Shown in pieces: positions 1 through 64,000 of a DNA stretch of 64,000 nucleotides. Under the pieces are notes generated by a model. The model saw nothing but the letters and a program-made list of their open reading frames with translations. It did not search any database and was not told the origin of the DNA. A program made the translations under genes and the position numbers. The stretch comes from Romanomermis culicivorax (lineage: Eukaryota > Nematoda > Enoplea > Mermithida > Mermithidae): assembly GCA_963922205.1 (NCBI GenBank), contig CAWUHX010000080.1:628814-692813 (forward strand), given 5' to 3'. Each line of letters starts with the position of its first letter. Positions within the stretch are counted from its first letter, which is position 1.

Positions 1-91
1 GAAGTCATAAGTGTATCTGCATCGAAGCAACAGCATACTGAACATCACATTCCATATTATTCCTGTCCTAATGTGAAAAGAAGTGAATAAT

Positions 92-391
92 TCACGTGCG
101 TTTTCTCGATCCTCTAATTGGGTTTCTGGATTTCCTGTACTCGCACACATTCGACTCTTCTAAATTGGTTATTTGGTAAGGCCCATGCCAATATACGGTA
201 TACTTTGGCGATTTTGCCAATTTTATGGTCGGATTATACGCGCACACAATATTACCTGATCTGAATTGGACTGACCGACTGGTTTTATCATATTGGGCTT
301 TCTCAAGGTTGTTTCTGACTGTTTCCCAAGCAGTGTTTTCTCTTTTCTGTAATTCATCTCTACATAAATGACAAGCAGAATGAATTGGCAT
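92..391 (-). pseudogene. Retroelement integrase C-terminal fragment (block A copy 1)
   Basis: The 99-residue open frame looks like the C-terminal part of an LTR-retroelement integrase. It has a helical stretch with a YDK-type motif, then a GD-V-like segment reading GNIVCAYNP, then YTVYWHGPYQI, which matches the family pattern of a lysine-poor linker followed by W-x-GPY. No catalytic core, RNase H or LTR lies next to it, so it is an isolated relic. It is not from the LTR family at 12689-22136, whose equivalent segment is clearly different. A near-identical relic is at 31263-31562. The presence of both copies shows that it predates the block A duplication. Confidence 0.55.
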
Positions 392-1375
392 TCATAATGT
401 TTGAAATTTTTATCAGTGGGTAATCATGTATCTCGACCCAACAGTAATTGGAATGGCGTATCTATCGTTAATTTATTCACTGAATTTTGGTATGCAAATA
501 GAATTTAGAGTACATAAGTATCCCAATCTTTGTGGGTTCGAGAAGCCTGCAATCAGGGGCTTACTTAGGGCCGAGCAAAGTCAGGGCGCAAGAATGATCA
601 TTGCCCGAGCAGCCATCTTAGATCTTTGTGCCAGCATGCCAAAAAGTATGGCTTGACTTTTTACAACTCGAGTACTAGCTATGGCACCTGCTCATGTTCG
701 AGCAAGTCAAATTAGAGCATGTTCTGATTTTCAGGCTCAAATCAACATGCTCAGCAGTATTTTTTCACTGTTTTTTAGATTTAGAGGTCAGTTTTCATCT
801 TCAAGTCATGAAAACGATGTTTGTTACTCACTTTAAGACAGGATTTCTGAGAGGTTCGACCTTCCCCGTGATAAGGTCAAAATTAATCATATCTCAAAAT
901 GAAATGTGATTATTTTTAATTAAATAGGAAAAATAGGGCAAAAACTAGAAAAAGCTGGACATGATATGAAGAAAGGGAGAAACGAATTGAAAATGTGAGA
1001 CAAGAAGTGAAAAGAAACAGAACAAGTAGGGAAAAATATCAACAAAAAGATCTGTGGACTTTCTTTCCACTCCCGCTTTCATTCGTCCTCTTCCACTTGC
1101 CCTTTTCTATTCGTCCCTCTCAACAAGTGAGGCCTCTAGGAAAATGTGGCACCCAAATGGGAGACCTCAAAAGTGGCTGAAGTTAATTGGTAGCTGTAGT
1201 GACCCTTATTACTGTCGACTAGACCTGACAAATATGACAGTTGTTGGCCCTCAAAGATCCTACAATATACTTCTGTTACTTGATCTTCAAGCTTTTTAAT
1301 CTAGTTTAAGATATTCAGAACTTTTGTTATGGAGCAACTGAGGCAATTTTCCCGCATTCAGACAAACCACCAAGG

Positions 1376-1431
1376 CCCGACCCGGACCACCCGACCTGAT
1401 CCGAACCACCCGATCCGACCCAGACCTCCCA
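1376..1431 (+). repeat. C-rich degenerate repeat CCGAxCC
   Basis: Short, imperfect repeats of a CCGACC/CCGATCC/CGGACC core form a C-rich, G-containing island in AT-rich sequence. The block A partner (about 32555-32605) has a shorter version, so the copy number differs between the two blocks. Confidence 0.5.
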
Positions 1432-2495
1432 CCTGACCAGGGCTTGCTGCTGCTTTACCCGAGCGCACCCGCCTGCTGCGGCCAGGGGTCTATTAGACCA
1501 CTGCCGAGAAAAACTCTAGTCAGGTGACTGATGATGTCAGATGATTTCCAGGGGCTAAATATACTGTCCTTCAGGTCGCAATATGGCTTACGATTCCTGG
1601 GTGATGCCTTAATCTCAATTACATGTATGCCTATAGACATGTACATCTGTCAGTATCACTCCATCTAGTAAAATCACAGTCAGTTTACCAATATACAGCA
1701 AGAATATTACTATATCACCAACATCGGAAGCGTATATGGGCTCACTTTCAGAAAATTTTTGACAATAATAATTTATTTGTTATGAAAATGGAAATAAAGG
1801 CGATGAGTGACATACTCGAAAAAAATAATCAAAAACATTGAATGTGCAAAGTGCATTCTTTTTCACTGGGCATTTTTTAGAACATATTCCACAGCTTTTT
1901 CTCAAACTCCCTCTGTATGAGTCATGTATGAATTTGAATCTCCGATTCTTATCTGTTCGATTGTCAATGTTTTGTAAGGCTTAGATGAGATTCTGGTACG
2001 CAACACATGGGTTGCTGCAGCAGCATATACACGATCAGGCGAATTCTATGGTAAGAGTGGATTCGAATGCAAGAATAATCGAGAGTAACAGTTGGAAGCT
2101 GACTTAATCGGTTTTACTGTAGGGTAGAAATCCTAATAGATTGATTTCTGAATCCAAACATGGTTGACGCCTGCAAGGATCAATGAAGACTCAGATAGGG
2201 ACTCAGAAAAACGGAGGAAAACGGAATCAGGATGGAATCTCTCTTGGACAACTTAACCTCAGAGTCCATAGACAGATTCTAAATTTTATTTTATTAGCAG
2301 GCATGTTGGCCCAAATACAACAGCAAGACAGACAGTGCTTTACAAGGCAACGATGAAATGAAGTAGAACAAATGGAGTCCAAAGGATAAACAGAAGCCAA
2401 AATTAGGAAAAACATAGCAATACAGTTACATAAAAACTAGCATAAAAAGTAAAGTTGGAATTTCACGATAATTTTTTTCGTGATCATGTGGTAGG

Positions 2496-2514
2496 TTCTT
2501 CTTCTTCTTCTTCT
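2496..2514 (+). repeat. (TTC)n microsatellite
   Basis: About six TTC units; the same tract is present in the partner at 33672-33690. Confidence 0.8.
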
Positions 2515-3621
2515 TTTTTCATGTCAGGCCTGCTTGACAATTGGTCATATGAGGGACAATTTTGGGATAAAAATTTTATGAGCAAGGAATGGAATTGACT
2601 TGGAAAGAATTGAGAGAGAAGAAAAATTAGTTTCCATTATGCTTTTTATGAAAAAATGATCAATTCTTTTCTGTGTTACTTTCAAAGAAATAAATGTTAG
2701 ACAAATTCGAAACATAAGGAAATACATATTGTGTGTGTAATAAAAAATATGAAAAGGACAGTAGGATCAGCTATGGCAAGGAAAATCGAGTAACAACTCA
2801 TGGATTGCTGTAGGAAGATTATGCAGGTTGTTGACGTGTTACGTGGGTTTTTTGATATGTCACAGTTTTCTTCATTGACAAATACAATAATAATGCCCTA
2901 ACAAGAAAGCTTCATCATTACCCGTTGGCCGCCTCTAAAAATCCTTGGTGGAAATTGCACAGGGTGAAAATTTTTCGTATATTCATGTAGAAGGTTATCA
3001 GAATAGCATGGCGCAATGAAAGTATTGGCATGGACTCAACTGACATACTCAAGGATCGACTTGCAACTAAGAAGTCCTAAACTGAGGCTTAAGATTTTTG
3101 AAATAAGGCTCATAAAATTCTAGTCTTCTATATTCGCAAGTGAGAAATAATGTAGTAACAAAGGTAAGTTAGACTAGAGGGTGAGTGAAGTGAGAGCGTA
3201 CTACTGGTTGTCGACCATTTCCCTGCTACAGTAACTATTGGAAATTGACCACAGATGCGCAATTTGGTATTGTTTTGCAGATCACTTTCAAAATTGACAC
3301 AAATAAGAAAGCACAAGTAGAGTGGTGGTTTCACACCACAACACACAAAGTAGATGCTGGGAACACTGAAAATTTGCATAATCCAAAAGCCAACATTGAC
3401 CTTCAAATTTTGAGGTGCTCAAATCACCACAAACATGAATTCTTGTTTTGTATATGTTTTTCATGACAATTTGTTCTGAATAACAGTCCGATTTTACGAC
3501 TGTGTGGCGTGATCAATGCCTCTGATATTTATCATGAAAATTAGAACTACGAGTATATGCCATTCTCGTACGATCCATCGCGCCATATTTGCTGTATGTT
3601 ACAGAACAGTTTTCAACGACC

Positions 3622-4011
3622 ATGGTTCCATTCACAATAAGAATGATGTTCAGCATAGCTAGTTCAACTCGACTCTTCCCCTTATGGATTTTCCTATGCG
3701 CGGCATACAGCTATGCTGGAAAAATTCGTTTCAATAGGCCGTCTACCGTTGCGCCTGACTATGTCGATGAACAGCATAACGACGAACTGATTTTGAAGTG
3801 ATGAATTTATATTCGGTCAGACCCTGTAAAATTTTTCATCGGCAAATTTTCTTTCAGCCCTTGCGTGCGGGTGTGCATCAGCACGACTGTATGCCTCAGG
3901 GGCAACGTCAGCGTGCCACAGAACAAACTTTGCGGCACCACGGACGAAAGTAAACGAATGCATGAAGTATTGGTGAATTTGGAAAAAATCGCCGTAATCA
4001 TGGCAGAATAA
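3622..4011 (+). CDS. Small secreted Cys-containing protein, two exons (block A copy 1)
   Basis: Exon 1 is 3622-3797, the intron is 3798-3857 (60 bases, starting GTGATG and ending TTTTCTTTCAG), and exon 2 is 3858-4011, ending TAA. The joined frame gives 109 residues. A hydrophobic N-terminal stretch (LFPLWIFLCAAYSYA) followed by a small-residue cleavage context predicts a signal peptide; either the first Met or the MM pair seven residues later could start it. The second exon opens with a cysteine cluster (C-x3-C-x5-C, then a fourth Cys) and ends in a helical Leu/Val/Ile-rich tail. An in-frame TGA at 3535-3537 bounds the frame upstream. The duplicate at 34736-35125 has the same structure. Between copies exon 1 is unchanged, exon 2 has one synonymous change, and the short intron has two changes. 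The family is not recognised; a secreted effector or defence peptide is possible but unproven. Confidence 0.6.
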
Positions 4012-4866
4012 TTGTTCAATGTGTGCGATTTTTTCACTCCCTTGTCTGAGGAAAATTTTGGGCGTGAGCGGTATGACTCCTGTTGGACATTTTGATATGA
4101 TACTGAGTCTTTTAGATTTCTTCAGGGATACAAGTTACCTTTCTGATAAAATTCACTAAACTAACGTAACGCCGATTTTATAGCTTATTTAATTTAAAAT
4201 GATAGAAACAGCAAAAAGCTAACGAGTGAGTACAATTTGATATAAAATTTTCAGTCGATGAAAAATTTCATGATGTAGAAAAACGTTAAATTTCTTAATG
4301 AGAATGGGAGAGATCAGAATCATCGAAAAACATCACGTTCATCCACTATCGATTTGGACTGAACTGCTTCGATATCTGAGTCCTACTCGAGTAAATTTGA
4401 TTACTCAAAAAGGTTATTGAAGGAAATTTTCAGCTGTGCCGTTCATTGACGAAAAAGGTTTTTTATTTATCACGGCAATAAACTTACAAGTTTTTTCGTA
4501 TTGAACTTACTTTCATGGGATTACTGCATAGACCATTTCAAAACTGATGGAGTATAGTTTCTTGCTCTAAAATTGCTTGCCTAGGCATTCCCGAAATTCT
4601 CAAGTTGGATCTCGAGTTTTAGTCAACCAGTACATTGTTTTTGTACGTGAATTCCATCTAGCGAGACCGAATCACAAAAGGCAGAACGAAGTAAGAGAAA
4701 AGCAGCAGCGGAGTAGCAAGCAATGCAGGAGCAATTCGGTGGTATCTCTGCTTCTGCTCCTTTGCTATCACGAAGGTTGAGCAGGATGATTTATACCTTC
4801 CTCGGAGCAAAGTAGGAGAAAAATAGGGTATATCTAAACGGCGGACCGCACATTGTGTTCGAAAGA

Positions 4867-4945
4867 TACACAGTATCCGCATTTTTTGTATCCGCAGATA
4901 CACAGTATCCGGATATGCACGGTATCCGCATTTTTTGCAGATTTT
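4867..4945 (+). repeat. Repeats of a GTATCCGCATTTTTTG-type unit
   Basis: The motif CAGTATCCGCATTTTTTG and shorter GTATCCG pieces recur three or four times. Further CATCCGC repeats follow at about 5100-5150. The partner copy lacks most of these repeats, so this is unstable sequence. Confidence 0.5.
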
Positions 4946-4966
4946 GGCGTCTGATTAGCAAAAAGT

Positions 4967-4984
4967 CTTAGCCTAAGCCTAAGC
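4967..4984 (-). repeat. Short interstitial TTAGGC-like tract
   Basis: Read on the minus strand, this holds two tandem TTAGGC units, the canonical nematode telomere hexamer, flanked by near matches. It sits in a short segment absent from the block A partner. Two units can arise by chance. Confidence 0.35.
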
Positions 4985-5574
4985 ACAAGGCTAAGCTTTA
5001 GTCCAGGCTTGCCTTTCAGACACCAAAGTCAGCCAAAAATCTGGGTTCCACCATAAGCAATCTGTCCTGCAATCAGAATGCACCTCGGAGAAATGATTCA
5101 ACATCCGCCATCCGCGTCCGCATCCGCCTTTCAATCCATTTCTGCATCCGTGGTCGTGTTTGGCCGTCAGTCATACCAAAAAATGATGTAGAAGGGCTAG
5201 AATTTGTGCCCAAACTTACTTCTGGTCTGGGAAAGGTAAATTCAAAGAAAAAGCAAGTGCGCAAAGCATTGTAATCTTACTTCGTTTGCCCTGCAGTCTA
5301 GTCGACACATTTTTTGTAGTCCACCGTTTTCAGCATTTAAAAACATTTTCACGATTTTCTGCTATGGCACTGAAAATTTGTGAACATATTCATTTAACTT
5401 CTAAAAATTTTTCGAGTCAAAAATTTTGTGCTGTGCAACCGATCAAACGGTTTCGACGACAGTGCCGATTTTCGTCATTTTCAGATTAACAAGTATTCCA
5501 TAAAAAGCAAACATCTTTCGGAATAAGTTGACTAGCTCTTACGCATTTCTTTTCTTTTTTTAATTTTCTTATAG

Positions 5575-5885
5575 GGCAAGCAATCGAGAGCAATAACAAC
5601 CACGTTATTATCCCGTATATGTATCTGAATCCGCACAATGACCGTCATTGCTTTTCCGTGGAGCAAGGTGCAACCTTGACCGTCCACCTAAAACAAGTGG
5701 ACTGGACTACGAAGGTGCCCTACAACGATTGGATATGCGGTTTGCAGTTTGAAGAAATGTTCGACGTCCGAGTTTTCCCCAACAACTTCGAACGCAGGAC
5801 GCCTTCTCTGCTGGTCGAATGCAGTCCGAAAGGATGTCATAAATTCGAAGAGTCTGTGAACCTGCAAGAGCAAGTTTACTTTTGA
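5575..5885 (+). CDS. Terminal exon of an unrecognised protein (block A copy 1)
   Basis: A pyrimidine-rich acceptor (TTTTCTTATAG) precedes an open frame of 102 codons ending TGA. The first two bases complete a codon begun in an upstream exon. The protein is hydrophilic, rich in aromatic residues, with four Cys (motifs NDRHCFSV, DWICGLQF, VECSPKGC) and Trp pairs typical of a folded extracellular or beta-rich domain; I do not recognise the family. The duplicate at 37450-37760 has the same length and frame with a different acceptor (GTATTTGCAG). A handful of conservative amino-acid changes separates them. The upstream exon was not found with confidence in 4012-5574. The secreted-protein gene at 3622-4011 ends in its own stop, so joining the two is not supported. 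Confidence 0.55.
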
Positions 5886-6991
5886 AAGAGTCGATCTATT
5901 GTTGACTAAAAGTTATTTAAAAGTTAACTTTTTATTGCTTTATCATTAAAAACCGTGCTCAAATTACAAAGTTTATTCTCTTGTTTTCCATTTGTAGTGA
6001 TGCATCAGCTTGATTATCATGCAGCTTGTTCGGTTACCACCACCATTACAATTCCAATGTCTGAATCATATGGTTCAATGGTCCCTAACTGAACACTAAA
6101 AATAAAGTCACAAATATTTCCTTCTAAACTAGTCAAGAAAGTGACCACAAGCTATTGAAGTTGTCTATTTTATTCAAAATTGAATGCACATTTAGAAAAC
6201 ATTTGAATGGTTGAATTGAAGTGGTTACAGCTGCGAGCGAAATTTCATTTCACCCTGAAGATGGGGATCCAGTAGTCTAAATATCACATGCTCCCTGAAA
6301 CTGTGGTAAGACGGTATATTTCGCGTGAACTTCGATGCTATCATTTAAGTCAAATAATTTGTTTATGCTGCACATTGCTTTGCACAGCTTTTTGCTCTTT
6401 CGGACTGTTTGACTTTCTCAAAGTTGAACCGTCATGATATCTACAATAGCCACCAGACTCTAGGTCAATCATGCCAAGCAACACTTTTTGTTTGCAAAAG
6501 CAAAAATGCTGCCTGTATCCTTTTTTTTCAAAAATAAACAAAAAAATAATATTTTTTAGTGCACAAGAAAAAATTTTTTCCTGCAAAGATTTCTGATCTG
6601 ATCCTTGTATAGGTACTAAGAGGCTTGTACGAAAAACACTTGTTAGTGCACCGCCGATACTGGTACGTGTTTACCCTGGACCTTCCTTTTCTTTCTATTC
6701 TTCCCGTCGGCTTCTCTCCTCGTCTCGTGTTTCACTGCCTTTACCATTATCCATTGATCATTCGTTTTTCCCACTTTTTACCCAAAATTTCGAATCTACA
6801 ATCTCAATTTTGTTTCCTCATTTTCTCTGTACCTTAATATCCCGCAATTATCAATCGAAGTCAAACCAAAGTGCCACGTAAAAGTCGAACATGAACTCTG
6901 TAGAACTAGTTCATAAAAACCAATTAATGATCTGAATCATTTTATATTTTTGCTTGTTTATTTAAGATTTTTGCATATTCATTTTGGATTA

Positions 6992-7480
6992 CCGTAAATC
7001 CTTATCTATAAGTCGCATCCAAATACTGTAATTGTTCTTTCTAGAGAATTCCACCAACCAAATCTAAATTCTTTAATGCTACTATAGCGTTAATTTTGCA
7101 CATTGTGTTGTTATAGCTATACATTTAACTACCGAAATAAATAAGCGTAAATCTTATACTGCTACGTATAAATTGGAAATCGTAAATGTTGCCGAAACAT
7201 TAACAAACCGATGTCGAAACAACAGAAGTAGATGATGACGAGCAAGATCTGCGCAATGCAGGTTTCGAACCAGAGGAGTCATCTGATTCTGAACACGACA
7301 TTTGAAACGATACTTTGTTTTTTGTTATTGATCTGAATAAAGTTGATCTGACTGAATGGGTGTTTCATTTATAAGTCGTCCTTGAGTATAAGTCGCAGTT
7401 TTAGACCCTATGTTTGGAGTATAAGTTGCGACTTAAGGCCTGATTTACGGCGTTCAGAGTATAAGTTTAAGGATTTACGG
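6992..7480 (+). mobile_element. Non-autonomous pogo/Tc1-mariner-like element, deletion derivative
   Basis: The ends are inverted repeats beginning CCGTAAATCCTTA, with 13 matching bases, flanked on both sides by TA, the target duplication of the Tc1/mariner superfamily. Repeated TATAAGTCG motifs occupy the subterminal regions. At about 7146 a short frame reads RKSYTATYKLEIVNVAET, like the N-terminal helix-turn-helix of pogo/CENP-B-type transposases. From about 7227 a different frame gives an acidic tail ending SDSEHDI and a stop, typical of the C-terminus of such proteins. The catalytic middle is missing, so this is an internal deletion product. It lies outside the duplicated blocks. Confidence 0.7.
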
Positions 7481-7599
7481 TACTTGCATAACTTTCATGA
7501 GAATCCTATCTAACTGTCGTTTCCCTGACAAATCTTACTACAAAATATGTTTTTCTTCAATAAATAATAAGTAATTGTTCTCCTCTCTGATTGTCTATG

Positions 7600-7870
7600 T
7601 GGTGACTTTCTTATGTTGAAGGGCTTCCTGGGTGGCGCCGTAGCTGTCCCACGAATGGCCAATGTCGGGTTAGGTATAACCATCCCGACCAGGGCTCAAC
7701 AAAGATGGCCGGGTTCGGGACCCGTGGAATGGCTGCAACATCAATCCTACGAGTGGAATGTTGTATGTTGCCATACAACACTTAGTGCGAAACTTAACTT
7801 CTCGAAATCAAGTCAAAAATATTATCTTAGCTGCAAACAGAATAAATGATAAGGTTTCACTTGTTTAACA
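7600..7870 (+). repeat. GC-rich repeat-like island, unclassified
   Basis: A sharply GC-richer patch (about 7615-7770) with short CCGGGTTCGGG-type motifs interrupts AT-rich DNA. It may be a SINE-like repeat. No tRNA fold or gene was supported. Confidence 0.25.
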
Positions 7871-8157
7871 CAATACCGAAAATGCATTTTGATGTTGGGA
7901 CGAGCCAATGTTGAATTTACAAGAATTAGGTAGTACAGGGTGTCTAAAAACGACTACCCCTTGGCTTCTGTTTCATATTTTAACAGGCGGTGTTTTGCAT
8001 TACCACAAAAATTGATGAAGCCTTTGGTGAGTTTTCTATGCGGTTTTATCTCTTCTTTTTCTAGCTTCCTAGTCAAGCAAAAGGTGGTCAAACAGAAACG
8101 AAATTATTTTGATTTGCTGACGTATTATTATTTCATATCACATTGTTTTTTTCTCGT

Positions 8158-10471
8158 CTAATAGAAAATATTAATTAAGCTTTTTACTGAAAAGTATTTT
8201 TGGAGTTCGTGTATTTTGAATAAGAACTAGCGGCTTAGAAGTCATGTAAATCAGCAGGTTTGTGGCCAAATGTTTGGCCCATCTATCGCAGAAAATGGCA
8301 GGAAAAAATATTGAGTTGGAGGAAAGTTATGCAACAGAGACGAGGGTATCTTTTTTGAGACGCCTGTATTGAATGGTTTTGATTTGATGTCCGTGCTTCA
8401 AAGCATAGGATAATTGGGAGTTGTAGTCTTGAATTTTATCTCATGCATTAGATAAAGAAGAGTTTTAGGTACGAAGTAGTAATAAATCTGGTTCTGCCTA
8501 GTATGTTCAATACGTGGTAAAGCCACTCGGAAATTGAATATTTTGTTAATCTAACAACGTAGAATCCTTAAGGCAAAACGGGTGTCACAACTTAAATCGG
8601 TATGGAAAACTTTTCCTAAACCGATTGTTTTTGAGATTCCCATATGTTGCACCGAAACCCCTCTTTGTGTCTAAACTGATGTCTAATTCATGAGATCACA
8701 TATAGGATAATAAAACGCGATGTTTTTTGTCAGGAGGTGCAAATAACATGGTCGCCTGAGTGATGAATGTTTTATGCATGAATTATTTCTATCATCGCAT
8801 TTTTTGTTGGCTTCATCGATTCGATAGACGTGAATGCCCACACAGGCGTTTCGTTTTGATTGACCACAAAAGCTGTGTTTTTGTATATTTATGTTGGTTT
8901 CCAATTCATTTGACTTGATTGTCTCTAATAACTTAATTGATTCCCTGTTCGCATGTCAGCAAATAAATGCGAAAACATAATTGTGATAAGGCCGAGTATC
9001 ATAGCCAAATGTATTGCAATCATAATTATGGAACGGCTTCAGAGAAAATTTGAAGCTCATTCAGCTTTGCATAGCTGTGGTAAAAGTATAAACACTTTAG
9101 ACTGTCTTCAGTAGATTTTATTAATCGTTTGGAAGAAATTCTTTGCTTATTCAATGATTAGACTAAGTTTGAGGTCTGCCCTGCAGCTTTAAGTAAATGA
9201 GCTCTGAGAAAGTGGTTTTCTTCTTATGCCTTTAAAATGTAGGGGGAGCAAACAATGTACGGATGACACCCCTGTTGCATAGCAGTTGCCTGCTCATGAG
9301 CTCCATGCACTGTGATAGAACGTACATTTTTTTCGGCCACAAACTCATTGAATCTTTGCACAATGATCATTATGAATAACTTACCTGGAAGTAAAGAACC
9401 TGGAAAGTTTCCACTGAAAAAAAGTTTATTGTTCTATGTTCTCGTCTTAGATATTGCTTTCGTGCAGTTTTAGTGACACTGAAAAATGTCTATTCAACTT
9501 GCTTATAAACTCATCAAATCTACTCGCTTGATGCAATCTTAATCTGCATGTCAGATTGGTATCGCATCCTGTCCGAGTTGAACCCCTGATCCAGGTAAGA
9601 CATGATCATACTCATGTACTATTGAATTTTTACTAAATTATGGCAGAGTTTCATGGTAACCTCTATCTATGCAATGAGCATAAGCTCACTTAAAAAGTAG
9701 GGTTATTCAGTGGAAACACCTTATACTATGTTTGTTCTATAACCTGATACCGAACTGTGTAATGTTGCACTAGTCGTTCTCCTCAATGAACCTTATTCAC
9801 ACTAAAATTTGTATAAGTGTACTTAATCATATTGAATGTACCTATACCTGATTTCAGTGATCAAAGATGCGTAAGATATGCATGTGCATTGAATCGAAAG
9901 GCGTATCTGAAAACTATGACATTGTTTACATGATCGACTTTGAACCTGTAATATTCTTCGAGACATACATATGCGTCAAAAAAGTCGGAACGGCTAAAGA
10001 GTGACATCAACATGATATTCCCATGTGAGCATCTAAAATATTATTCATGTCTCAGTCTGCTTTATCGATTGCAGTTTACTGCATGTTATCATCAGCCGCA
10101 CTTGCTGAGATCAGACATAGATAAACTTACCCTTGCAACGCCACTTCTATGCAAATTTAGGTGTAAATAAGACCCATAGTTTAAAACGACCTATGTAACT
10201 TCACTCAGTCCGTTTCAAACTTTTGAATGCATTACAACTTGTTCCATATTAGAAACATCACACCGTTCAATCATTAGAGAAAGCATCATTAACTGGTAGT
10301 AAAATTTTTTAATGTCAGATAAGATTCCCTGGTACTCTGCTTGAACACACAAGCAATAGAAGATAATCTTGATTTTATTCACCAAAAACTCACATTAATA
10401 TACTGAATGAGCCAAATATGATTCGTTTTTCGCATTTCTCATTGCAATTTCTTTTCTAGCTTCAGATCAGA
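8158..10471. other. Gene-poor interval upstream of receptor 1
   Basis: No supported coding exon seen. The sequence is shared with block B copy 2 but broken there by insertions. Confidence 0.5.
10451..10459 (+). promoter_or_regulatory. Probable 3' splice acceptor before receptor 1
   Basis: CTTTTCTAG lies 12 bases before the start codon. The paralogue keeps an AG at the same distance (TTTTTATAG, 54041-54049) although the upstream bases differ, which supports use as a cis- or trans-splice acceptor. Confidence 0.45.
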
Positions 10472-11530
10472 ATGGCGTCCAATGATAGTCATAGTAGTTA
10501 TGCTTCAGTTTGTGCACTGCTTCAAGACAACCTTCGGAATGAAACTTTTTCCAGACACCAAATGATTTTGATTGCGTCGTCACCATTCTCATTCATATTG
10601 AACATTTTGTTGATTTGCTCATTGATCAGAAACAAATTGTTTTGTAAAAATTTTAAAATCTTGTTGGGAAGTTTAAGCTTCTTCGGTGCACTATTTTCAT
10701 CAGTAATATTCGTCAATGCTATTAGAATAACCATCTTGTATGTAAGCGAGCCATGCCAACTCATTGTCCATTACTCGGAATGTCTAAGAATCAATACATC
10801 CATTGGAATGCCCATGTTATGCATACCATTAACCATTCTGGCATTAGCCATCGAACGTCTATTTGCATCAGTTTCGTATAAAAATTATGCATCAATGTCA
10901 GTGATATTATTGGTTTCATTAATATCAATTGTTTCCCTGATCATATTGTCAGTTTTCCTTTGGGATTTCGGCCCTGGTTCTCAACAGTTTACGGTTTGTG
11001 ATAGCATTTTTCTAACAAACTCTGCCACGGATGTGACAACTGCTTGCATGACAGTAATTGTGGAGGGCGTATCAATGGTTATTTTCTTTTACATTCAATA
11101 TTCGGATAAGACGAAGTACGTTTTGACCATAAACCAAGCAACAAATCGTTTGAAAATTCGATACTGGTTGGCATTTAATATCCAAATAAATAATGCACTG
11201 CTACCATCGACATTTGTTTGCTTGTTATGTTTTATTATAGCGAATTCCTTCTTTCTTGCATCATCATCGTCAACTTCCGTGGGAGGAGAGAAAATGTATG
11301 CTAGTTTGACGCTTGTCTCCATCAATTTGTACACGACGTTGCATCCACTCATTTTATTCTTTCAAAATAAATGGTTTAGAGGACCATTACGAAAGAGTTT
11401 AATTTGCTTATATCACAATAGTTCGAAGGTAGCCAGTAGTCCTGTAGGGACTGAAAGTAAAATTGTCAATAAAAAGATGGCCACAGTTACACAGAAGTAT
11501 TTCAACGATTTGGAGAAGATGTGGAGTTGA
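10472..11530 (+). CDS. Sra/Srab-type seven-transmembrane chemoreceptor, copy 1
   Basis: An uninterrupted 352-codon frame encodes seven hydrophobic segments (about residues 31-53, 62-85, 107-131, 142-165, 188-212, 240-263, 274-298). TM3 ends with the IER motif of GPCRs. Two Cys in the first extracellular loop (EPCQ, SECLR) and VCDS in the second could form the usual disulfide. The segment NRLKIRYWLAFNIQ before TM6 and TLHPLILFF in TM7 resemble the RYQ-x-x-EN and LHP motifs of nematode Sra/Srab/Sre receptors, which sense environmental chemicals in sensory neurons. N-glycosylation sites include NET near residue 23. A CTTTTCTAG acceptor ends 12 bases before the ATG, suggesting a cis- or trans-spliced leader. 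The paralogue at 54062-55120 has the same length; differences concentrate in the first 92 residues. The exact subfamily is uncertain. Confidence 0.75.
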   Translation: MASNDSHSSYASVCALLQDNLRNETFSRHQMILIASSPFSFILNILLICSLIRNKLFCKNFKILLGSLSFFGALFSSVIFVNAIRITILYVSEPCQLIVHYSECLRINTSIGMPMLCIPLTILALAIERLFASVSYKNYASMSVILLVSLISIVSLIILSVFLWDFGPGSQQFTVCDSIFLTNSATDVTTACMTVIVEGVSMVIFFYIQYSDKTKYVLTINQATNRLKIRYWLAFNIQINNALLPSTFVCLLCFIIANSFFLASSSSTSVGGEKMYASLTLVSINLYTTLHPLILFFQNKWFRGPLRKSLICLYHNSSKVASSPVGTESKIVNKKMATVTQKYFNDLEKMWS

Positions 11531-12684
11531 ATATATTTTCTCGACAGTATGGAAAATAATATCCATTATTCATTGATATAGAACTTCACGTTATTGATCA
11601 TAATATTTATTCTTTTTTAAAACATTTACCATCCACTGAATTATATGACATTGTTACAGTTACTGTAGGTTGATCAAAGATAACTTCTGACATTATTGCA
11701 CAAACAGACACAGGGCAAAAGTTGCAAGAAGGAAAAATTTGAATAACACTAATTCGTAGTTAATGTTTGTGAGTTCTGGTTTATTTTTTATCATTTGCGA
11801 TTTTTAGTTTAATTTGCACTATTTCCGACACACCATATTTTTTCGTATTTATTTTGTGGTTTTGTGGATTGGCACTCAGTATATGCTCAACAAGATAATT
11901 TGTTTTGTTTTGTGAGCGCAGTGGTGGGTATTTTTAAGAGTAGGCGTTTGAAGACTTGGGTAGGACTCCTATTGCAGTAGTCACAGTCCTCGTTTTTAGG
12001 ATAAGGGATATTTCTGCTTTAAGCCTCTGAGAATCCAATGAGAGAATTAAAAAATCTTCTGTATTTATTTGGGTCTGGCAGAATTGCTGTGTCTTGCTTT
12101 GTGTGAATCCACAGGCCAGATTGGCCGATACATTCCATCTGAATAACAGCATGGAAGAACAATGCAACAAATACTCCAAGCTTGTTACCCTGCTAAAAAG
12201 TCAAAATCTATGGTCAATTCCATTCTTCAATCAGTCCAAATGGCATTGCTCGTCTTTTGGCGAAGTTCTTGTGGTGTCATCCCATCTAACCAAACTTGTG
12301 TGAATAGAAAGACAAAAAATTTTCGAGAAAGTTTGATAGAGACTAAATTTTCTTCCACACATTAGCTTTTGGTTATGAGAGTCTTCACCTGTTCATATTT
12401 GTCATTGTGGTGACTGTACCAATGAAATAGGGACACTATATATTATTATTTGCCTCGCCTTATAAGTGGAATTGGAAGCTGACATCGTCCATAGGATTTT
12501 CCAATGGGGGATCTTACTCTTTTTGGATGTGAACAGGTATATGGGCCCATACAGGGGGTACACAAAAGGTACTGCTGTATAAAACATATACATGAAAGTT
12601 TGCTGCCTTAAATGTATGGGGTGAAACAGGGGGTGTAGAAAGTATGGTCGATCATGTAATACAATATGAATTTTTTTAACCATG
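11531..12684. other. Interval downstream of receptor 1, with degenerate Penelope-like relic
   Basis: No intact gene seen. At about 11905-11985 (and 55575-55655) the minus strand carries a degenerate match to sequence at 48350-48425, just upstream of the Penelope-like fragment, with a shared VLPKS...SQNKT reading. An open frame at 12402-12683 (minus) is shared by both block copies but has no recognisable domain or splice support. Confidence 0.4.
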
Positions 12685-12688
12685 CTGG

Positions 12689-13721
12689 TGTAACGTACCT
12701 GCTAAAGCAGTACTGTAAATATATATATAGCATACTGTATGTGAAAAACATTTATTAAATATTATTCATTTTCGTGTTTTATCGTCTCAAGGGTGTCTGG
12801 GATTCACACCCAAACATTCCTACAAAATTACGTGAAGTACTTCATTTTGATCCATTCACACCCACCCGGGTAGCCCAATTAAGATGCCCCAATTAATTTG
12901 CACAAATGGCAGCTGGTCCCCTAGAACCTACACTAAACTACACATTCCACAGCTACCATAATCCCTCGTAAAAATCGTAAATAACACCTGCACACAGTAA
13001 AATACGTAAAAGCCTCACCAGAAAGTAGTCTCAAGTGTAACGGTAGCGGCCGCCCCACAAAACATGTGTAGACAGAGAAACCGATACAGGAAGTATGCAC
13101 AGAAGCACAGAGGTGTGGCCAAACCCACCTTAGAAAGCAAGTGAAGCACAAAAAGCATACAGTACCAGGAAAGCATTAGAAAGGCATAACTAAGAAAGCA
13201 TAAAAAGTGTAGCAGGAAGCCATGATTGGCGGAAGAAGATGGACAGAAGCTCAACCTCCCGCGATGCCCAGGGAGTGGCCAAAAACCTCGTATAAAAGAA
13301 GAAGCAAAGCGTGATTTTTGTTATTATTGGTTAGAACTTTCAGATATCGAATTCGTCCTTTTTTTAAAACTGCGCTTGTCCCCGTTTTTATTTGCAAGTG
13401 GCCATTTCTATGAAAGCAACTTAAACTGAGGCCCCTGTTGGTTATTGTAAATCGAGACGCATTTTGTATTGTCGTATCGACGTCTCAAGCAGCCATCGAT
13501 CACTGTTATCCATATTGCTGTATTGTTGGCCCGCGCCCCACTTTGTTCCCACCGTCGTTATTGTAAATTGAGATGCGTTTTGTATTGTCGTATCGACGTC
13601 TCAAGCAGCCGTCCATCACCGTTATCCGTATTGCCGTATTGTGCGCCCGTGCCCCCCTTTGTTCCCCCCGTAGCGACCGTTGGTTACAAGTAAAGTACCT
13701 CACACAAATCTGGTCGTTACA
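12689..13721 (+). repeat. 5' LTR of full element
   Basis: 1033 bases with TG...CA ends. It contains a TATAAAAG box at 13291-13298. It is 121 bases longer than the 3' LTR, nearly all from a 116-base tandem duplication (first unit 13441-13556, second starting 13557). Confidence 0.92.
13291..13298 (+). promoter_or_regulatory. TATA box in 5' LTR
   Basis: TATAAAAG is conserved in the 3' LTR (21822-21829) and, on the minus strand, in both LTRs of the second element (56713-56720 and 60006-60013). It probably sets the start of the genomic transcript. Confidence 0.55.
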
Positions 13722-13726
13722 TATTT

Positions 13727-13744
13727 TGGTGACCACACTGATAC
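13727..13744 (+). promoter_or_regulatory. Primer binding site
   Basis: TGGTGACCACACTGATAC lies five bases after the 5' LTR and starts with the TGG complementary to a tRNA CCA end. The primer tRNA was not identified. The second element has TGGTGTCGTACC at the same place, so the primer may differ between family members. Confidence 0.65.
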
Positions 13745-13964
13745 CTTAACCACTGGAACTCCCTGCCCCCAATTAGGTGTACTCTTATCCGGGCATTTAG
13801 AAGCATTAGATAATACAGTAGTAATCATTTCCTACAGTAAGACAGTATTAGTAAAAAGCAAACTGGAAATCCCCTCCAACAAAGCATTAAGCGATACATT
13901 TAAACGAATACAGCATGAAGCAAAAATTGAAGCATTTAAGCAGAAATCCCAATGTAAACCAAGA

Positions 13965-15545
13965 ATGACCCACCAAACGCAAGATCATTTAGGAGAAATC
14001 GTTAGAGAACAGATAAACGATTTATTTTCAGAACATTTTCGTACCCTACGCACAGAATTGAATCAGAATACAGTAAACCCTACCCTAATAGATGATCTCA
14101 GAACAGCAAACATTCGTAATAACATGGCAAATAATTTTTATGCGAAACCTACAGTATTCATGGGCGGCGTGACCCAACATTTTGGTGAATGGATCAAAAG
14201 ATTAGAACAATTCATGGCACTCTAAGGCATGAAAGATACAGACGTACAGTTAAAGTTGGCATGTTTAGAAATTCATTTAGGAGGAGCCGCCTTGGCAAAA
14301 TTCAAAAGTTTAGCCAATTCCGAAAACCCTCCCCACACATATGAACAGTATAAAGTCGCATTACAGGCATTCTTCCCAAACAATAGAGACAATGAGCTAC
14401 ATCAACAATTCTTAGGCGAAAGAAAACTAAAGCATTCAGAAACAGTAACTGAATTCTTATTTGATCTAGAACATCTCGCAACCCTCGCCTACCCTAACTT
14501 TAACACAGACGCACGAGAAATGATCATAAAACCTTTCTTTGTAGAAGGCATGTAAAACGAAATCAGGGAAGCAATTAAGTATAGAAGGTTCACAACTTTA
14601 AAAGAAATGTTAGACGAAGCAGCTTACATCGAACAGCAAATTCTCAGAAATGAGCTAAAATCTAACACCCTTCCCTTTATACCCCCAAAACCCGAACCCA
14701 TCTTTTCCCTAACCAAAAATACAGACCAACAGGACCTTTTGCATCAGTTAGAACAACAAGTAAAAGATTTACAGTTGCAGATCAAACAAAAACCTCAACC
14801 CCCACAACAGAGTAGTTACAGCAATTTCAGTAACAATACTTTCAGCAGGAATAATGCTTACAGGAACAATACCACCCCTAGGCAACCCACATGCTTCCAG
14901 TGTGGACAAATTGGACATGTAGCTCGTAATTGTAAATCAGTAGGCACCCGGAAATCATGTGAAATTTGTTTTTGTAATAATCACAGTACACCCGATTGTA
15001 AAAGCCGATGCATCCACTGCTCCCAAACAGGACATAGATCTGATAACTGCCTTTCAATACCCCACTCAAATTTTCAATGTTTTCTATGCAAGCAAAGAGG
15101 TCATACAAGCAGGTACTGTCAGAATCAACAGAGTCATAATATTCAAAATTGCATTGAGTACAGGCAACCCCAACCCCTCATGGACATTGATGACCCCACA
15201 TTTTACTCAAAATTACCCGCCATAACTAATGGCCCTCAGACTACTTTAGGAACAATTATGCCCACTACCCACCGCCGTAGTGAGGAATACATCTTCGACC
15301 TGGACGTACCCGATTGGTGCGCCATGTCACCACCTCCCACGCCTGAAGCCGCGAAAATCGAAAAATCGCCGTCCACCATCCCCGTAGGCTACAAGGTTCC
15401 CCCGCAAGCAAGACACCACACTGCCCACCACCCCCAAAACCCCATTGAAAGCAGGCTGCAACTTATTGTCCCTTTTACACGGCTTGACCCCCAAACCCTA
15501 CCAATTCCACCCCCACCAAACACTGCTACCGACCCCCGCAAGTGA
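13965..15545 (+). pseudogene. gag: Gag (capsid and nucleocapsid) with two in-frame stops
   Basis: The frame from the ATG at 13965 to the TGA at 15543 covers 527 codons and is interrupted by TAA at 14223-14225 and TAA at 14553-14555, with no frame change. The start is chosen because the gag of the second element begins at the same residue context (MTHxTxDHLGEIV). The N-terminal half is capsid-like and helical. The C-terminal half carries four CCHC zinc knuckles (C-x2-C-x4-H-x4-C) at about 14893-14934, 14959-15000, 15010-15051 and 15078-15119, which bind genomic RNA. Four knuckles is more than the one or two usual in Ty3 elements. A proline-rich tail follows. No functional Gag can come from this copy. 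Confidence 0.88.
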
Positions 15546-15720
15546 GCAAGCCCAAACCCCATCCCATGACTCAACTTCTAAAATTTTACAGACCATTCAG
15601 ATTGCAAACCGGCCACCCCCTCAACCCAAAACCGAACAACATTAAAAGCGGCCACACCAAACCGGCCACAACAAAAACATACAGTGCCCCACGGCCTCCA
15701 CTAAAACATTTTATTGGCCG

Positions 15721-18348
15721 ATGTTTTGTATTTTTCTTTGTATAATAATCCCCACATCGTGTAGTGCCAAATTTCAGATGTGTGGAACTTCATTGAGCGG
15801 TCACTCAGTCAGCATACTGAAACTTGTATCATGCATGCCCCCTTCCACAGTAGACAAACCCGTACAGACATTCGGAAAAATCTATATCCCCTCCACTAAG
15901 CCTCACATTACAGATGCATACAAATGCAGTGTTTGCAAACGCAAAATTTTCACTAAAACAGGATTTTTTGGATCAAAAGGTATTGTCTTCGACCAAACTG
16001 AAATGCAAAATCTAACCCCACATGTTTGTAAGGCAATCGTTATAGACAAAGAACACAACGGTCAAAAATTATATGAAACCCAACCAGGATTTTGGTCAAC
16101 AAATAACTCCCTAAGCATAGAATACACATGGTGTTGTACAGACCACTGTACCTCGGTCACTAACCTCATCATAGAAATAGGACAAATAGCATCTTGGAAT
16201 GGAAAATCTATGACAGGTACATTAGGTGATCTGGGGTCATGCAAACCGACATCAGGTCATTGTGTAACAACTGACGGATCCATTATCTGGAATGAAACAG
16301 CATTCGAAAACTTATGCCCTTTCAAATACAAAAACACACATCCCATCAAACTAACGCAAACCCACATGATAATAGAAGAACTACAAGGTGCATTCTCCAT
16401 TAAAAACACACTCTTTTCGAACCCCAATTGCTCAGAAATCCAAGACAGCATTCTAACCGAACAAGGCATTGTTGTACAACTAGACAAAAGCACCCCACAT
16501 CGTAATGCATTTTTAACCCCAAAAACCAACAAAACTCATACTACACTCCACGATTTTGATGATTTTGAACCCATTAATGCGAAACTAAACTATCTAGCAG
16601 ACAAAATCCAGGAATTCGAAATTCAAAATTTCAAAAACCTATGGAGTGAATTATGCAGACAGGCACAGCATCACCTTGATCTCGTATGGCAAACTTTGCG
16701 CCTTGATGCAACCCTTGGGGGGCGTGCATTCCTACAGCGAACCGACATCATAGCAGAATTCACAGGAGAAGCCCTCACAGTCTGGCCCTGCAAGCAGGTA
16801 AATGCATCTAAAATCTTTTACAACCATAAAATCAACCAAACATGCTACAAACTTGTACCCATTCTCGTAGGAACTGAACTCATGTTTTCAAATCCAGGAG
16901 GCAACGATTTGACCCCTTTTGCACAAACCATTGACTGCCATCACATGCATGTAGCCCTTTACAAACAGAATAATACATGGGTCAGTGAAACAGGATCCAC
17001 GCATGTCGCAAATTTACCTTTAGAAATCGTTTGGAAGCAAAATTCCTCACTTTTCCACTTTAATACACCCGCCATTTTTCATGATCAACTTGCAACTATT
17101 TCAACCAACTTACTCTTTTTGAAACAATACATTTACAAAACTCACACACTCGAAAATGTTGTTAAAAAACTCATCAATTACACCGCCCAAATGTCCCTTA
17201 ACTCCGACACAGTTTACCATATGATCTCATTCACTGGCCAAGCAATCGGAAATACCCTCTCTGGCGCCGGTCAAGGCATAGCACATGTAATAACCGGTAC
17301 CACCCAAAGTCTCACGGACGGATTAAACAATTTACTCAAAGGAGCCCTGCAAATCATTATTAATCTAGCGGTTATTACTGTAGTAATTGCAGGTGTCTTT
17401 TATTCTTTTCTCATTCTTCGAAAGTATTTCCCCTCTCCCAAGCATCATGCCACAAATGAACATGCGTATGAAATACCATCAAACAACAGACATTTACATG
17501 AGACCATTCCCCCATCATTCGGCCATGCCCTTTTAGAATTAGCTAATCGTTGTGGGGCACAAACACAGCAGAAATACGTCCTTGTCGATATTGATACCCC
17601 CCGAACTCCTGCAATCGAACTCATTAATCAAATTCATCAATCTGCATCAAACAAGCCACCCCAAAATGTACCTGAGAAACATACCCCTCATATTCCAATC
17701 ACACTTAACGGCAGATTAATCACAAAAGGCATGATTGACACTGGTGCAGTCTACTCACTCATTGATTCACGGATCGCTCAAATTTTACAGTTAGACATGA
17801 AACCCCCGCTAGTCCAAGCAAAAGCAGCAAATAATCTCCTGATCCACTTTGTAGGAACCACTTTCGTCACAGTGACAGCCCAAACAATTCAGGAAACAAT
17901 AATGGTCCATGTCCAAAAAGATTGCACAGCAGACATCCTCCTAGGCAAAAACTTTCTCAGTCGATTTTCCGAATACACTATCAACAACCAAAAATCTCAG
18001 GTCAAATTTGGCAACGTCATACTACCCTGTGATGGCCTAGAATATAGCCCCCTTTCGACTCCTGGTGGAACCTATCTAGACAAAAAATTAGAATTACCAC
18101 CCCGTACAGTAACCAAATTTACTGTCCCCTTGCAAAAACCTTACCTACAAGTTAAACAGCTTGAATTCACCCCAAAACCCAAACAGAATCCCAAAGTCCA
18201 TTTCGCAGCTTGTGTCTCTGAAAATCAAAACAGTCGCATATGCATATCGGTCTTAAACACACAAGACACAGCCCAAACTCTTTACCCTGGAACATGCATC
18301 GGTACAGTCTCATGTTACATCCCAAAAAAAATGCTTCCGCTAAAGTAA
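15721..18348 (+). CDS. Envelope-like glycoprotein fused in frame to retroviral aspartic protease
   Basis: This uninterrupted 875-codon frame begins at an ATG 176 bases after the gag stop; an in-frame TAA at 15643-15645 bounds it. Residues 1-16 form a signal peptide (MFCIFLCIIIPTSCSA). The ectodomain to about residue 540 is Cys-rich (CSVCKRK, WCCTDHC, SGHC, ENLCPF), with several N-x-S/T sites. Residues about 543-566 are a transmembrane helix, then a basic cytosolic stretch. The second part is a Ty3-type protease with DTG at about residue 672 and a flap-end motif ADILLGKNFL. The Cys and Trp layout is reminiscent of negative-strand RNA virus glycoproteins (chuvirus- or bunyavirus-like) captured by invertebrate retroelements; the source family is unresolved. 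A pyrimidine/AG acceptor (ATTTTACAG) near 15588 could serve a spliced env mRNA. The fusion of Env to PR upstream of RT is highly unusual. Confidence 0.8.
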   Translation: MFCIFLCIIIPTSCSAKFQMCGTSLSGHSVSILKLVSCMPPSTVDKPVQTFGKIYIPSTKPHITDAYKCSVCKRKIFTKTGFFGSKGIVFDQTEMQNLTPHVCKAIVIDKEHNGQKLYETQPGFWSTNNSLSIEYTWCCTDHCTSVTNLIIEIGQIASWNGKSMTGTLGDLGSCKPTSGHCVTTDGSIIWNETAFENLCPFKYKNTHPIKLTQTHMIIEELQGAFSIKNTLFSNPNCSEIQDSILTEQGIVVQLDKSTPHRNAFLTPKTNKTHTTLHDFDDFEPINAKLNYLADKIQEFEIQNFKNLWSELCRQAQHHLDLVWQTLRLDATLGGRAFLQRTDIIAEFTGEALTVWPCKQVNASKIFYNHKINQTCYKLVPILVGTELMFSNPGGNDLTPFAQTIDCHHMHVALYKQNNTWVSETGSTHVANLPLEIVWKQNSSLFHFNTPAIFHDQLATISTNLLFLKQYIYKTHTLENVVKKLINYTAQMSLNSDTVYHMISFTGQAIGNTLSGAGQGIAHVITGTTQSLTDGLNNLLKGALQIIINLAVITVVIAGVFYSFLILRKYFPSPKHHATNEHAYEIPSNNRHLHETIPPSFGHALLELANRCGAQTQQKYVLVDIDTPRTPAIELINQIHQSASNKPPQNVPEKHTPHIPITLNGRLITKGMIDTGAVYSLIDSRIAQILQLDMKPPLVQAKAANNLLIHFVGTTFVTVTAQTIQETIMVHVQKDCTADILLGKNFLSRFSEYTINNQKSQVKFGNVILPCDGLEYSPLSTPGGTYLDKKLELPPRTVTKFTVPLQKPYLQVKQLEFTPKPKQNPKVHFAACVSENQNSRICISVLNTQDTAQTLYPGTCIGTVSCYIPKKMLPLK
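18324..18330 (+). promoter_or_regulatory. Putative -1 ribosomal frameshift site between protease and RT
   Basis: In the env-protease reading frame the run reads A AAA AAA, a classic slippery heptamer, 15 bases before that frame's TAA (18346-18348). RT lies in the -1 frame and is open through this point, so one backward slip would connect them. Downstream RNA structure was not assessed. Confidence 0.6.
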
Positions 18349-21229
18349 CCCCCTCCATGAAAAACCAGCCCAACCATTTTGATACATTCACATGGTTAAA
18401 AGAAAATGTCAATTTAACCTCCAGTGACCTCACAGAAACCGAGAAAATGCAACTCCTACGCACCCTATCGAAGTATCCTACATTATATGCTAAATCCAAA
18501 ATGGACGTAGGTAGAACCACCCTTGTTTCACATACAATTGACATCAATGGCTCCCAACCTGTACGCAGGCACCTTTATTGGACTTCCCCAAAAGAAAAGC
18601 AAATCATACAAGCAGAAGTTGAGCAACTCGCAGCAGCAGGTGTAATAAGCCAAAGCAATTCTCCATGGTGTACCAACACAGTTTTAGTCCCCAAAAAAGA
18701 TGGAGGGCATCGTTTATGCATTGATTTTAGAGGCCTCAATAGAGTAACCAAAAAAGATACCTACCCCTTGCCCTGTATAGACGAAATTCTAGACACCCTA
18801 CATGGAATGAAATATTTTAGGTCCCTCGACCAATCCAATGCATATTATTCCATTCCCATAGCACAAGCAGACAGAGAAAAAACGGCCTCTAATTGCTCAG
18901 CCGACCAGTATCAATTCAACTACCTCCCTTTCTGTCACACCAACGCCCCAGCCACATTCCAAAGGTTAATGGATGTTATTCTTTCGGGTTTGCAATGGAA
19001 CACATACCTTGTATATCTGGACGATGTTTTAGTCTTCACAGATTCCCATGCCCAAATGCTGGAACATTTAGACGCTATTCTTGCCCGACTCTCAAAAGCA
19101 GGCCTTAAACTAAACATACAAAAATGCAAATTCTGCCAGCCCCAAGTCCAATACTTAGGCCACGTCATTTCTCAGCAAGGCATTTCACCAGACCCTAATA
19201 AGGTACAGTCCATTTATGACATCCCCACCCCCAAAAGCTCCAAAGAAGTCAAAACATTCCTTGGTCTACCCTGGTATTATCGTAGATTCATCACCAATTG
19301 CTCTCAAGTTTCTAGCCCACTCACATCGCTACTCAAAAAGAATTCGGAATTTTCCTGGGGCCCTGAACAGCAAAATGCATTCACTAAACTCAAAGAGCTC
19401 CTAATTCATGCCCCAATACTGCAGCACCCCGATTTCACAAAACCTTTTATTCTGCAAACTGACGCCTCAAAACTCGGAATCGGCGCCATTCTCAGCCAGT
19501 TAGACAGTAAAGGTCAGGATCGCCCCATTGCTTTTGGGAGCCGCACATTGAAACCCGCAGAACGCAACTACCCAATAACTGAATTGGAAACCCTAGCAGT
19601 AGTTGAGTTTGTCAAGTATTTCAGCCCCTACCTTTTTCAACAACATGTTATCGTACACACTGACCATACAGCAGTTCAGGCAGTCTTACAAAAGGAAAAC
19701 CCATCCCCTCGCATTGCCCGTTGGGGATTAGCCCTCTTTGGTATTCAGTTAGACATTTGACCTAAGAAAGGCACTGCTAACCGCAACGCAGATGCAGTCT
19801 CTCGATTCCCCTCACAGACAGCAAAGCAATCCTTTGATATTGAGCAATTAGAAACCCCCCCCCCCCCGAAATATCAACAATCAATTCTGTTCTTGAGGCC
19901 GAAGCAACTGAACAAGAAGAGCAACAGAAAAATTTCGCCGAACTCCAACACACTGATCCAATTGTCAGAAGTATTTTAGCAAAAATCGCCCAGAAACATC
20001 TGCTTACTATGATCAAATTCGCAGTGCATCAAAACATCCTCTTCTGTATAGTCGACAAACAGGCAAAAGTATACATTCCAAAGTCACAAGTCCAGCATCT
20101 CATCGCCTCACATCATGACAGCCAATTCACAGGTCATTTTGCAGCCCGAAAAACTTTACACTTGCTCAGACAAAAATATTTTTGGCCCCAAATGAGCCGT
20201 GATATCAAACGCTAATGCAAAACTTGCCACCCCTGCCAGACACAGAAAGCTCTCTGGCACAAAGTGCATGCAAATTTGGTACCGATTCAGCCGACTGGCC
20301 CATTTGATAGAGTCGGTGTTGATTGCATGGGGCCGTTACCCCTCACTGAAGATGGCAACCGATTCATTGTCGTTTTCATCGACTATTTCACAAAGTATGT
20401 AGAGGCATTCCCGACCCCTGATATCACTGCAGCTACTATTGCCAAGCTATTCGTAACCAAAATTGTTTGCCGTCATGGGTCCCCAAAAATCATCCATTGT
20501 GATCGTGGCTCCGATTTTGTATCTGATCTCTTCTCACGGATCACCAGTTTATGCAATACTCAGAAAATTCATACCATCCCATACCATCCCATTGCCAATG
20601 GGGAAGTTGAGCATTGCAACCAGACCCTAGCCACCCATATCGGCATGTACATCAATTCAAATCACACTGATTGGGATACTTATCTCCCCTATGCCGTTTT
20701 TTTGATCAATATTCACAAAAATAATAGTACCTCGTATCCCCCATTCGAATTGCTCCACGGTAGACAGGCTGATCTTCCATCAGACGCAGCCTTAAATTTT
20801 TTCCCCACGTCCTACATGGTTGATTTAGACGATTATGCCCTTCGTGTAAAATCACATTTTACAGAAGCACTCTCAACCGTGCAGAAAAGTTTACAAAAAG
20901 CCCAGGACCACTATACCCGTCAGTATAACAAGCATGCTCAGAACATACATTACAAGGCAGGTGATCTTATTCTTTACAAAAATCATTTGTGTAAACAAGG
21001 GCTGACTCCCAAATTCCTCCCTCGCCAAAACGGGCCCTATACAGTTACAAATTTCATGTACCCCAACGTTACACTTAAACACCCCCATAAGAATATCACA
21101 TTTACGGTGCATGTAAACGAGACAACCCCTTTCTACCCTCGGAAAGCAACTATCGAATCTACCCCCACACCTCCTCACCCTCCAAAGCCTCGAACAAGGA
21201 CGTTCAACTCGGGAAGGAGGGAAATGTAA
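18331..21229 (+). pseudogene. pol: Pol: reverse transcriptase, RNase H, integrase (broken)
   Basis: RT is intact to about 19300, with the catalytic YLDDVLVF motif at about 19010-19033. RNase H follows (LQTDASKLGIGAIL; TELETLAVVEF). A TGA at 19758-19760 interrupts the RNase H end. A run of 13 C (19855-19867) shifts the frame by one base. Integrase then continues with the His-His zinc-finger half, a TAA at 20213-20215 immediately before the CKTCHPC half, and the DDE core (VDCMGPLP; IHCDRGSDF; GEVEHCNQ). It ends with GDLILY and GPYTVTNF in the C-terminal domain. The poly-C shift could be a sequencing error; the two stops look real. The reading frame closes at 21227-21229, inside the 3' LTR. Confidence 0.92.
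21211..21224 (+). promoter_or_regulatory. Polypurine tract
   Basis: GGGAAGGAGGGAAA abuts the 3' LTR and would prime plus-strand DNA synthesis. The same tract precedes the 3' LTR of the minus-strand element. Confidence 0.85.
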
Positions 21230-22136
21230 CGTACCTGCTGAAGCAGTACTGTAAATATATATACAGCATACTGTATGAGATAAACATTTATTAAATATTA
21301 TTCATTTTCGTATTTTATCGTCTCATAGGTGTCTGGGATTCACACCCAAACATTCCTCTAAAAATACGTGAAGTACTTTATTTTGATCTGTTCACACCCT
21401 GGTAGCCAAATTAAGATGCCCCAATTAATTTGCACAAACGACAGCTGGTCCCCTAGAACCTACACTAAACTACACATTCCACAGCTACCATAATACCCCG
21501 TAAAAATCGTAAACAACACCTGCACACAGTAAAATACGTAAAAGCCCCGCCAGACAGTAGTCTCAAGTGTAACGGTAGTGGCGCCCCACAAAACATGTGT
21601 AGACAGAGAAACTGATACAGGAAGCATGCACAGAAGCACAGAGGTGTGGCCAAACCCACCGTAGAAAGCAAGCGAAGCACGAAAAGCATACAGTACCAGG
21701 GAAGCATTAGAAAGGTGTAACTAAGAAAGCATAAAAAGCGTAGCAGGAAGCGAGGATTGGCAGAAGAAAATGGACAGAAGCTCGACCTCCGGCGACGCCC
21801 AGGGAGTGGCCAAAAACGTCGTATAAAAGAAGAAGCAACGCGTGATTTTTGTTATTATTGGTTTGAATTTTCGGATATCGAATTCGTCGTTTTTTTAAAA
21901 CTGCGCTCGTCCTCGTTTTTATTTGCAAGCGGCCATTTGTATGAAAGCAACTTAAACCGAGGCCCCCGTTTGTTATTGTAAATCGAGACACGTTTTGTAT
22001 TGTCATATCGACGTCTCAAGCAGCCATCGATCACCGTTATCCGTATTGCCATATTGTACGACCGCGCCCTCCTTTGTTCCCGCCGTAGCGAATGTTGGTT
22101 ACAAGTAAAGTACCTCACACAAATCTGGTCGTTACA
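21225..22136 (+). repeat. 3' LTR of full element
   Basis: 912 bases, TG...CA ends, matching the 5' LTR except for scattered differences and the missing 116-base duplication. TATAAAAG at 21822-21829. Confidence 0.92.
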
Positions 22137-22838
22137 CTGGATGATATGGGAGGTGAAGAAATTATGCCCGAAGCTTTAACATGTAAATTTCTACTCCATG
22201 TAGAGAGTACGCCCGAATCTAATAGTTTTACTTGTTTTTTTCAGTGAGTAAACTCATTAGATGGTTATATCTTATGCGCTGACCTTAAAATCTATTCTCT
22301 CTCATATTGCTTTTTATGTATCAACATCGAACAGCTGTTAGGTTTAATGTCATGGAATTTCCTAATGTGACCAATGCAGAAACTAAGGACTATACGGTAG
22401 CACCATCAATGCCTTTCAACTCGAGTCTTGAAGATAACAAATGCACATATGTTCAAATTTTTATCAAAAATCTTGAAAATCTTTACAGACAAAAAAATTT
22501 GATGCACACGTTTCTGCAAAAAAAATATAAGTTCAATGACAATTATTTTACCACAATTATAAATTACCCTTGTATGTCTTCAAATCTCAAATATGAAACA
22601 CTATTTTCACACATTCCATGACCTGCATCTGTAGAGGGATAAAATTATTAACTTCCATAAATTCACGAAATACAACTAGAACAATATTTATTCCCTTCGA
22701 TATATTAGTGAAATACATCAGGTAATTTCTCTCCTGCATGCATAGAATTTGTTTGTGAATATATGGCAGCAATAACATACTATCAACACAATCGACAATC
22801 TGTATTCATATGATATTAATTTTAAAATATTCCTTAAA

Positions 22839-23726
22839 CAGGGATGGACCAGTTTCACTTTTTCTGGTTTTCCAGTTTCGGTTTTGGTTTCGGGTTCAGT
22901 TTTGCAATTTTTGAACTTACGGTTTCGGTTTTCAGATTTTCAAAACCGCGGTTTCGGTTTTGGTTTCGATTTTACTGCATTTTTTATAGTCAAGTAGCAC
23001 AGGCTTAGGAAAGTCAATTTTTATGATGTTTGTGTTACTGAAAATAAATTTTTTTCAGTTGTTTAGCAAGTTTTTTGCAACTGTATGAAATTCAATATTC
23101 ATACATATTGATATTGTCACACTACTTATCATTATATAACGTTTCTTTGGGTGATTACAATTTACAATAGATATTTTTATTTTATTTTGGACATTTTCAG
23201 GCAAATTTTCAACAACTACCTGGACTTCCAAAATGAAAAGTTTGATTCACGAATATTTCGATTCTGCGCAAGACAAAGAAACAGATACTTGTAAGTTTTG
23301 CCAAAAGAAGATCGTTCAGAGCAGCTATTCAGCAGCGCAGGAATCATCTTTCAGCCACTACAAAATCGTATTTCAGGCGAATCAGTAGAGAAGTTATTAT
23401 TTTTGGAGTATAATTTCATGGAATTTTTCAAATAATGAAAAATTCAATTTTGTGTGTAACAGATTATATCTGTTGTTGAATAAAGTTTTCATTGCATAAG
23501 CATTATTTTTATCTTCTCATGGAGTTGTGAATTATTGCTGCTCGTATACCTTGTTTTTAAAACGTTGCAGAAAACTGTGAAAACCATGAAATTCATCCCC
23601 AAAATTCCGATTTCGGTTTTGGTGTTCAAATTTTGTGTTTCATGGTTTTGGTTTCAGTTTCCATTTCAGAAAAAATGGCGGTTTTCACGGTTTCGGTTTT
23701 GGTTTTGGTTAACCGGAACATCCCTA
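22839..23726 (+). mobile_element. Non-autonomous hAT element with BED-finger relic (block B copy 1)
   Basis: The ends are CAGGGATG and CATCCCTA, flanked by the 8-base TCCTTAAA and TCCTTAGA, as expected for hAT target duplications. Both subterminal regions are filled with GGTTTCGGTTTTGG-type repeats. A 51-codon frame at 23233-23388 starts MKSLIHEYFDSAQD and has CKFC and a His near the end (SFSHYK), matching the start of a BED zinc finger. No hAT dimerisation or catalytic region remains. The copy at 61196-62095 shows that it inserted before block B was duplicated. Confidence 0.72.
23233..23388 (+). pseudogene. hAT transposase N-terminal BED zinc-finger fragment
   Basis: 51 codons ending TAG. 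The fragment has the aromatic YF before CxxC and the downstream His of a BED finger but no catalytic domain. The paralogue at 61602-61757 is the same length and ends in TGA. Confidence 0.55.
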
Positions 23727-23734
23727 TCCTTAGA

Positions 23735-24600
23735 TAATATTTGTAAAATACATTAACTATGATTTACCATTTTCATGCGTTTGAGAATTATATGGATATG
23801 CCAATAATTGACTTCCTGCACATATAAAGACATCCATTGGAACATACTACATTCATGCATCAGAAATTTGTCTATATGTAGGGTGTTAATTCAGCTACAG
23901 TATCAATTTTGATAAAATTGTAAAAATAAAATGACTTTCATTCACCCTTTACTTTTGTAAGGATCACGGTAAGTACAATATTACATTCAATAACCTATAC
24001 AAACCTGAGGCTATAAATCAAAAAAAAATATTTTAGCTACAGTAAACATAAAATATACTAAAATTCATAAATGCTGCAGTAATTCTCATCAAAAAGTGAC
24101 CAAATGAGTAAAATTTTTCAGTCTGAACACTGTTTGGGCCAATATACAAATGTTTTACCCTGCATTTTGATGGCTAGCATTTTTCATACTAATATGTGAA
24201 TGTTTCCCCTACTTCAGATAACTTTCAACACGTTCACAGATCACCAGCTACATTCCTGCCAATTTTTGTTGATTAAATACTATAATGTCGTGGTCACTCT
24301 GGCCAATTTTGCGATGTAAAAACGCAGTTAGAGCTTGACTACAGTAAGATGATGTATAATTTGAATGCCAATAAGCTGATTTTCCACATATGATAGCTTA
24401 TTTGTTTTGTTTCACACCTTGGCACAACAGTTTTTCACATCAAAAAATTGACAGTTGATGCTGAAATGTTAAAATTTTGTTATAAAAAGCATTATAGATC
24501 TGCATAATACGTAGTGTTTTTTAATTTTTCCTTTTCTAAACTTTAACCTGAAAATACTTTCAAGATGCAAATAAATTTTGTTTCATAGAATATGAACTCT
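23735..24600. other. AT-rich interval without recognised gene
   Basis: Shared with 62104-62960; nothing further recognised. Confidence 0.5.
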
Positions 24601-24633
24601 TCATGATTTTTATGCATTCAAATAATTGCAGTC

Positions 24634-27600
24634 CTAAGTCTGCAGGCACACAAAAAAGATAATAACTGGATCAATTCTGCCTGAGGGGTCATACATTGAA
24701 TAACAGTCACAATAAATTTTACAATTTAAAAGCTTCCAAGTTACATTACTGTAAACACATGTCTCATAGTTATAGTTCAAAATATAAAACATATGTTGTA
24801 AAGAAGAAATGGAAAAACATCCTGCATCTGTTGAAATCATGAAATGAAACTCATGATTTTTTACATTTTCAATAATGTAACGACCAGATTTTGTGAATCA
24901 CTTTACTTTATCCAATTACGGACGGTCAAAACGGCGAACACAGGAACGGGGGAACGGGTAATAGCGGTGGTACGGGTAATAATAATCGACGGCTGCTTTG
25001 AGACATCAACAACAACAAAGGGGGAACATGGTGAGTTACAACAATGGCTTGACTGCTTCTGAATAAAAAGGACTGCTTGCTCGCAATATAAAAACACTTG
25101 CAAATCAAATGGGCGCGGGGATCAAAAAAATGGGGAATTACAACAATAATAAAATCAGGCATTGCTTCTCTTTAAATACGACGTTTTTGACCACTCCGTG
25201 GGCGTCGCGGGAGGTCCTGCTTCTGTCCATCTTCTTCCGTCAATCGTCGCTTCCTGCTTTACTATTCTTGCATATTTAGTCACATCCTTCAATGCTTTTC
25301 TAGTACGGCATGCTTTTTGTGTCTTGCTTGCTTCCTACGGTGGGCTTAGCCACACCTCTGTGCTTCTGTGCATGCTTCGTGTATCTGTTTCTCTATGTAC
25401 GCATGTTTTGTGGGACCATCGCTACCATTGCACTTGAGACTACTGTCTGGCGGGGCTTTTATTTTTTACTGTGTGCAGGTGTTGTTTACGATTTTTATGG
25501 GGGTTATGGTAGCCGTGGAATGTGTAGTTTAGTGTAGGTTCTAGGGGACCAGCTGCCATTTGGGCAAATTAATTATGGCATCTTAATTGGGCTACTGGGG
25601 TGTGAATGGACCAAAATAAAGTACTTCACGTAATTTTACAGGAATGTTTGGGTGTAAATCCCAGACACCCTTGAGACAATAAATTATGGAAATAATATTC
25701 AATAAATGACTATCACATACAGTATACTATATATTTACAGTACTGCGTTAGCAGGTACGTTACAATAATTTTCAGAGGTATAGGGTGTTTTTTCTTTTTT
25801 TGGGGCTTTTAGCTTATCTTTAACGAGAAATGCACAATACACAATAGCATTTACTATAAATTACCCAAAAAATAAAACAACATTTTGTAAACATAACAAA
25901 CACACTCTATATTTTTGCGGAAGTTGTCTGTAAATCATTAGACAAATGCAATGCAGCTTTACCCGTTTCAGATATGGTCATCCACATATCACCACTTAAT
26001 TCTAAGTCAAAAATACTTTTATCATCCATGCAATTATAAAAGCATGGCATGATATACATAAATGCATGAAAACTAGGCAGATAAATGAATCCTTTACACC
26101 CTTTTAAACCCTATTTAGAACAAGACATCATTGATTCCAACACAATCAAAGCTAAACGTACATGGTCAATGAAAGTCCTAGTTGGTACTGGGATAAAATT
26201 TGTACAGAAAAAATTCAAAAAAAATTATTCTATACCATTAATGCGGTATTTACTATGAACCATATACACTAAAATTTATGAACAGCATACTCACTCCTGT
26301 CAAAAATTTAGAGGCAAATGAGCAAACTCTTAGTTTGAGTGTTTCTAGAATTACAGATTACGAAAGCGCTCAATAGATACTTGTTGAATGTGTTGGGTAT
26401 CTTTCGATCGGAAATTTCAATATCTACCTTGCGATGTATTACATGCTGAAATTGCTCCAATACTTGAAGAGCTAATTGCTTGCGTGTTTTTTAGCAAAAA
26501 AAGTATAGATGGGCCTCTAGTGTTGAACTCTTTTTGGGGAAAGTAAAAATGAGTAATAGATGCATTTTGTATTTGTTTTGTTTATACTCTATTTTTTAGT
26601 TTGAGCAATGAAATTACATAATGATTATTTTCAATAATTCAAAAGGTCATTTTCAACTTGTTTTCAATCCAATCAGTATGATAGAAGCCATCAACATTGT
26701 CAGTCATGTTTCGATATAAGACACCAACTGCCCTTTAGCGACATTGCAGCTCACTGAAATTCCGTTTGTTCCTGATTCAGATCCATAAAACCTTTCACAT
26801 TCAAGCAATTTTTGATCATACTCATCAGGAGGCACAGTAAAAGATTCCTGGAAGTATCCAATCAATATTTTGAAATAATTTTCATAGTAAAGCATCCAGC
26901 TGGCATCTGAATACCAGTTGAAATGTCCTGTAAATTCAACAGCCATTGCTCGTAATAAATAATTGAAACGAATCTCGACATTCAATGTTTTGACTTGATT
27001 CGATTGCAGAAAAAATTGAGTTGATGAACTTTGATTCTGCTGTTGATAATGATGTGATACATTGTGATTGACTGGTGTTGTTGATAATGCATTTGTGGAT
27101 TTTATACTTGAGGCCCAAAATTTTGAGAAAAATATTTATTTTGCTGTTGGGTATTGAAACTGATTTGTTTTTTTGGCGGAAACTTCCGGAATGATTGTTT
27201 CCCTTATGTCATTGAGAGTTGATTTTCAACCAATTTTTGTGTGTTTCATTATTACCCATTCAAGTTTGCATCTGATTTGTAATTGGTATAGATTTTTCTG
27301 GGCTTGTCATTGTTGCAGTAGATTTTGGTTCTTCCTTTTCTTTCAAAATCGTATTTTTGATGAATGAGATTAGCAATTGTTTATGTTCAGCTTGATAACT
27401 TTTTGCAAGCCAGTTAATTCCACAAGAATACCTTTGAAGTAAAGCATATGTATCAAATTTAATTTCAGCTTTATAAATGCTGGAAATTGAATCATTGCTA
27501 CAAATTATGTTTTTATAACGACACCATCAATGATAAATATGTCTGTCGCAATCATACTAGAATCAAGTTGGGACATTTGGATACTGTGATGCATAATATT

Positions 27601-28190
27601 GCTCTTTTTTTATTGCTGTCGAGAGTTTAAATAAATCAATAGTGATGTGAAAATCTTTGAAAAAAGAATCAGTGTTTTTCAAACCATCTCCAAAATTATA
27701 CCCCGGAAAACAGATATTGCTACTGAACAAATTACACAATAAAGTGGGTATTCCAAAATTTGATGTATCAAACATCGAATTCCAGATGGTCCAAATAATG
27801 CAATTAGTGAGCAAACAACGCCATGGATTGTATCCTTCTGAGCTTGGTAAAGTTTCTACAACATAGTCAGCATAGGCTACTTACAAAAATCCAAATTGAT
27901 CAGCTTCTTGATTCATCAACTCACAATCTTGACTGAGTGAAGGATTAAAAGTAATGGTGTAAAATCGGACTTCAACAGGAAAAGTTTGAATTTTGCTGTC
28001 CAATTATCAATTATCAAATTTGGGGGTTGGTCTTCAGCTTCTTTGCTGATATTTTCCAATCTGATGTTGATTCTGACTCGACACTTTCTGATTATTCAAT
28101 TGCTTTGGTCACTAATGCACTTGAATGTTCAGAATATTCATCGACTGATTCCAACATCTGAAAAAAAATTTTAGCTACCCATTTTTTCTT
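24634..28190 (-). pseudogene. Decayed minus-strand coding region of unknown family (interrupted by solo LTR)
   Basis: Several minus-strand segments read like protein in changing frames, in consistent order: about 28165-27975 (acidic, Ser-rich, after a TTTTTTTTCAG acceptor, one stop), 27950-27565 (contains SQDCELMNQEADQFGF and NPWRCLLTNCIIWTIWNSMF), 27490-27300, 27130-26704 (Gln/His-rich, then FTGHFNWYSDASWMLYY), about 26500-26320 (KKTRKQLALQVLEQF), 26180-25920 (DHVRLALIVLESMM) and 24840-24634 (ISTDAGCFSISSLQ). Frames change without good splice signals and stops intervene, so I read it as a decayed long gene or viral/transposon polyprotein. The right-hand part recurs at 63012-64000, where one segment stays open for longer. 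I do not recognise the protein. Confidence 0.45.
24876..25764 (-). repeat. Solo LTR, same family, minus orientation
   Basis: 889 bases with TG...CA ends, flanked by ATAA on both sides (24872-24875, 25765-25768). The uninterrupted site with one ATAA is at about 63250 in block B copy 2. No internal region remains, as expected after LTR-LTR recombination. It lies inside the decayed coding region. Confidence 0.9.
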
Positions 28191-28542
28191 GAGAGATATA
28201 ATGTTGCTACACTTTTGGATAGATATGGCAAAAGTAAGAGAAAAATGAAATACTTATCAAGATGATTGTTGTATCGTGCGTTTATGGAACGCAGATAGAA
28301 GCGTGCATAACACTGTAGATTGTGTCATGTACGTGCACGCAGAACCTGGGAGAGACTGGACACTCGGAGTGTCAAACAGAGCTTAGGCAACGATAATCCA
28401 ATGCAGGAGATTGACGGGCTTGTATAGAGCGCTATGCCAATTAAGATTTTCAGATGCTGAAACTTGCTATGTGCTTGACATCTATACTGGACCACCCTTA
28501 CTACTACTTTAGTTATGAAAGATGAGAGGATTATATATTTAA

Positions 28543-28920
28543 CTAGTTTATTAGAAAATGCCCCGATGGGGCAGAAAAAAAGAGAATATACTTGCTTCGA
28601 TAGTTGCCATGCTAGAAAAAGAAGTGGACTAGATTTTTGAGAACGTGGGTCAAAGTTGGAAAAAATTCACTTTCTTCATATTGGATTTTCATTCTGTCTC
28701 AAAAAAATTTTCCATGTCTGTGAAAAAGTATATCCTGCAGCTGAGTGCATCAACACACTTTCCAACCAAAGATGTGCATCTCCGGAATTTTGAGGAGGGC
28801 ACAAGGGCGAACCTTGGTTTTTTGGCGTTTTTTGTGAAAAAATTTAAAAAAGTTGAACAAAAAACTATTTTTCATAACAAATCTTCCAGTTTCAAACCTG
28901 CTTCAAGATTTCTATGCTGC
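28543..28920 (+). repeat. Copy of a TIR-type repeat starting CTAGTTTATTAGAAAATG
   Basis: This matches the left arm of the fold-back element at 52135-53182, beginning with the same terminus and continuing through a GTGAAAAAGTATA segment. A partial copy is at about 40196-40400. No opposite end was found here, so it is a one-ended fragment. Confidence 0.6.
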
Positions 28921-29139
28921 CGTGGTCCTCCTCGGAAAATCATCCTCCCATTAAGATCTTGTTGCTCTAGATGTCTTGTGCATTTTTTACTATGCCTCGG
29001 GTCACGATATGTTCTTCTTTATCAGCTGTGTTGCAACTGGTGAGCAACACCACACACCTGTAATATATTTCTCAAATGTGATATGCTCATTTTAATAATA
29101 TCTCAACAGAACTAACTAAAGGATTTGGGCATGAACATT

Positions 29140-29289
29140 TTACATATTGTTTATCAATAAGACTACATATGCTGATGAAGTTGACATGCAAGTCAACTGT
29201 AGGCGTCGGGCAGGCGCAGACAAACTCGCATGGCAATGGAACCCCAAAGAAAGAACAAAAGTGATGATGAAAATTATTAATGTTTTCAT
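29140..29289 (-). CDS. Candidate small secreted peptide
   Basis: A 49-codon minus-strand frame starts MKTLIIFIITFVLSLGFH, a textbook signal peptide, followed by a predicted cleavage after HCHA and a short basic mature part with an RR pair and one Cys. No intron signals or paralogue support it. A signal-like sequence can occur by chance in AT-rich DNA, so this is tentative. Confidence 0.3.
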   Translation of the reverse strand: MKTLIIFIITFVLSLGFHCHASLSAPARRLQLTCMSTSSAYVVLLINNM

Positions 29290-29454
29290 ATTATTCTTGG
29301 TATTTTTATGCTGACGCCTAGAGTGAATAAAACTTCCACCCATCTTTGCGTCCAACGTTTAGATAATTTTAATGGATTGTCCACTTTCTTCTGAATTTAT
29401 TTTTCTTCATAATATTTTCATACCGTCGATGTTACACAGTTTCTTGTGAAGGGT

Positions 29455-29775
29455 GTCAGGCCCGGGCATTGCTTTCCTGTAGACGTCTGGTAGGAGACAT
29501 ACTATTGAGGGTCTCTTCAACCTCAGTCCCCCAGTGGATGCATATTCTCTTCTGTGAGAGTCTGCTCTGTGAGAGCCATTTACTTTTTAGTGTTTGTTGT
29601 TGCCAGGTCTGAGTGAGAACTGTTCACTAGATCGAAGGCTTAGCCAAGGAGTAGTTCTAACTAGTCAGCCAGAGCATAGTTCTTCATTTATCCACTATTA
29701 AAAATCTGCACAACATACGTACTTACGAGTGTTGTTTGGTCTGCTTCACTCAGAAGTTTGGTGACCTATCGAACG
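29455..29775 (+). repeat. Possible solo or truncated LTR with primer-site-like end
   Basis: A segment starting TGTCAGGCCCGGGC is followed at about 29757 by TTTGGTGACC, the sequence typical between an LTR end and a tRNA primer site. The interior has the mixed composition of an LTR. No second LTR or coding region was found, and the right LTR boundary is not certain. Confidence 0.3.
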
Positions 29776-29895
29776 TAGACGATTACCGTCTTCACTCTCT
29801 TAAGCTGCCGAGTTTCTGAAAGCCCCGCTAAGAGCATAGCTAATTCTTTAAATAAATTTAAACAGTCAGTTTCCGCCTAAATATCAGAGACTTAC

Positions 29896-30263
29896 CCTAT
29901 AATATAAGCCGAATCATCAGAACGGAGTCCTCCCATAACGATTCTCATGTACATTTCGTCGTAGTAGTCGAAAGCTTTTTCGTAGGAAGTCAATTTGCCC
30001 AATGGGTTTCGTATGCTGACATACAACGCCAGTACCTTCGGAAACATAATTCGTGAAATGTCCAACAAGATGTTTATTTCCACATTCGGAGAACGTTTGT
30101 TGCTCGGCAAAACTTTGTTGCTGACCACTAAATCGTTTCTGACCAGTTTCTCATCGAATTGTGAAGCGAAATCGACCAATTTGATGGCATTCGTAGGCCC
30201 AATGATTTGCATTATAGACTGTAAGACGGCTAAGCTGGGCGCCAATGATGTGATTGAAAACAT
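29896..30263 (-). CDS. 5' coding exon of an unrecognised protein
   Basis: A 122-codon minus-strand frame starts at ATG 30263 and runs into a strong donor (GG|GTAAGTCTC) at 29896/29895, leaving two bases of a split codon. An acceptor-like GAATTTTAG lies about 30 bases upstream of the ATG, so a non-coding first exon is likely. The protein begins with a hydrophobic stretch (APSLAVLQSIMQIIG) and continues as a soluble helical sequence (KAFDYYDEMYMRIVMGGL) without known motifs. Following exons would lie below 29890, where I could not identify them. The balanced codon use supports coding. Confidence 0.5.
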
Positions 30264-30639
30264 AACCTTTTTTCCTTAATGTATTAAACCTAAAATTCAA
30301 ATTCAAAATTGTAGATTAAACTTGGGAGACTTGGTGTTTCAGTGCAGCATTTATACGCTTGAAACCATATATAAAAAATGCTCCCAAACTATGATCATCT
30401 GGTGACATCGGTTTTGATGATATACTGGAATTTACAGGCTGACATAATTTTTTCAAAATTATGTTGGTGGCTGAAAAATTTTCTCACGTTTGTCGACAGT
30501 TAACCACATTCTTTTTAGTTTCACCTCAAATTCTGTGGTGCAGTGGTCGTTAGTGTTGCGATCTTATATAATCAAGGATAAAATTTTCAACAACACATAT
30601 TTGATTATCGCTTATTTGGTTGAACTCATAACTGCAAAG

Positions 30640-30860
30640 CCCAATTCAGAAATGGAATCGCCGATTGTCGCTGACTGTCGCCGATTTCTAGGATTTAATC
30701 GGCGACAAAAAAACCTAATATTTTCTCACTTCTGAATTGGCGTTTCTACAAATTGCCCGTTTATTCCTTAGAATCATTGACTGTCGCCGATTAAATCCTA
30801 GGACAGACGCCGACAATCGGCGAAAAAAATCCTGAGATTTTTTCACTTCTGAATTATGCT
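30640..30860. repeat. Nested inverted repeats around TCGCCGATT
   Basis: GTCGCCGATT and AATCGGCGAC face each other at about 30678-30708 and could fold. A 45-base segment here recurs inverted at about 30783-30828. The outer motif TTCAGAA/TTCTGAATT also recurs at 30643, 30733 and 30847. This looks like a small MITE-like or fold-back element. Confidence 0.5.
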
Positions 30861-30863
30861 TAA

Positions 30864-31171
30864 CTTATAGCCCGTTTCCTATAGAATACTGGAAAAATTG
30901 CAAAATCACAAAACCTGGTACTGTTGTTTAATTATTGAAAATTGTTGGAGGTTAAGATAGAATCACAGAACGTAGAACAAAGTGTGTCTGCTCCATATCT
31001 GCTCCTGCTTTTAGTGATCTTTTGTTATATATCACTGCAGAAATATGAGAGAGAAAGAAGAATGTGAAAATAAAAAAATCATACAAGGAAGTGAATGTAT
31101 AAAATAATGAAATAATCAATGAATAAGAGATATTCGTTCTACCTCTCACTTTGGAAAACATACTTCCTGAG
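30864..31171. other. AT-rich interval before block A copy 2
   Basis: No feature recognised. Confidence 0.4.
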
Positions 31172-31262
31172 GAAGTCATAAGTGTATCTGCATCGAAGCA
31201 ACAGCATACTGAACATCACATTCCATATTATTCCTGTCCTAATGTGAAAAGAAGTAAATAAT

Positions 31263-31562
31263 TCACGTGCGTTTTCTCGATCCTCTAATTGGGTTTCTGG
31301 ATTTCCTATACTCACACACATTCGACTTTTCTAATTTAGTTATTTGGTAAGGCCTATGCCAATATATGGTATACTTTGACGGTTTTGCCAATTTTATGGT
31401 CGGATTATACACGCACACAATATTACCTGATCTGAATTGGACTGACCGACTGGTTTTATCATATTGGACTTTCTCAAGGTGGTTTCTGACTGTCTCCCAA
31501 GCAGTGTTTTCTCTTTTCTGTAATTCATCTCTACATAAATGACAAGCAAAATGAATTGGCAT
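31263..31562 (-). pseudogene. Retroelement integrase C-terminal fragment (block A copy 2)
   Basis: Duplicate of the relic at 92-391, same length and open frame with about nine amino-acid differences. It has the same GNIVC and YTIYWHRPYQI signatures, with the glycine of the GPY motif changed to Arg here. No other retroelement domain is adjacent. Confidence 0.55.
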
Positions 31563-34500
31563 TCATAATGTTTGAGCTTTTTATCAGTGGGTAATCATGA
31601 ATCTAGTAATTGGAATAGCGTATCTATCGTTAATTTATTCACTGAATTTTGGTACGCAAACTGAATTTAGGGTACATAAGTATGCCAATCTTTGTGGGTT
31701 TGAGAAGCCTGCAATTAAGGGCTTACTTAGGGCAGAGCAAAGTCAGGGCGCAAGAATGAACATTGCCCGGGCTGCCATCTTAGATCTTTGTGCCAGCATG
31801 CCAAAAAGTATGGCTTGACTTTTTGCAACTCGAGTACTAGCTATGGCGCCTGCTCATGTTCGAGCAAGTCAAATTAGAGCATGTTCTGATTTTCAGGCTC
31901 AAATCAACATGCTCAGCAGTATTTTGTCACTATTTTTTAGATTTAGAGGTCAGTTTTCATCTTCAAGTCATAAAAACGATGTTTGTTACTCACTTTAAGA
32001 CACGATTTCTGAGAGGTTCGACCTTCCTCGTGATAAGTTCAAAATTAATCATATCTCAAAATGAAATGTGATTATTTTTAATTAAATAGGAAAAATAGGG
32101 CAAAAACTAGAAAAAGCTGGACATGATTTGAAGAAAGGGGGAAACGAATTGAAAATGTGAGACAAGAAGTGAAAAGAAACAGCACAAGAAGGGAAAAATA
32201 TCAACAAAAAGATCTGTGGACTTTCTTTCCACTCCCGCTTTCATTCGTCCTCTTCCACTTGCCCTTTTCTATTCGTCCCTCTCAACAAGTTAGGCCCCTA
32301 GGAATATGTGGCCCCCAAATAGGAGACCTCAAAAGTGGCTGAAGTTAATTGATAGCTGTAGTGTATTCAGTGGCTATGGTGACCCTTATTACTGTCGACT
32401 AGACCTGACAAATATGACAGTTGTTGGCCCTCACAGATCCTACAGTATACTTCTGTTACTTGATCTTCAAGCTTTTTAATCTAGTTTATAAGATTCAGAA
32501 CTTTTTTTATGGAGCAACTGAGACAATTTTCCCACATTCGGACAAACCACCAAGGCCCGACTCGGACCGACCTGATCCGAACCACCCGATCTGACCCAGA
32601 CCTCCCACCTGACCAGGGCTTGCTGCTGCTTTACCCGAGCGCACCCGTCTGCTGCGGCCAGGGGTCTATTAGACCAGTGCAGAAAAAAACTCTAGTCAGG
32701 TGACTGATGATGTCAAATGATTTCCAGGGGCTAAATATGCTGCCCTTCAGGTCGCAATATGGCTTACGATTCCTGGGTGATGCCTTAATCTCAATTACAT
32801 GTATGCCTATAGACATGTACATCTGTCAGTATCACTCCATCTAGTAAAATCACAGTCAGTTCACCAAAATACAGCAAGAATATTACTATATCACCAACAT
32901 CGGAAGCGTATATCGGCTCACTTTCAGAAAATTTTTGACAATAATAATTTATTTGTTATGAAAATAGAAATAAAAGCGATGAGTGACATACTCGAAAAAA
33001 ATAATCAAAAACATTGAATGTGCAAAGTGCATTCTTTTTCACTGGGCATTTTTTAGAACATATTCCACAGCTTTTTCTCAAACTCCCTCTGTATGAGTCA
33101 TGTATGAATTTGAATCTCCGATTCTTATCTGTTCCATTGTCAAAGTTTTGTAAGGCTTAGATGGGGTTCTGGTACGCAACACTCAGGTTACTGCAGCAGC
33201 ATATACACGATCAAGCGAATTCTATAGTAAGAGTGGATTCGAATGCAAGAATAATCGAGAGTAGCAGTTCGAAGCTGACTTAATCGGTTTTACTGTAGGG
33301 TAGAAATCCTAATAGATTGATTTCTGAATCCAAACATGGTTGACGCCTGCAAGGATCAATGAAGACTCAGATAGGGACTCAGAAAAACGGAGGAAAACGG
33401 AATCAGGATGGAATCTCTCTTGGACAACTTAACCTCAGAGTCCATAGACAGATTCTAAATTTTATTTTATTAGCAGGCATGTTGGCCCAAATACAACAGC
33501 AAGACAGACAATTCTTTACAAGGCAATGATGAAATGGAGGAGAACAAATGGAGTCCAAAGGATAAACAGAAGCCAAAATTAGGAAATACATAGCCATACA
33601 GTTACATAAAAACTAGCATAAAAAGTAAAGTTGGAATTTCACGATAATTTTTTTCGTGATCATATGGTAGGTTCTTCTTCTTCTTCTTCTTTTTTCATTT
33701 CAGGCCTGCTTGACAATTGGTCATATGAGGGACGATTTTGGGATAAAAATTTTATGAGCAAGGAATGGAATCGTCTTCGAAAGAATTGAGAGAGAAGAAA
33801 AACTAGTTTTCATGATGCTTTTTATGAAAAATGATCAATTCTTTTCTGTGTTTCTTTCAAAGAAATAAATGTTAGACAAATTCGAAAGATAAGGAAATAC
33901 ATATTGTGTGTGTAATAAAAAATATGAAAAGGACAGTAGGATCAGCTGTGGCAAGGAAAATCGAGTAACAACTCATGGATTGCTGTAGGAAGATTATGCA
34001 GGTTGTTGACGTGTTACGTGGGTTTTTTGATATGTCACAGTTTTCTTCATTGACAAATACAATAATAATGCCCTAACAAGAAAGCTTCATCTTTACTCGT
34101 TGGCCGCCGCCTTTAGGAATCCTTAGGTGGAAATTGCACAGGATTAAAATTTTTCGGATATTCATGTAGAAGGTCATCAGAATACCATGGCGCAATGTAA
34201 GTATTTGCATGGACTCAGCTGACATAATCAAGAATCGACTTGCAACTAAGAATTCCTAAACTGAGGTTTAGGATTTTTGAAATAAGGCTCATAAAATTCT
34301 AGTCTTCTATATTCGCACTGGTTGTCGACCATTTCCCTGCTACAGTAACTATTGGAAATTGACCGCAGATGCGCAATTTGGTATTGTTTTGCAGATCACT
34401 CTCAAAATTGACACAAATAAGAAAGCACAAGTAGAGTGGGGGTTTCACACCACAACACACAAAGTAGATGCTGGGAACACCGAAAATTGGCATGATCCAA

Positions 34501-34735
34501 AAGCCAACATCGACCTTCAAATTTTGAGGTGCTCAAATCACCACAAAGATGAATTCTTGTTTTGTATATGTTTTTCATGACAACTTGTTCTGAATAACAG
34601 TCCGATTTTCCGACTGTGTGGCGTGATCAATGCCTCTGATATTTATCATGAAAATTAGAACTACGAGTATATGCCATTCTCGTACGATCCATCGCGCCAT
34701 ATTTGCTGTATGTTACAGAACAGTTTTCAACGACC

Positions 34736-35125
34736 ATGGTTCCATTCACAATAAGAATGATGTTCAGCATAGCTAGTTCAACTCGACTCTTCCCCTTATG
34801 GATTTTCCTATGCGCGGCATACAGCTATGCTGGAAAAATTCGTTTCAATAGGCCGTCTACCGTTGCGCCTGACTATGTCGATGAACAGCATAACGACGAA
34901 CTGATTTTGAAGTGATGAATTTATATTCGGTCAGACCCAGTAAAATTTTTTATCGGCAAATTTTCTTTCAGCCCTTGCGTGCGGGTGTGCATCAGCACGA
35001 CTGTATGCCTCAGGGGCAACGTCAGCGTGCCACAGAACAAACTTTGCGGCACCACGGACGAAAGTAAGCGAATGCATGAAGTATTGGTGAATTTGGAAAA
35101 AATCGCCGTAATCATGGCAGAATAA
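34736..35125 (+). CDS. Small secreted Cys-containing protein, two exons (block A copy 2)
   Basis: Exon 1 34736-34911, intron 34912-34971, exon 2 34972-35125. Splice sites, signal peptide and the C-x3-C-x5-C cluster are as in the copy at 3622-4011, and the predicted 109-residue proteins are identical. The only exon difference I see is AAA to AAG (both Lys). The copies could be under constraint or recently homogenised. No promoter was identified. Confidence 0.6.
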
Positions 35126-36589
35126 TTGTTCAATGTGTGCGATTTTTTCACTCCCTTGTCTGAGGAAAATTTTGGGCGTGAGCGGTATGACTCCTGTTGG
35201 ACATTTTGATATGATACTGAGTCTTTTAGATTTCTTCAGGGATACAAGTTACCTTTCTGATAAAATTCACTAAACTAACGTAACGCCGATTTTATAGCTT
35301 ATTTAATTTAAAATGATAGAAACAGCAAAAAGCTAACGAGTGAGTACAATTTGATATAAAATTTTCAGTCGATGAAAAATTTCATGATGTAGAAAAACGC
35401 TAAATTTCTTAATGAGAATGGGAGAGATCAGAATCATCGAAAAACATCACGTTCATCCACTATCGATTTGGACTGAACTGCTTCGATATCTGAGTGCTAC
35501 TCGAGTAAATTTGATTAGTCAAAAAGGTTATTGAAGGAAATTTTTAGCTGTGCCGTTCATTGACGAAAAAGGTTTTTTATTTATTACAGCAATAAGCTTA
35601 CAAGTTTTTTCGTATTGAACTTACTTTCATGGGATCACTGCATCGACCATTTCAAAATTGATGGAGTATAGTTTCTTGCTCTAAAATTGCTTGCCTATTC
35701 CCAAATTGTGTCTCCAGTTTTACTCAACCATTACAAACCAATGTTCTTGTACGTAAATTCCATCTCCTGTGACCAAATAACATGAAGGCAGAACAGAGTA
35801 TGTGGAACGCAGGTGCGGAGCAGAAAGAAATGCTGGAGCAAATTAGTGGTATGCTCCTAGATTTGCCTGCTCTTTTTTATGTTTCTGAAATTCTTGAAAG
35901 AAAGTTCTTCGGTATCATGAAGGTTGGGCAGGAAGATTTTGAGCTTTCTCGGAGCAAAGTAGAAGAAAAAGGGATATGTCTAAACCGCTGACCGCATATT
36001 GTGTTCGAAAGGCGGATGAATTTTTTGCAGATTTTGGCGTCTGATAAGCAAAAACTCATCTCAGGCTTGCCTTTCAGACATCAAGATCAGCCAAGAATCT
36101 GGAATCCATCATAAACCATCTGTCCCTTAAACAAAATCCGTCACAGAAAAGTGGATTCAACGTCCATTATCCACTTCTTTCAAGGCAAAATCCATTTATG
36201 CATCCGCGGGCGTATTTAGCCGTCAGTCATACAAAAAATGGTGTATAAGGGCAAACATTTGTGCCAAAACTTACTTCTGGTCCGGGCAGGGTAGATTTAT
36301 GGAAAAAGCAAATGTGCAAAGCATCGTAGCCTTAGTTCATTTGCCCCGCTATCTAATCGACACATTATTTGTAGTCGAGCGTTTTCAGGATATGCAAAAA
36401 TTTTCACGATTTTCTGATGTGGCGCCGAAAATTTGTGAACATATTCATCTAACCTTTCAAAATCCTTCCAGTCAAAAATTTTGTGCTGAAAGCTCTCTTC
36501 AATCGATCAAACGATTTCGACAACAGTGCCAATTTTTGTCGTTTTCAAATTAACACGAATTTTATCAGAAACATACATCTTTCGAAATG

Positions 36590-37404
36590 ATTGTGTGCCC
36601 TTTCACCGACTATCCCTTTTCCTCGAGTATCCCTTTCTCCCGACCAATGCTAAAAATAAATACAAAAAATCTCCTTTCCCCGAGCATCCCTTTTCCCCGA
36701 CCATCCTTATTCCCCGACCATCCCTTTTCCCCGACTAATGCTATAAATTAAGTAAGAAAAATTTAAACTTGTCTGCAAGAGAATTTAAACTAAGCTACAG
36801 GTTATTTTCCCACGGATGTTTTCCCACGGTGCTTTACAAAACTTCAAGCCCACAGCAGGTATATAAAGCAAAGTGTCTGATTTCTTTTTTCGTCAAAAAA
36901 TGGAAGATTTTGGTCCTGCAACATTTATTCTTTCCAAACATCGAAAATCGAATTTATTAAAATGGGAGAGTTTGGCTGATCCGAGTCATTTTTATCTTTT
37001 TCAAAAGAATAGTTTTGTAAAATGTTATGAATTATGCCATATTTTTTTGAGGCATTCTGCGTATTACGTAATATGCAAATTTAGAGATTGTAATAGGTTA
37101 CCCGTTGAAGGTATCAAAATTTTATTCTTATTCTGATTCACTCTGCAACGAAATAACAATGCGCATCTTTTTTCATGAAACACCCTGTATGTAGTTGCTT
37201 TCTTAATTAAGAAATTTTAAACGAAAAACTTGTGCCATAAACAGCAATACTCGGGGAATCGGGATTATTATAAAAATAGAGTCGTCCGAGAAACTTCGCA
37301 TTGCTCGGGGAATCGGGAATTTAAAGCATTGGTCGGGGAAAAGGGATGATCGGAGAAAAAGGATGGTCGGGGAATGGGGATGGTCGGGAAATGGAGATAC
37401 AACC
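36590..37404 (+). mobile_element. MULE deletion derivative with 17-base-iteron terminal repeats
   Basis: Inserted in block A copy 2 only. TTCGAAATG (36581-36589 and 37405-37413) is a 9-base target duplication, and the partner block lacks the insert. Both ends carry inverted repeats made of tandem 17-base units of the type CCCCGACCATCCCTTTT, about 36605-36735 on the left and 37315-37395 inverted on the right. Inside is a 78-codon frame starting at 36900 that resembles the N-terminus of the transposase at 41047-43061, but no catalytic domain. It therefore needs transposase in trans. Confidence 0.78.
36900..37136 (+). pseudogene. MULE transposase N-terminal fragment
   Basis: The frame starts MEDFGPATFILSKHRKS and parallels MDYGEADFILSSKLANS of the intact transposase in the same window, then HFYLFQKNS against RFYQFSKKS and a later CKFRDC against CIDCKK. 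This is the region before and into a FLYWCH-like zinc finger. It stops after 78 codons without the DDE domain. The similarity is by eye and spans about 50 residues. Confidence 0.55.
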
Positions 37405-37449
37405 TTCGAAATGGAGTAGACTAGCTCTTATGCATGAGTGTATTTGCAG

Positions 37450-37760
37450 GACAGGCAATCGAGAGCAATAAAAATCACGTTATCATCCCATACATGTATC
37501 TGAATCCGCACAATGACCGTCATTGCTTTTCCGTGGAGCAAGGTGCAACCTTGACCGTCCACCTAAAACAGGTGGACTGGACTACGAAGGTGCCCTACAA
37601 CGATTGGATATGCGGTTTGCAGTTTGAAGAAATGTTCGACGTCCGAGTTTTCCCCAACAACTTCGAACGCAGGACGCCTTCTCTGCTGGTCGAATGCAGT
37701 CCGAAAGGATGTCATAAATTTGACGAGTCTGTGAAACTACACGAGCAAGTTTATTTTTGA
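37450..37760 (+). CDS. Terminal exon of an unrecognised protein (block A copy 2)
   Basis: Same length and frame as 5575-5885: two bases completing a split codon, then 102 codons and TGA. The acceptor is GTATTTGCAG, supplied by sequence just after the MULE derivative's insertion site, so the intron was altered but a usable acceptor exists. Changes from copy 1 include N to K, E to D, N to K and Q to H; the Cys and Trp residues are conserved. The upstream exon is unknown. Confidence 0.55.
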
Positions 37761-37894
37761 AAGAGTCGATCCATTGTTGACTAAAAGTTATTTAAATGTT
37801 AACTTTGTTTGTTTATTCATTAAAAAACCGTGCTCAAATTATAAAGTTTATACTCTTGTTTTTGTAGTGATGCATCGGGTTGATTATCATGCAG

Positions 37895-38062
37895 TGTAAC
37901 GTACCTGCTAACACAGTACTGTAAATATACTCGAATCAAGTGATCGTCAAACCCACTGTAATCTTATTATTGGCTTGCCCGCTCCCCCCATTCCTTATAG
38001 CTGTTTCGGCCGTAACGTCCAATTGGTTAAAGTAAAGTGCTTCACAAAATCTGGTCGTTACA
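37895..38062 (+). repeat. 168-base internally deleted LTR of the same family
   Basis: Begins TGTAACGTACCTGCTAA and ends CTGGTCGTTACA like the long LTRs but lacks most of the middle, including the TATA box. GCAG flanks both sides (37891-37894, 38063-38066), and block A copy 1 shows the uninterrupted site at about 6020. The intact duplication means it either inserted as a miniature or was reduced afterwards without touching its ends. Confidence 0.85.
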
Positions 38063-38564
38063 GCAGCTTGTTCGGTTACCACCACCATTACAATTCCAAT
38101 GTCTAAATCATATGGTTCAATGGTCCCTAACTGAACACTAAAAATAAAGTCACAAATATTTCCTTCTAAACTAGTCAAGAAAGTGACCAGAAGTTATTGA
38201 AGTTGTCTACTTTACTCAAAATTGAATGTACATTTAGAAAATATTTTAATGGTTGAATTGAAGTGGTTACAGCTGTGAGTGAAATTTCGTTGCACCATGA
38301 AGATGGGGATCCAGTAGTCCAAATATCACATGCTCCCTGAAACTGTGGTAAAACGGTATATTTTACGTGAACTTCAATGCCATCGTTTAAGTCAAATAAT
38401 TTGTTTATGCTGCACATTGCTTTGCATAGCTTTTTGCTCCTTCGGACTGTTTGACTTTCTTGAAGTTGAACCGTCATGAAATCTACAATAGCCACCAGAC
38501 TCTAGGTCAATCACGCCAAGCAACACTTTTTGTTTGCAAAAAGCAAAAATGCTGTATCCTTTTC

Positions 38565-38650
38565 ATTCAATTCATTTCATTTTCATTCATTCATTCATTC
38601 ATTTTCATTCAAGCTGTATCCTTTTCATTCGTTTTTTCTTTTTCTTTTTG
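38565..38650 (+). repeat. (TTCAT)/(CATT) microsatellite at the block A boundary
   Basis: TTCATTCAT units with a local duplication of GCTGTATCCTTTTCATT. It marks the end of homology to block A copy 1. Confidence 0.75.
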
Positions 38651-40195
38651 TTTTTCATGTTGATTTTTTCTCTACCATATTTTTCAGTCTTTATTTGTTT
38701 CCTGTTTTTCTAGCACAATGTTTGTAAAATATTTATCTATTTCTTTTATACCCAGTTGCTTCTTTTTTTTCCAAGTCAACTATTACTAATCGGGTGATTT
38801 ATTTTTGTTCATGTCTTCAATTCTTCTTGCAAATCGTTAGCAAACTTTTATAGTCGCTATGGTTATTGGCTTTTATCCTCATGTCATCTAATGTGTGACC
38901 ACGTTCGCTTATTATTTTTTGTATATTCGTCACTTCAGTATTCTTGATCTTTTAGAGCAAAGTTACAAAATATGAGCTGTAATGGAACCAGTAGAAAACG
39001 AAGTTGTGTCCTGTTTTTTCGTGATGGTTTTTCCTTGTATGTGTGAATATCCAATGGAACAGATATCAGAAAAATGATGCCAAAAAATAATATAAAATGT
39101 TGTCCGGAATGAGTTTTTCACAAACTTTCATCATTGAAACGTGACTTGTACATGTTAGCGCTCTTATTTCTTCGTTTCAAAATTAATGAGTGCTCCAGAA
39201 TCTCATTTTTCGGGGTGAAGATTTTTGTTATTCTCAACCTTAGCCCAGAATCTTGGTACGGTAGTTTTCGTCTCTTTTCACCAAATCGTGGACGGTTTGT
39301 GGTAAAAATCGTAAAATTCATATCTAACAAAATTCTTAATTCCGTTGCGTTTGACAGAGGGTCAATTCGTTTGACCTTTGGTCCTCTATCACTACTCATT
39401 TCATTTCTAATGTTCTTTGTTGTTAAAGTAAGTTCACTTTTTATTAGGTAAACAAATATGTCAAAACGATTTGTGTTATACTATTTTTGGTTCAAAAAAC
39501 GAGTGGATAGAAAGTTTTGCATAGTGTTTGTAATCGATATTTGGCGTTCTTTTGCCTTGTTTATTTATTTTCGTTTTATTCTTAATTTGGGACTTAGTCA
39601 ACATCAAAGTCAATATCAAAATTTCCAACATCAAAGTTAATATCAAATTTCACACAAAATCAAATCCACATTTCCACTTCTTCCAGTTTTTCCATAACTT
39701 GCTTATTATTCCATTTTTAATGTAAATTCCTGGTGTCATATCATTCGACAGTTTTTTTTTCTTTTTTATAGATCACATGTTATAGTTTTATGTGTTCCAT
39801 TTATTTTTGGTCATTCTGATAACGAGTTCTTGTAGCTATGTTTTTAAACATGAAGCCGAGCTTGAATTCATGGGCATCATTATATTTATGGGCATCATTG
39901 AATTCAAGGGCATCGTTGATCTTCAGAATTTCAACTTGGTTTTTTTCAAAGCATAGGTATACTCTTTTAATTTGTAACATGATAAAGACTTTTTTTGAAC
40001 AAAAAATTTGAAATTTATGTTTCTTGAGTAAATCATCCTTAAATTTGATGTTCCAGCATTCTAGAATGTCAAAACATCAAAAAAGCACGAAAATTTTTAG
40101 TTTTCTTTGGAACATAGTCAGCCGAGAATTGGAGTCACGTTTTTTGCTTCAATTAAGTGCACCATATGAAGTAAAAAACCATAAATGGAATCTGT
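38651..40195. other. Gene-poor unique interval
   Basis: Overlapping open frames exist on both strands near 39120-39450 but have no domain or splice support. A partial copy of the TIR-type repeat follows at about 40196-40400. Confidence 0.4.
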
Positions 40196-40814
40196 TGCCC
40201 AAAAAAAAATTTTCCATTTCTGTGAAAAAGTATATTCTGCAGCTGAGTGCATCAACACACTTTCCAACCAAATATGTAGATCTGCGGAATTTCGAAGGGG
40301 GTACAGGGCTGGACCTTGGTTTTTTGGCGTTTTTTGAGACAAAAAATTCAAAAAAAGTTGACCAAAAAATTTTTTTCATAATAAATTTTCCAGTTTCAAA
40401 ACCTTTGGGTTAGTTTGTATCCCCATGTCCGCCCTCACACATGTGTGCTTCTTACTGCGTTGAACTTTTTTGCTAAATTTAGTGTCAATAAAACAAGAAT
40501 CAACAGCGGAAAATTGGCACGTAAAATTCCAGTCAGCTTTTTCAGAAAAAAAGTATTTTTCTAAGTGAATGTAATTATTTCTGGATTATAAAACGGCAGA
40601 GTACGTAATTTCGAAATTCAATGAACAAAAAGTTTTTTTACTCAGTATACTCAAGAGTGTGATCATAGTTTCAGGTTTTCCGGATAATTTTTCTTAACGT
40701 AAAAATGACCAACATTGAGAATCGATAAGTCAGGGTGAGACGACTAAACTTGATAGCTGTTTGGTTAGATGAAGACAAAGCAAAGAAATATTTCGGCATC
40801 AGTACTTTCTAGCT

Positions 40815-40904
40815 GATTGGGAGTCACTTGGCCAGCGTGTTCACTTGGCCAGCGTGTTCACTTGGCCAGCGTGTTCACTTGGCCAGCATAGTCAGATGGC
40901 CAGC
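40815..40904 (+). repeat. Left MULE TIR, 17-base iterons
   Basis: Four tandem units with TTGGCCAGC cores at 17-base spacing, then ATGGCCAGC. The first units are identical; the fourth is variant (CATAGT). Confidence 0.9.
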
Positions 40905-41046
40905 CAATCCGCATTATATACTCGTATGTATCGTATACTCACAATGCACATTATATATAATGATCGTGTACATTGGAATTGTGGAAGTACGTTTATGAAT
41001 TATAGACAATTGACAAAGACAAAAACAAACGTACAATGTCAAAAAT

Positions 41047-43061
41047 TTATTCAATATTGATAACCACTCGACTCTTTTTTCCAATCAAAAATCGAACACA
41101 TCTCAAAAACCGATGAACTTCAGCCATAAGTACATGAAAATCATTTTGAGGTAAGGCGTCTGGATTAAAGTCAGGTATATTCCAAAATTGTTCTGTCGTT
41201 TCAACAAGACGCTGTTTGGCTGCTTCAATTCGGTCGTCCAGCTCAACATAGGTTTGATCTCTTTGCTTTGGTTGGAAAACACGTCGTCTAAGGTTTCTGA
41301 CCCGAATTTGATCACGATTATGCAAGGGCTGCAGAAGGTGCAGAAAATTTCGCATAGCCAAATTCATGTCACGCAAATCAATCATGTTCAAGCGGTTGTG
41401 GTAGCCTTCTGCATGATTAGTCGTTCGAGGACCACTGTTGTCCCATTGACACCAAAGATCGATTGGGAAATTTCCATTGAGCCATGTATTTTCGAAGTAG
41501 CCTCGAAATGCCAGAAGTTTGGCTTGAACACTATCATCCTGTTGCACTGGTGGGTATCCTATTATTGATACGAATGCAGGTCGAATCAGGCAACTTGGCA
41601 ACATTGCCAGGGCTTTCAAACATCCAAGCCATTCTCCTGTCATAAAGAAAAAAAGTTGTACAAACTCGTCTACAAATGAAGCACATTGTGGTAGTTAGAG
41701 GAAAATCTAAATTATGCAAAGCATGGCATACCAGTCAGTCCCGCGTCGTTCCACAGGAATCGCAAGCCAATTTGTTGCAGCTTCCGATTGATTGCTTGAC
41801 CAAAGTGAAAGTTGCAGCCTTTAAGGATGACATCCGGAAAAATTTGTCTGATCGCTATATGAGCAGCATGCTCGTAGTCAGTATGCATGAATCTGCAACA
41901 GAAGAGGTATAAATCAGGATGTAGAAACTCAAGAACAGAAAGTTGTGATATTTTTACCTAATTGCACCTATTCCTCCATGAGCAGCTTCTAATTTTTGAC
42001 GAATTTGAGAAAGCACGTAAGCATATGATGCAGCTGTTTTTGAGTGCATAACTGCATGAGCAACGGGTATAGCTTCATGCCCATAGTTTCCCCAGGCGTG
42101 GATTGTATAAATTTGCATAAATTCGTCTGGGGCAACCTTGAATGTCCCGTCCATGATAAGGTGAGGTGATTCATACATAACGGAAATGTCCTGGTCCGAG
42201 GCAAATACCACAGCTTGCTCGTCGCGACTTGAGCAAAGTAACCATCTTTCACGATAGAATGGAGAATCAGGGGCAGCATGCCGCCCACGTTCTGTCACCT
42301 TAAAATGAAATAAATGTAAGTTCATGCAGAAACATACAGGGTGTAACGAAATGATTGGCCCCTCTACTAACTTCTAGATAAGCTAGAAAAATTCTGAAGA
42401 TACCATCTTGTAGATCTTTCAATTCCAATTCTGATGGTATAATTTTTGTCAAAAAATTTAAGTTGGTAAAAATTTTACACATCAAAAACAAAATGCAACT
42501 CAAGTTTGATACTCCACGAACCTGATATTCCACAGGCAAATCAAAAGGGTCTTCTACTGGAACTCTTCCCTGCCTGAACCAGCGGCGAAGACCTGATTTG
42601 ATCGATTTGTATTCGGGTAAATTAGCCTCTACGTTATCGGCTTCATCTGCTTGCCTGAATCGCTTGGGAACTTCTGAATTCATAGACGTATGGGCCTCAA
42701 GTGGTCTTTTGTTGCCGCGCTTGCAGGAATCCCGAGCTTCTCTATTCAGGATTAAAGCGTTCGTTTCACCAAAATTTCGTCCTGTGCAGTCGCTGTGATG
42801 GCCGATATCTGGGTTCTTTTTGATACGATTTCCGCAGACAATAATCGTAGAATAATTTTCGTTTTCCTGGACGCCGTTTTGTCGTTTAATTTTTTTGCAG
42901 TCGATACATTCCCAATATTCGTTCACAAGTCCATTCGAAAGCAACCGAGAACTTTTTTTTGAAAATTGATAGAATCGCTCAGGATGATTCAAAGACTGAT
43001 AAGATATAACTGAATTTGCAAGCTTGGAGCTCAAAATGAAGTCGGCCTCACCGTAGTCCAT
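41047..43061 (-). CDS. MULE transposase, four exons, uninterrupted
   Basis: Exons on the minus strand: 43061-42522, 42298-41958, 41892-41732 and 41636-41047. The introns are 223, 65 and 95 bases and start GTTCGT, GTAAAA and GTATGC; acceptors are TTTTAAG, TGTTGCAG and TATGACAG. Phases agree at each junction and give 543 codons without a stop. The N-terminus carries a FLYWCH-like zinc finger (WECIDCKK, then Cys and GHHSDC). The catalytic triad of the MULE DDE domain is visible: D in LIMDGTFK, D in MHTDYEHAA, and E in TTNHAEGYHN, with the family GCNFHF motif between the last two. The protein cuts and integrates its element by binding the TIRs. Its only relative here is the fragment at 36900-37136. 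Confidence 0.85.
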
Positions 43062-43404
43062 TTTTCAATACAAAATTGTGGTCAAAAATGTTTCTGTATT
43101 TTGCAAGTTTTGATTTATTGCTACTGTACTTTTGTCATGAGACCACCAATGATCTCATAATTAATGAATTTTTAATTTATTGCTGTCTTGTCTTTATCAT
43201 TTGGCTACTGTATTGCCTCTTACCTCCTTAGTCACACGTTTTCTTCACTAGCAATTTTATTTTTTTCATGTACAGTATCTTTTAAGTTTTGCCGACCATT
43301 GTTGTTTTTTTACTAAGGTTACCGAGAGTTAGAGTTCATTGTTTATAACGTCCATTCTGTCTAGCACAAAAAAATGTGCAATACGTCTTTCATTATTTGT
43401 ACGA

Positions 43405-43493
43405 GCTGGCCATCTGACTACGCTGGCCAAGTGAACACGCTGGCCAAGTGGATATGCTGGCCAAGTGAATACGCTGGCCAAGTGATTCCTACC
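43405..43493 (-). repeat. Right MULE TIR, 17-base iterons
   Basis: Inverted counterpart of 40815-40904 with the same number of units and the same variant innermost unit, plus a few substitutions. Confidence 0.9.
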
Positions 43494-43503
43494 CTTTCTA
43501 GCT

Positions 43504-45320
43504 TCTACAATCCTTCCTAGATTTCCAACAAAGAAACACTCAAAACATGTGAAGCTTCTAGACTAAAAATTTCCGCACTCTGTGCAGGGAAATAATTGTG
43601 GTGCTCAAGAATCACTTTCAGTGCCTCGTGTGAGAAATCAATTTGCGTCACCACTGTCTTTCGCTTTGTCCAGATTGCTTAAATATTCTCGGAGTGCTGA
43701 AACCCGAATGAAATTTTTGTTTTAGGAAAGATCAGAATGCAAAACCTGCGGAGAGATTAAAAAAAATGTTGCTGATGTTAAAGTGTTCAAAGAGTTGTGA
43801 GAGAACTTATCGCATACAGTATTTTGGAACAAAATCCGATAGATTTTAACTTAAATTATTCCGAAAGCCAAACTGTTACATAACTAATCTTTTTTTTACG
43901 GATGTCTATTGTTTTAAACATGCTACTCTCCATTTTCAGCCTCTTCTATCTACCCAGAATTCAAAAATTCAACCAAGAGCTAACTTGATTATGAGTAACT
44001 TGACTATGGTAACATTGAGAAACCCGTTTGTGGTTATAACGTGGAAACATAATCAACAACAACATGTGCTTCCATACTTCCATAACGTTAACTTGGTCTC
44101 ACGAATGAGAAGCACCGGCCTCTGGTAGTTAGTTGAGCCAGTCACAAGTAACAAAAATACAAATTTGCTTCCTGGTTTTACCCTACACAACATATTTCAA
44201 GAAAAACAGACTACTGTGGTATGTTTTACACAAGCTGCAAATCAGGAATAAAGCTTTCAAATGACATTACATGTATACTCTGCTTTTGACATTGCATTTA
44301 TAATTCTGTTTTCGAAACCATTAATGCAAAACATACCGATTGATTCAGCAAAAATTATCGTAGAAAGCACGGCAGTGCTTTTACCATACGTTTATACTTG
44401 GTCCCCCTCTTGACTTTGAGGTTGTTTTTCTAGCGAACCAAGAAGACATCAAGGGATCAAATTTAGGGAACATATGTAAGTCGATCTCATCTATCCAACA
44501 GTGTAAAGTATAGCACGATCCGGATACTGTAGTGTAAAATGTGTCAAAAAATGGTTGGACTTTACCCCTCTAATTAGCGGCTATTTGAACGGATTAGCGG
44601 TTTTTGGTGTTAAATGTGATGGTAAGGACCTAAATGCAGAACGCCTTTTGGGATTTTAGGAAAGAATTGTTCGTCGCTGTAAAATGTTATAAAGATGATT
44701 TTTTGATCATCATATTAATATCTCAGGCTAGAATAGGGCCGGGAACACTAGTTTTCTTCAAGTTCAGCTTCTGAAACCGATTCCGGACGATCGGCGTACC
44801 GGGAATTACTTGAAAAGTTTTTTCATTTTTCGGAAAAAGTCACGGGAAGTGAAAAAATTGACCGTAGTATCGAGAAAGTGGCTAAATTGACAGTGACTTT
44901 AGTAACACAATCGGAGATCGCCCGGAAATATCATTTTCATTCATGTGTTAATTAATTTGTTTTACCCGAGCTAATACTTTACCATATTCGACAATGGGAA
45001 CTATAAAAAACAAATCATAGTCAAAGGAAGGAATCAATCGAGCAATCAATGCAGAAAATCACTGAAGTCGAAGAATAACAACGATCGGAGAATCGTAATT
45101 TTCAGAGAATAGAAATTGAACGTTTAATTTCATTAAGTGAGAAAGATCTTGACGAGTTCTATCCAGAGGAGCAAACGTCACAAAGACAAATTTTCATGCA
45201 TATAGGATAGCAGATATCGGCTGTCTTGCGTTTCTTGTGTATTTGGAGTCTGCTAACAAACCATAGACTGGGAAAATCTTGAGGGAGTCAACATATGGCT
45301 GGCGATTTATGGTTCTTATG
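43504..45320. other. Gene-poor interval right of the MULE
   Basis: No coding or repeat feature that I could support. Confidence 0.4.
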
Positions 45321-45593
45321 TCAGTTTTCCGATTGCATGTATATACTATAATTACCATTTGCTCCCATCGAAATTCTTGTTGTTCTCTTTTTACTTTTGA
45401 TAATTAAACATTTTGGAGCCGAATTTGAAATCAATGACAATCTTATTTCATTGAAAAAATTTTTAACAAAATAATCTGTGAAATATTGTGAAATCCATGC
45501 CATTGCGAAACTAAATTTGGAATCCATTAATTCTTGTTGTATCGGATTAAAAATTCTTCCAGAAACAGGTGGAATGTTGACTTGAATTTCCAT
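45321..45593 (-). CDS. Candidate 90-residue protein, divergent from the Cys-rich peptide gene
   Basis: A minus-strand frame of 90 codons starts at 45593, 109 bases after a TATAAAAA box on the same strand (45709-45702). It has no signal peptide; the middle is aromatic and hydrophobic (FAMAWISQYFTDYFVKNFF) and the end basic then polar. No family recognised. It would share an upstream region of about 50 bases between TATA boxes with the gene at 46100-46402, which suggests a bidirectional promoter. The support is mainly the TATA spacing and frame length. Confidence 0.4.
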   Translation of the reverse strand: MEIQVNIPPVSGRIFNPIQQELMDSKFSFAMAWISQYFTDYFVKNFFNEIRLSLISNSAPKCLIIKSKKRTTRISMGANGNYSIYMQSEN

Positions 45594-45701
45594 ATTGAAA
45601 TAAGATAAGAAACTGATAAGGATGAATCATGCGACGCATCACACGAGACATTTTTTGTTTGATTGGTCCTAGAAAATGCCGAGCTCACGTAATTTAAGTT
45701 G

Positions 45702-45709
45702 TTTTTATA
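45702..45709 (-). promoter_or_regulatory. TATA box, minus strand
   Basis: TATAAAAA on the minus strand upstream of the 45593-45321 frame. Confidence 0.45.
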
Positions 45710-45762
45710 CCACTCGTAAGAAGTCAGTATTAATGTTTGTTTATTTAATGAATCAACTTGCG

Positions 45763-45772
45763 TATATATAAG
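45763..45772 (+). promoter_or_regulatory. TATA box of the Cys-rich peptide gene
   Basis: TATATATAAG; transcription would begin near 45795-45800, with a short leader exon ending at the donor at 45854/45855. Confidence 0.6.
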
Positions 45773-45854
45773 TCAAAATTATCGTCGATCAAATTATTCG
45801 AATTCATATCTCTTCTCTAAGAGATCTATTTTAAATATTATTAAAGACTACAAG

Positions 45855-46059
45855 GTATGCGACTAACTTTGAAATTATTTTTTAAATGATCAAGACTAAC
45901 AAATCGAGAACAATTCTCCAGTTTTGATTTTTGAAGAACGTATCTGCCATTAGCAATGATTTACATACTGCTTCATCATTCAGTTGAATAATTTTTTTTC
46001 GTATTCGAAAAAATACTGCTTTTGTGGGAAACGACAAGATATCTGACGTTTTCTCCTAG
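45855..46059 (+). other. 5' UTR intron of the Cys-rich peptide gene
   Basis: GTATGC donor after ACAAG and a TTTTCTCCTAG acceptor, 40 bases before the ATG. The intron is AT-rich while the coding exon is not. Confidence 0.55.
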
Positions 46060-46099
46060 TTTCCTAAATTTCGATTCTTTTAAAGAATTATCAACTAAA

Positions 46100-46402
46100 A
46101 TGGAAAAAAACGCAGTCTTTGCCGTAGTTGCCGTCTTCCTCGTTTTAACCGCCATCCAAGCCGCCCCTGCCAACGACAACAAACAAGGACAATCGCAACT
46201 GTTCGGCTACAAATTCGACGGCCCAGTCGAACGTGGTCTGTGGCGCACCGGCCAATACCTGAGTTCTTTCGGCAAGATTAGCGACTGCCCCAGTTTATGC
46301 ATCCATCGGCACAGAAGGAATGGTGGACGATGTGTGCCGTGCAGAGGCTATTGCGACAGGAGCACATGGTGCCCACCTAACATGACATGCCAGTGTTTTT
46401 GA
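46100..46402 (+). CDS. Secreted eight-cysteine peptide, defence-peptide-like
   Basis: The start ATG sits in a strong context (AAAATGG). The 100-residue product has a signal peptide (about residues 1-21, VFAVVAVFLVLTAIQAAPA), a propeptide-like linker containing FDGPVERGLW, and a basic C-terminal module with eight cysteines: C-x3-C-x10-C-x2-C-x3-C-x5-C-x5-C-x-C, ending one residue after the last Cys. An N-glycosylation site (NMT) precedes the CxC end. A leader exon ends at ACAAG|GTATGC (45855) and an acceptor TTTTCTCCTAG ends at 46059, giving a 205-base 5' UTR intron. Codons are strikingly C-ending compared with all neighbours, suggesting high expression. The cationic CxC-ending fold resembles antimicrobial peptides in spacing, but I do not recognise the family; a secreted structural or venom-like peptide is also possible. 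Confidence 0.75.
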   Translation: MEKNAVFAVVAVFLVLTAIQAAPANDNKQGQSQLFGYKFDGPVERGLWRTGQYLSSFGKISDCPSLCIHRHRRNGGRCVPCRGYCDRSTWCPPNMTCQCF

Positions 46403-47268
46403 AAAAGACGAAATTGAAACGAAGCTAGAAGCTGGCACGTGTTGTTGAATTTTTGCTGTCAAATTTTTGCATCCGATGACGAATATTACTCTGTTTGATA
46501 CAAAGTTTATTTGATGTACCGTTATATTGAGCCGATACATATACTTTTTTCTTTATTCGTCGAATCTTCATTCTCAACTCTTTCCTATTATCAGTAGAAT
46601 CTTCCAACTTGTCAGTTGAAAATCTAGTTTTTCGAACTTAAGTTATGAGATTCTCAGAAACTCAGCAAAATTCGAACCGAAGGACCCGATTGGGTAGCAG
46701 ATCTGCTAACTACTGCACATCCTCTACCATTGTCACATCCACTACTAGACAGCAAAAAATGCGAAAAGGGTTTTGATATTACCTTATAAGGGTTTTCCAA
46801 AGACAAAAGAATAAAAGAAAATGGAATAGGGTAGGGGTTCTGCATGGTGGAAAATATTTTGTTAGCTACTTTTTTGAAACCGAAAGAATGGACAAAAACA
46901 TAATACTCCAGAAAGTCTACCGAAAGGTAAGTCACTTATGAGTCAAAATGACCAGGCAACTACATTCTAATGAGTGAAAAAATTTTGAAGTGACTACACA
47001 AGCACTTCGAGTGACAGAACAATCAGTCTAGACGGACGTTTGTCATTGTTTACCTACACCAATCCGGGTGATGCAACTATCGTTTCCATTATGATTCTCC
47101 ATTCCTTGGCTTCACAATCACATGAAAATTATATAATGCTTTTTTTTGCCTGTAGGCACACAATGAACGAATAATAATATAGTGGTTATGGTAATGCAAC
47201 ATTTAGGTGGTCTACCTACTACTTTCATCAGGCGACAATAAACTCATGTTTTTACAAAATTTGCTACT
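46403..47268. other. Gene-poor interval
   Basis: Around 46660-46740 the minus strand shows a GGTTCGAATT B-box-like motif and an A-box-like GGTAGAGG, but it does not fold as a tRNA. Confidence 0.35.
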
Positions 47269-47329
47269 TGATTGAACCCTGGTTGTTTGATTGAGAGTTT
47301 AGAGTGCTACCACTGGGCCATGAGGGCCA
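47269..47329 (-). repeat. tRNA-derived SINE head or tRNA relic
   Basis: The minus strand reads TGGCCCAGTGGTAGC, a good RNA polymerase III A box, and about 35 bases later GGGTTCAATC, a B box. The acceptor stem does not pair, so this is not a functional tRNA; a SINE promoter is more likely. Confidence 0.45.
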
Positions 47330-47483
47330 GTAGTAATTTTTTAGAAGTGCTATATATCCTGACTTACGGGAACTAGTTCAGACTTGGGTTCCTGTCTGTT
47401 GCCCTTCTAAGGAATGCTTGGTTCCAAATGTGGCCTATTTCAATGCTCTTACTACCTACATTTTTTGACCCCACTTTTTCCAT

Positions 47484-48265
47484 CTAAATGGTTTCTCTGA
47501 TCTTCCTTTTGTAGGCATTAGGCTCTTGGGCAAGTATGGTGGTATTGTCAAAGTTGGGTGTACATCCACATGATAGGCAATGTTCCGCCACACCACTTTT
47601 CTCAAGGCTCAGGTTCTTAAGGGCATTTCTGTGTTCTGCAATATGGGTCTTAAGTGTTTTGCCCGTTTCTCCTATGTATACTTTCCCACATGGAGCCATA
47701 GGTACTTGGTATACTATAACCTGTGTATCTTCTTTATTTCTAGGTGGTGCTACTTTGCTGACTCTTTTCCTGATTGTGTCTTTACTTGTGGCAACTAGTC
47801 GAACCTTGTACTTGTGGCATATTCACTTCAGTTTCTGTCTTAGTTGGCCACTGTAAGGTATTACAACCGTACCTTTGTATTCAACATTTTCTTGGTTATT
47901 TGCATTTCTTGTTATATTTGCTTTGTTAATGATTGCTGTGGGATAACTATTTTTCTTGAAGGCTTGCCTGATGTTATTTTCTTCCACTTTCCTAGTTTCT
48001 TCAGTTGAGCATAGTGTACCCGACCGCAATATCATTCCCTTTACAATTCCTGCTTTGGTGTTTACAAAATGATTTGACTGGAAGTTCAGATATTGGTCTG
48101 TGTGTGTTGGTTTATGGTAGACACTTGTTGCCATTGTCTGTCCTTGCCATTTGACAAGAACATCTAGGAATGGTAACTGCCCATTGATTTCTGTTTCCAT
48201 GGTGAATTGTATGACTGGATTTTGTAGGTTCATATGTTCTAGGAAGGATCTTAGTTTTTCCTCAC
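47484..48265 (-). pseudogene. 5'-truncated Penelope-like element: RT C-terminus and GIY-YIG endonuclease
   Basis: The frame begins just after where the YVDD active site would be (DDHGEEKLRSFLEHMN). It has the Penelope RT thumb motifs LPFLDVLV and TSVYHKPTHTDQYLNF, then VVIPYSGQL. A TGA at about 47823-47825 interrupts it. The same frame continues through TIRKRVSKV into the GIY-YIG nuclease (CGKVYIGETGKTLKTH, HRNAL, SGVAEHCL). Such elements nick DNA with GIY-YIG and prime RT at the nick. This copy lacks the RT palm and is dead. Degenerate relics of the region upstream occur beside both receptor genes. Confidence 0.8.
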
Positions 48266-50397
48266 CATGGTCGTCTTACTTTATAAGTATTTTATTATTG
48301 TTTTGTGGCATCACCAGTCCCATTCCTAATATAAGTTGGACCCGTAATTGTTTTGTTTTGTGAGCATAGTGGAGGCTCTTTTAAGATTTGGAGTCGAGAC
48401 TTGGGTAGGATCTCCTGAGGTACGTGCCAAAGTGTTCTGAGTGAGGTTTGGTGAAGTACTGGGGTGTATCTGGTGAAACGTGTGAGAGAGTTTTGGTTTA
48501 TTGTTGTTGTTAGCCTGTGGTCAGAACTGTTGCAACTTCCTTTGTCTAAACCCAAAGGTCGGTTAAATCATCTCTCACCCACAGCAGCCTAACATATTTC
48601 TCGTCTAATAGAAAATATTAATAATTCAGCTTTTTACTGGATATTTTTTTGGGGTTCCTAAAACGTATTTTGAATAAGAACCAGGGGTTTCGAAGTAATG
48701 AAAATCAGCAGGTTTGTGGCTGATTTTTTGGCCTATCTGTTGCAGAAAATGACATGAAAAAATATATATTTGGAGGAAAATTATGCAACAGAGACGAGGG
48801 CAGCTTTTTTGAGATACCTATGTTGGATGGTTTTGATTCCATGTGCATGCTTCAAAGTATACAAAGTATAGGAGAATTAGGAGTAGTAGTCTTGAATTTG
48901 ATCTCATGCATTGGATAGAAAAGAGTTTTGGATGCGAAGTAGTGATAAATCTGGTTCCACCTAGTTCGTTCTACATGTGGTAAAGCCACTCGGAAATTCC
49001 ATATTTTTGTTAATCTAACGACATAGAATCCTCAAGGCAAAACAGGTGTCTCTAGTATAATCGATATGGAAAACTTTTCCTAAACCAATTGTTTTTGACA
49101 TTCCCATATGTTGCATCGAAACTTCTCGAACTCTGCACTTCTTCGTGTCTAAACTGATGTCTAATTCATGAGATCACATATAGAATAATAAAATGTGATG
49201 TTTTTTGTCAGGGGCTGCAAAAAACATGGTCGCCCGAAAGATGCATGTTTTATGCATGAATTATTTCTATCACATTTTTTGTTGGCTTCGTCAATTTGAT
49301 ATATGTGAAAGCCCACACAGGCGTTTCGTTTTGATTGACCACAGAAGCTGTGTTTTTGTATCTTCCTGTCGGTTTCCAATTAATTTGCCTTATGATTGTC
49401 TTTAATAACCTAATTGATTCCCTGTTTGCATGTCAGCAGATATATACAAGAAACAATTGTGATAATTCTAAGTATCCTAGCCAAGTGCATTGCAATCATC
49501 ATTATGGTACGGGTTCAGGATGGACACTTTAGACTATCTTCAATAGATTCTATTACTCGTTTGAGAAATTTTTTGAAAGCGGAGGCTTGTTTGATGATTC
49601 GACTGAGCCTGAAGTCTGCGTTGCAACTTTAAGTATAATCCACTCATTTAGGAATAAGCTCGGAAAGCGAAATAATACTTAGAGCTGGGTAAGCAGATCG
49701 TTGATCATGGGTCGAAATTTCTTCACCAATTTTATGACCAAAGTAATCAAGTCGAAAAAAAGTCTCCCTATTACACGGCATGTTTATCATTTGCATGAGC
49801 ATCGTTCTGGGTGCCGACGAACAAATAGTTTGTAAAAAAACTTTGGCCTACACAATAATATTTCTAAAATTACAGAGAATTTACTACAGGAAATTGGTCA
49901 AATTAAACAGACATAAAAAAACTAATGGAAATAAAAATAGTAAATAAAATGGATGGGAAGGACAAAAATAGAGCGAAAATGATTCAGAAAAGAAATATGA
50001 ACACAGACGAAAATATTGACAATTAAGAGACAAAATGCTAATTTTATAATGTACAACAAAAATCAAAAATGTTTACAGTGTAGCTCAAATGTGCTATGCA
50101 CACTTACTTAAGTGCTCGTGTGTGTTTTTCTGTGTTTTTCGTGTAAGTTTTAGTTGCACTTACAGCATTTATGCTGAAGCAGTCGATTCATCATGAAAAG
50201 AGAACTCATAAAATATTCCTGCACATTGTAGAATTTTACCGTGTGATAAGCAATGACAAAAACCACCATATAACTAAATTTTTGAAAAAAAATTGAAAAA
50301 GATTTTGAAATATCTTCCAAAATCTCAAAAATTTATGAAGTACTTTGCTTGTGGAAGCTTTTTCCAGTAACTTCAACATTTTGTTTGTTGTGTGTAT

Positions 50398-50447
50398 GAT
50401 AAACCTACTGACCCACACAATTTGTTGTGTGGGTCAGTAGGTTTATC
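50398..50447. repeat. Perfect 23-base hairpin
   Basis: Arms 50398-50420 and 50425-50447 are exact reverse complements around the loop TTTG. It lies in sequence absent from block B copy 1. Confidence 0.85.
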
Positions 50448-51414
50448 CTCTACTGGCAGCCCACACATACATTGATGTAGTTGAGGTATCCTTTGTGATG
50501 GCCGAGTAGCATAATTTATTTGTATGTACAATGACAGTATAAAAAGTATAAGAGACAAATGAATAGTTGGCCAAAGGCCCAGCTATTTATACAGGAAAAA
50601 GACGCGCACATAAAATTTACATAGCCCGCTGTGGGCGAAAAAAACTCAACAAAAATGCGGGCATAATTTGCATGCCCAAAAGCTATATGCATGTGCACCA
50701 ACATGATGTGCACATGCAAAAACATCAGATGATTTAGTTTTTTTCTTCTTATGACTTTTAAATGTACATGAAACACCCTTTGGTTCAGCATGGATAAAAA
50801 TTAATTGTAGCGTGCAAGTTGCATGCTCATATGATCCATGAAGTGTGATAGAACATAAATTTTTTTCAGTCACAAACTCATTGAATCATTGCATGATGAT
50901 AATCATACATGGCGCGACAGCGCATATCTATAATATACTTGATTCCCAAATTTTATGTTCCCCCATCCTAGAACCAAAGAACGAAATTATGAATAAAACC
51001 TTCAAGTTTTATTCATAATTTCAGGCATAGGGCAAACTTTGGGGTGCCTTCTGTCATTTAGCCTCTATCTGCAAGTGGTGCTCGGTGGGACCCCAAAAAC
51101 ATGCCAAAACACATTTTTTGAGGCCCCCAGTTCCACCATTCCCAGCAATGGGTGTGCCTTATCCAACCTTGATACTTAGGCCTAAGTATCTTCGGGTGCT
51201 ATCTCAAATGTGTTTTTTCAGTTTTATAAAATATGACCTCAATTCAATTCTACGGTGATCCAAAGTCCAGAACAACACGCAATTCGCCAATCTTGCTATA
51301 TAATACTTTTACGGCCTCGAAAAAAATTTTGTTTTGCAACATTATGCACTATGATGCCCAAATTTTTTGTAGTTTCAATTGAACAAGTAGCGTTATTGGG
51401 ATTTTTTGGCTTAA
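50448..51414. other. Copy-2-specific and shared interval without gene
   Basis: 50745-50910 matches 9222-9370. The remainder is copy-2-specific; no gene seen. Confidence 0.4.
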
Positions 51415-51975
51415 GGATTTTCGACTGAAGCGAATTCGATGGACGTGTTCACTTTATGCAAAATAATCATCATTGATGTAAATGAGGGTACTGCCCTAAA
51501 CTTTTAGAGGAAGAGGTTTTCGACCATAGGGAATTCGATTGACGCAGTCACTTTACACGAAAAATTATTCTGGGTGTAAAAGAACGTGTTTTCGTAATTT
51601 TTCGGTGAATGGGCTTTTTGACCCTGGGGAATTCAATGGATGTGGTCACATTTTGCAAAAAAATTAACCTGTGTGTAAACAAGGGTATTTTCGTTATTTT
51701 TGATGGAAGATGTTTCTGACCATGGGGAATTTAATGAACGTGATCACTTTACACACCGAATTAAATTCAGTGTGTACCAATGTATTTCTGCGATTTTTAG
51801 AAATGAGGTTTCTGACCATGAGGAATTCAATGGACACAGTCATTTCACACCAAAAAATTGTTCTGTATGTAAACAAAGGTATTTCTGCCATTTTTCGCAT
51901 TGATGAGTTCCTGATCATTGAGAATTTAATGGAAGTGCTCCTTTTACACTATGTTTACAATGTGTTTTAAGTTCT
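51415..51975 (+). repeat. Tandem satellite, about 98-base period, six units
   Basis: The anchor GAATTC/GAATTT, preceded by GACCATGGG-like sequence, recurs at 51432, 51531, 51629, 51727, 51823 and 51922, spacings 99, 98, 98, 96 and 99. Units are diverged but collinear (GAATTCxATGGACGxxxTCAC...). The period is not a multiple of three, so the open frames across it are not repeated protein. Confidence 0.85.
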
Positions 51976-52134
51976 GTGCAGTTTACACATATTTTGTTTT
52001 TACCAAAAGTTTGAATTCGTAGCTCTAAGATTTTTTTTATTGTTTCCCTGATGTGAAGATGACCAAATTTAAAACTTCAATGTGCTTCTACGAAGGTTCT
52101 CACGCATCGCGAAGGCCCAGTAAAATAAGGTGGG

Positions 52135-53182
52135 CTAGTTTATTAGAAAATGCCCCAATGAAGCAGAAGAAAAGAATATATTTGCTTGGATAGTTGCCAA
52201 GCTAGAAAAGGAAGTGGACAAGATTTTTGAGATCTTGGAATAAGGTTGGAAAAAATTCACTTTCGTTATATTGGTTTTTCATTCTTTCTCAAAAAAAATT
52301 TTCATGTCTGTGAAAAAGTTTATTTTGCAGCTGAGTGCATAAACACACTTTCCAACTCCGAAATTTTGAAGGTTGACCGAAAAATTTTTCTCCATAACAA
52401 TTTTTCCAATTTCAAATCTCTTGGGGTAGTTTGTTCTGCCCATTTCCTCCATCAAACATGTGTGCTCCTAACTGCATTGAGCCGTTTTTCTAAATTTAGT
52501 GTCAATAAAACAGAAATCAACTCTAGGAAGGTGACACATGTAACCCCACTGTTTTTTAGGTGAGGTTACAGCACAAAGTCTTCTTAAACTGAGTCGATTG
52601 TGTAAGATATGTTTAATTCACTCATTTTATATAACATATCACATAGAATTCCCTCCGTAAATAACCAAGGCCCAGTTGCCCTAGAGGGGTTTAAGCTCGA
52701 ACTCAAGATTTTCTCGAGCAAAAAAACGACTCGGTTTGATACTAAGTTTAGTATAATTTGGATGTCATCAGGACTGTACGAGCTTAATGTCGAGATTATA
52801 ACTGTAGTATGCCTCCCTCACCATTTTCCAGCCAGTGTGAGACATAGAAGTTTTTAATTGGTCGAGAGTTAGAATGCTATTGGTTTACCATTTCTTTGCA
52901 TTTGAAGTCATGTGCATATAATTTCCATATAGAAAAATTTTACTGTAGTTGATGCCAGGGGAAGGAAAAAATGCATGGTGCTGCAGAATATACTTTTTCA
53001 CAGATATGGAAAATTTTTTTTTTTGAGAAAGAATGAAAATACAATGTAACGATAGTGAATTTTTTACAACTTCAACCCATGTTCTCAAAAATTTTGTCCA
53101 CTTCTTTTTCTAGCTTGGCCACTATCCAAGAAAGTATATTCTTATTTCTTCTGCACCATCGGGGCATTTTCTAATAAACTAG
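52135..53182. mobile_element. Fold-back DNA element, CTAGTTTATTAGAAAATG termini
   Basis: The left arm (52135 to about 52340) and right arm (about 52970 to 53182) are inverted copies, each starting at the outer end CTAGTTTATTAGAAAATG. The right end joins exactly the sequence that is uninterrupted in block B copy 1 at about 9373. The centre has no transposase. The same arm occurs alone at 28543-28920 and in part at about 40196. Confidence 0.7.
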
Positions 53183-54061
53183 TTATGAATAACTTACCTT
53201 GAAGTAAAGAGCCTGACAAGTTTTTACTGAAAAAAGTTTATTGTCCTATGTTCCCGCCTAAGATATTGCTATTGTGCAGTTTAGTGACACTGAAAAATCT
53301 CTATTCAACTTGCTAATAAACTTATCAAATCTACTGACTGGATAAAACCTTAATTTAAATGTCAGATGAGTCTGATGTGTTGCTCCTATCCGAGTTGAAC
53401 CCCTGACCCGGGTTAGACATGAGTCATACTCATGTACTGCTGCATAAAATATGTGGGCGTGTCAATCGCAAGGTCTCTCTGAGAACTGTAAAGTTGTACA
53501 TATGATCGGCTTTGTAGTTGCAATATTCTCTGAGTCATATATTTAATGAAAGCTTGAACAGCTCAGATGACCATGAATATGAGATGTGCTCCTGAGCCCC
53601 TAAATGCTATTTGAATCTCATTCCGCTTCATTAAATGCAGATTTCTGTATGTTTTCATCAGTTGTCGTTCCTGAGATCAGACATAGGCGTACTTACCCCT
53701 GCAATGCTTTTTTATGCATATTGTGCTGTAAATGGGATACACCAGTGAAAACGACCTATGTAACTTTACTATGTCTGTTTCAGGCTGTGGCATGCATTAT
53801 AGCCTAATCTATAATAAAATTTTCGCATGGAAAAGTTCGATCATTAATTTTAAGTATCTTTGAGTTAATTTTAACTATTTGTGTAATAGAATTTTTTGAT
53901 TTCTGTTTTGATTGTTTGCTACCTTGTTTGGACACATACATATTTGAAAATAATCTTGATTGTATTCACCGAGAACTTGTATTAATCTGCCGAATGGGCC
54001 AAATATAGATCTTTGTTCGTAATTCTTCTTATCGCTATTTTTTTTATAGCTTCAGATCATA

Positions 54062-55120
54062 ATGATGCCCAATTCTAATAACAGTGATTATGCTTTACTT
54101 TGCGCACTTCTTCAAGATAGGCTCCGAAATGAAACCTTATCCAGACACCAACTGATTTTGATGGCATCGTCACCATTATCATTTGCACTGAACATTGCCT
54201 TGATTTGTTCCTTGATCAGCAACAAATTGTTTTCTAAAAATTTTAAATTTTTGTTGGGAAGTTTAAGCTTTTTCGGTACACTTTTTTCGGCAGTAATATT
54301 CTTCAATGGTATTAGAATAACCATCTTGTATGCCAGCGAGCCATGCCAACTCATTGTCCATTACTCGGAATGTCTAAGAATCAATACATCCATTGGAATG
54401 CCCATGTTATGCATACCATTAACCATTCTGGCATTAGCCATCGAACGCCTAAATGCATCAGTTTCGTATAGACAGCATGCATCAATGTCAGTGATATTAT
54501 TGGTTTCACTTATATCAATTGTTTCCCTGATCATATTGTCAGTTTTCTTTTGGGATTTTGGCCCTAGTTCTCAAAATATTACAGTTTGTGATAGCATTTT
54601 TCTAACAAACTCTGCCACGGATGTGACAACTGCTTGCATGACAGTAATTGTGGAGGGCGTCTCAGTGGTTATTTTCTTTTACATTCAATATTCCGATAAG
54701 AAGAAGTATATCTTGACCATGAACCAAGCAACAAATCGTTTGAAAATTCGATACTGGTTGGCATTTAATATCCAAATAAATAATGCACTGCTACCATCGA
54801 CATTTGTTTGCTTGTTATGTTTTATTATAGCGAATTCCTTCTTTCTTGCATCATCATCGTCAACTTCCGTGGGAGGAGAGAAAATGTATGCTAGTTTGAC
54901 GCTTGTCTCCATCAATTTATACACGACGTTGCATCCACTCATTTTACTCTTTCAAAATAAATGGTTTAGAGAACCATTACGAAAGAGTTTAATTTGCTTA
55001 TATCACAATAGTTCGAAAGTAGCCAGTAGTCCTGTAGGGACTGAAAGTAAAATTGTCAATAAAAAGATGGCCACAGTTACACAGAAGTATTTCAACGATT
55101 TGGAGAAGATGTGGAGTTGA
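54062..55120 (+). CDS. Sra/Srab-type seven-transmembrane chemoreceptor, copy 2
   Basis: 352 codons, same length and layout as 10472-11530, with the IER motif after TM3, the RYWLAFNIQ segment before TM6 and TLHPLIL in TM7. Aligned by eye without gaps, 23 of the first 92 or so residues differ from copy 1, but only 14 of the remaining 260, and just two after residue 230. All the likely disulfide Cys are kept. A TTTTTATAG acceptor lies 12 bases before the ATG. Both copies look functional. The role of chemosensory receptor in neurons is inferred from family resemblance. Confidence 0.75.
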   Translation: MMPNSNNSDYALLCALLQDRLRNETLSRHQLILMASSPLSFALNIALICSLISNKLFSKNFKFLLGSLSFFGTLFSAVIFFNGIRITILYASEPCQLIVHYSECLRINTSIGMPMLCIPLTILALAIERLNASVSYRQHASMSVILLVSLISIVSLIILSVFFWDFGPSSQNITVCDSIFLTNSATDVTTACMTVIVEGVSVVIFFYIQYSDKKKYILTMNQATNRLKIRYWLAFNIQINNALLPSTFVCLLCFIIANSFFLASSSSTSVGGEKMYASLTLVSINLYTTLHPLILLFQNKWFREPLRKSLICLYHNSSKVASSPVGTESKIVNKKMATVTQKYFNDLEKMWS

Positions 55121-55156
55121 ATATATTTTCTCGAGAGTATGGAAAATAATATCCAT

Positions 55157-55262
55157 TATTCATCGATATAGAACTTCACGATATAGAACTTCACGATATT
55201 TCACGATATGTAGAACTTCACGATATGAAACTTCACGATTCACGATATAGAACTTCACGATC
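55157..55262 (+). repeat. Minisatellite AGAACTTCACGATAT downstream of receptor 2
   Basis: About six irregular units of GAACTTCACGATAT/TCACGATAT, where block B copy 1 has a single unit (about 11580-11595). The expansion occurred after duplication and lies about 40 bases after the stop codon, probably in the 3' UTR. Confidence 0.85.
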
Positions 55263-56448
55263 ACAAATGATCATAATATTTATTCTTTTTTAAAACATTT
55301 ACCATTCACTGAATTATATGACATTGTTACAGTTACTGTAGGTGAATCAAAGATAACTTCTGACATTATTGCACAAACAGGCACAGGGCAAAAGTTGCAA
55401 GAAGGAAAAACTTGAATAACACTAATTCGTAGCTAATGTTTGTGAGTTCTGGTTTATTTTTTATCATTTGCGATTTTTAGTATTATTTGCACTATTTCCG
55501 ACACACCATATTTTTTTCATATTTATTTTGTGGTTTTGTGGATTGGCACTCAATATATGCTCAACAAGATAATTTGTTTTGTTTTGTGAGTGCAGTGGTG
55601 GGTATTTTTAAGAGTAGGCGTTTGAAGACTTGGGTAGGACTCCTATTGCAGTAGTCACAGTCCTCCTTTTTAGGATAAGGGATATTTCTGGTTTAAGCCT
55701 CTGAGAATCCAATGAGAGAATTAAAAATCTCCTGTATTTATTTGGGTCTGGCAGAATTGCAGTGTCTTGCTTTGTGTGAATCCACAGGCCAGATCGGCCG
55801 ATACACTTCATCTGAATAACAGCATGGAGGAACAATGCAACAAATACTCCAAGCTTGTTACCCTGCTAAGAGTCAAAATATATGGTCAATTCCATTCTTC
55901 AATCAGTCCAAATGGCCATGCTTGTCTTTTGGCGAAGTTCTTGTGGTGTCATCCCATCTAGCCAAAGTTGTGTGGACAGAAAGACCATAATTTTTCGAGA
56001 AAGTTTGATAGAGACTAAATTTTCTTCCATACATTAGCTTTTGGTTATGTGAGTCTTCACCTGTTCATATTTGTCATTGTGGTGACTGTACCAATGAAAT
56101 AGGGACACCATATATTATTTTTTGCCTCGCCTTATAAGTGGAAGTGGAAGCTGGCATCAGCCATAGGATTTTCCTATGGGGGATCTTACTCTTTTTGGAT
56201 GTGAGCAGGTATGGGGGCCCATACAGGGGGTACACAAAAGGTACTGCTGTATAAAACATATACATGAAAGTTTGCTGCCTTAAATGTTTGGGGTGAAACA
56301 GGGGATGTAGAAAGTATGGTCCATCATGTAATACAATCCGAATTTTTTTAAGCATGCTGGATGATATGGGAGGTGAAGAAAGTATGCCCGAAGCTTTAAC
56401 ATGTAAATTTCTACTCCATGTAGAAAGTACGCCCGAATCTAATAGTTT

Positions 56449-57288
56449 TGTAACGACCAGTTTCTCTACTGTACACGCCTGAATCTAATAGTTTTGTAAT
56501 GACCATTTTCTCTACTAACCAAGGGTTTGGCGGACAAAGTGGACGAGATATGACTAGGGCCACGATAAAATAAACACAAAATTGAGGATTGCTTTCCTCG
56601 TCGATAAAAACACAAAGGCGTCACAATAAACCACGATTTGGGCTCGCATAAAAATATATGGAATCGCCAACAAAATCTGCATAAAAATCTCCCTTTTTCC
56701 GCGTTTTCCTGTCTTTTATACTGGTTCTTTGATCCACGCCCTCGCATCGTGGGAGGTCGGCTTCCGTCGGCTCGCCTAACCAATCGCTGCTTTGCTTACC
56801 TGTTTCTGCCTACTGTATGCTTCTGTCGCCACGCCTCTTGCTTTAATTTACTCTTAATCTCCACGCTCACATGCCTTTCAACCGACAGTATGCTTTGCCG
56901 CCTATGTTTTTTTGTTTTTCATGTGTTTTTCGGTTTTCCATGCATTCCTCCTAAATCTTCTGTCTGGGTCGGGATTTCTGTACTTTCTACATGGGCAGGT
57001 GTGTTTACGCGTTTTGGAGGGGATTATTCTACCTACAGAATGTGTATCTTCATGTGCATTGCGAGGGCCACCTGCCAATGTGGAAATAATTATGTCCGTC
57101 TTTAATTGGGTCAATGGGGTGTGGGATGATCAAAACAAAGTGCTTCATATAAATTTATAAGAATATTTGGGTGTGAATTCCAGACACCCTTGAGACGATA
57201 AAATCGGAAAATGAAATAATATTTAATAAATGTCTATCACATACAGTATGCTATATATTTACAGTACTGCTTTAGCAGGTACGCTACA
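56449..57288 (-). repeat. 3' LTR of the gag-only element
   Basis: Read on minus it starts TGTAGC (57288) and ends at 56449. Its outer end is duplicated together with flanking host DNA (units 56427-56470 and 56471-56516). TATAAAAG on minus at 56720-56713. Confidence 0.88.
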
Positions 57289-58983
57289 TTTCCCTCCTTC
57301 CGCAGTTGAACATCCTCGTTCAAGGGGGTTGAGGGAGAAAGGGTTTTGGGGTGGAAGACTTGGAGGGATAAGGGATTTTGTATGAAGGATTGACCTGCCA
57401 GTTTTACATGAAGGGGAAGTGCTCTGATTGATAACATCAGCTTTCTTAAGTTGCTCAACTTTTTGTTTGATGCTTTGTTTTGCTTTTGGTGGTTTTCGAA
57501 AAAGGAGTCTGCGTCTGTGTTTATAATTACTTGTACCAATGCTGTGGGAGACAAGTGGCCTGTGACTCGCATGTGTTTTCGACTCAGTGTGAAGGGGCTG
57601 ATATTTGGATAAGAAATTGACTAACTCAGCTTTTTCCGTTTCAATCCTGTCACTCTTGGTCGATTCTATTTTGCTTTTTAGCCATGGGAATGTATGAAGA
57701 CGTTTCTGTTTGTTTTGGGTGGGAAAATGAGATTGGGTGGTTGAATTTTTCGCTGGGAGGAGACAAGAAACAGGGGCGATGCATGTATCGGGATGGGGGA
57801 TTTGGGGCTTGCTGACGTCGTTTGAGCTAGAACTGCAGATACCACTACTTTTACTCTGGGAAATGCTAGCTGCAAAATGAATTTTACGATTTTCTTGTGC
57901 TTTGGGGCTAGGAAAAGAAGTTTTTCGCCTGGGGAATGTGTTGGGGTCTTTCGTTGGGAGAGGACAAGAAACAGGGTCGATGCATGTATCAGGATGGTGG
58001 ATTTGGTGCTTGCTGACGTCGTTTGAGACAGGACTGCAGATACCACTATTTTTACCTTGGAAAATGCTAGCTGCAAAATGAATTTTACGATTTTTTCGTG
58101 CTTTGGGGGTAGGAAGAGAAGTTTTTCGCCTGGGGAATGTGTTGGGGTCTGTGGGGAGGCCCTGCAATTGTGAAAACATTGGGCGTTCTTTTTTGTATGC
58201 CGGTTCAGGTTTGGACGTCTCACTGGTTTCAGAATGTTTATGTTTCTGTGCAATTTTTGGCTGGGGGAGTTTGGATTTCAACATGTCACTGCTTATTGGT
58301 GATGCAATTTTTGAAGTGCTGCTTGTATCAGGAAGGCGTATGTCAAGGACATACTGGGGGTCAAACTGCTTATGACTGCTGGGCAGAACTGTATTTAAAG
58401 CATGTTGAGGTTGATGCTGGACAGTGGGCAATGTGGAGTACATGACTGGGACATCAATGTTCATTTGTGGTGGGGGTAGTCTCTCTTCAATGCGGTTTTG
58501 GACGTTAGGGGTCATTTGGTTGGGGCAATATCTACTCGTGTGACCTTTCTGCTTACAAGGAAAACACTCTACATTTGAGTAGCTTTTGGATATGCAATGG
58601 CTGGATCTGTGACCAGTCTGAGAACAGTGAATGCATTTGCTTTTACAGTCTCGAGTCATGTGATTACTCCTAAAGCAAATTTCACATGATTTCTGAGTGC
58701 CTGGCGAGTTACAATTTCTGGCGAAATGCTCGATTTGATTGCATTGAAAACATGTGATCTGTCTCAAATTACTGTTATCCTGCTGGGGTTGGGTTTGAGT
58801 ATTTCGCAGTATTTGCAATTGCAACTTCATGACTTGTTCTAACTTATGTAGGATTCCTTGCTGTTTAGTGGAATTGCCTAATGAAAGGATGGGTTCCGAT
58901 TCAGGGGATATGAGGGGTATGGGGCTAGATTTCAATCTGTTTCTGAAAATTTGTTGTTCAACATAAGCTGCCTCGTCAGACAT
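57259..58983 (-). CDS. gag: Nucleocapsid plus protease-tail plus RT N-terminus fusion frame
   Basis: A 574-codon minus-strand frame. The first part matches the C-terminal half of Gag in the full element, with four CCHC knuckles (CFQCNQIEHFARNC, CEICFRSNHMTRDC, CIHCSQTGHRSSHC, CFPCKQKGHTSRYC). A Ser/Pro/Lys-rich linker follows, then two 67-residue tandem units (NRKIHFAAS ... DTCIxPVSC) that match the short tail after the protease of the full element (KVHFAACVS ... GTCIGTVSC). A segment like the RT N-terminus (PLVSHSI ... VEQLKKADVINQS) follows. The last residues read through the polypurine tract into the LTR. No protease DTG or RT YLDD remains. The upstream capsid half is in another frame. Confidence 0.75.
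   Translation of the reverse strand: MSDEAAYVEQQIFRNRLKSSPIPLISPESEPILSLGNSTKQQGILHKLEQVMKLQLQILRNTQTQPQQDNSNLRQITCFQCNQIEHFARNCNSPGTQKSCEICFRSNHMTRDCKSKCIHCSQTGHRSSHCISKSYSNVECFPCKQKGHTSRYCPNQMTPNVQNRIEERLPPPQMNIDVPVMYSTLPTVQHQPQHALNTVLPSSHKQFDPQYVLDIRLPDTSSTSKIASPISSDMLKSKLPQPKIAQKHKHSETSETSKPEPAYKKERPMFSQLQGLPTDPNTFPRRKTSLPTPKARKNRKIHFAASIFQGKNSGICSPVSNDVSKHQIHHPDTCIDPVSCPLPTKDPNTFPRRKTSFPSPKAQENRKIHFAASISQSKSSGICSSSSNDVSKPQIPHPDTCIAPVSCLLPAKNSTTQSHFPTQNKQKRLHTFPWLKSKIESTKSDRIETEKAELVNFLSKYQPLHTESKTHASHRPLVSHSIGTSNYKHRRRLLFRKPPKAKQSIKQKVEQLKKADVINQSTSPSCKTGRSILHTKSLIPPSLPPQNPFSLNPLERGCSTAEGGKCSVPAKAVL
57289..57302 (-). promoter_or_regulatory. Polypurine tract, gag-only element
   Basis: On the minus strand a GGAAGGAGGGAAA tract abuts the 3' LTR, as in the full element. 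Confidence 0.8.
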
Positions 58984-58988
58984 GTCTG

Positions 58989-59627
58989 TTAGGGAGGTGA
59001 ATCGTTTGTACTTAAGTGTCTGTCTCTAATTTCTGTCTGCATGCCTTTAATGAAAAGAGGTTTGATTATCATCTCAAGTGCCTCTGAATTGAAATTGGGG
59101 TAGGCGAGGGTTGCTAGATGCTCCAGCTCAAATAAAAATTCAATGACAGTTTCCGATCTTTTTTGTTTCCGTTCATGCAAAAAATGTTGGTGTAAATCTG
59201 TGTCTCTGTGGTCGGGGAAACATGCTTGTAATGCAGTTTTATACTGTTCATACATTTGGGGTGGGTTTTCAGAATTTTCTAAACTTTTGAATTTTGCTAT
59301 TGCTGCACCACCCAAATAGATTTCAAAACATGCTAATTTGAGTTGCCCCTCAGTATCTTTCATGCCTTGTAGTATCATGAACTGCTCTAGTCGCTTGCTC
59401 CATTTGCCAAAATATTGGGTTACTCCTCCCGTAAATACTGTAGGTTTTGCATAAAAATTGTTTGTCATACTGTTACCGATGTTGGCCGTTCTTAGATCGT
59501 CTATCAGGGTGGGATTCATAGTGTTTTTGCTTAATTGTGTGTGAAGAGTTCGGAAATGTTCTGCAAAAAGTTCGTTGATCTGCTCTCTTACAATTTCTCC
59601 TAAGTGGTCTCTTGTATGGTGGGTCAT
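58989..59627 (-). pseudogene. gag: Capsid half of Gag, gag-only element
   Basis: 212 codons starting MTHHTRDHLGEIV, collinear with residues 1-200 of the full element's Gag. The frame is lost shortly before the nucleocapsid half: relative to the full element two extra bases lie near 59010-59020, giving a premature stop at 58989. The two premature stops of the full element's gag are absent here (it has leucine and glutamine type codons instead), so the copies decayed independently. Confidence 0.8.
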
Positions 59628-59759
59628 TTTCAGTTTGTGTTTTTATGAATGTCTGTCCTACTGTAGGAAACGATTACGACTGTATGTGATTACTGCTTAG
59701 GGATGCCCGGATATAGGATGCACCTTAATGGGGCAGGGAGTTCCAGCGGTTAACAGTAT

Positions 59760-59771
59760 GGTACGACACCA
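59760..59771 (-). promoter_or_regulatory. Primer binding site, gag-only element
   Basis: On minus, TGGTGTCGTACC starts a few bases after the 5' LTR. It shares only TGGTG with the full element's site. Confidence 0.55.
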
Positions 59772-59777
59772 AAAATA

Positions 59778-60581
59778 TGTAATGACCAGTTTCTCTACTG
59801 TACTATCCTAACAAAGGGTTCCGCGGACAAATCGGATGAGATATGACTAGGGCCACGATAAAATAAAGACAAAATCGACGATTGCTTTCCTCGTCGATAA
59901 ATACACAAAGGCGTCACAATAAACCACGATTTAGGCTCGCATAAAAATATATGGAATTGCCAAAAAAATCTGCATAAAAATCTCCCTTTTTCCGCGTTTT
60001 CCTGTCTTTTATACTGGTTCTTTGATCGACGACCTCGCATCGTGGGAGGTCCACTTCCGTCGGCTCGCCTAACCAATTGCTGCTTCGCTTACCTGTTTCT
60101 GCCTACTGTATGCTTCTGTCGCCACGCCTGTTGCTTTAATTTACTCTTAATCTCCAGGCACACATGCCTTTCAACCTACAGTATGCTCTGTCGTCTATGT
60201 TTTTTTGTTTTTCATGTGTTTTTCGGTTTTCCATGCATTCCTGCTAAATCTTCTGTCTGGGTCGGGATTTCTGTACTTTCTACATGGGCAGGTGTGTTTA
60301 CGCGTTTTGGAGGGGATTATTCTACCTACAGAATGTGTATCTTCATGTGCATTGCGAGGGCCACCTGCCAATGTGGAAATAATTATGTCCGTCTTTAATT
60401 GGGTCAATGGGGTGTGGGATGATCAAAACAAAGTGCTTCATATAAATTTATAAGAATATTTGGGTGTGAATTCCAGACACCCTTGAGACAATAAAATAGG
60501 AAAATGAAATAATATTTAATAAATGTCTATCACATACAGTATGCTATATATTTACAGTACTGCTTTAGCAGGTACGTTACA
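59778..60581 (-). repeat. 5' LTR of the gag-only element
   Basis: 804 bases, TGTAAC start at 60581 on minus. About 350 bases (60190-60540) are almost identical to 56890-57240 in the 3' LTR, while the other half is more diverged. TATAAAAG on minus at 60013-60006. Confidence 0.88.
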
Positions 60582-61195
60582 GTTTTACTTGTTTTTTTCA
60601 GTGAGTAAACTCATTAGAAGATTATATCTCATGCGCTGACCTTAAAATCTAATCTCTCTCATATTGCTTTTTATGTATCAACATCGAACAGCTGTTAGGT
60701 TTAATGTCATGGAATTTCCTAGTGTGACCAATGCAGAAACTAAGGACTCTACGGTAGCACCGTCAATGCCTTTCAACTTGAGTTTTGAAGATAACAAATG
60801 CACATTTGTTCAAATTTTTATCAAAAATCTTGAAAATCTTAACGGACAAAAAATTTGATGCACACGTTTCTACAAAAAAAAATATAAGTTCAATGACAAT
60901 TATTTTGCCACAATTATAAATTACTCTTGTATGTCTTCAAATCTCGAATATGAAACACTATTTTCACACATTCGATGGCCTGCATCTGTAAAGGGATAAA
61001 ATTATTAACGTCGATTAATTCACAAAATACAACTAGAACAATATTTATTCCCTTCGATATATTAGTGAAATACATCAGGTAATTTCGCTCCTGCATGCAT
61101 AGAATTTGTTTGTGAAAATATGTCAACAATAACATACTATCAACACATTCGATAATCTGTATTCATATGATATTAATTTTAAAATATTCCTTAAA

Positions 61196-62095
61196 TAGGG
61201 ATGGACCAGTCTCACTTTTTTGGGTTTTCCGGTTTCGGTTTTGGTTTTGGGTTCGGTTTTGCAATTTTTGAATTTACGGTTTCAGTTTCGGTTACGGTTT
61301 TCAGATTTTCAAAACCGCGGTTTCGGTTTTGGTTTCAATTTTCCTGCATTTTTTATAGTCAAGTAGCACAGGCTTAGGAAAGTCCATTTTTATGATGTTT
61401 GTGTTACTGAAAATAAATTTTTTAAAGTTGTTTAGCAAGTTTTTTGCAACTGTATGAAATTCAATATTCATACATATTGATATTGTTACACTACTTATCA
61501 TTCTATAACGTTTCTTTGGGTGATTACAATTTACAATAGATATTTTTATTTTATTTTGGGCATTTTTAGGCAAACTTTCAACAGCTACCTGGACTTCCAA
61601 AATGAAAAGTTTGATTCACGAATATTTCGATTCAGCGCAAGACAAAGAAACAGATACTTGTAAGTTTTGCCAAAAGAAGATCGTTCAGAGTAGCTATTCA
61701 GCAGCGCAGGAATCATCTTTCAGCCACTACAAAATCGTATTTCAGGCGAATCAGTGAAGAATTTATTATTTTTGGAGTATAATTTCATGGAATTTTTCAA
61801 ATAATGAAAAATTCGATTTTGTGTGTAACAGATTATATCTGTTGTTGAATAAAGTTTTCATTGCATAAGCATTATTTTTATCTTCTCATGGAGTTGTGAA
61901 TTATTGCTGCTCGTATACCTTGTTTTTAAAACCTTGCAGAAAACTGTGAAAACCATGAAATTCATCCCCGAAATTCTGATTTCGGTTTCGGTTTTCAAAT
62001 TTTGTGTTTCATGGTTTTGGTTTCAGTTTCCATTTCAGAAAAAATGACGGTTTTCACGGTTTCGGTTTCGGTTTTGGTTAACCGGAACATCCCTA
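61196..62095 (+). mobile_element. Non-autonomous hAT element with BED-finger relic (block B copy 2)
   Basis: Partner of 22839-23726. Ends TAGGGATG and CATCCCTA, flanked by TCCTTAAA and TCATTAGA (six of eight positions still match). The BED fragment is at 61602-61757. Confidence 0.72.
61602..61757 (+). pseudogene. hAT BED-finger fragment, copy 2
   Basis: 51 codons ending TGA, same CKFC and SFSHYK landmarks as 23233-23388; no catalytic domain. Confidence 0.5.
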
Positions 62096-62103
62096 TCATT
62101 AGA

Positions 62104-63011
62104 TAATATTTGTAAAATACATTAACTATGATTTACCATTTTCATGCGTTTGAGAATTATATGGGTATGCCAATAATTGACTTCCTGCACATATAAAGAC
62201 ATCCATTGGGACATACTACATTCATGCATCAGAAATTTGTCTATATGTAGGGTGTTAATTCAGCTACAGTATCAATTTTGATAAAATTGTAAAAATAAAA
62301 TGACTTTCATTCACCCTTTACTTTTGTAAGGATCACCTTAAGTACAATATTACATTCAATAACCTAAACAAACGTGAGGCTATAAATTAAAAAAAAATAT
62401 TTTAGCTACAGTAAACATAAAATATACTAAAATTCATAAATGCTGCAGTAATTCTCATCGAAAAGTGACCAAATGAGTAAAAATTTTCAGTCTGAACACT
62501 TTTTGGGCCAATATACAAATGTTTTACCCTGCATTTTGATGGCTAGCTTTTTTCATACTAATATGTGAATGTTTCCCCTACTTCAGATAACTTTAAACAC
62601 GTTCACAGACCACCAGCATTTTGTTTTACATTCCTGCCAATTTTTGTTGATTAAATACTATAATGTCATGGTCACTCTGGCCAATTTTGCGATGTAAAAA
62701 CGCAGTTAGAGCTTGACTACAGTAAGATGATGTATAATTTAAATGCCAATAAGCTGATGTTCCACATATGATAGCTTTTTTGTTTTGTTTCACACTTTGG
62801 CACAACAGTTTTTCACATCAAAAAAATGACAGTTTGTGTTGAAATATTAAAATTTTGTTATAAAGAGCATTATAGATCTGCATAATACGTAGTGTTTTTT
62901 AATTTTCCCTTTTTTAACATTTAACCTGAAAATACTTTCAAGACGCAAATAAATTATGTTTCATAGATAATGAACTCCTCACAATTTTTATGCATCCAAA
63001 TGATTGCACTC
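62104..63011. other. AT-rich interval without recognised gene
   Basis: Partner of 23735-24633; small indels only (for example TTTTGTTTTA-type insertion near 62618). Confidence 0.45.
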
Positions 63012-64000
63012 CTAAGTCTGCAGGCACACAAAAAAGATAATAACTGGATCAGTTCTGTCTGAAGGGTCATACATCGAATAACAGTCACAATAATTTTTAC
63101 AATTTAAAAGCTTCCAAGTTACATTATTGTAAACACATGTTTTATAGTTATAGTTCAAAAAATAAAACATATATTGTAAAGAAGAAATGGAAAAACATCC
63201 TGCATCTGTTGAAATCATGAAATGAGACTCATGATTTTCTACATTTTCAATAATTTTCAGAGGTATAGGGTCTTTTTTCTCTTTTTTTGGGGCTTTTACC
63301 TTGTCTTTAACAAGAAATGCACAATACACAATAACATTTACTATAAATTACTCAAAAAATAAAACAACATTTTGTAAACAAAACAAACACACTCGAATAT
63401 TTTCGCCAAAGTTGTCTGTAAATCATTTGACAAATGCAATGCAGCTTTACCCATTTCAGATATGGTCATCCACATATCACCACTTAATTCTAAGTCAAAA
63501 ATACTTTTATCATCCATGCAATTATAAAAGCATGGCATGATATACATAAATGCATGAAAACTAGGCAGATAAATGAATCCTTCAAACCCTTTTAAACCCT
63601 ATTTAGAACAAGGCATCATTGATTCCAACACAATCAAAGCTAAACGTACATGGTCAATGAAAGTCCTAGTTGGCACTGGAATAAAATTTGTACAGAAAAA
63701 ATTCAAAAAAAATTATTGTATACCATTAATGCGGTATTTACTATGAACCATATACACTAAAATTTATCAACAGCATACTCATTCCTGTCAAAAATTTAGA
63801 GGCAAATGAGCAAACTCTTAGTTTGAGTGTTTCTAGAATTACAGATTACAAAAGCGCTCAATAGATACTTGTTGAATGTGTTGGGTATCTTTCGATCGGA
63901 AATTTCAATATCTACCTTGCGATGTATTACATGCTGAAATTGCTCCAATACTTGAAGAGCCAATTGCTTGCGTGTTTTTCAGCGAAAAAAGTATAGATGG
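63012..64000 (-). pseudogene. Decayed minus-strand coding region, copy 2 (runs off window)
   Basis: The segment 63311-63012 keeps an open frame with an APKKEKKDPIPLKII start and ISTDAGCFSISSLQ; copy 1 is frameshifted by a 2-base loss and split by the solo LTR at the same place. 63547-63390 (MDDKSIFDLELSGDMWMT) and about 63985-63800 also read as protein in other frames, and a TAG at about 63600 is shared by both copies. It could be a multi-exon gene whose introns I misjudge; decay before duplication fits better. Confidence 0.4.

What the first reader, a model, noticed from the sequence alone, without database searches (positions are those of the whole stretch)
12689..22136. Ty3-type element with envelope between gag and protease
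The sequence shows gag, then a signal-peptide and transmembrane glycoprotein, then in the same frame the DTG protease, then RT, RNase H and integrase. Known envelope-bearing Ty3, BEL and retroviral elements place env after pol. An Env-PR polyprotein raises the question of how a membrane-anchored protein delivers PR-RT-IN to virions. PR would sit on the cytosolic side of the transmembrane helix, so the topology is workable. This may be an undescribed lineage.
Basis: partly seen in the sequence, partly recalled or inferred. Interest (0 to 1): 0.88.

Follow-up and report, generated by a model that had tools for sequence, protein, structure and literature searches.

The report
Retroelement lineage with mid-genome envelope gene
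A worm-like genome carries a diversified, recently active lineage of retrovirus-like elements that encode their membrane-fusion (envelope) protein in the middle of one giant protein, between the capsid and the enzymes, instead of after the enzymes as the standard description has it.

Summary
Window 12689-22136 is a decayed Ty3-type element in which a chuvirus-type glycoprotein (PF24664) is fused in frame to the protease. It is no one-off: the genome gave 51 further scored matches, and 33 of all 52 lie in one open frame of at least 2409 aa (Gag-Env-PR-RT-RNaseH-IN); some copies have identical LTRs and 4-bp TSDs. Six further families in this genome, and one protein from an unnamed public contig, also have Env before protease. 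Env is under purifying selection like PR (dN/dS about 0.05 and 0.07) and has no fixed start codon (absent in 10 of 29 copies). In 7 of 13 families tested a 50-107-nt intron-like stretch of one phase pattern lies at the Gag/Env boundary; splicing would shift frame and give Gag alone (inferred). ICTV places Env downstream of integrase; nine searches of an open-access library found no description of this order. No RNA or protein evidence was available.

The parts
12685..12688 (+). target-site duplication CTGG, left copy (right copy 22137-22140)
   Evidence: sequence
12689..13721 (+). 5' LTR (TGTAACG...CGTTACA), lengthened by a 116-nt tandem duplication at 13432-13721
13727..13744 (+). putative primer-binding site (TGG...) 5 nt after the LTR; tRNA not identified
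   Evidence: sequence
13965..15545 (+). gag frame, broken by in-frame stops in this copy; zinc knuckles about 14889-15119
15542..15591 (+). intron-like 50-nt stretch (GTGAGC...TTTTACAG) in the gag/env linker; the donor reads GTAAGC in the 29 other family A loci
15721..15768 (+). signal-peptide-like hydrophobic start of Env
15721..18348 (+). Env-protease open frame, 875 aa
16525..17409 (+). PF24664 Monjiviricetes_fusion match (chuvirus-type fusion glycoprotein)
17344..17409 (+). transmembrane segment of Env
17695..17964 (+). aspartic protease (PF13975; DTG)
18240..19760 (+). RT and RNase H frame (RVT_1 18687-19169; RNase H 19356-19736)
20264..21229 (+). integrase frame (rve 20309-20590); ends at the 3' LTR, leaving no room for a downstream env
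21211..21224 (+). polypurine tract GGGAAGGAGGGAAA
   Evidence: sequence
21225..22136 (+). 3' LTR

Best explanation
The window holds an old copy of a Ty3-type (Metaviridae) retroelement from a diversified, recently active lineage that carries a chuvirus-type fusion glycoprotein between Gag and protease. SHOWN: order gag-env-PR-RT-RH-IN in one open frame in intact family A copies; Env before PR in six further families; purifying selection on Env in family A. INFERRED: the unspliced RNA is translated as one Gag-Env-Pro-Pol polyprotein whose Env signal peptide acts internally, like internal signals of alphavirus and flavivirus polyproteins (recalled analogy). Gag stays in the cytosol, the Env ectodomain enters the ER lumen, and the Env TM returns PR-RT-RH-IN to the cytosol. 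Signal peptidase cuts on the lumenal side and PR on the cytosolic side, so Env also anchors Gag and Pol to the budding membrane. INFERRED, weaker (about 0.5): in part of the lineage a facultative 50-107-nt intron at the Gag/Env boundary shifts the frame when spliced, giving a Gag-only mRNA and so excess Gag. The confidence given is for the polyprotein reading.
For: Copies: 52 scored matches in the genome, window included; 33 of 52 have an open frame of at least 2409 aa and 43 of 52 at least 2000. In 20 of 29 other fetched copies the Env frame is open for 1.5 kb either side. In 8 of 8 copies with 5' and 3' pieces, gag (574-587 aa from its first Met) runs into Env and the frame ends 34 nt before the 3' LTR. 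TSDs of 4 bp in 6 of 6 determinable pairs of 8; LTR divergence 0-0.017. Breadth: families C, D, D2, E, F have Env then PR in one frame; B, decayed, has TM and PR in one frame. P0122 is Gag-Env-PR-RT start in one 1500-aa frame; P0001 is Gag-Env in frame. Selection: Env dN/dS 0.05-0.06, tail and PR 0.06-0.08. 14 Cys invariant in 12 of 12 Env rows. No fixed Env start codon: nearest upstream Met at 2 (A1), 134 (A2), 41 (C), 78 (D), 42 (D2), 6 (E) and 79 (F) aa, about 310 aa in P0001 and P0122. RT and Env trees agree on A,(B,C), with D and E further out. Mini-intron.
Against: No RNA or protein data; translation and topology are inferred. P0122's short RT piece (22% of columns) fell outside the A-E clade with weak support (84/50), and the Env tree sets E, P0122 and the BEL-type P0123 apart from the rest (91/97, unstarred), so Env may have moved more than once. 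P0001 ends after the Env tail, its pol was not seen, and it has a Met inside its hydrophobic stretch. A1, and family E at 6 aa, have a Met near the signal peptide. The region after integrase was examined in family A only. PR matches of D, E and P0122 are below Pfam's cut-off; B's PR was judged by eye. Mini-intron: absent or weak in 6 of 13 families, splice weights recalled, not fitted to this genome. dN/dS used the 29 best protein matches, a set biased to intact copies.
Confidence: 0.77

Rival explanations
1. Classical expression from an unusual position: a 5' leader donor splices to the acceptor in the gag/env linker and makes an Env(-Pol) mRNA with its own start; Gag comes from unspliced RNA.
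For: A TTTTACAG acceptor lies in 30 of 30 family A loci, 141 nt before the Env signal core in the two scored, and a donor-like ACAGTAAGA lies before the gag ATG in the two copies scanned. In A1, C and D2 an ATG follows the acceptor.
Against: A2 (10 of 29 copies), B and D have no ATG between the acceptor and the signal peptide, and P0001 and P0122 have none just before it. Env would still carry PR-RT-IN.
Confidence: 0.3
2. Env is an alternative intron: splicing from the gag end to a site before PR removes it and gives Gag-Pro-Pol.
For: In family A the linker donor and TTATTGCAG in the TM share phase 1, so the join would be in frame. In family C a linker donor and acceptors shortly before the TM also share phase 1.
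Against: No such pair at comparable places in D and E; in A the join falls inside the TM and in C it would leave the TM in.
Confidence: 0.12
3. Decaying one-off recombinant or assembly join.
For: The window copy itself is broken.
Against: 51 further scored matches on many contigs, young LTRs, different TSDs, several families, purifying selection.
Confidence: 0.01
4. Env no longer serves entry and is kept only as a membrane anchor for Gag and Pol within the cell.
For: Env lies between Gag and Pol in the natural frame.
Against: The ectodomain, with 14 invariant Cys and a conserved GFFG-like stretch, is under strong purifying selection, more than an anchor needs.
Confidence: 0.12

Closest known systems
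Metaviridae (Ty3/Gypsy), incl. Errantivirus and Cer1
   Same: LTRs, TSDs, PPT, PR-RT-RH-IN order; RT nearest Ty3 RT among solved structures (281 bits against 170 for the next kind); no stop between gag and pol, as in Cer1 (PMC10309623, passages read)
   Different: Env lies between Gag and PR; [quoted passage not shown]
Anakin, BEL/Pao with chuvirus glycoprotein (PMC7642597, passages read)
   Same: chuvirus-type glycoprotein captured by an LTR element; P0123 found here has the BEL order
   Different: Anakin is BEL/Pao; the paper describes the env-like proteins of Roo, Tas and Cer-7 as downstream of the polyprotein. A later paper reports Gypsy fragments beside such glycoproteins but no clear capture by Gypsy (PMC10084718, passages read)
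Atlas virus (hookworm belpaovirus; PMC9094657, passages read)
   Same: nematode element, single intact polyprotein that includes Env
   Different: Gag-Pol-Env order, BEL RT, phlebovirus-type class II Env
BARE1 facultative intron (PMC3735527, passages read)
   Same: single-frame element; a short intron shifts frame to make Gag-only mRNA
   Different: Copia superfamily of barley; shown there by RNA, here only predicted
Foamy viruses (PMC7828637, passages read)
   Same: the Env leader peptide takes part in Gag envelopment and release
   Different: separate genes, env after pol (recalled)

Membership tests
Metaviridae | LTRs with TSD and PPT | tested here: met
Metaviridae | domain order PR-RT-RNaseH-IN | tested here: met
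   family A:
Metaviridae | RT of Ty3 type | tested here: met
   best solved structure is Ty3 RT; no named clade references in the trees
Metaviridae | tRNA-primed PBS | tested here: inconclusive
   TGG-starting stretch after the 5' LTR, exact in 6 loci; tRNA search unanswered
Metaviridae | Env, where present, downstream of integrase (ICTV statement) | tested here: not met
   stop 34 nt before the 3' LTR in 8 of 8 family A copies; Env before PR
Errantivirus | env of likely baculovirus origin, placed after pol | tested here: not met
   Env matches PF24664 and no other glycoprotein family at E <= 1, upstream of PR
BEL/Pao with chuvirus Env (Anakin type) | BEL-type pol with env after IN | tested here: not met
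   contrast P0123
Chuvirus-type (class III) fusion glycoproteins | sequence profile | tested here: met
   PF24664 over cut-off in families A, B, C, D, D2, E, F and in P0001, P0122
Chuvirus-type (class III) fusion glycoproteins | fold and fusion activity | not testable with these tools
   structure prediction switched off

The most novel reading that the evidence does not exclude
A whole retroelement lineage has abandoned separate envelope expression: Gag, a class III fusogen and all enzymes are made as one membrane-spanning polyprotein, so that Env's own signal and TM segments do the work of a matrix domain and load enzymes into particles, while a splice-induced frameshift at the Gag/Env joint tops up free Gag. 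The arrangement is old enough to have diverged into many families and may occur in several hosts.
Probability: 0.5. Interest if true: 0.93.

Novelty: new variant of a known kind. Interest (0 to 1): 0.87.

Why it matters
The order gag-pro-pol-env is treated as fixed for envelope-bearing reverse-transcribing elements. A lineage with gag-env-pro-pol shows that Env can be embedded in the replication polyprotein. It gives a natural test of how Gag, Env and Pol are brought to one membrane and how their ratio is set. It also shows chuvirus-type glycoprotein capture by Ty3-type elements, for which an earlier survey of arthropod genomes found no clear case in Gypsy (PMC10084718, passages).

Tried and rejected
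Assembly join or one-off: rejected. Env after IN: not seen in family A, where the frame ends 34 nt before the LTR in 8 of 8 copies; the region after IN was not read in the other families. Env as an intron: no recurrent site pair. Viral-contig scans with the RT, the Env-PR frame and the Env alignment, and a genome-contig scan with the alignment, gave no relatives. PDB by sequence: no match to Env-PR. PBS tRNA: two unanswered searches. The host was not identified; a Srab-type GPCR frame suggests a nematode.
Full report
WHAT IS THERE. Window 12689-22136 is bounded by LTRs of 1033 and 912 nt with TGTAACG...CGTTACA ends, a CTGG target duplication and a polypurine tract directly before the 3' LTR. 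The 5' LTR is longer because of a 116-nt tandem duplication. The LTRs differ by K2P 0.074, so the copy is old. Gag has in-frame stops, and the frame changes between gag and env, PR and RT, and RNase H and IN. The Env-PR frame 15721-18348 is open for 875 aa. It matches PF24664 (E 5.9e-18) and PF13975 (E 8.7e-08); zinc knuckles lie upstream, RVT_1, RNase H and rve downstream. Hydropathy shows one strong TM from residue 542. The signal stretch at the start is short and passes a 19-residue hydropathy cut in L002, P0001 and P0122, not in the window or L003.

OTHER COPIES. A search of the window's own 359-Mb assembly scored 52 matches to Env-PR (window included; 5255 first-look candidates, so a lower bound). 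Of the 52, 33 lie in an open frame of 2409 aa or more and 43 in one of 2000 or more. Thirty loci were fetched. Of the 29 that are not the window's, 20 have no stop in the Env frame from 1.5 kb upstream to 1.5 kb downstream; nine have stops on one or both sides or inside. For eight copies I fetched 5' and 3' pieces. In 8 of 8, gag runs into Env without a stop (574-587 aa from its first Met) and the frame ends 34 nt before the 3' LTR, 1822 codons after Env codon 1; 587 + 1822 gives the 2409 used above. LTR pairs differ by 0 in four (two of these over partial LTRs) and by 0.001, 0.006, 0.014 and 0.017 in the rest. Four-bp TSDs are present in 6 of 6 pairs where both ends could be read. The family was recently active, and the order is neither a join nor a one-off.

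FURTHER FAMILIES. PF24664 against the same assembly gave 68 scored matches, all over the cut-off, and none in 14 control genomes. The fetched loci show families B (L047), C (L049, L050, L052, L055, L056), D (L051), E (L054), and later D2 (L065) and F (L064). Env identities to family A are 54-57% (B, C), 41-43% (D) and 35-38% (E); D2 is 64% and F 47% identical to D. In all seven families examined downstream (A-F, D2) a PR follows the Env TM, in F after some 420 further residues. Pfam finds PF13975 over its cut-off in A, C, D2 and F; D and E match below it; B was judged by its motif. B is decayed, its TM and PR share a frame that differs from its ectodomain frame; E has one stop between gag and Env in the copy read. 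RT follows in six of seven; F was not fetched that far. In C and D2 the fetched 5-kb piece is one open frame from Gag to RT. The region after integrase was seen in family A only. Env queries from E and D found 76 and 79 matches in more divergent groups, with open frames up to 2703 aa and, in nine copies, exactly 3100 aa (family F). One 24354-aa frame is not credible.

OUTSIDE THIS WINDOW'S ASSEMBLY. Against 5.8 billion proteins, the Env-PR query found one relative, P0001: Gag and Env in one 1186-aa frame, 34% identical over Env, ending after the Env tail. The P0001 Env region found P0122 and P0123 (8000 candidates scored). P0122 is Gag (Retrotrans_gag, below cut-off) - Env - PR (below cut-off) - RT start in one 1500-aa frame. 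P0123 is integrase-DUF5641-Env, the BEL arrangement. The same Env type thus occurs at both positions, in different element kinds. The hosts of these records are unknown, so I cannot say that P0122 comes from another species.

PHYLOGENY. RT: families A-E and P0002, P0003, P0004, P0005, P0064 form one clade (SH-aLRT 96, 66 rows; with D2, 99/96 in a 43-row careful tree). Within it stand (E, P0004), (D, D2) and (A,(B,C)), with the place of D among four other rows open. The Env tree gives (A,(B,C)) with D and P0001 next and E apart. Env and pol have thus stayed together. Against: P0122's short RT piece (22% of columns) falls outside this clade with weak support (84/50), and the Env tree sets E, P0122 and P0123 apart at 91/97, unstarred. 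Number and direction of captures are open. Among solved structures the RT is nearest Ty3.

SELECTION. Among the 29 copies (19 A1, 10 A2), Env codons 1-560 have dS about 0.10 and dN 0.005-0.007, ratio 0.05-0.06; the tail and PR part has 0.06-0.08, the PR-RT link 0.03 (a copy with a stop in a segment was dropped from that segment). The decayed window copy against the others gives 0.15, 0.06 and 0.23. The set was chosen by protein similarity, which favours intact copies. Fourteen Cys are invariant in 12 of 12 Env rows, including the BEL one. Env is kept as a protein about as strongly as PR.

HOW IT WORKS. Two facts point to a polyprotein. First, the frame. Second, Env has no fixed start codon: subfamily A1 has ATG at the signal peptide, A2 (10 of 29) has not, the nearest Met in L003 being 134 aa upstream; C, D, D2 and F have the nearest Met at 41, 78, 42 and 79 aa, E at 6, P0001 and P0122 at about 310 (P0001 also has one inside its hydrophobic stretch). 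I infer an internal signal peptide: Gag cytosolic, Env lumenal, PR-RT-RH-IN cytosolic. The single-frame Atlas virus (Gag-Pol-Env; PMC9094657, passages) shows that Env within one polyprotein has a precedent; the middle position is what is new.

A POSSIBLE GAG SWITCH. With recalled nematode-like splice weights, the best short-intron pair (40-150 nt) of the whole piece falls in the gag/env linker in A, B, C and D2 and is fifth in D. Seven (A, B, C, D, D2, D3, H) have a pair scoring 7.5 or more, all with donor phase 1, acceptor phase 0 and length 2 mod 3 (50-107 nt); E, F, D4, D5, D6 and G do not. Synonymous reshuffles out of 500 that reach the observed score: A 0, B 25, C 11, D 43, D2 47, D3 67, H 40, E 396, F 497, D4 480, D5 46, D6 192, G 72. 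Combined as if independent p = 2.6e-4, but the families share ancestry. The 1-to-0 pattern occurs in 9 of 13 (F and G with low scores) against a null share of 0.20; of 21 control windows elsewhere one was extreme (6 of 200). Splicing would shift the frame and stop after 4-39 codons in six loci of five families. That is a Gag-only mRNA like BARE1's (PMC3735527, passages). It is a prediction, not shown.

LITERATURE. [quoted passage not shown] A survey of Jingchuvirales glycoproteins reports Gypsy fragments beside them but no clear capture by Gypsy (PMC10084718, passages). Nine searches for this order (listings, with the papers named above opened) gave no description; 'gag-env-pol' was in 0 papers. 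Most subscription papers and preprints are not held, so prior description elsewhere cannot be excluded.

VERDICT. A real, recently active, diversified Ty3-type lineage with Env between Gag and PR. In family A the whole order is one frame; in six more families Env precedes PR. Translation, topology and the Gag switch are inferred.

Noticed in passing
L064:3561-5001 (family F): Family F seems to carry a second protease-like stretch (DTGC..., PF13975 match of 15 bits, below cut-off) between the Env TM and the main PR; nine copies share a 3100-aa open frame.
   Followed up: partly
L064:968-1759: A 263-aa frame overlaps the gag/env linker of family F in another frame; possible overlapping gene or composition effect.
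   Followed up: no
L055 about 3962; L047: The protease active site reads DCG in families B and C instead of DTG or DSG, an unusual motif for a retroviral-type protease (recalled).
   Followed up: no
window 13432-13721: 116-nt tandem duplication near the 3' end of the 5' LTR, absent from the 3' LTR of the same copy.
   Followed up: partly
window 10472-11530: Srab-type chemoreceptor-like frame (PF10292) next to the element; points to a nematode host.
   Followed up: no
P0123: BEL-type protein with the same Env kind after integrase and DUF5641: the Env type occurs in two element orders.
   Followed up: partly
G000:C371:149160-150914: The tool reports a 24354-aa open frame here, not credible; perhaps a withheld N stretch.
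   Followed up: no
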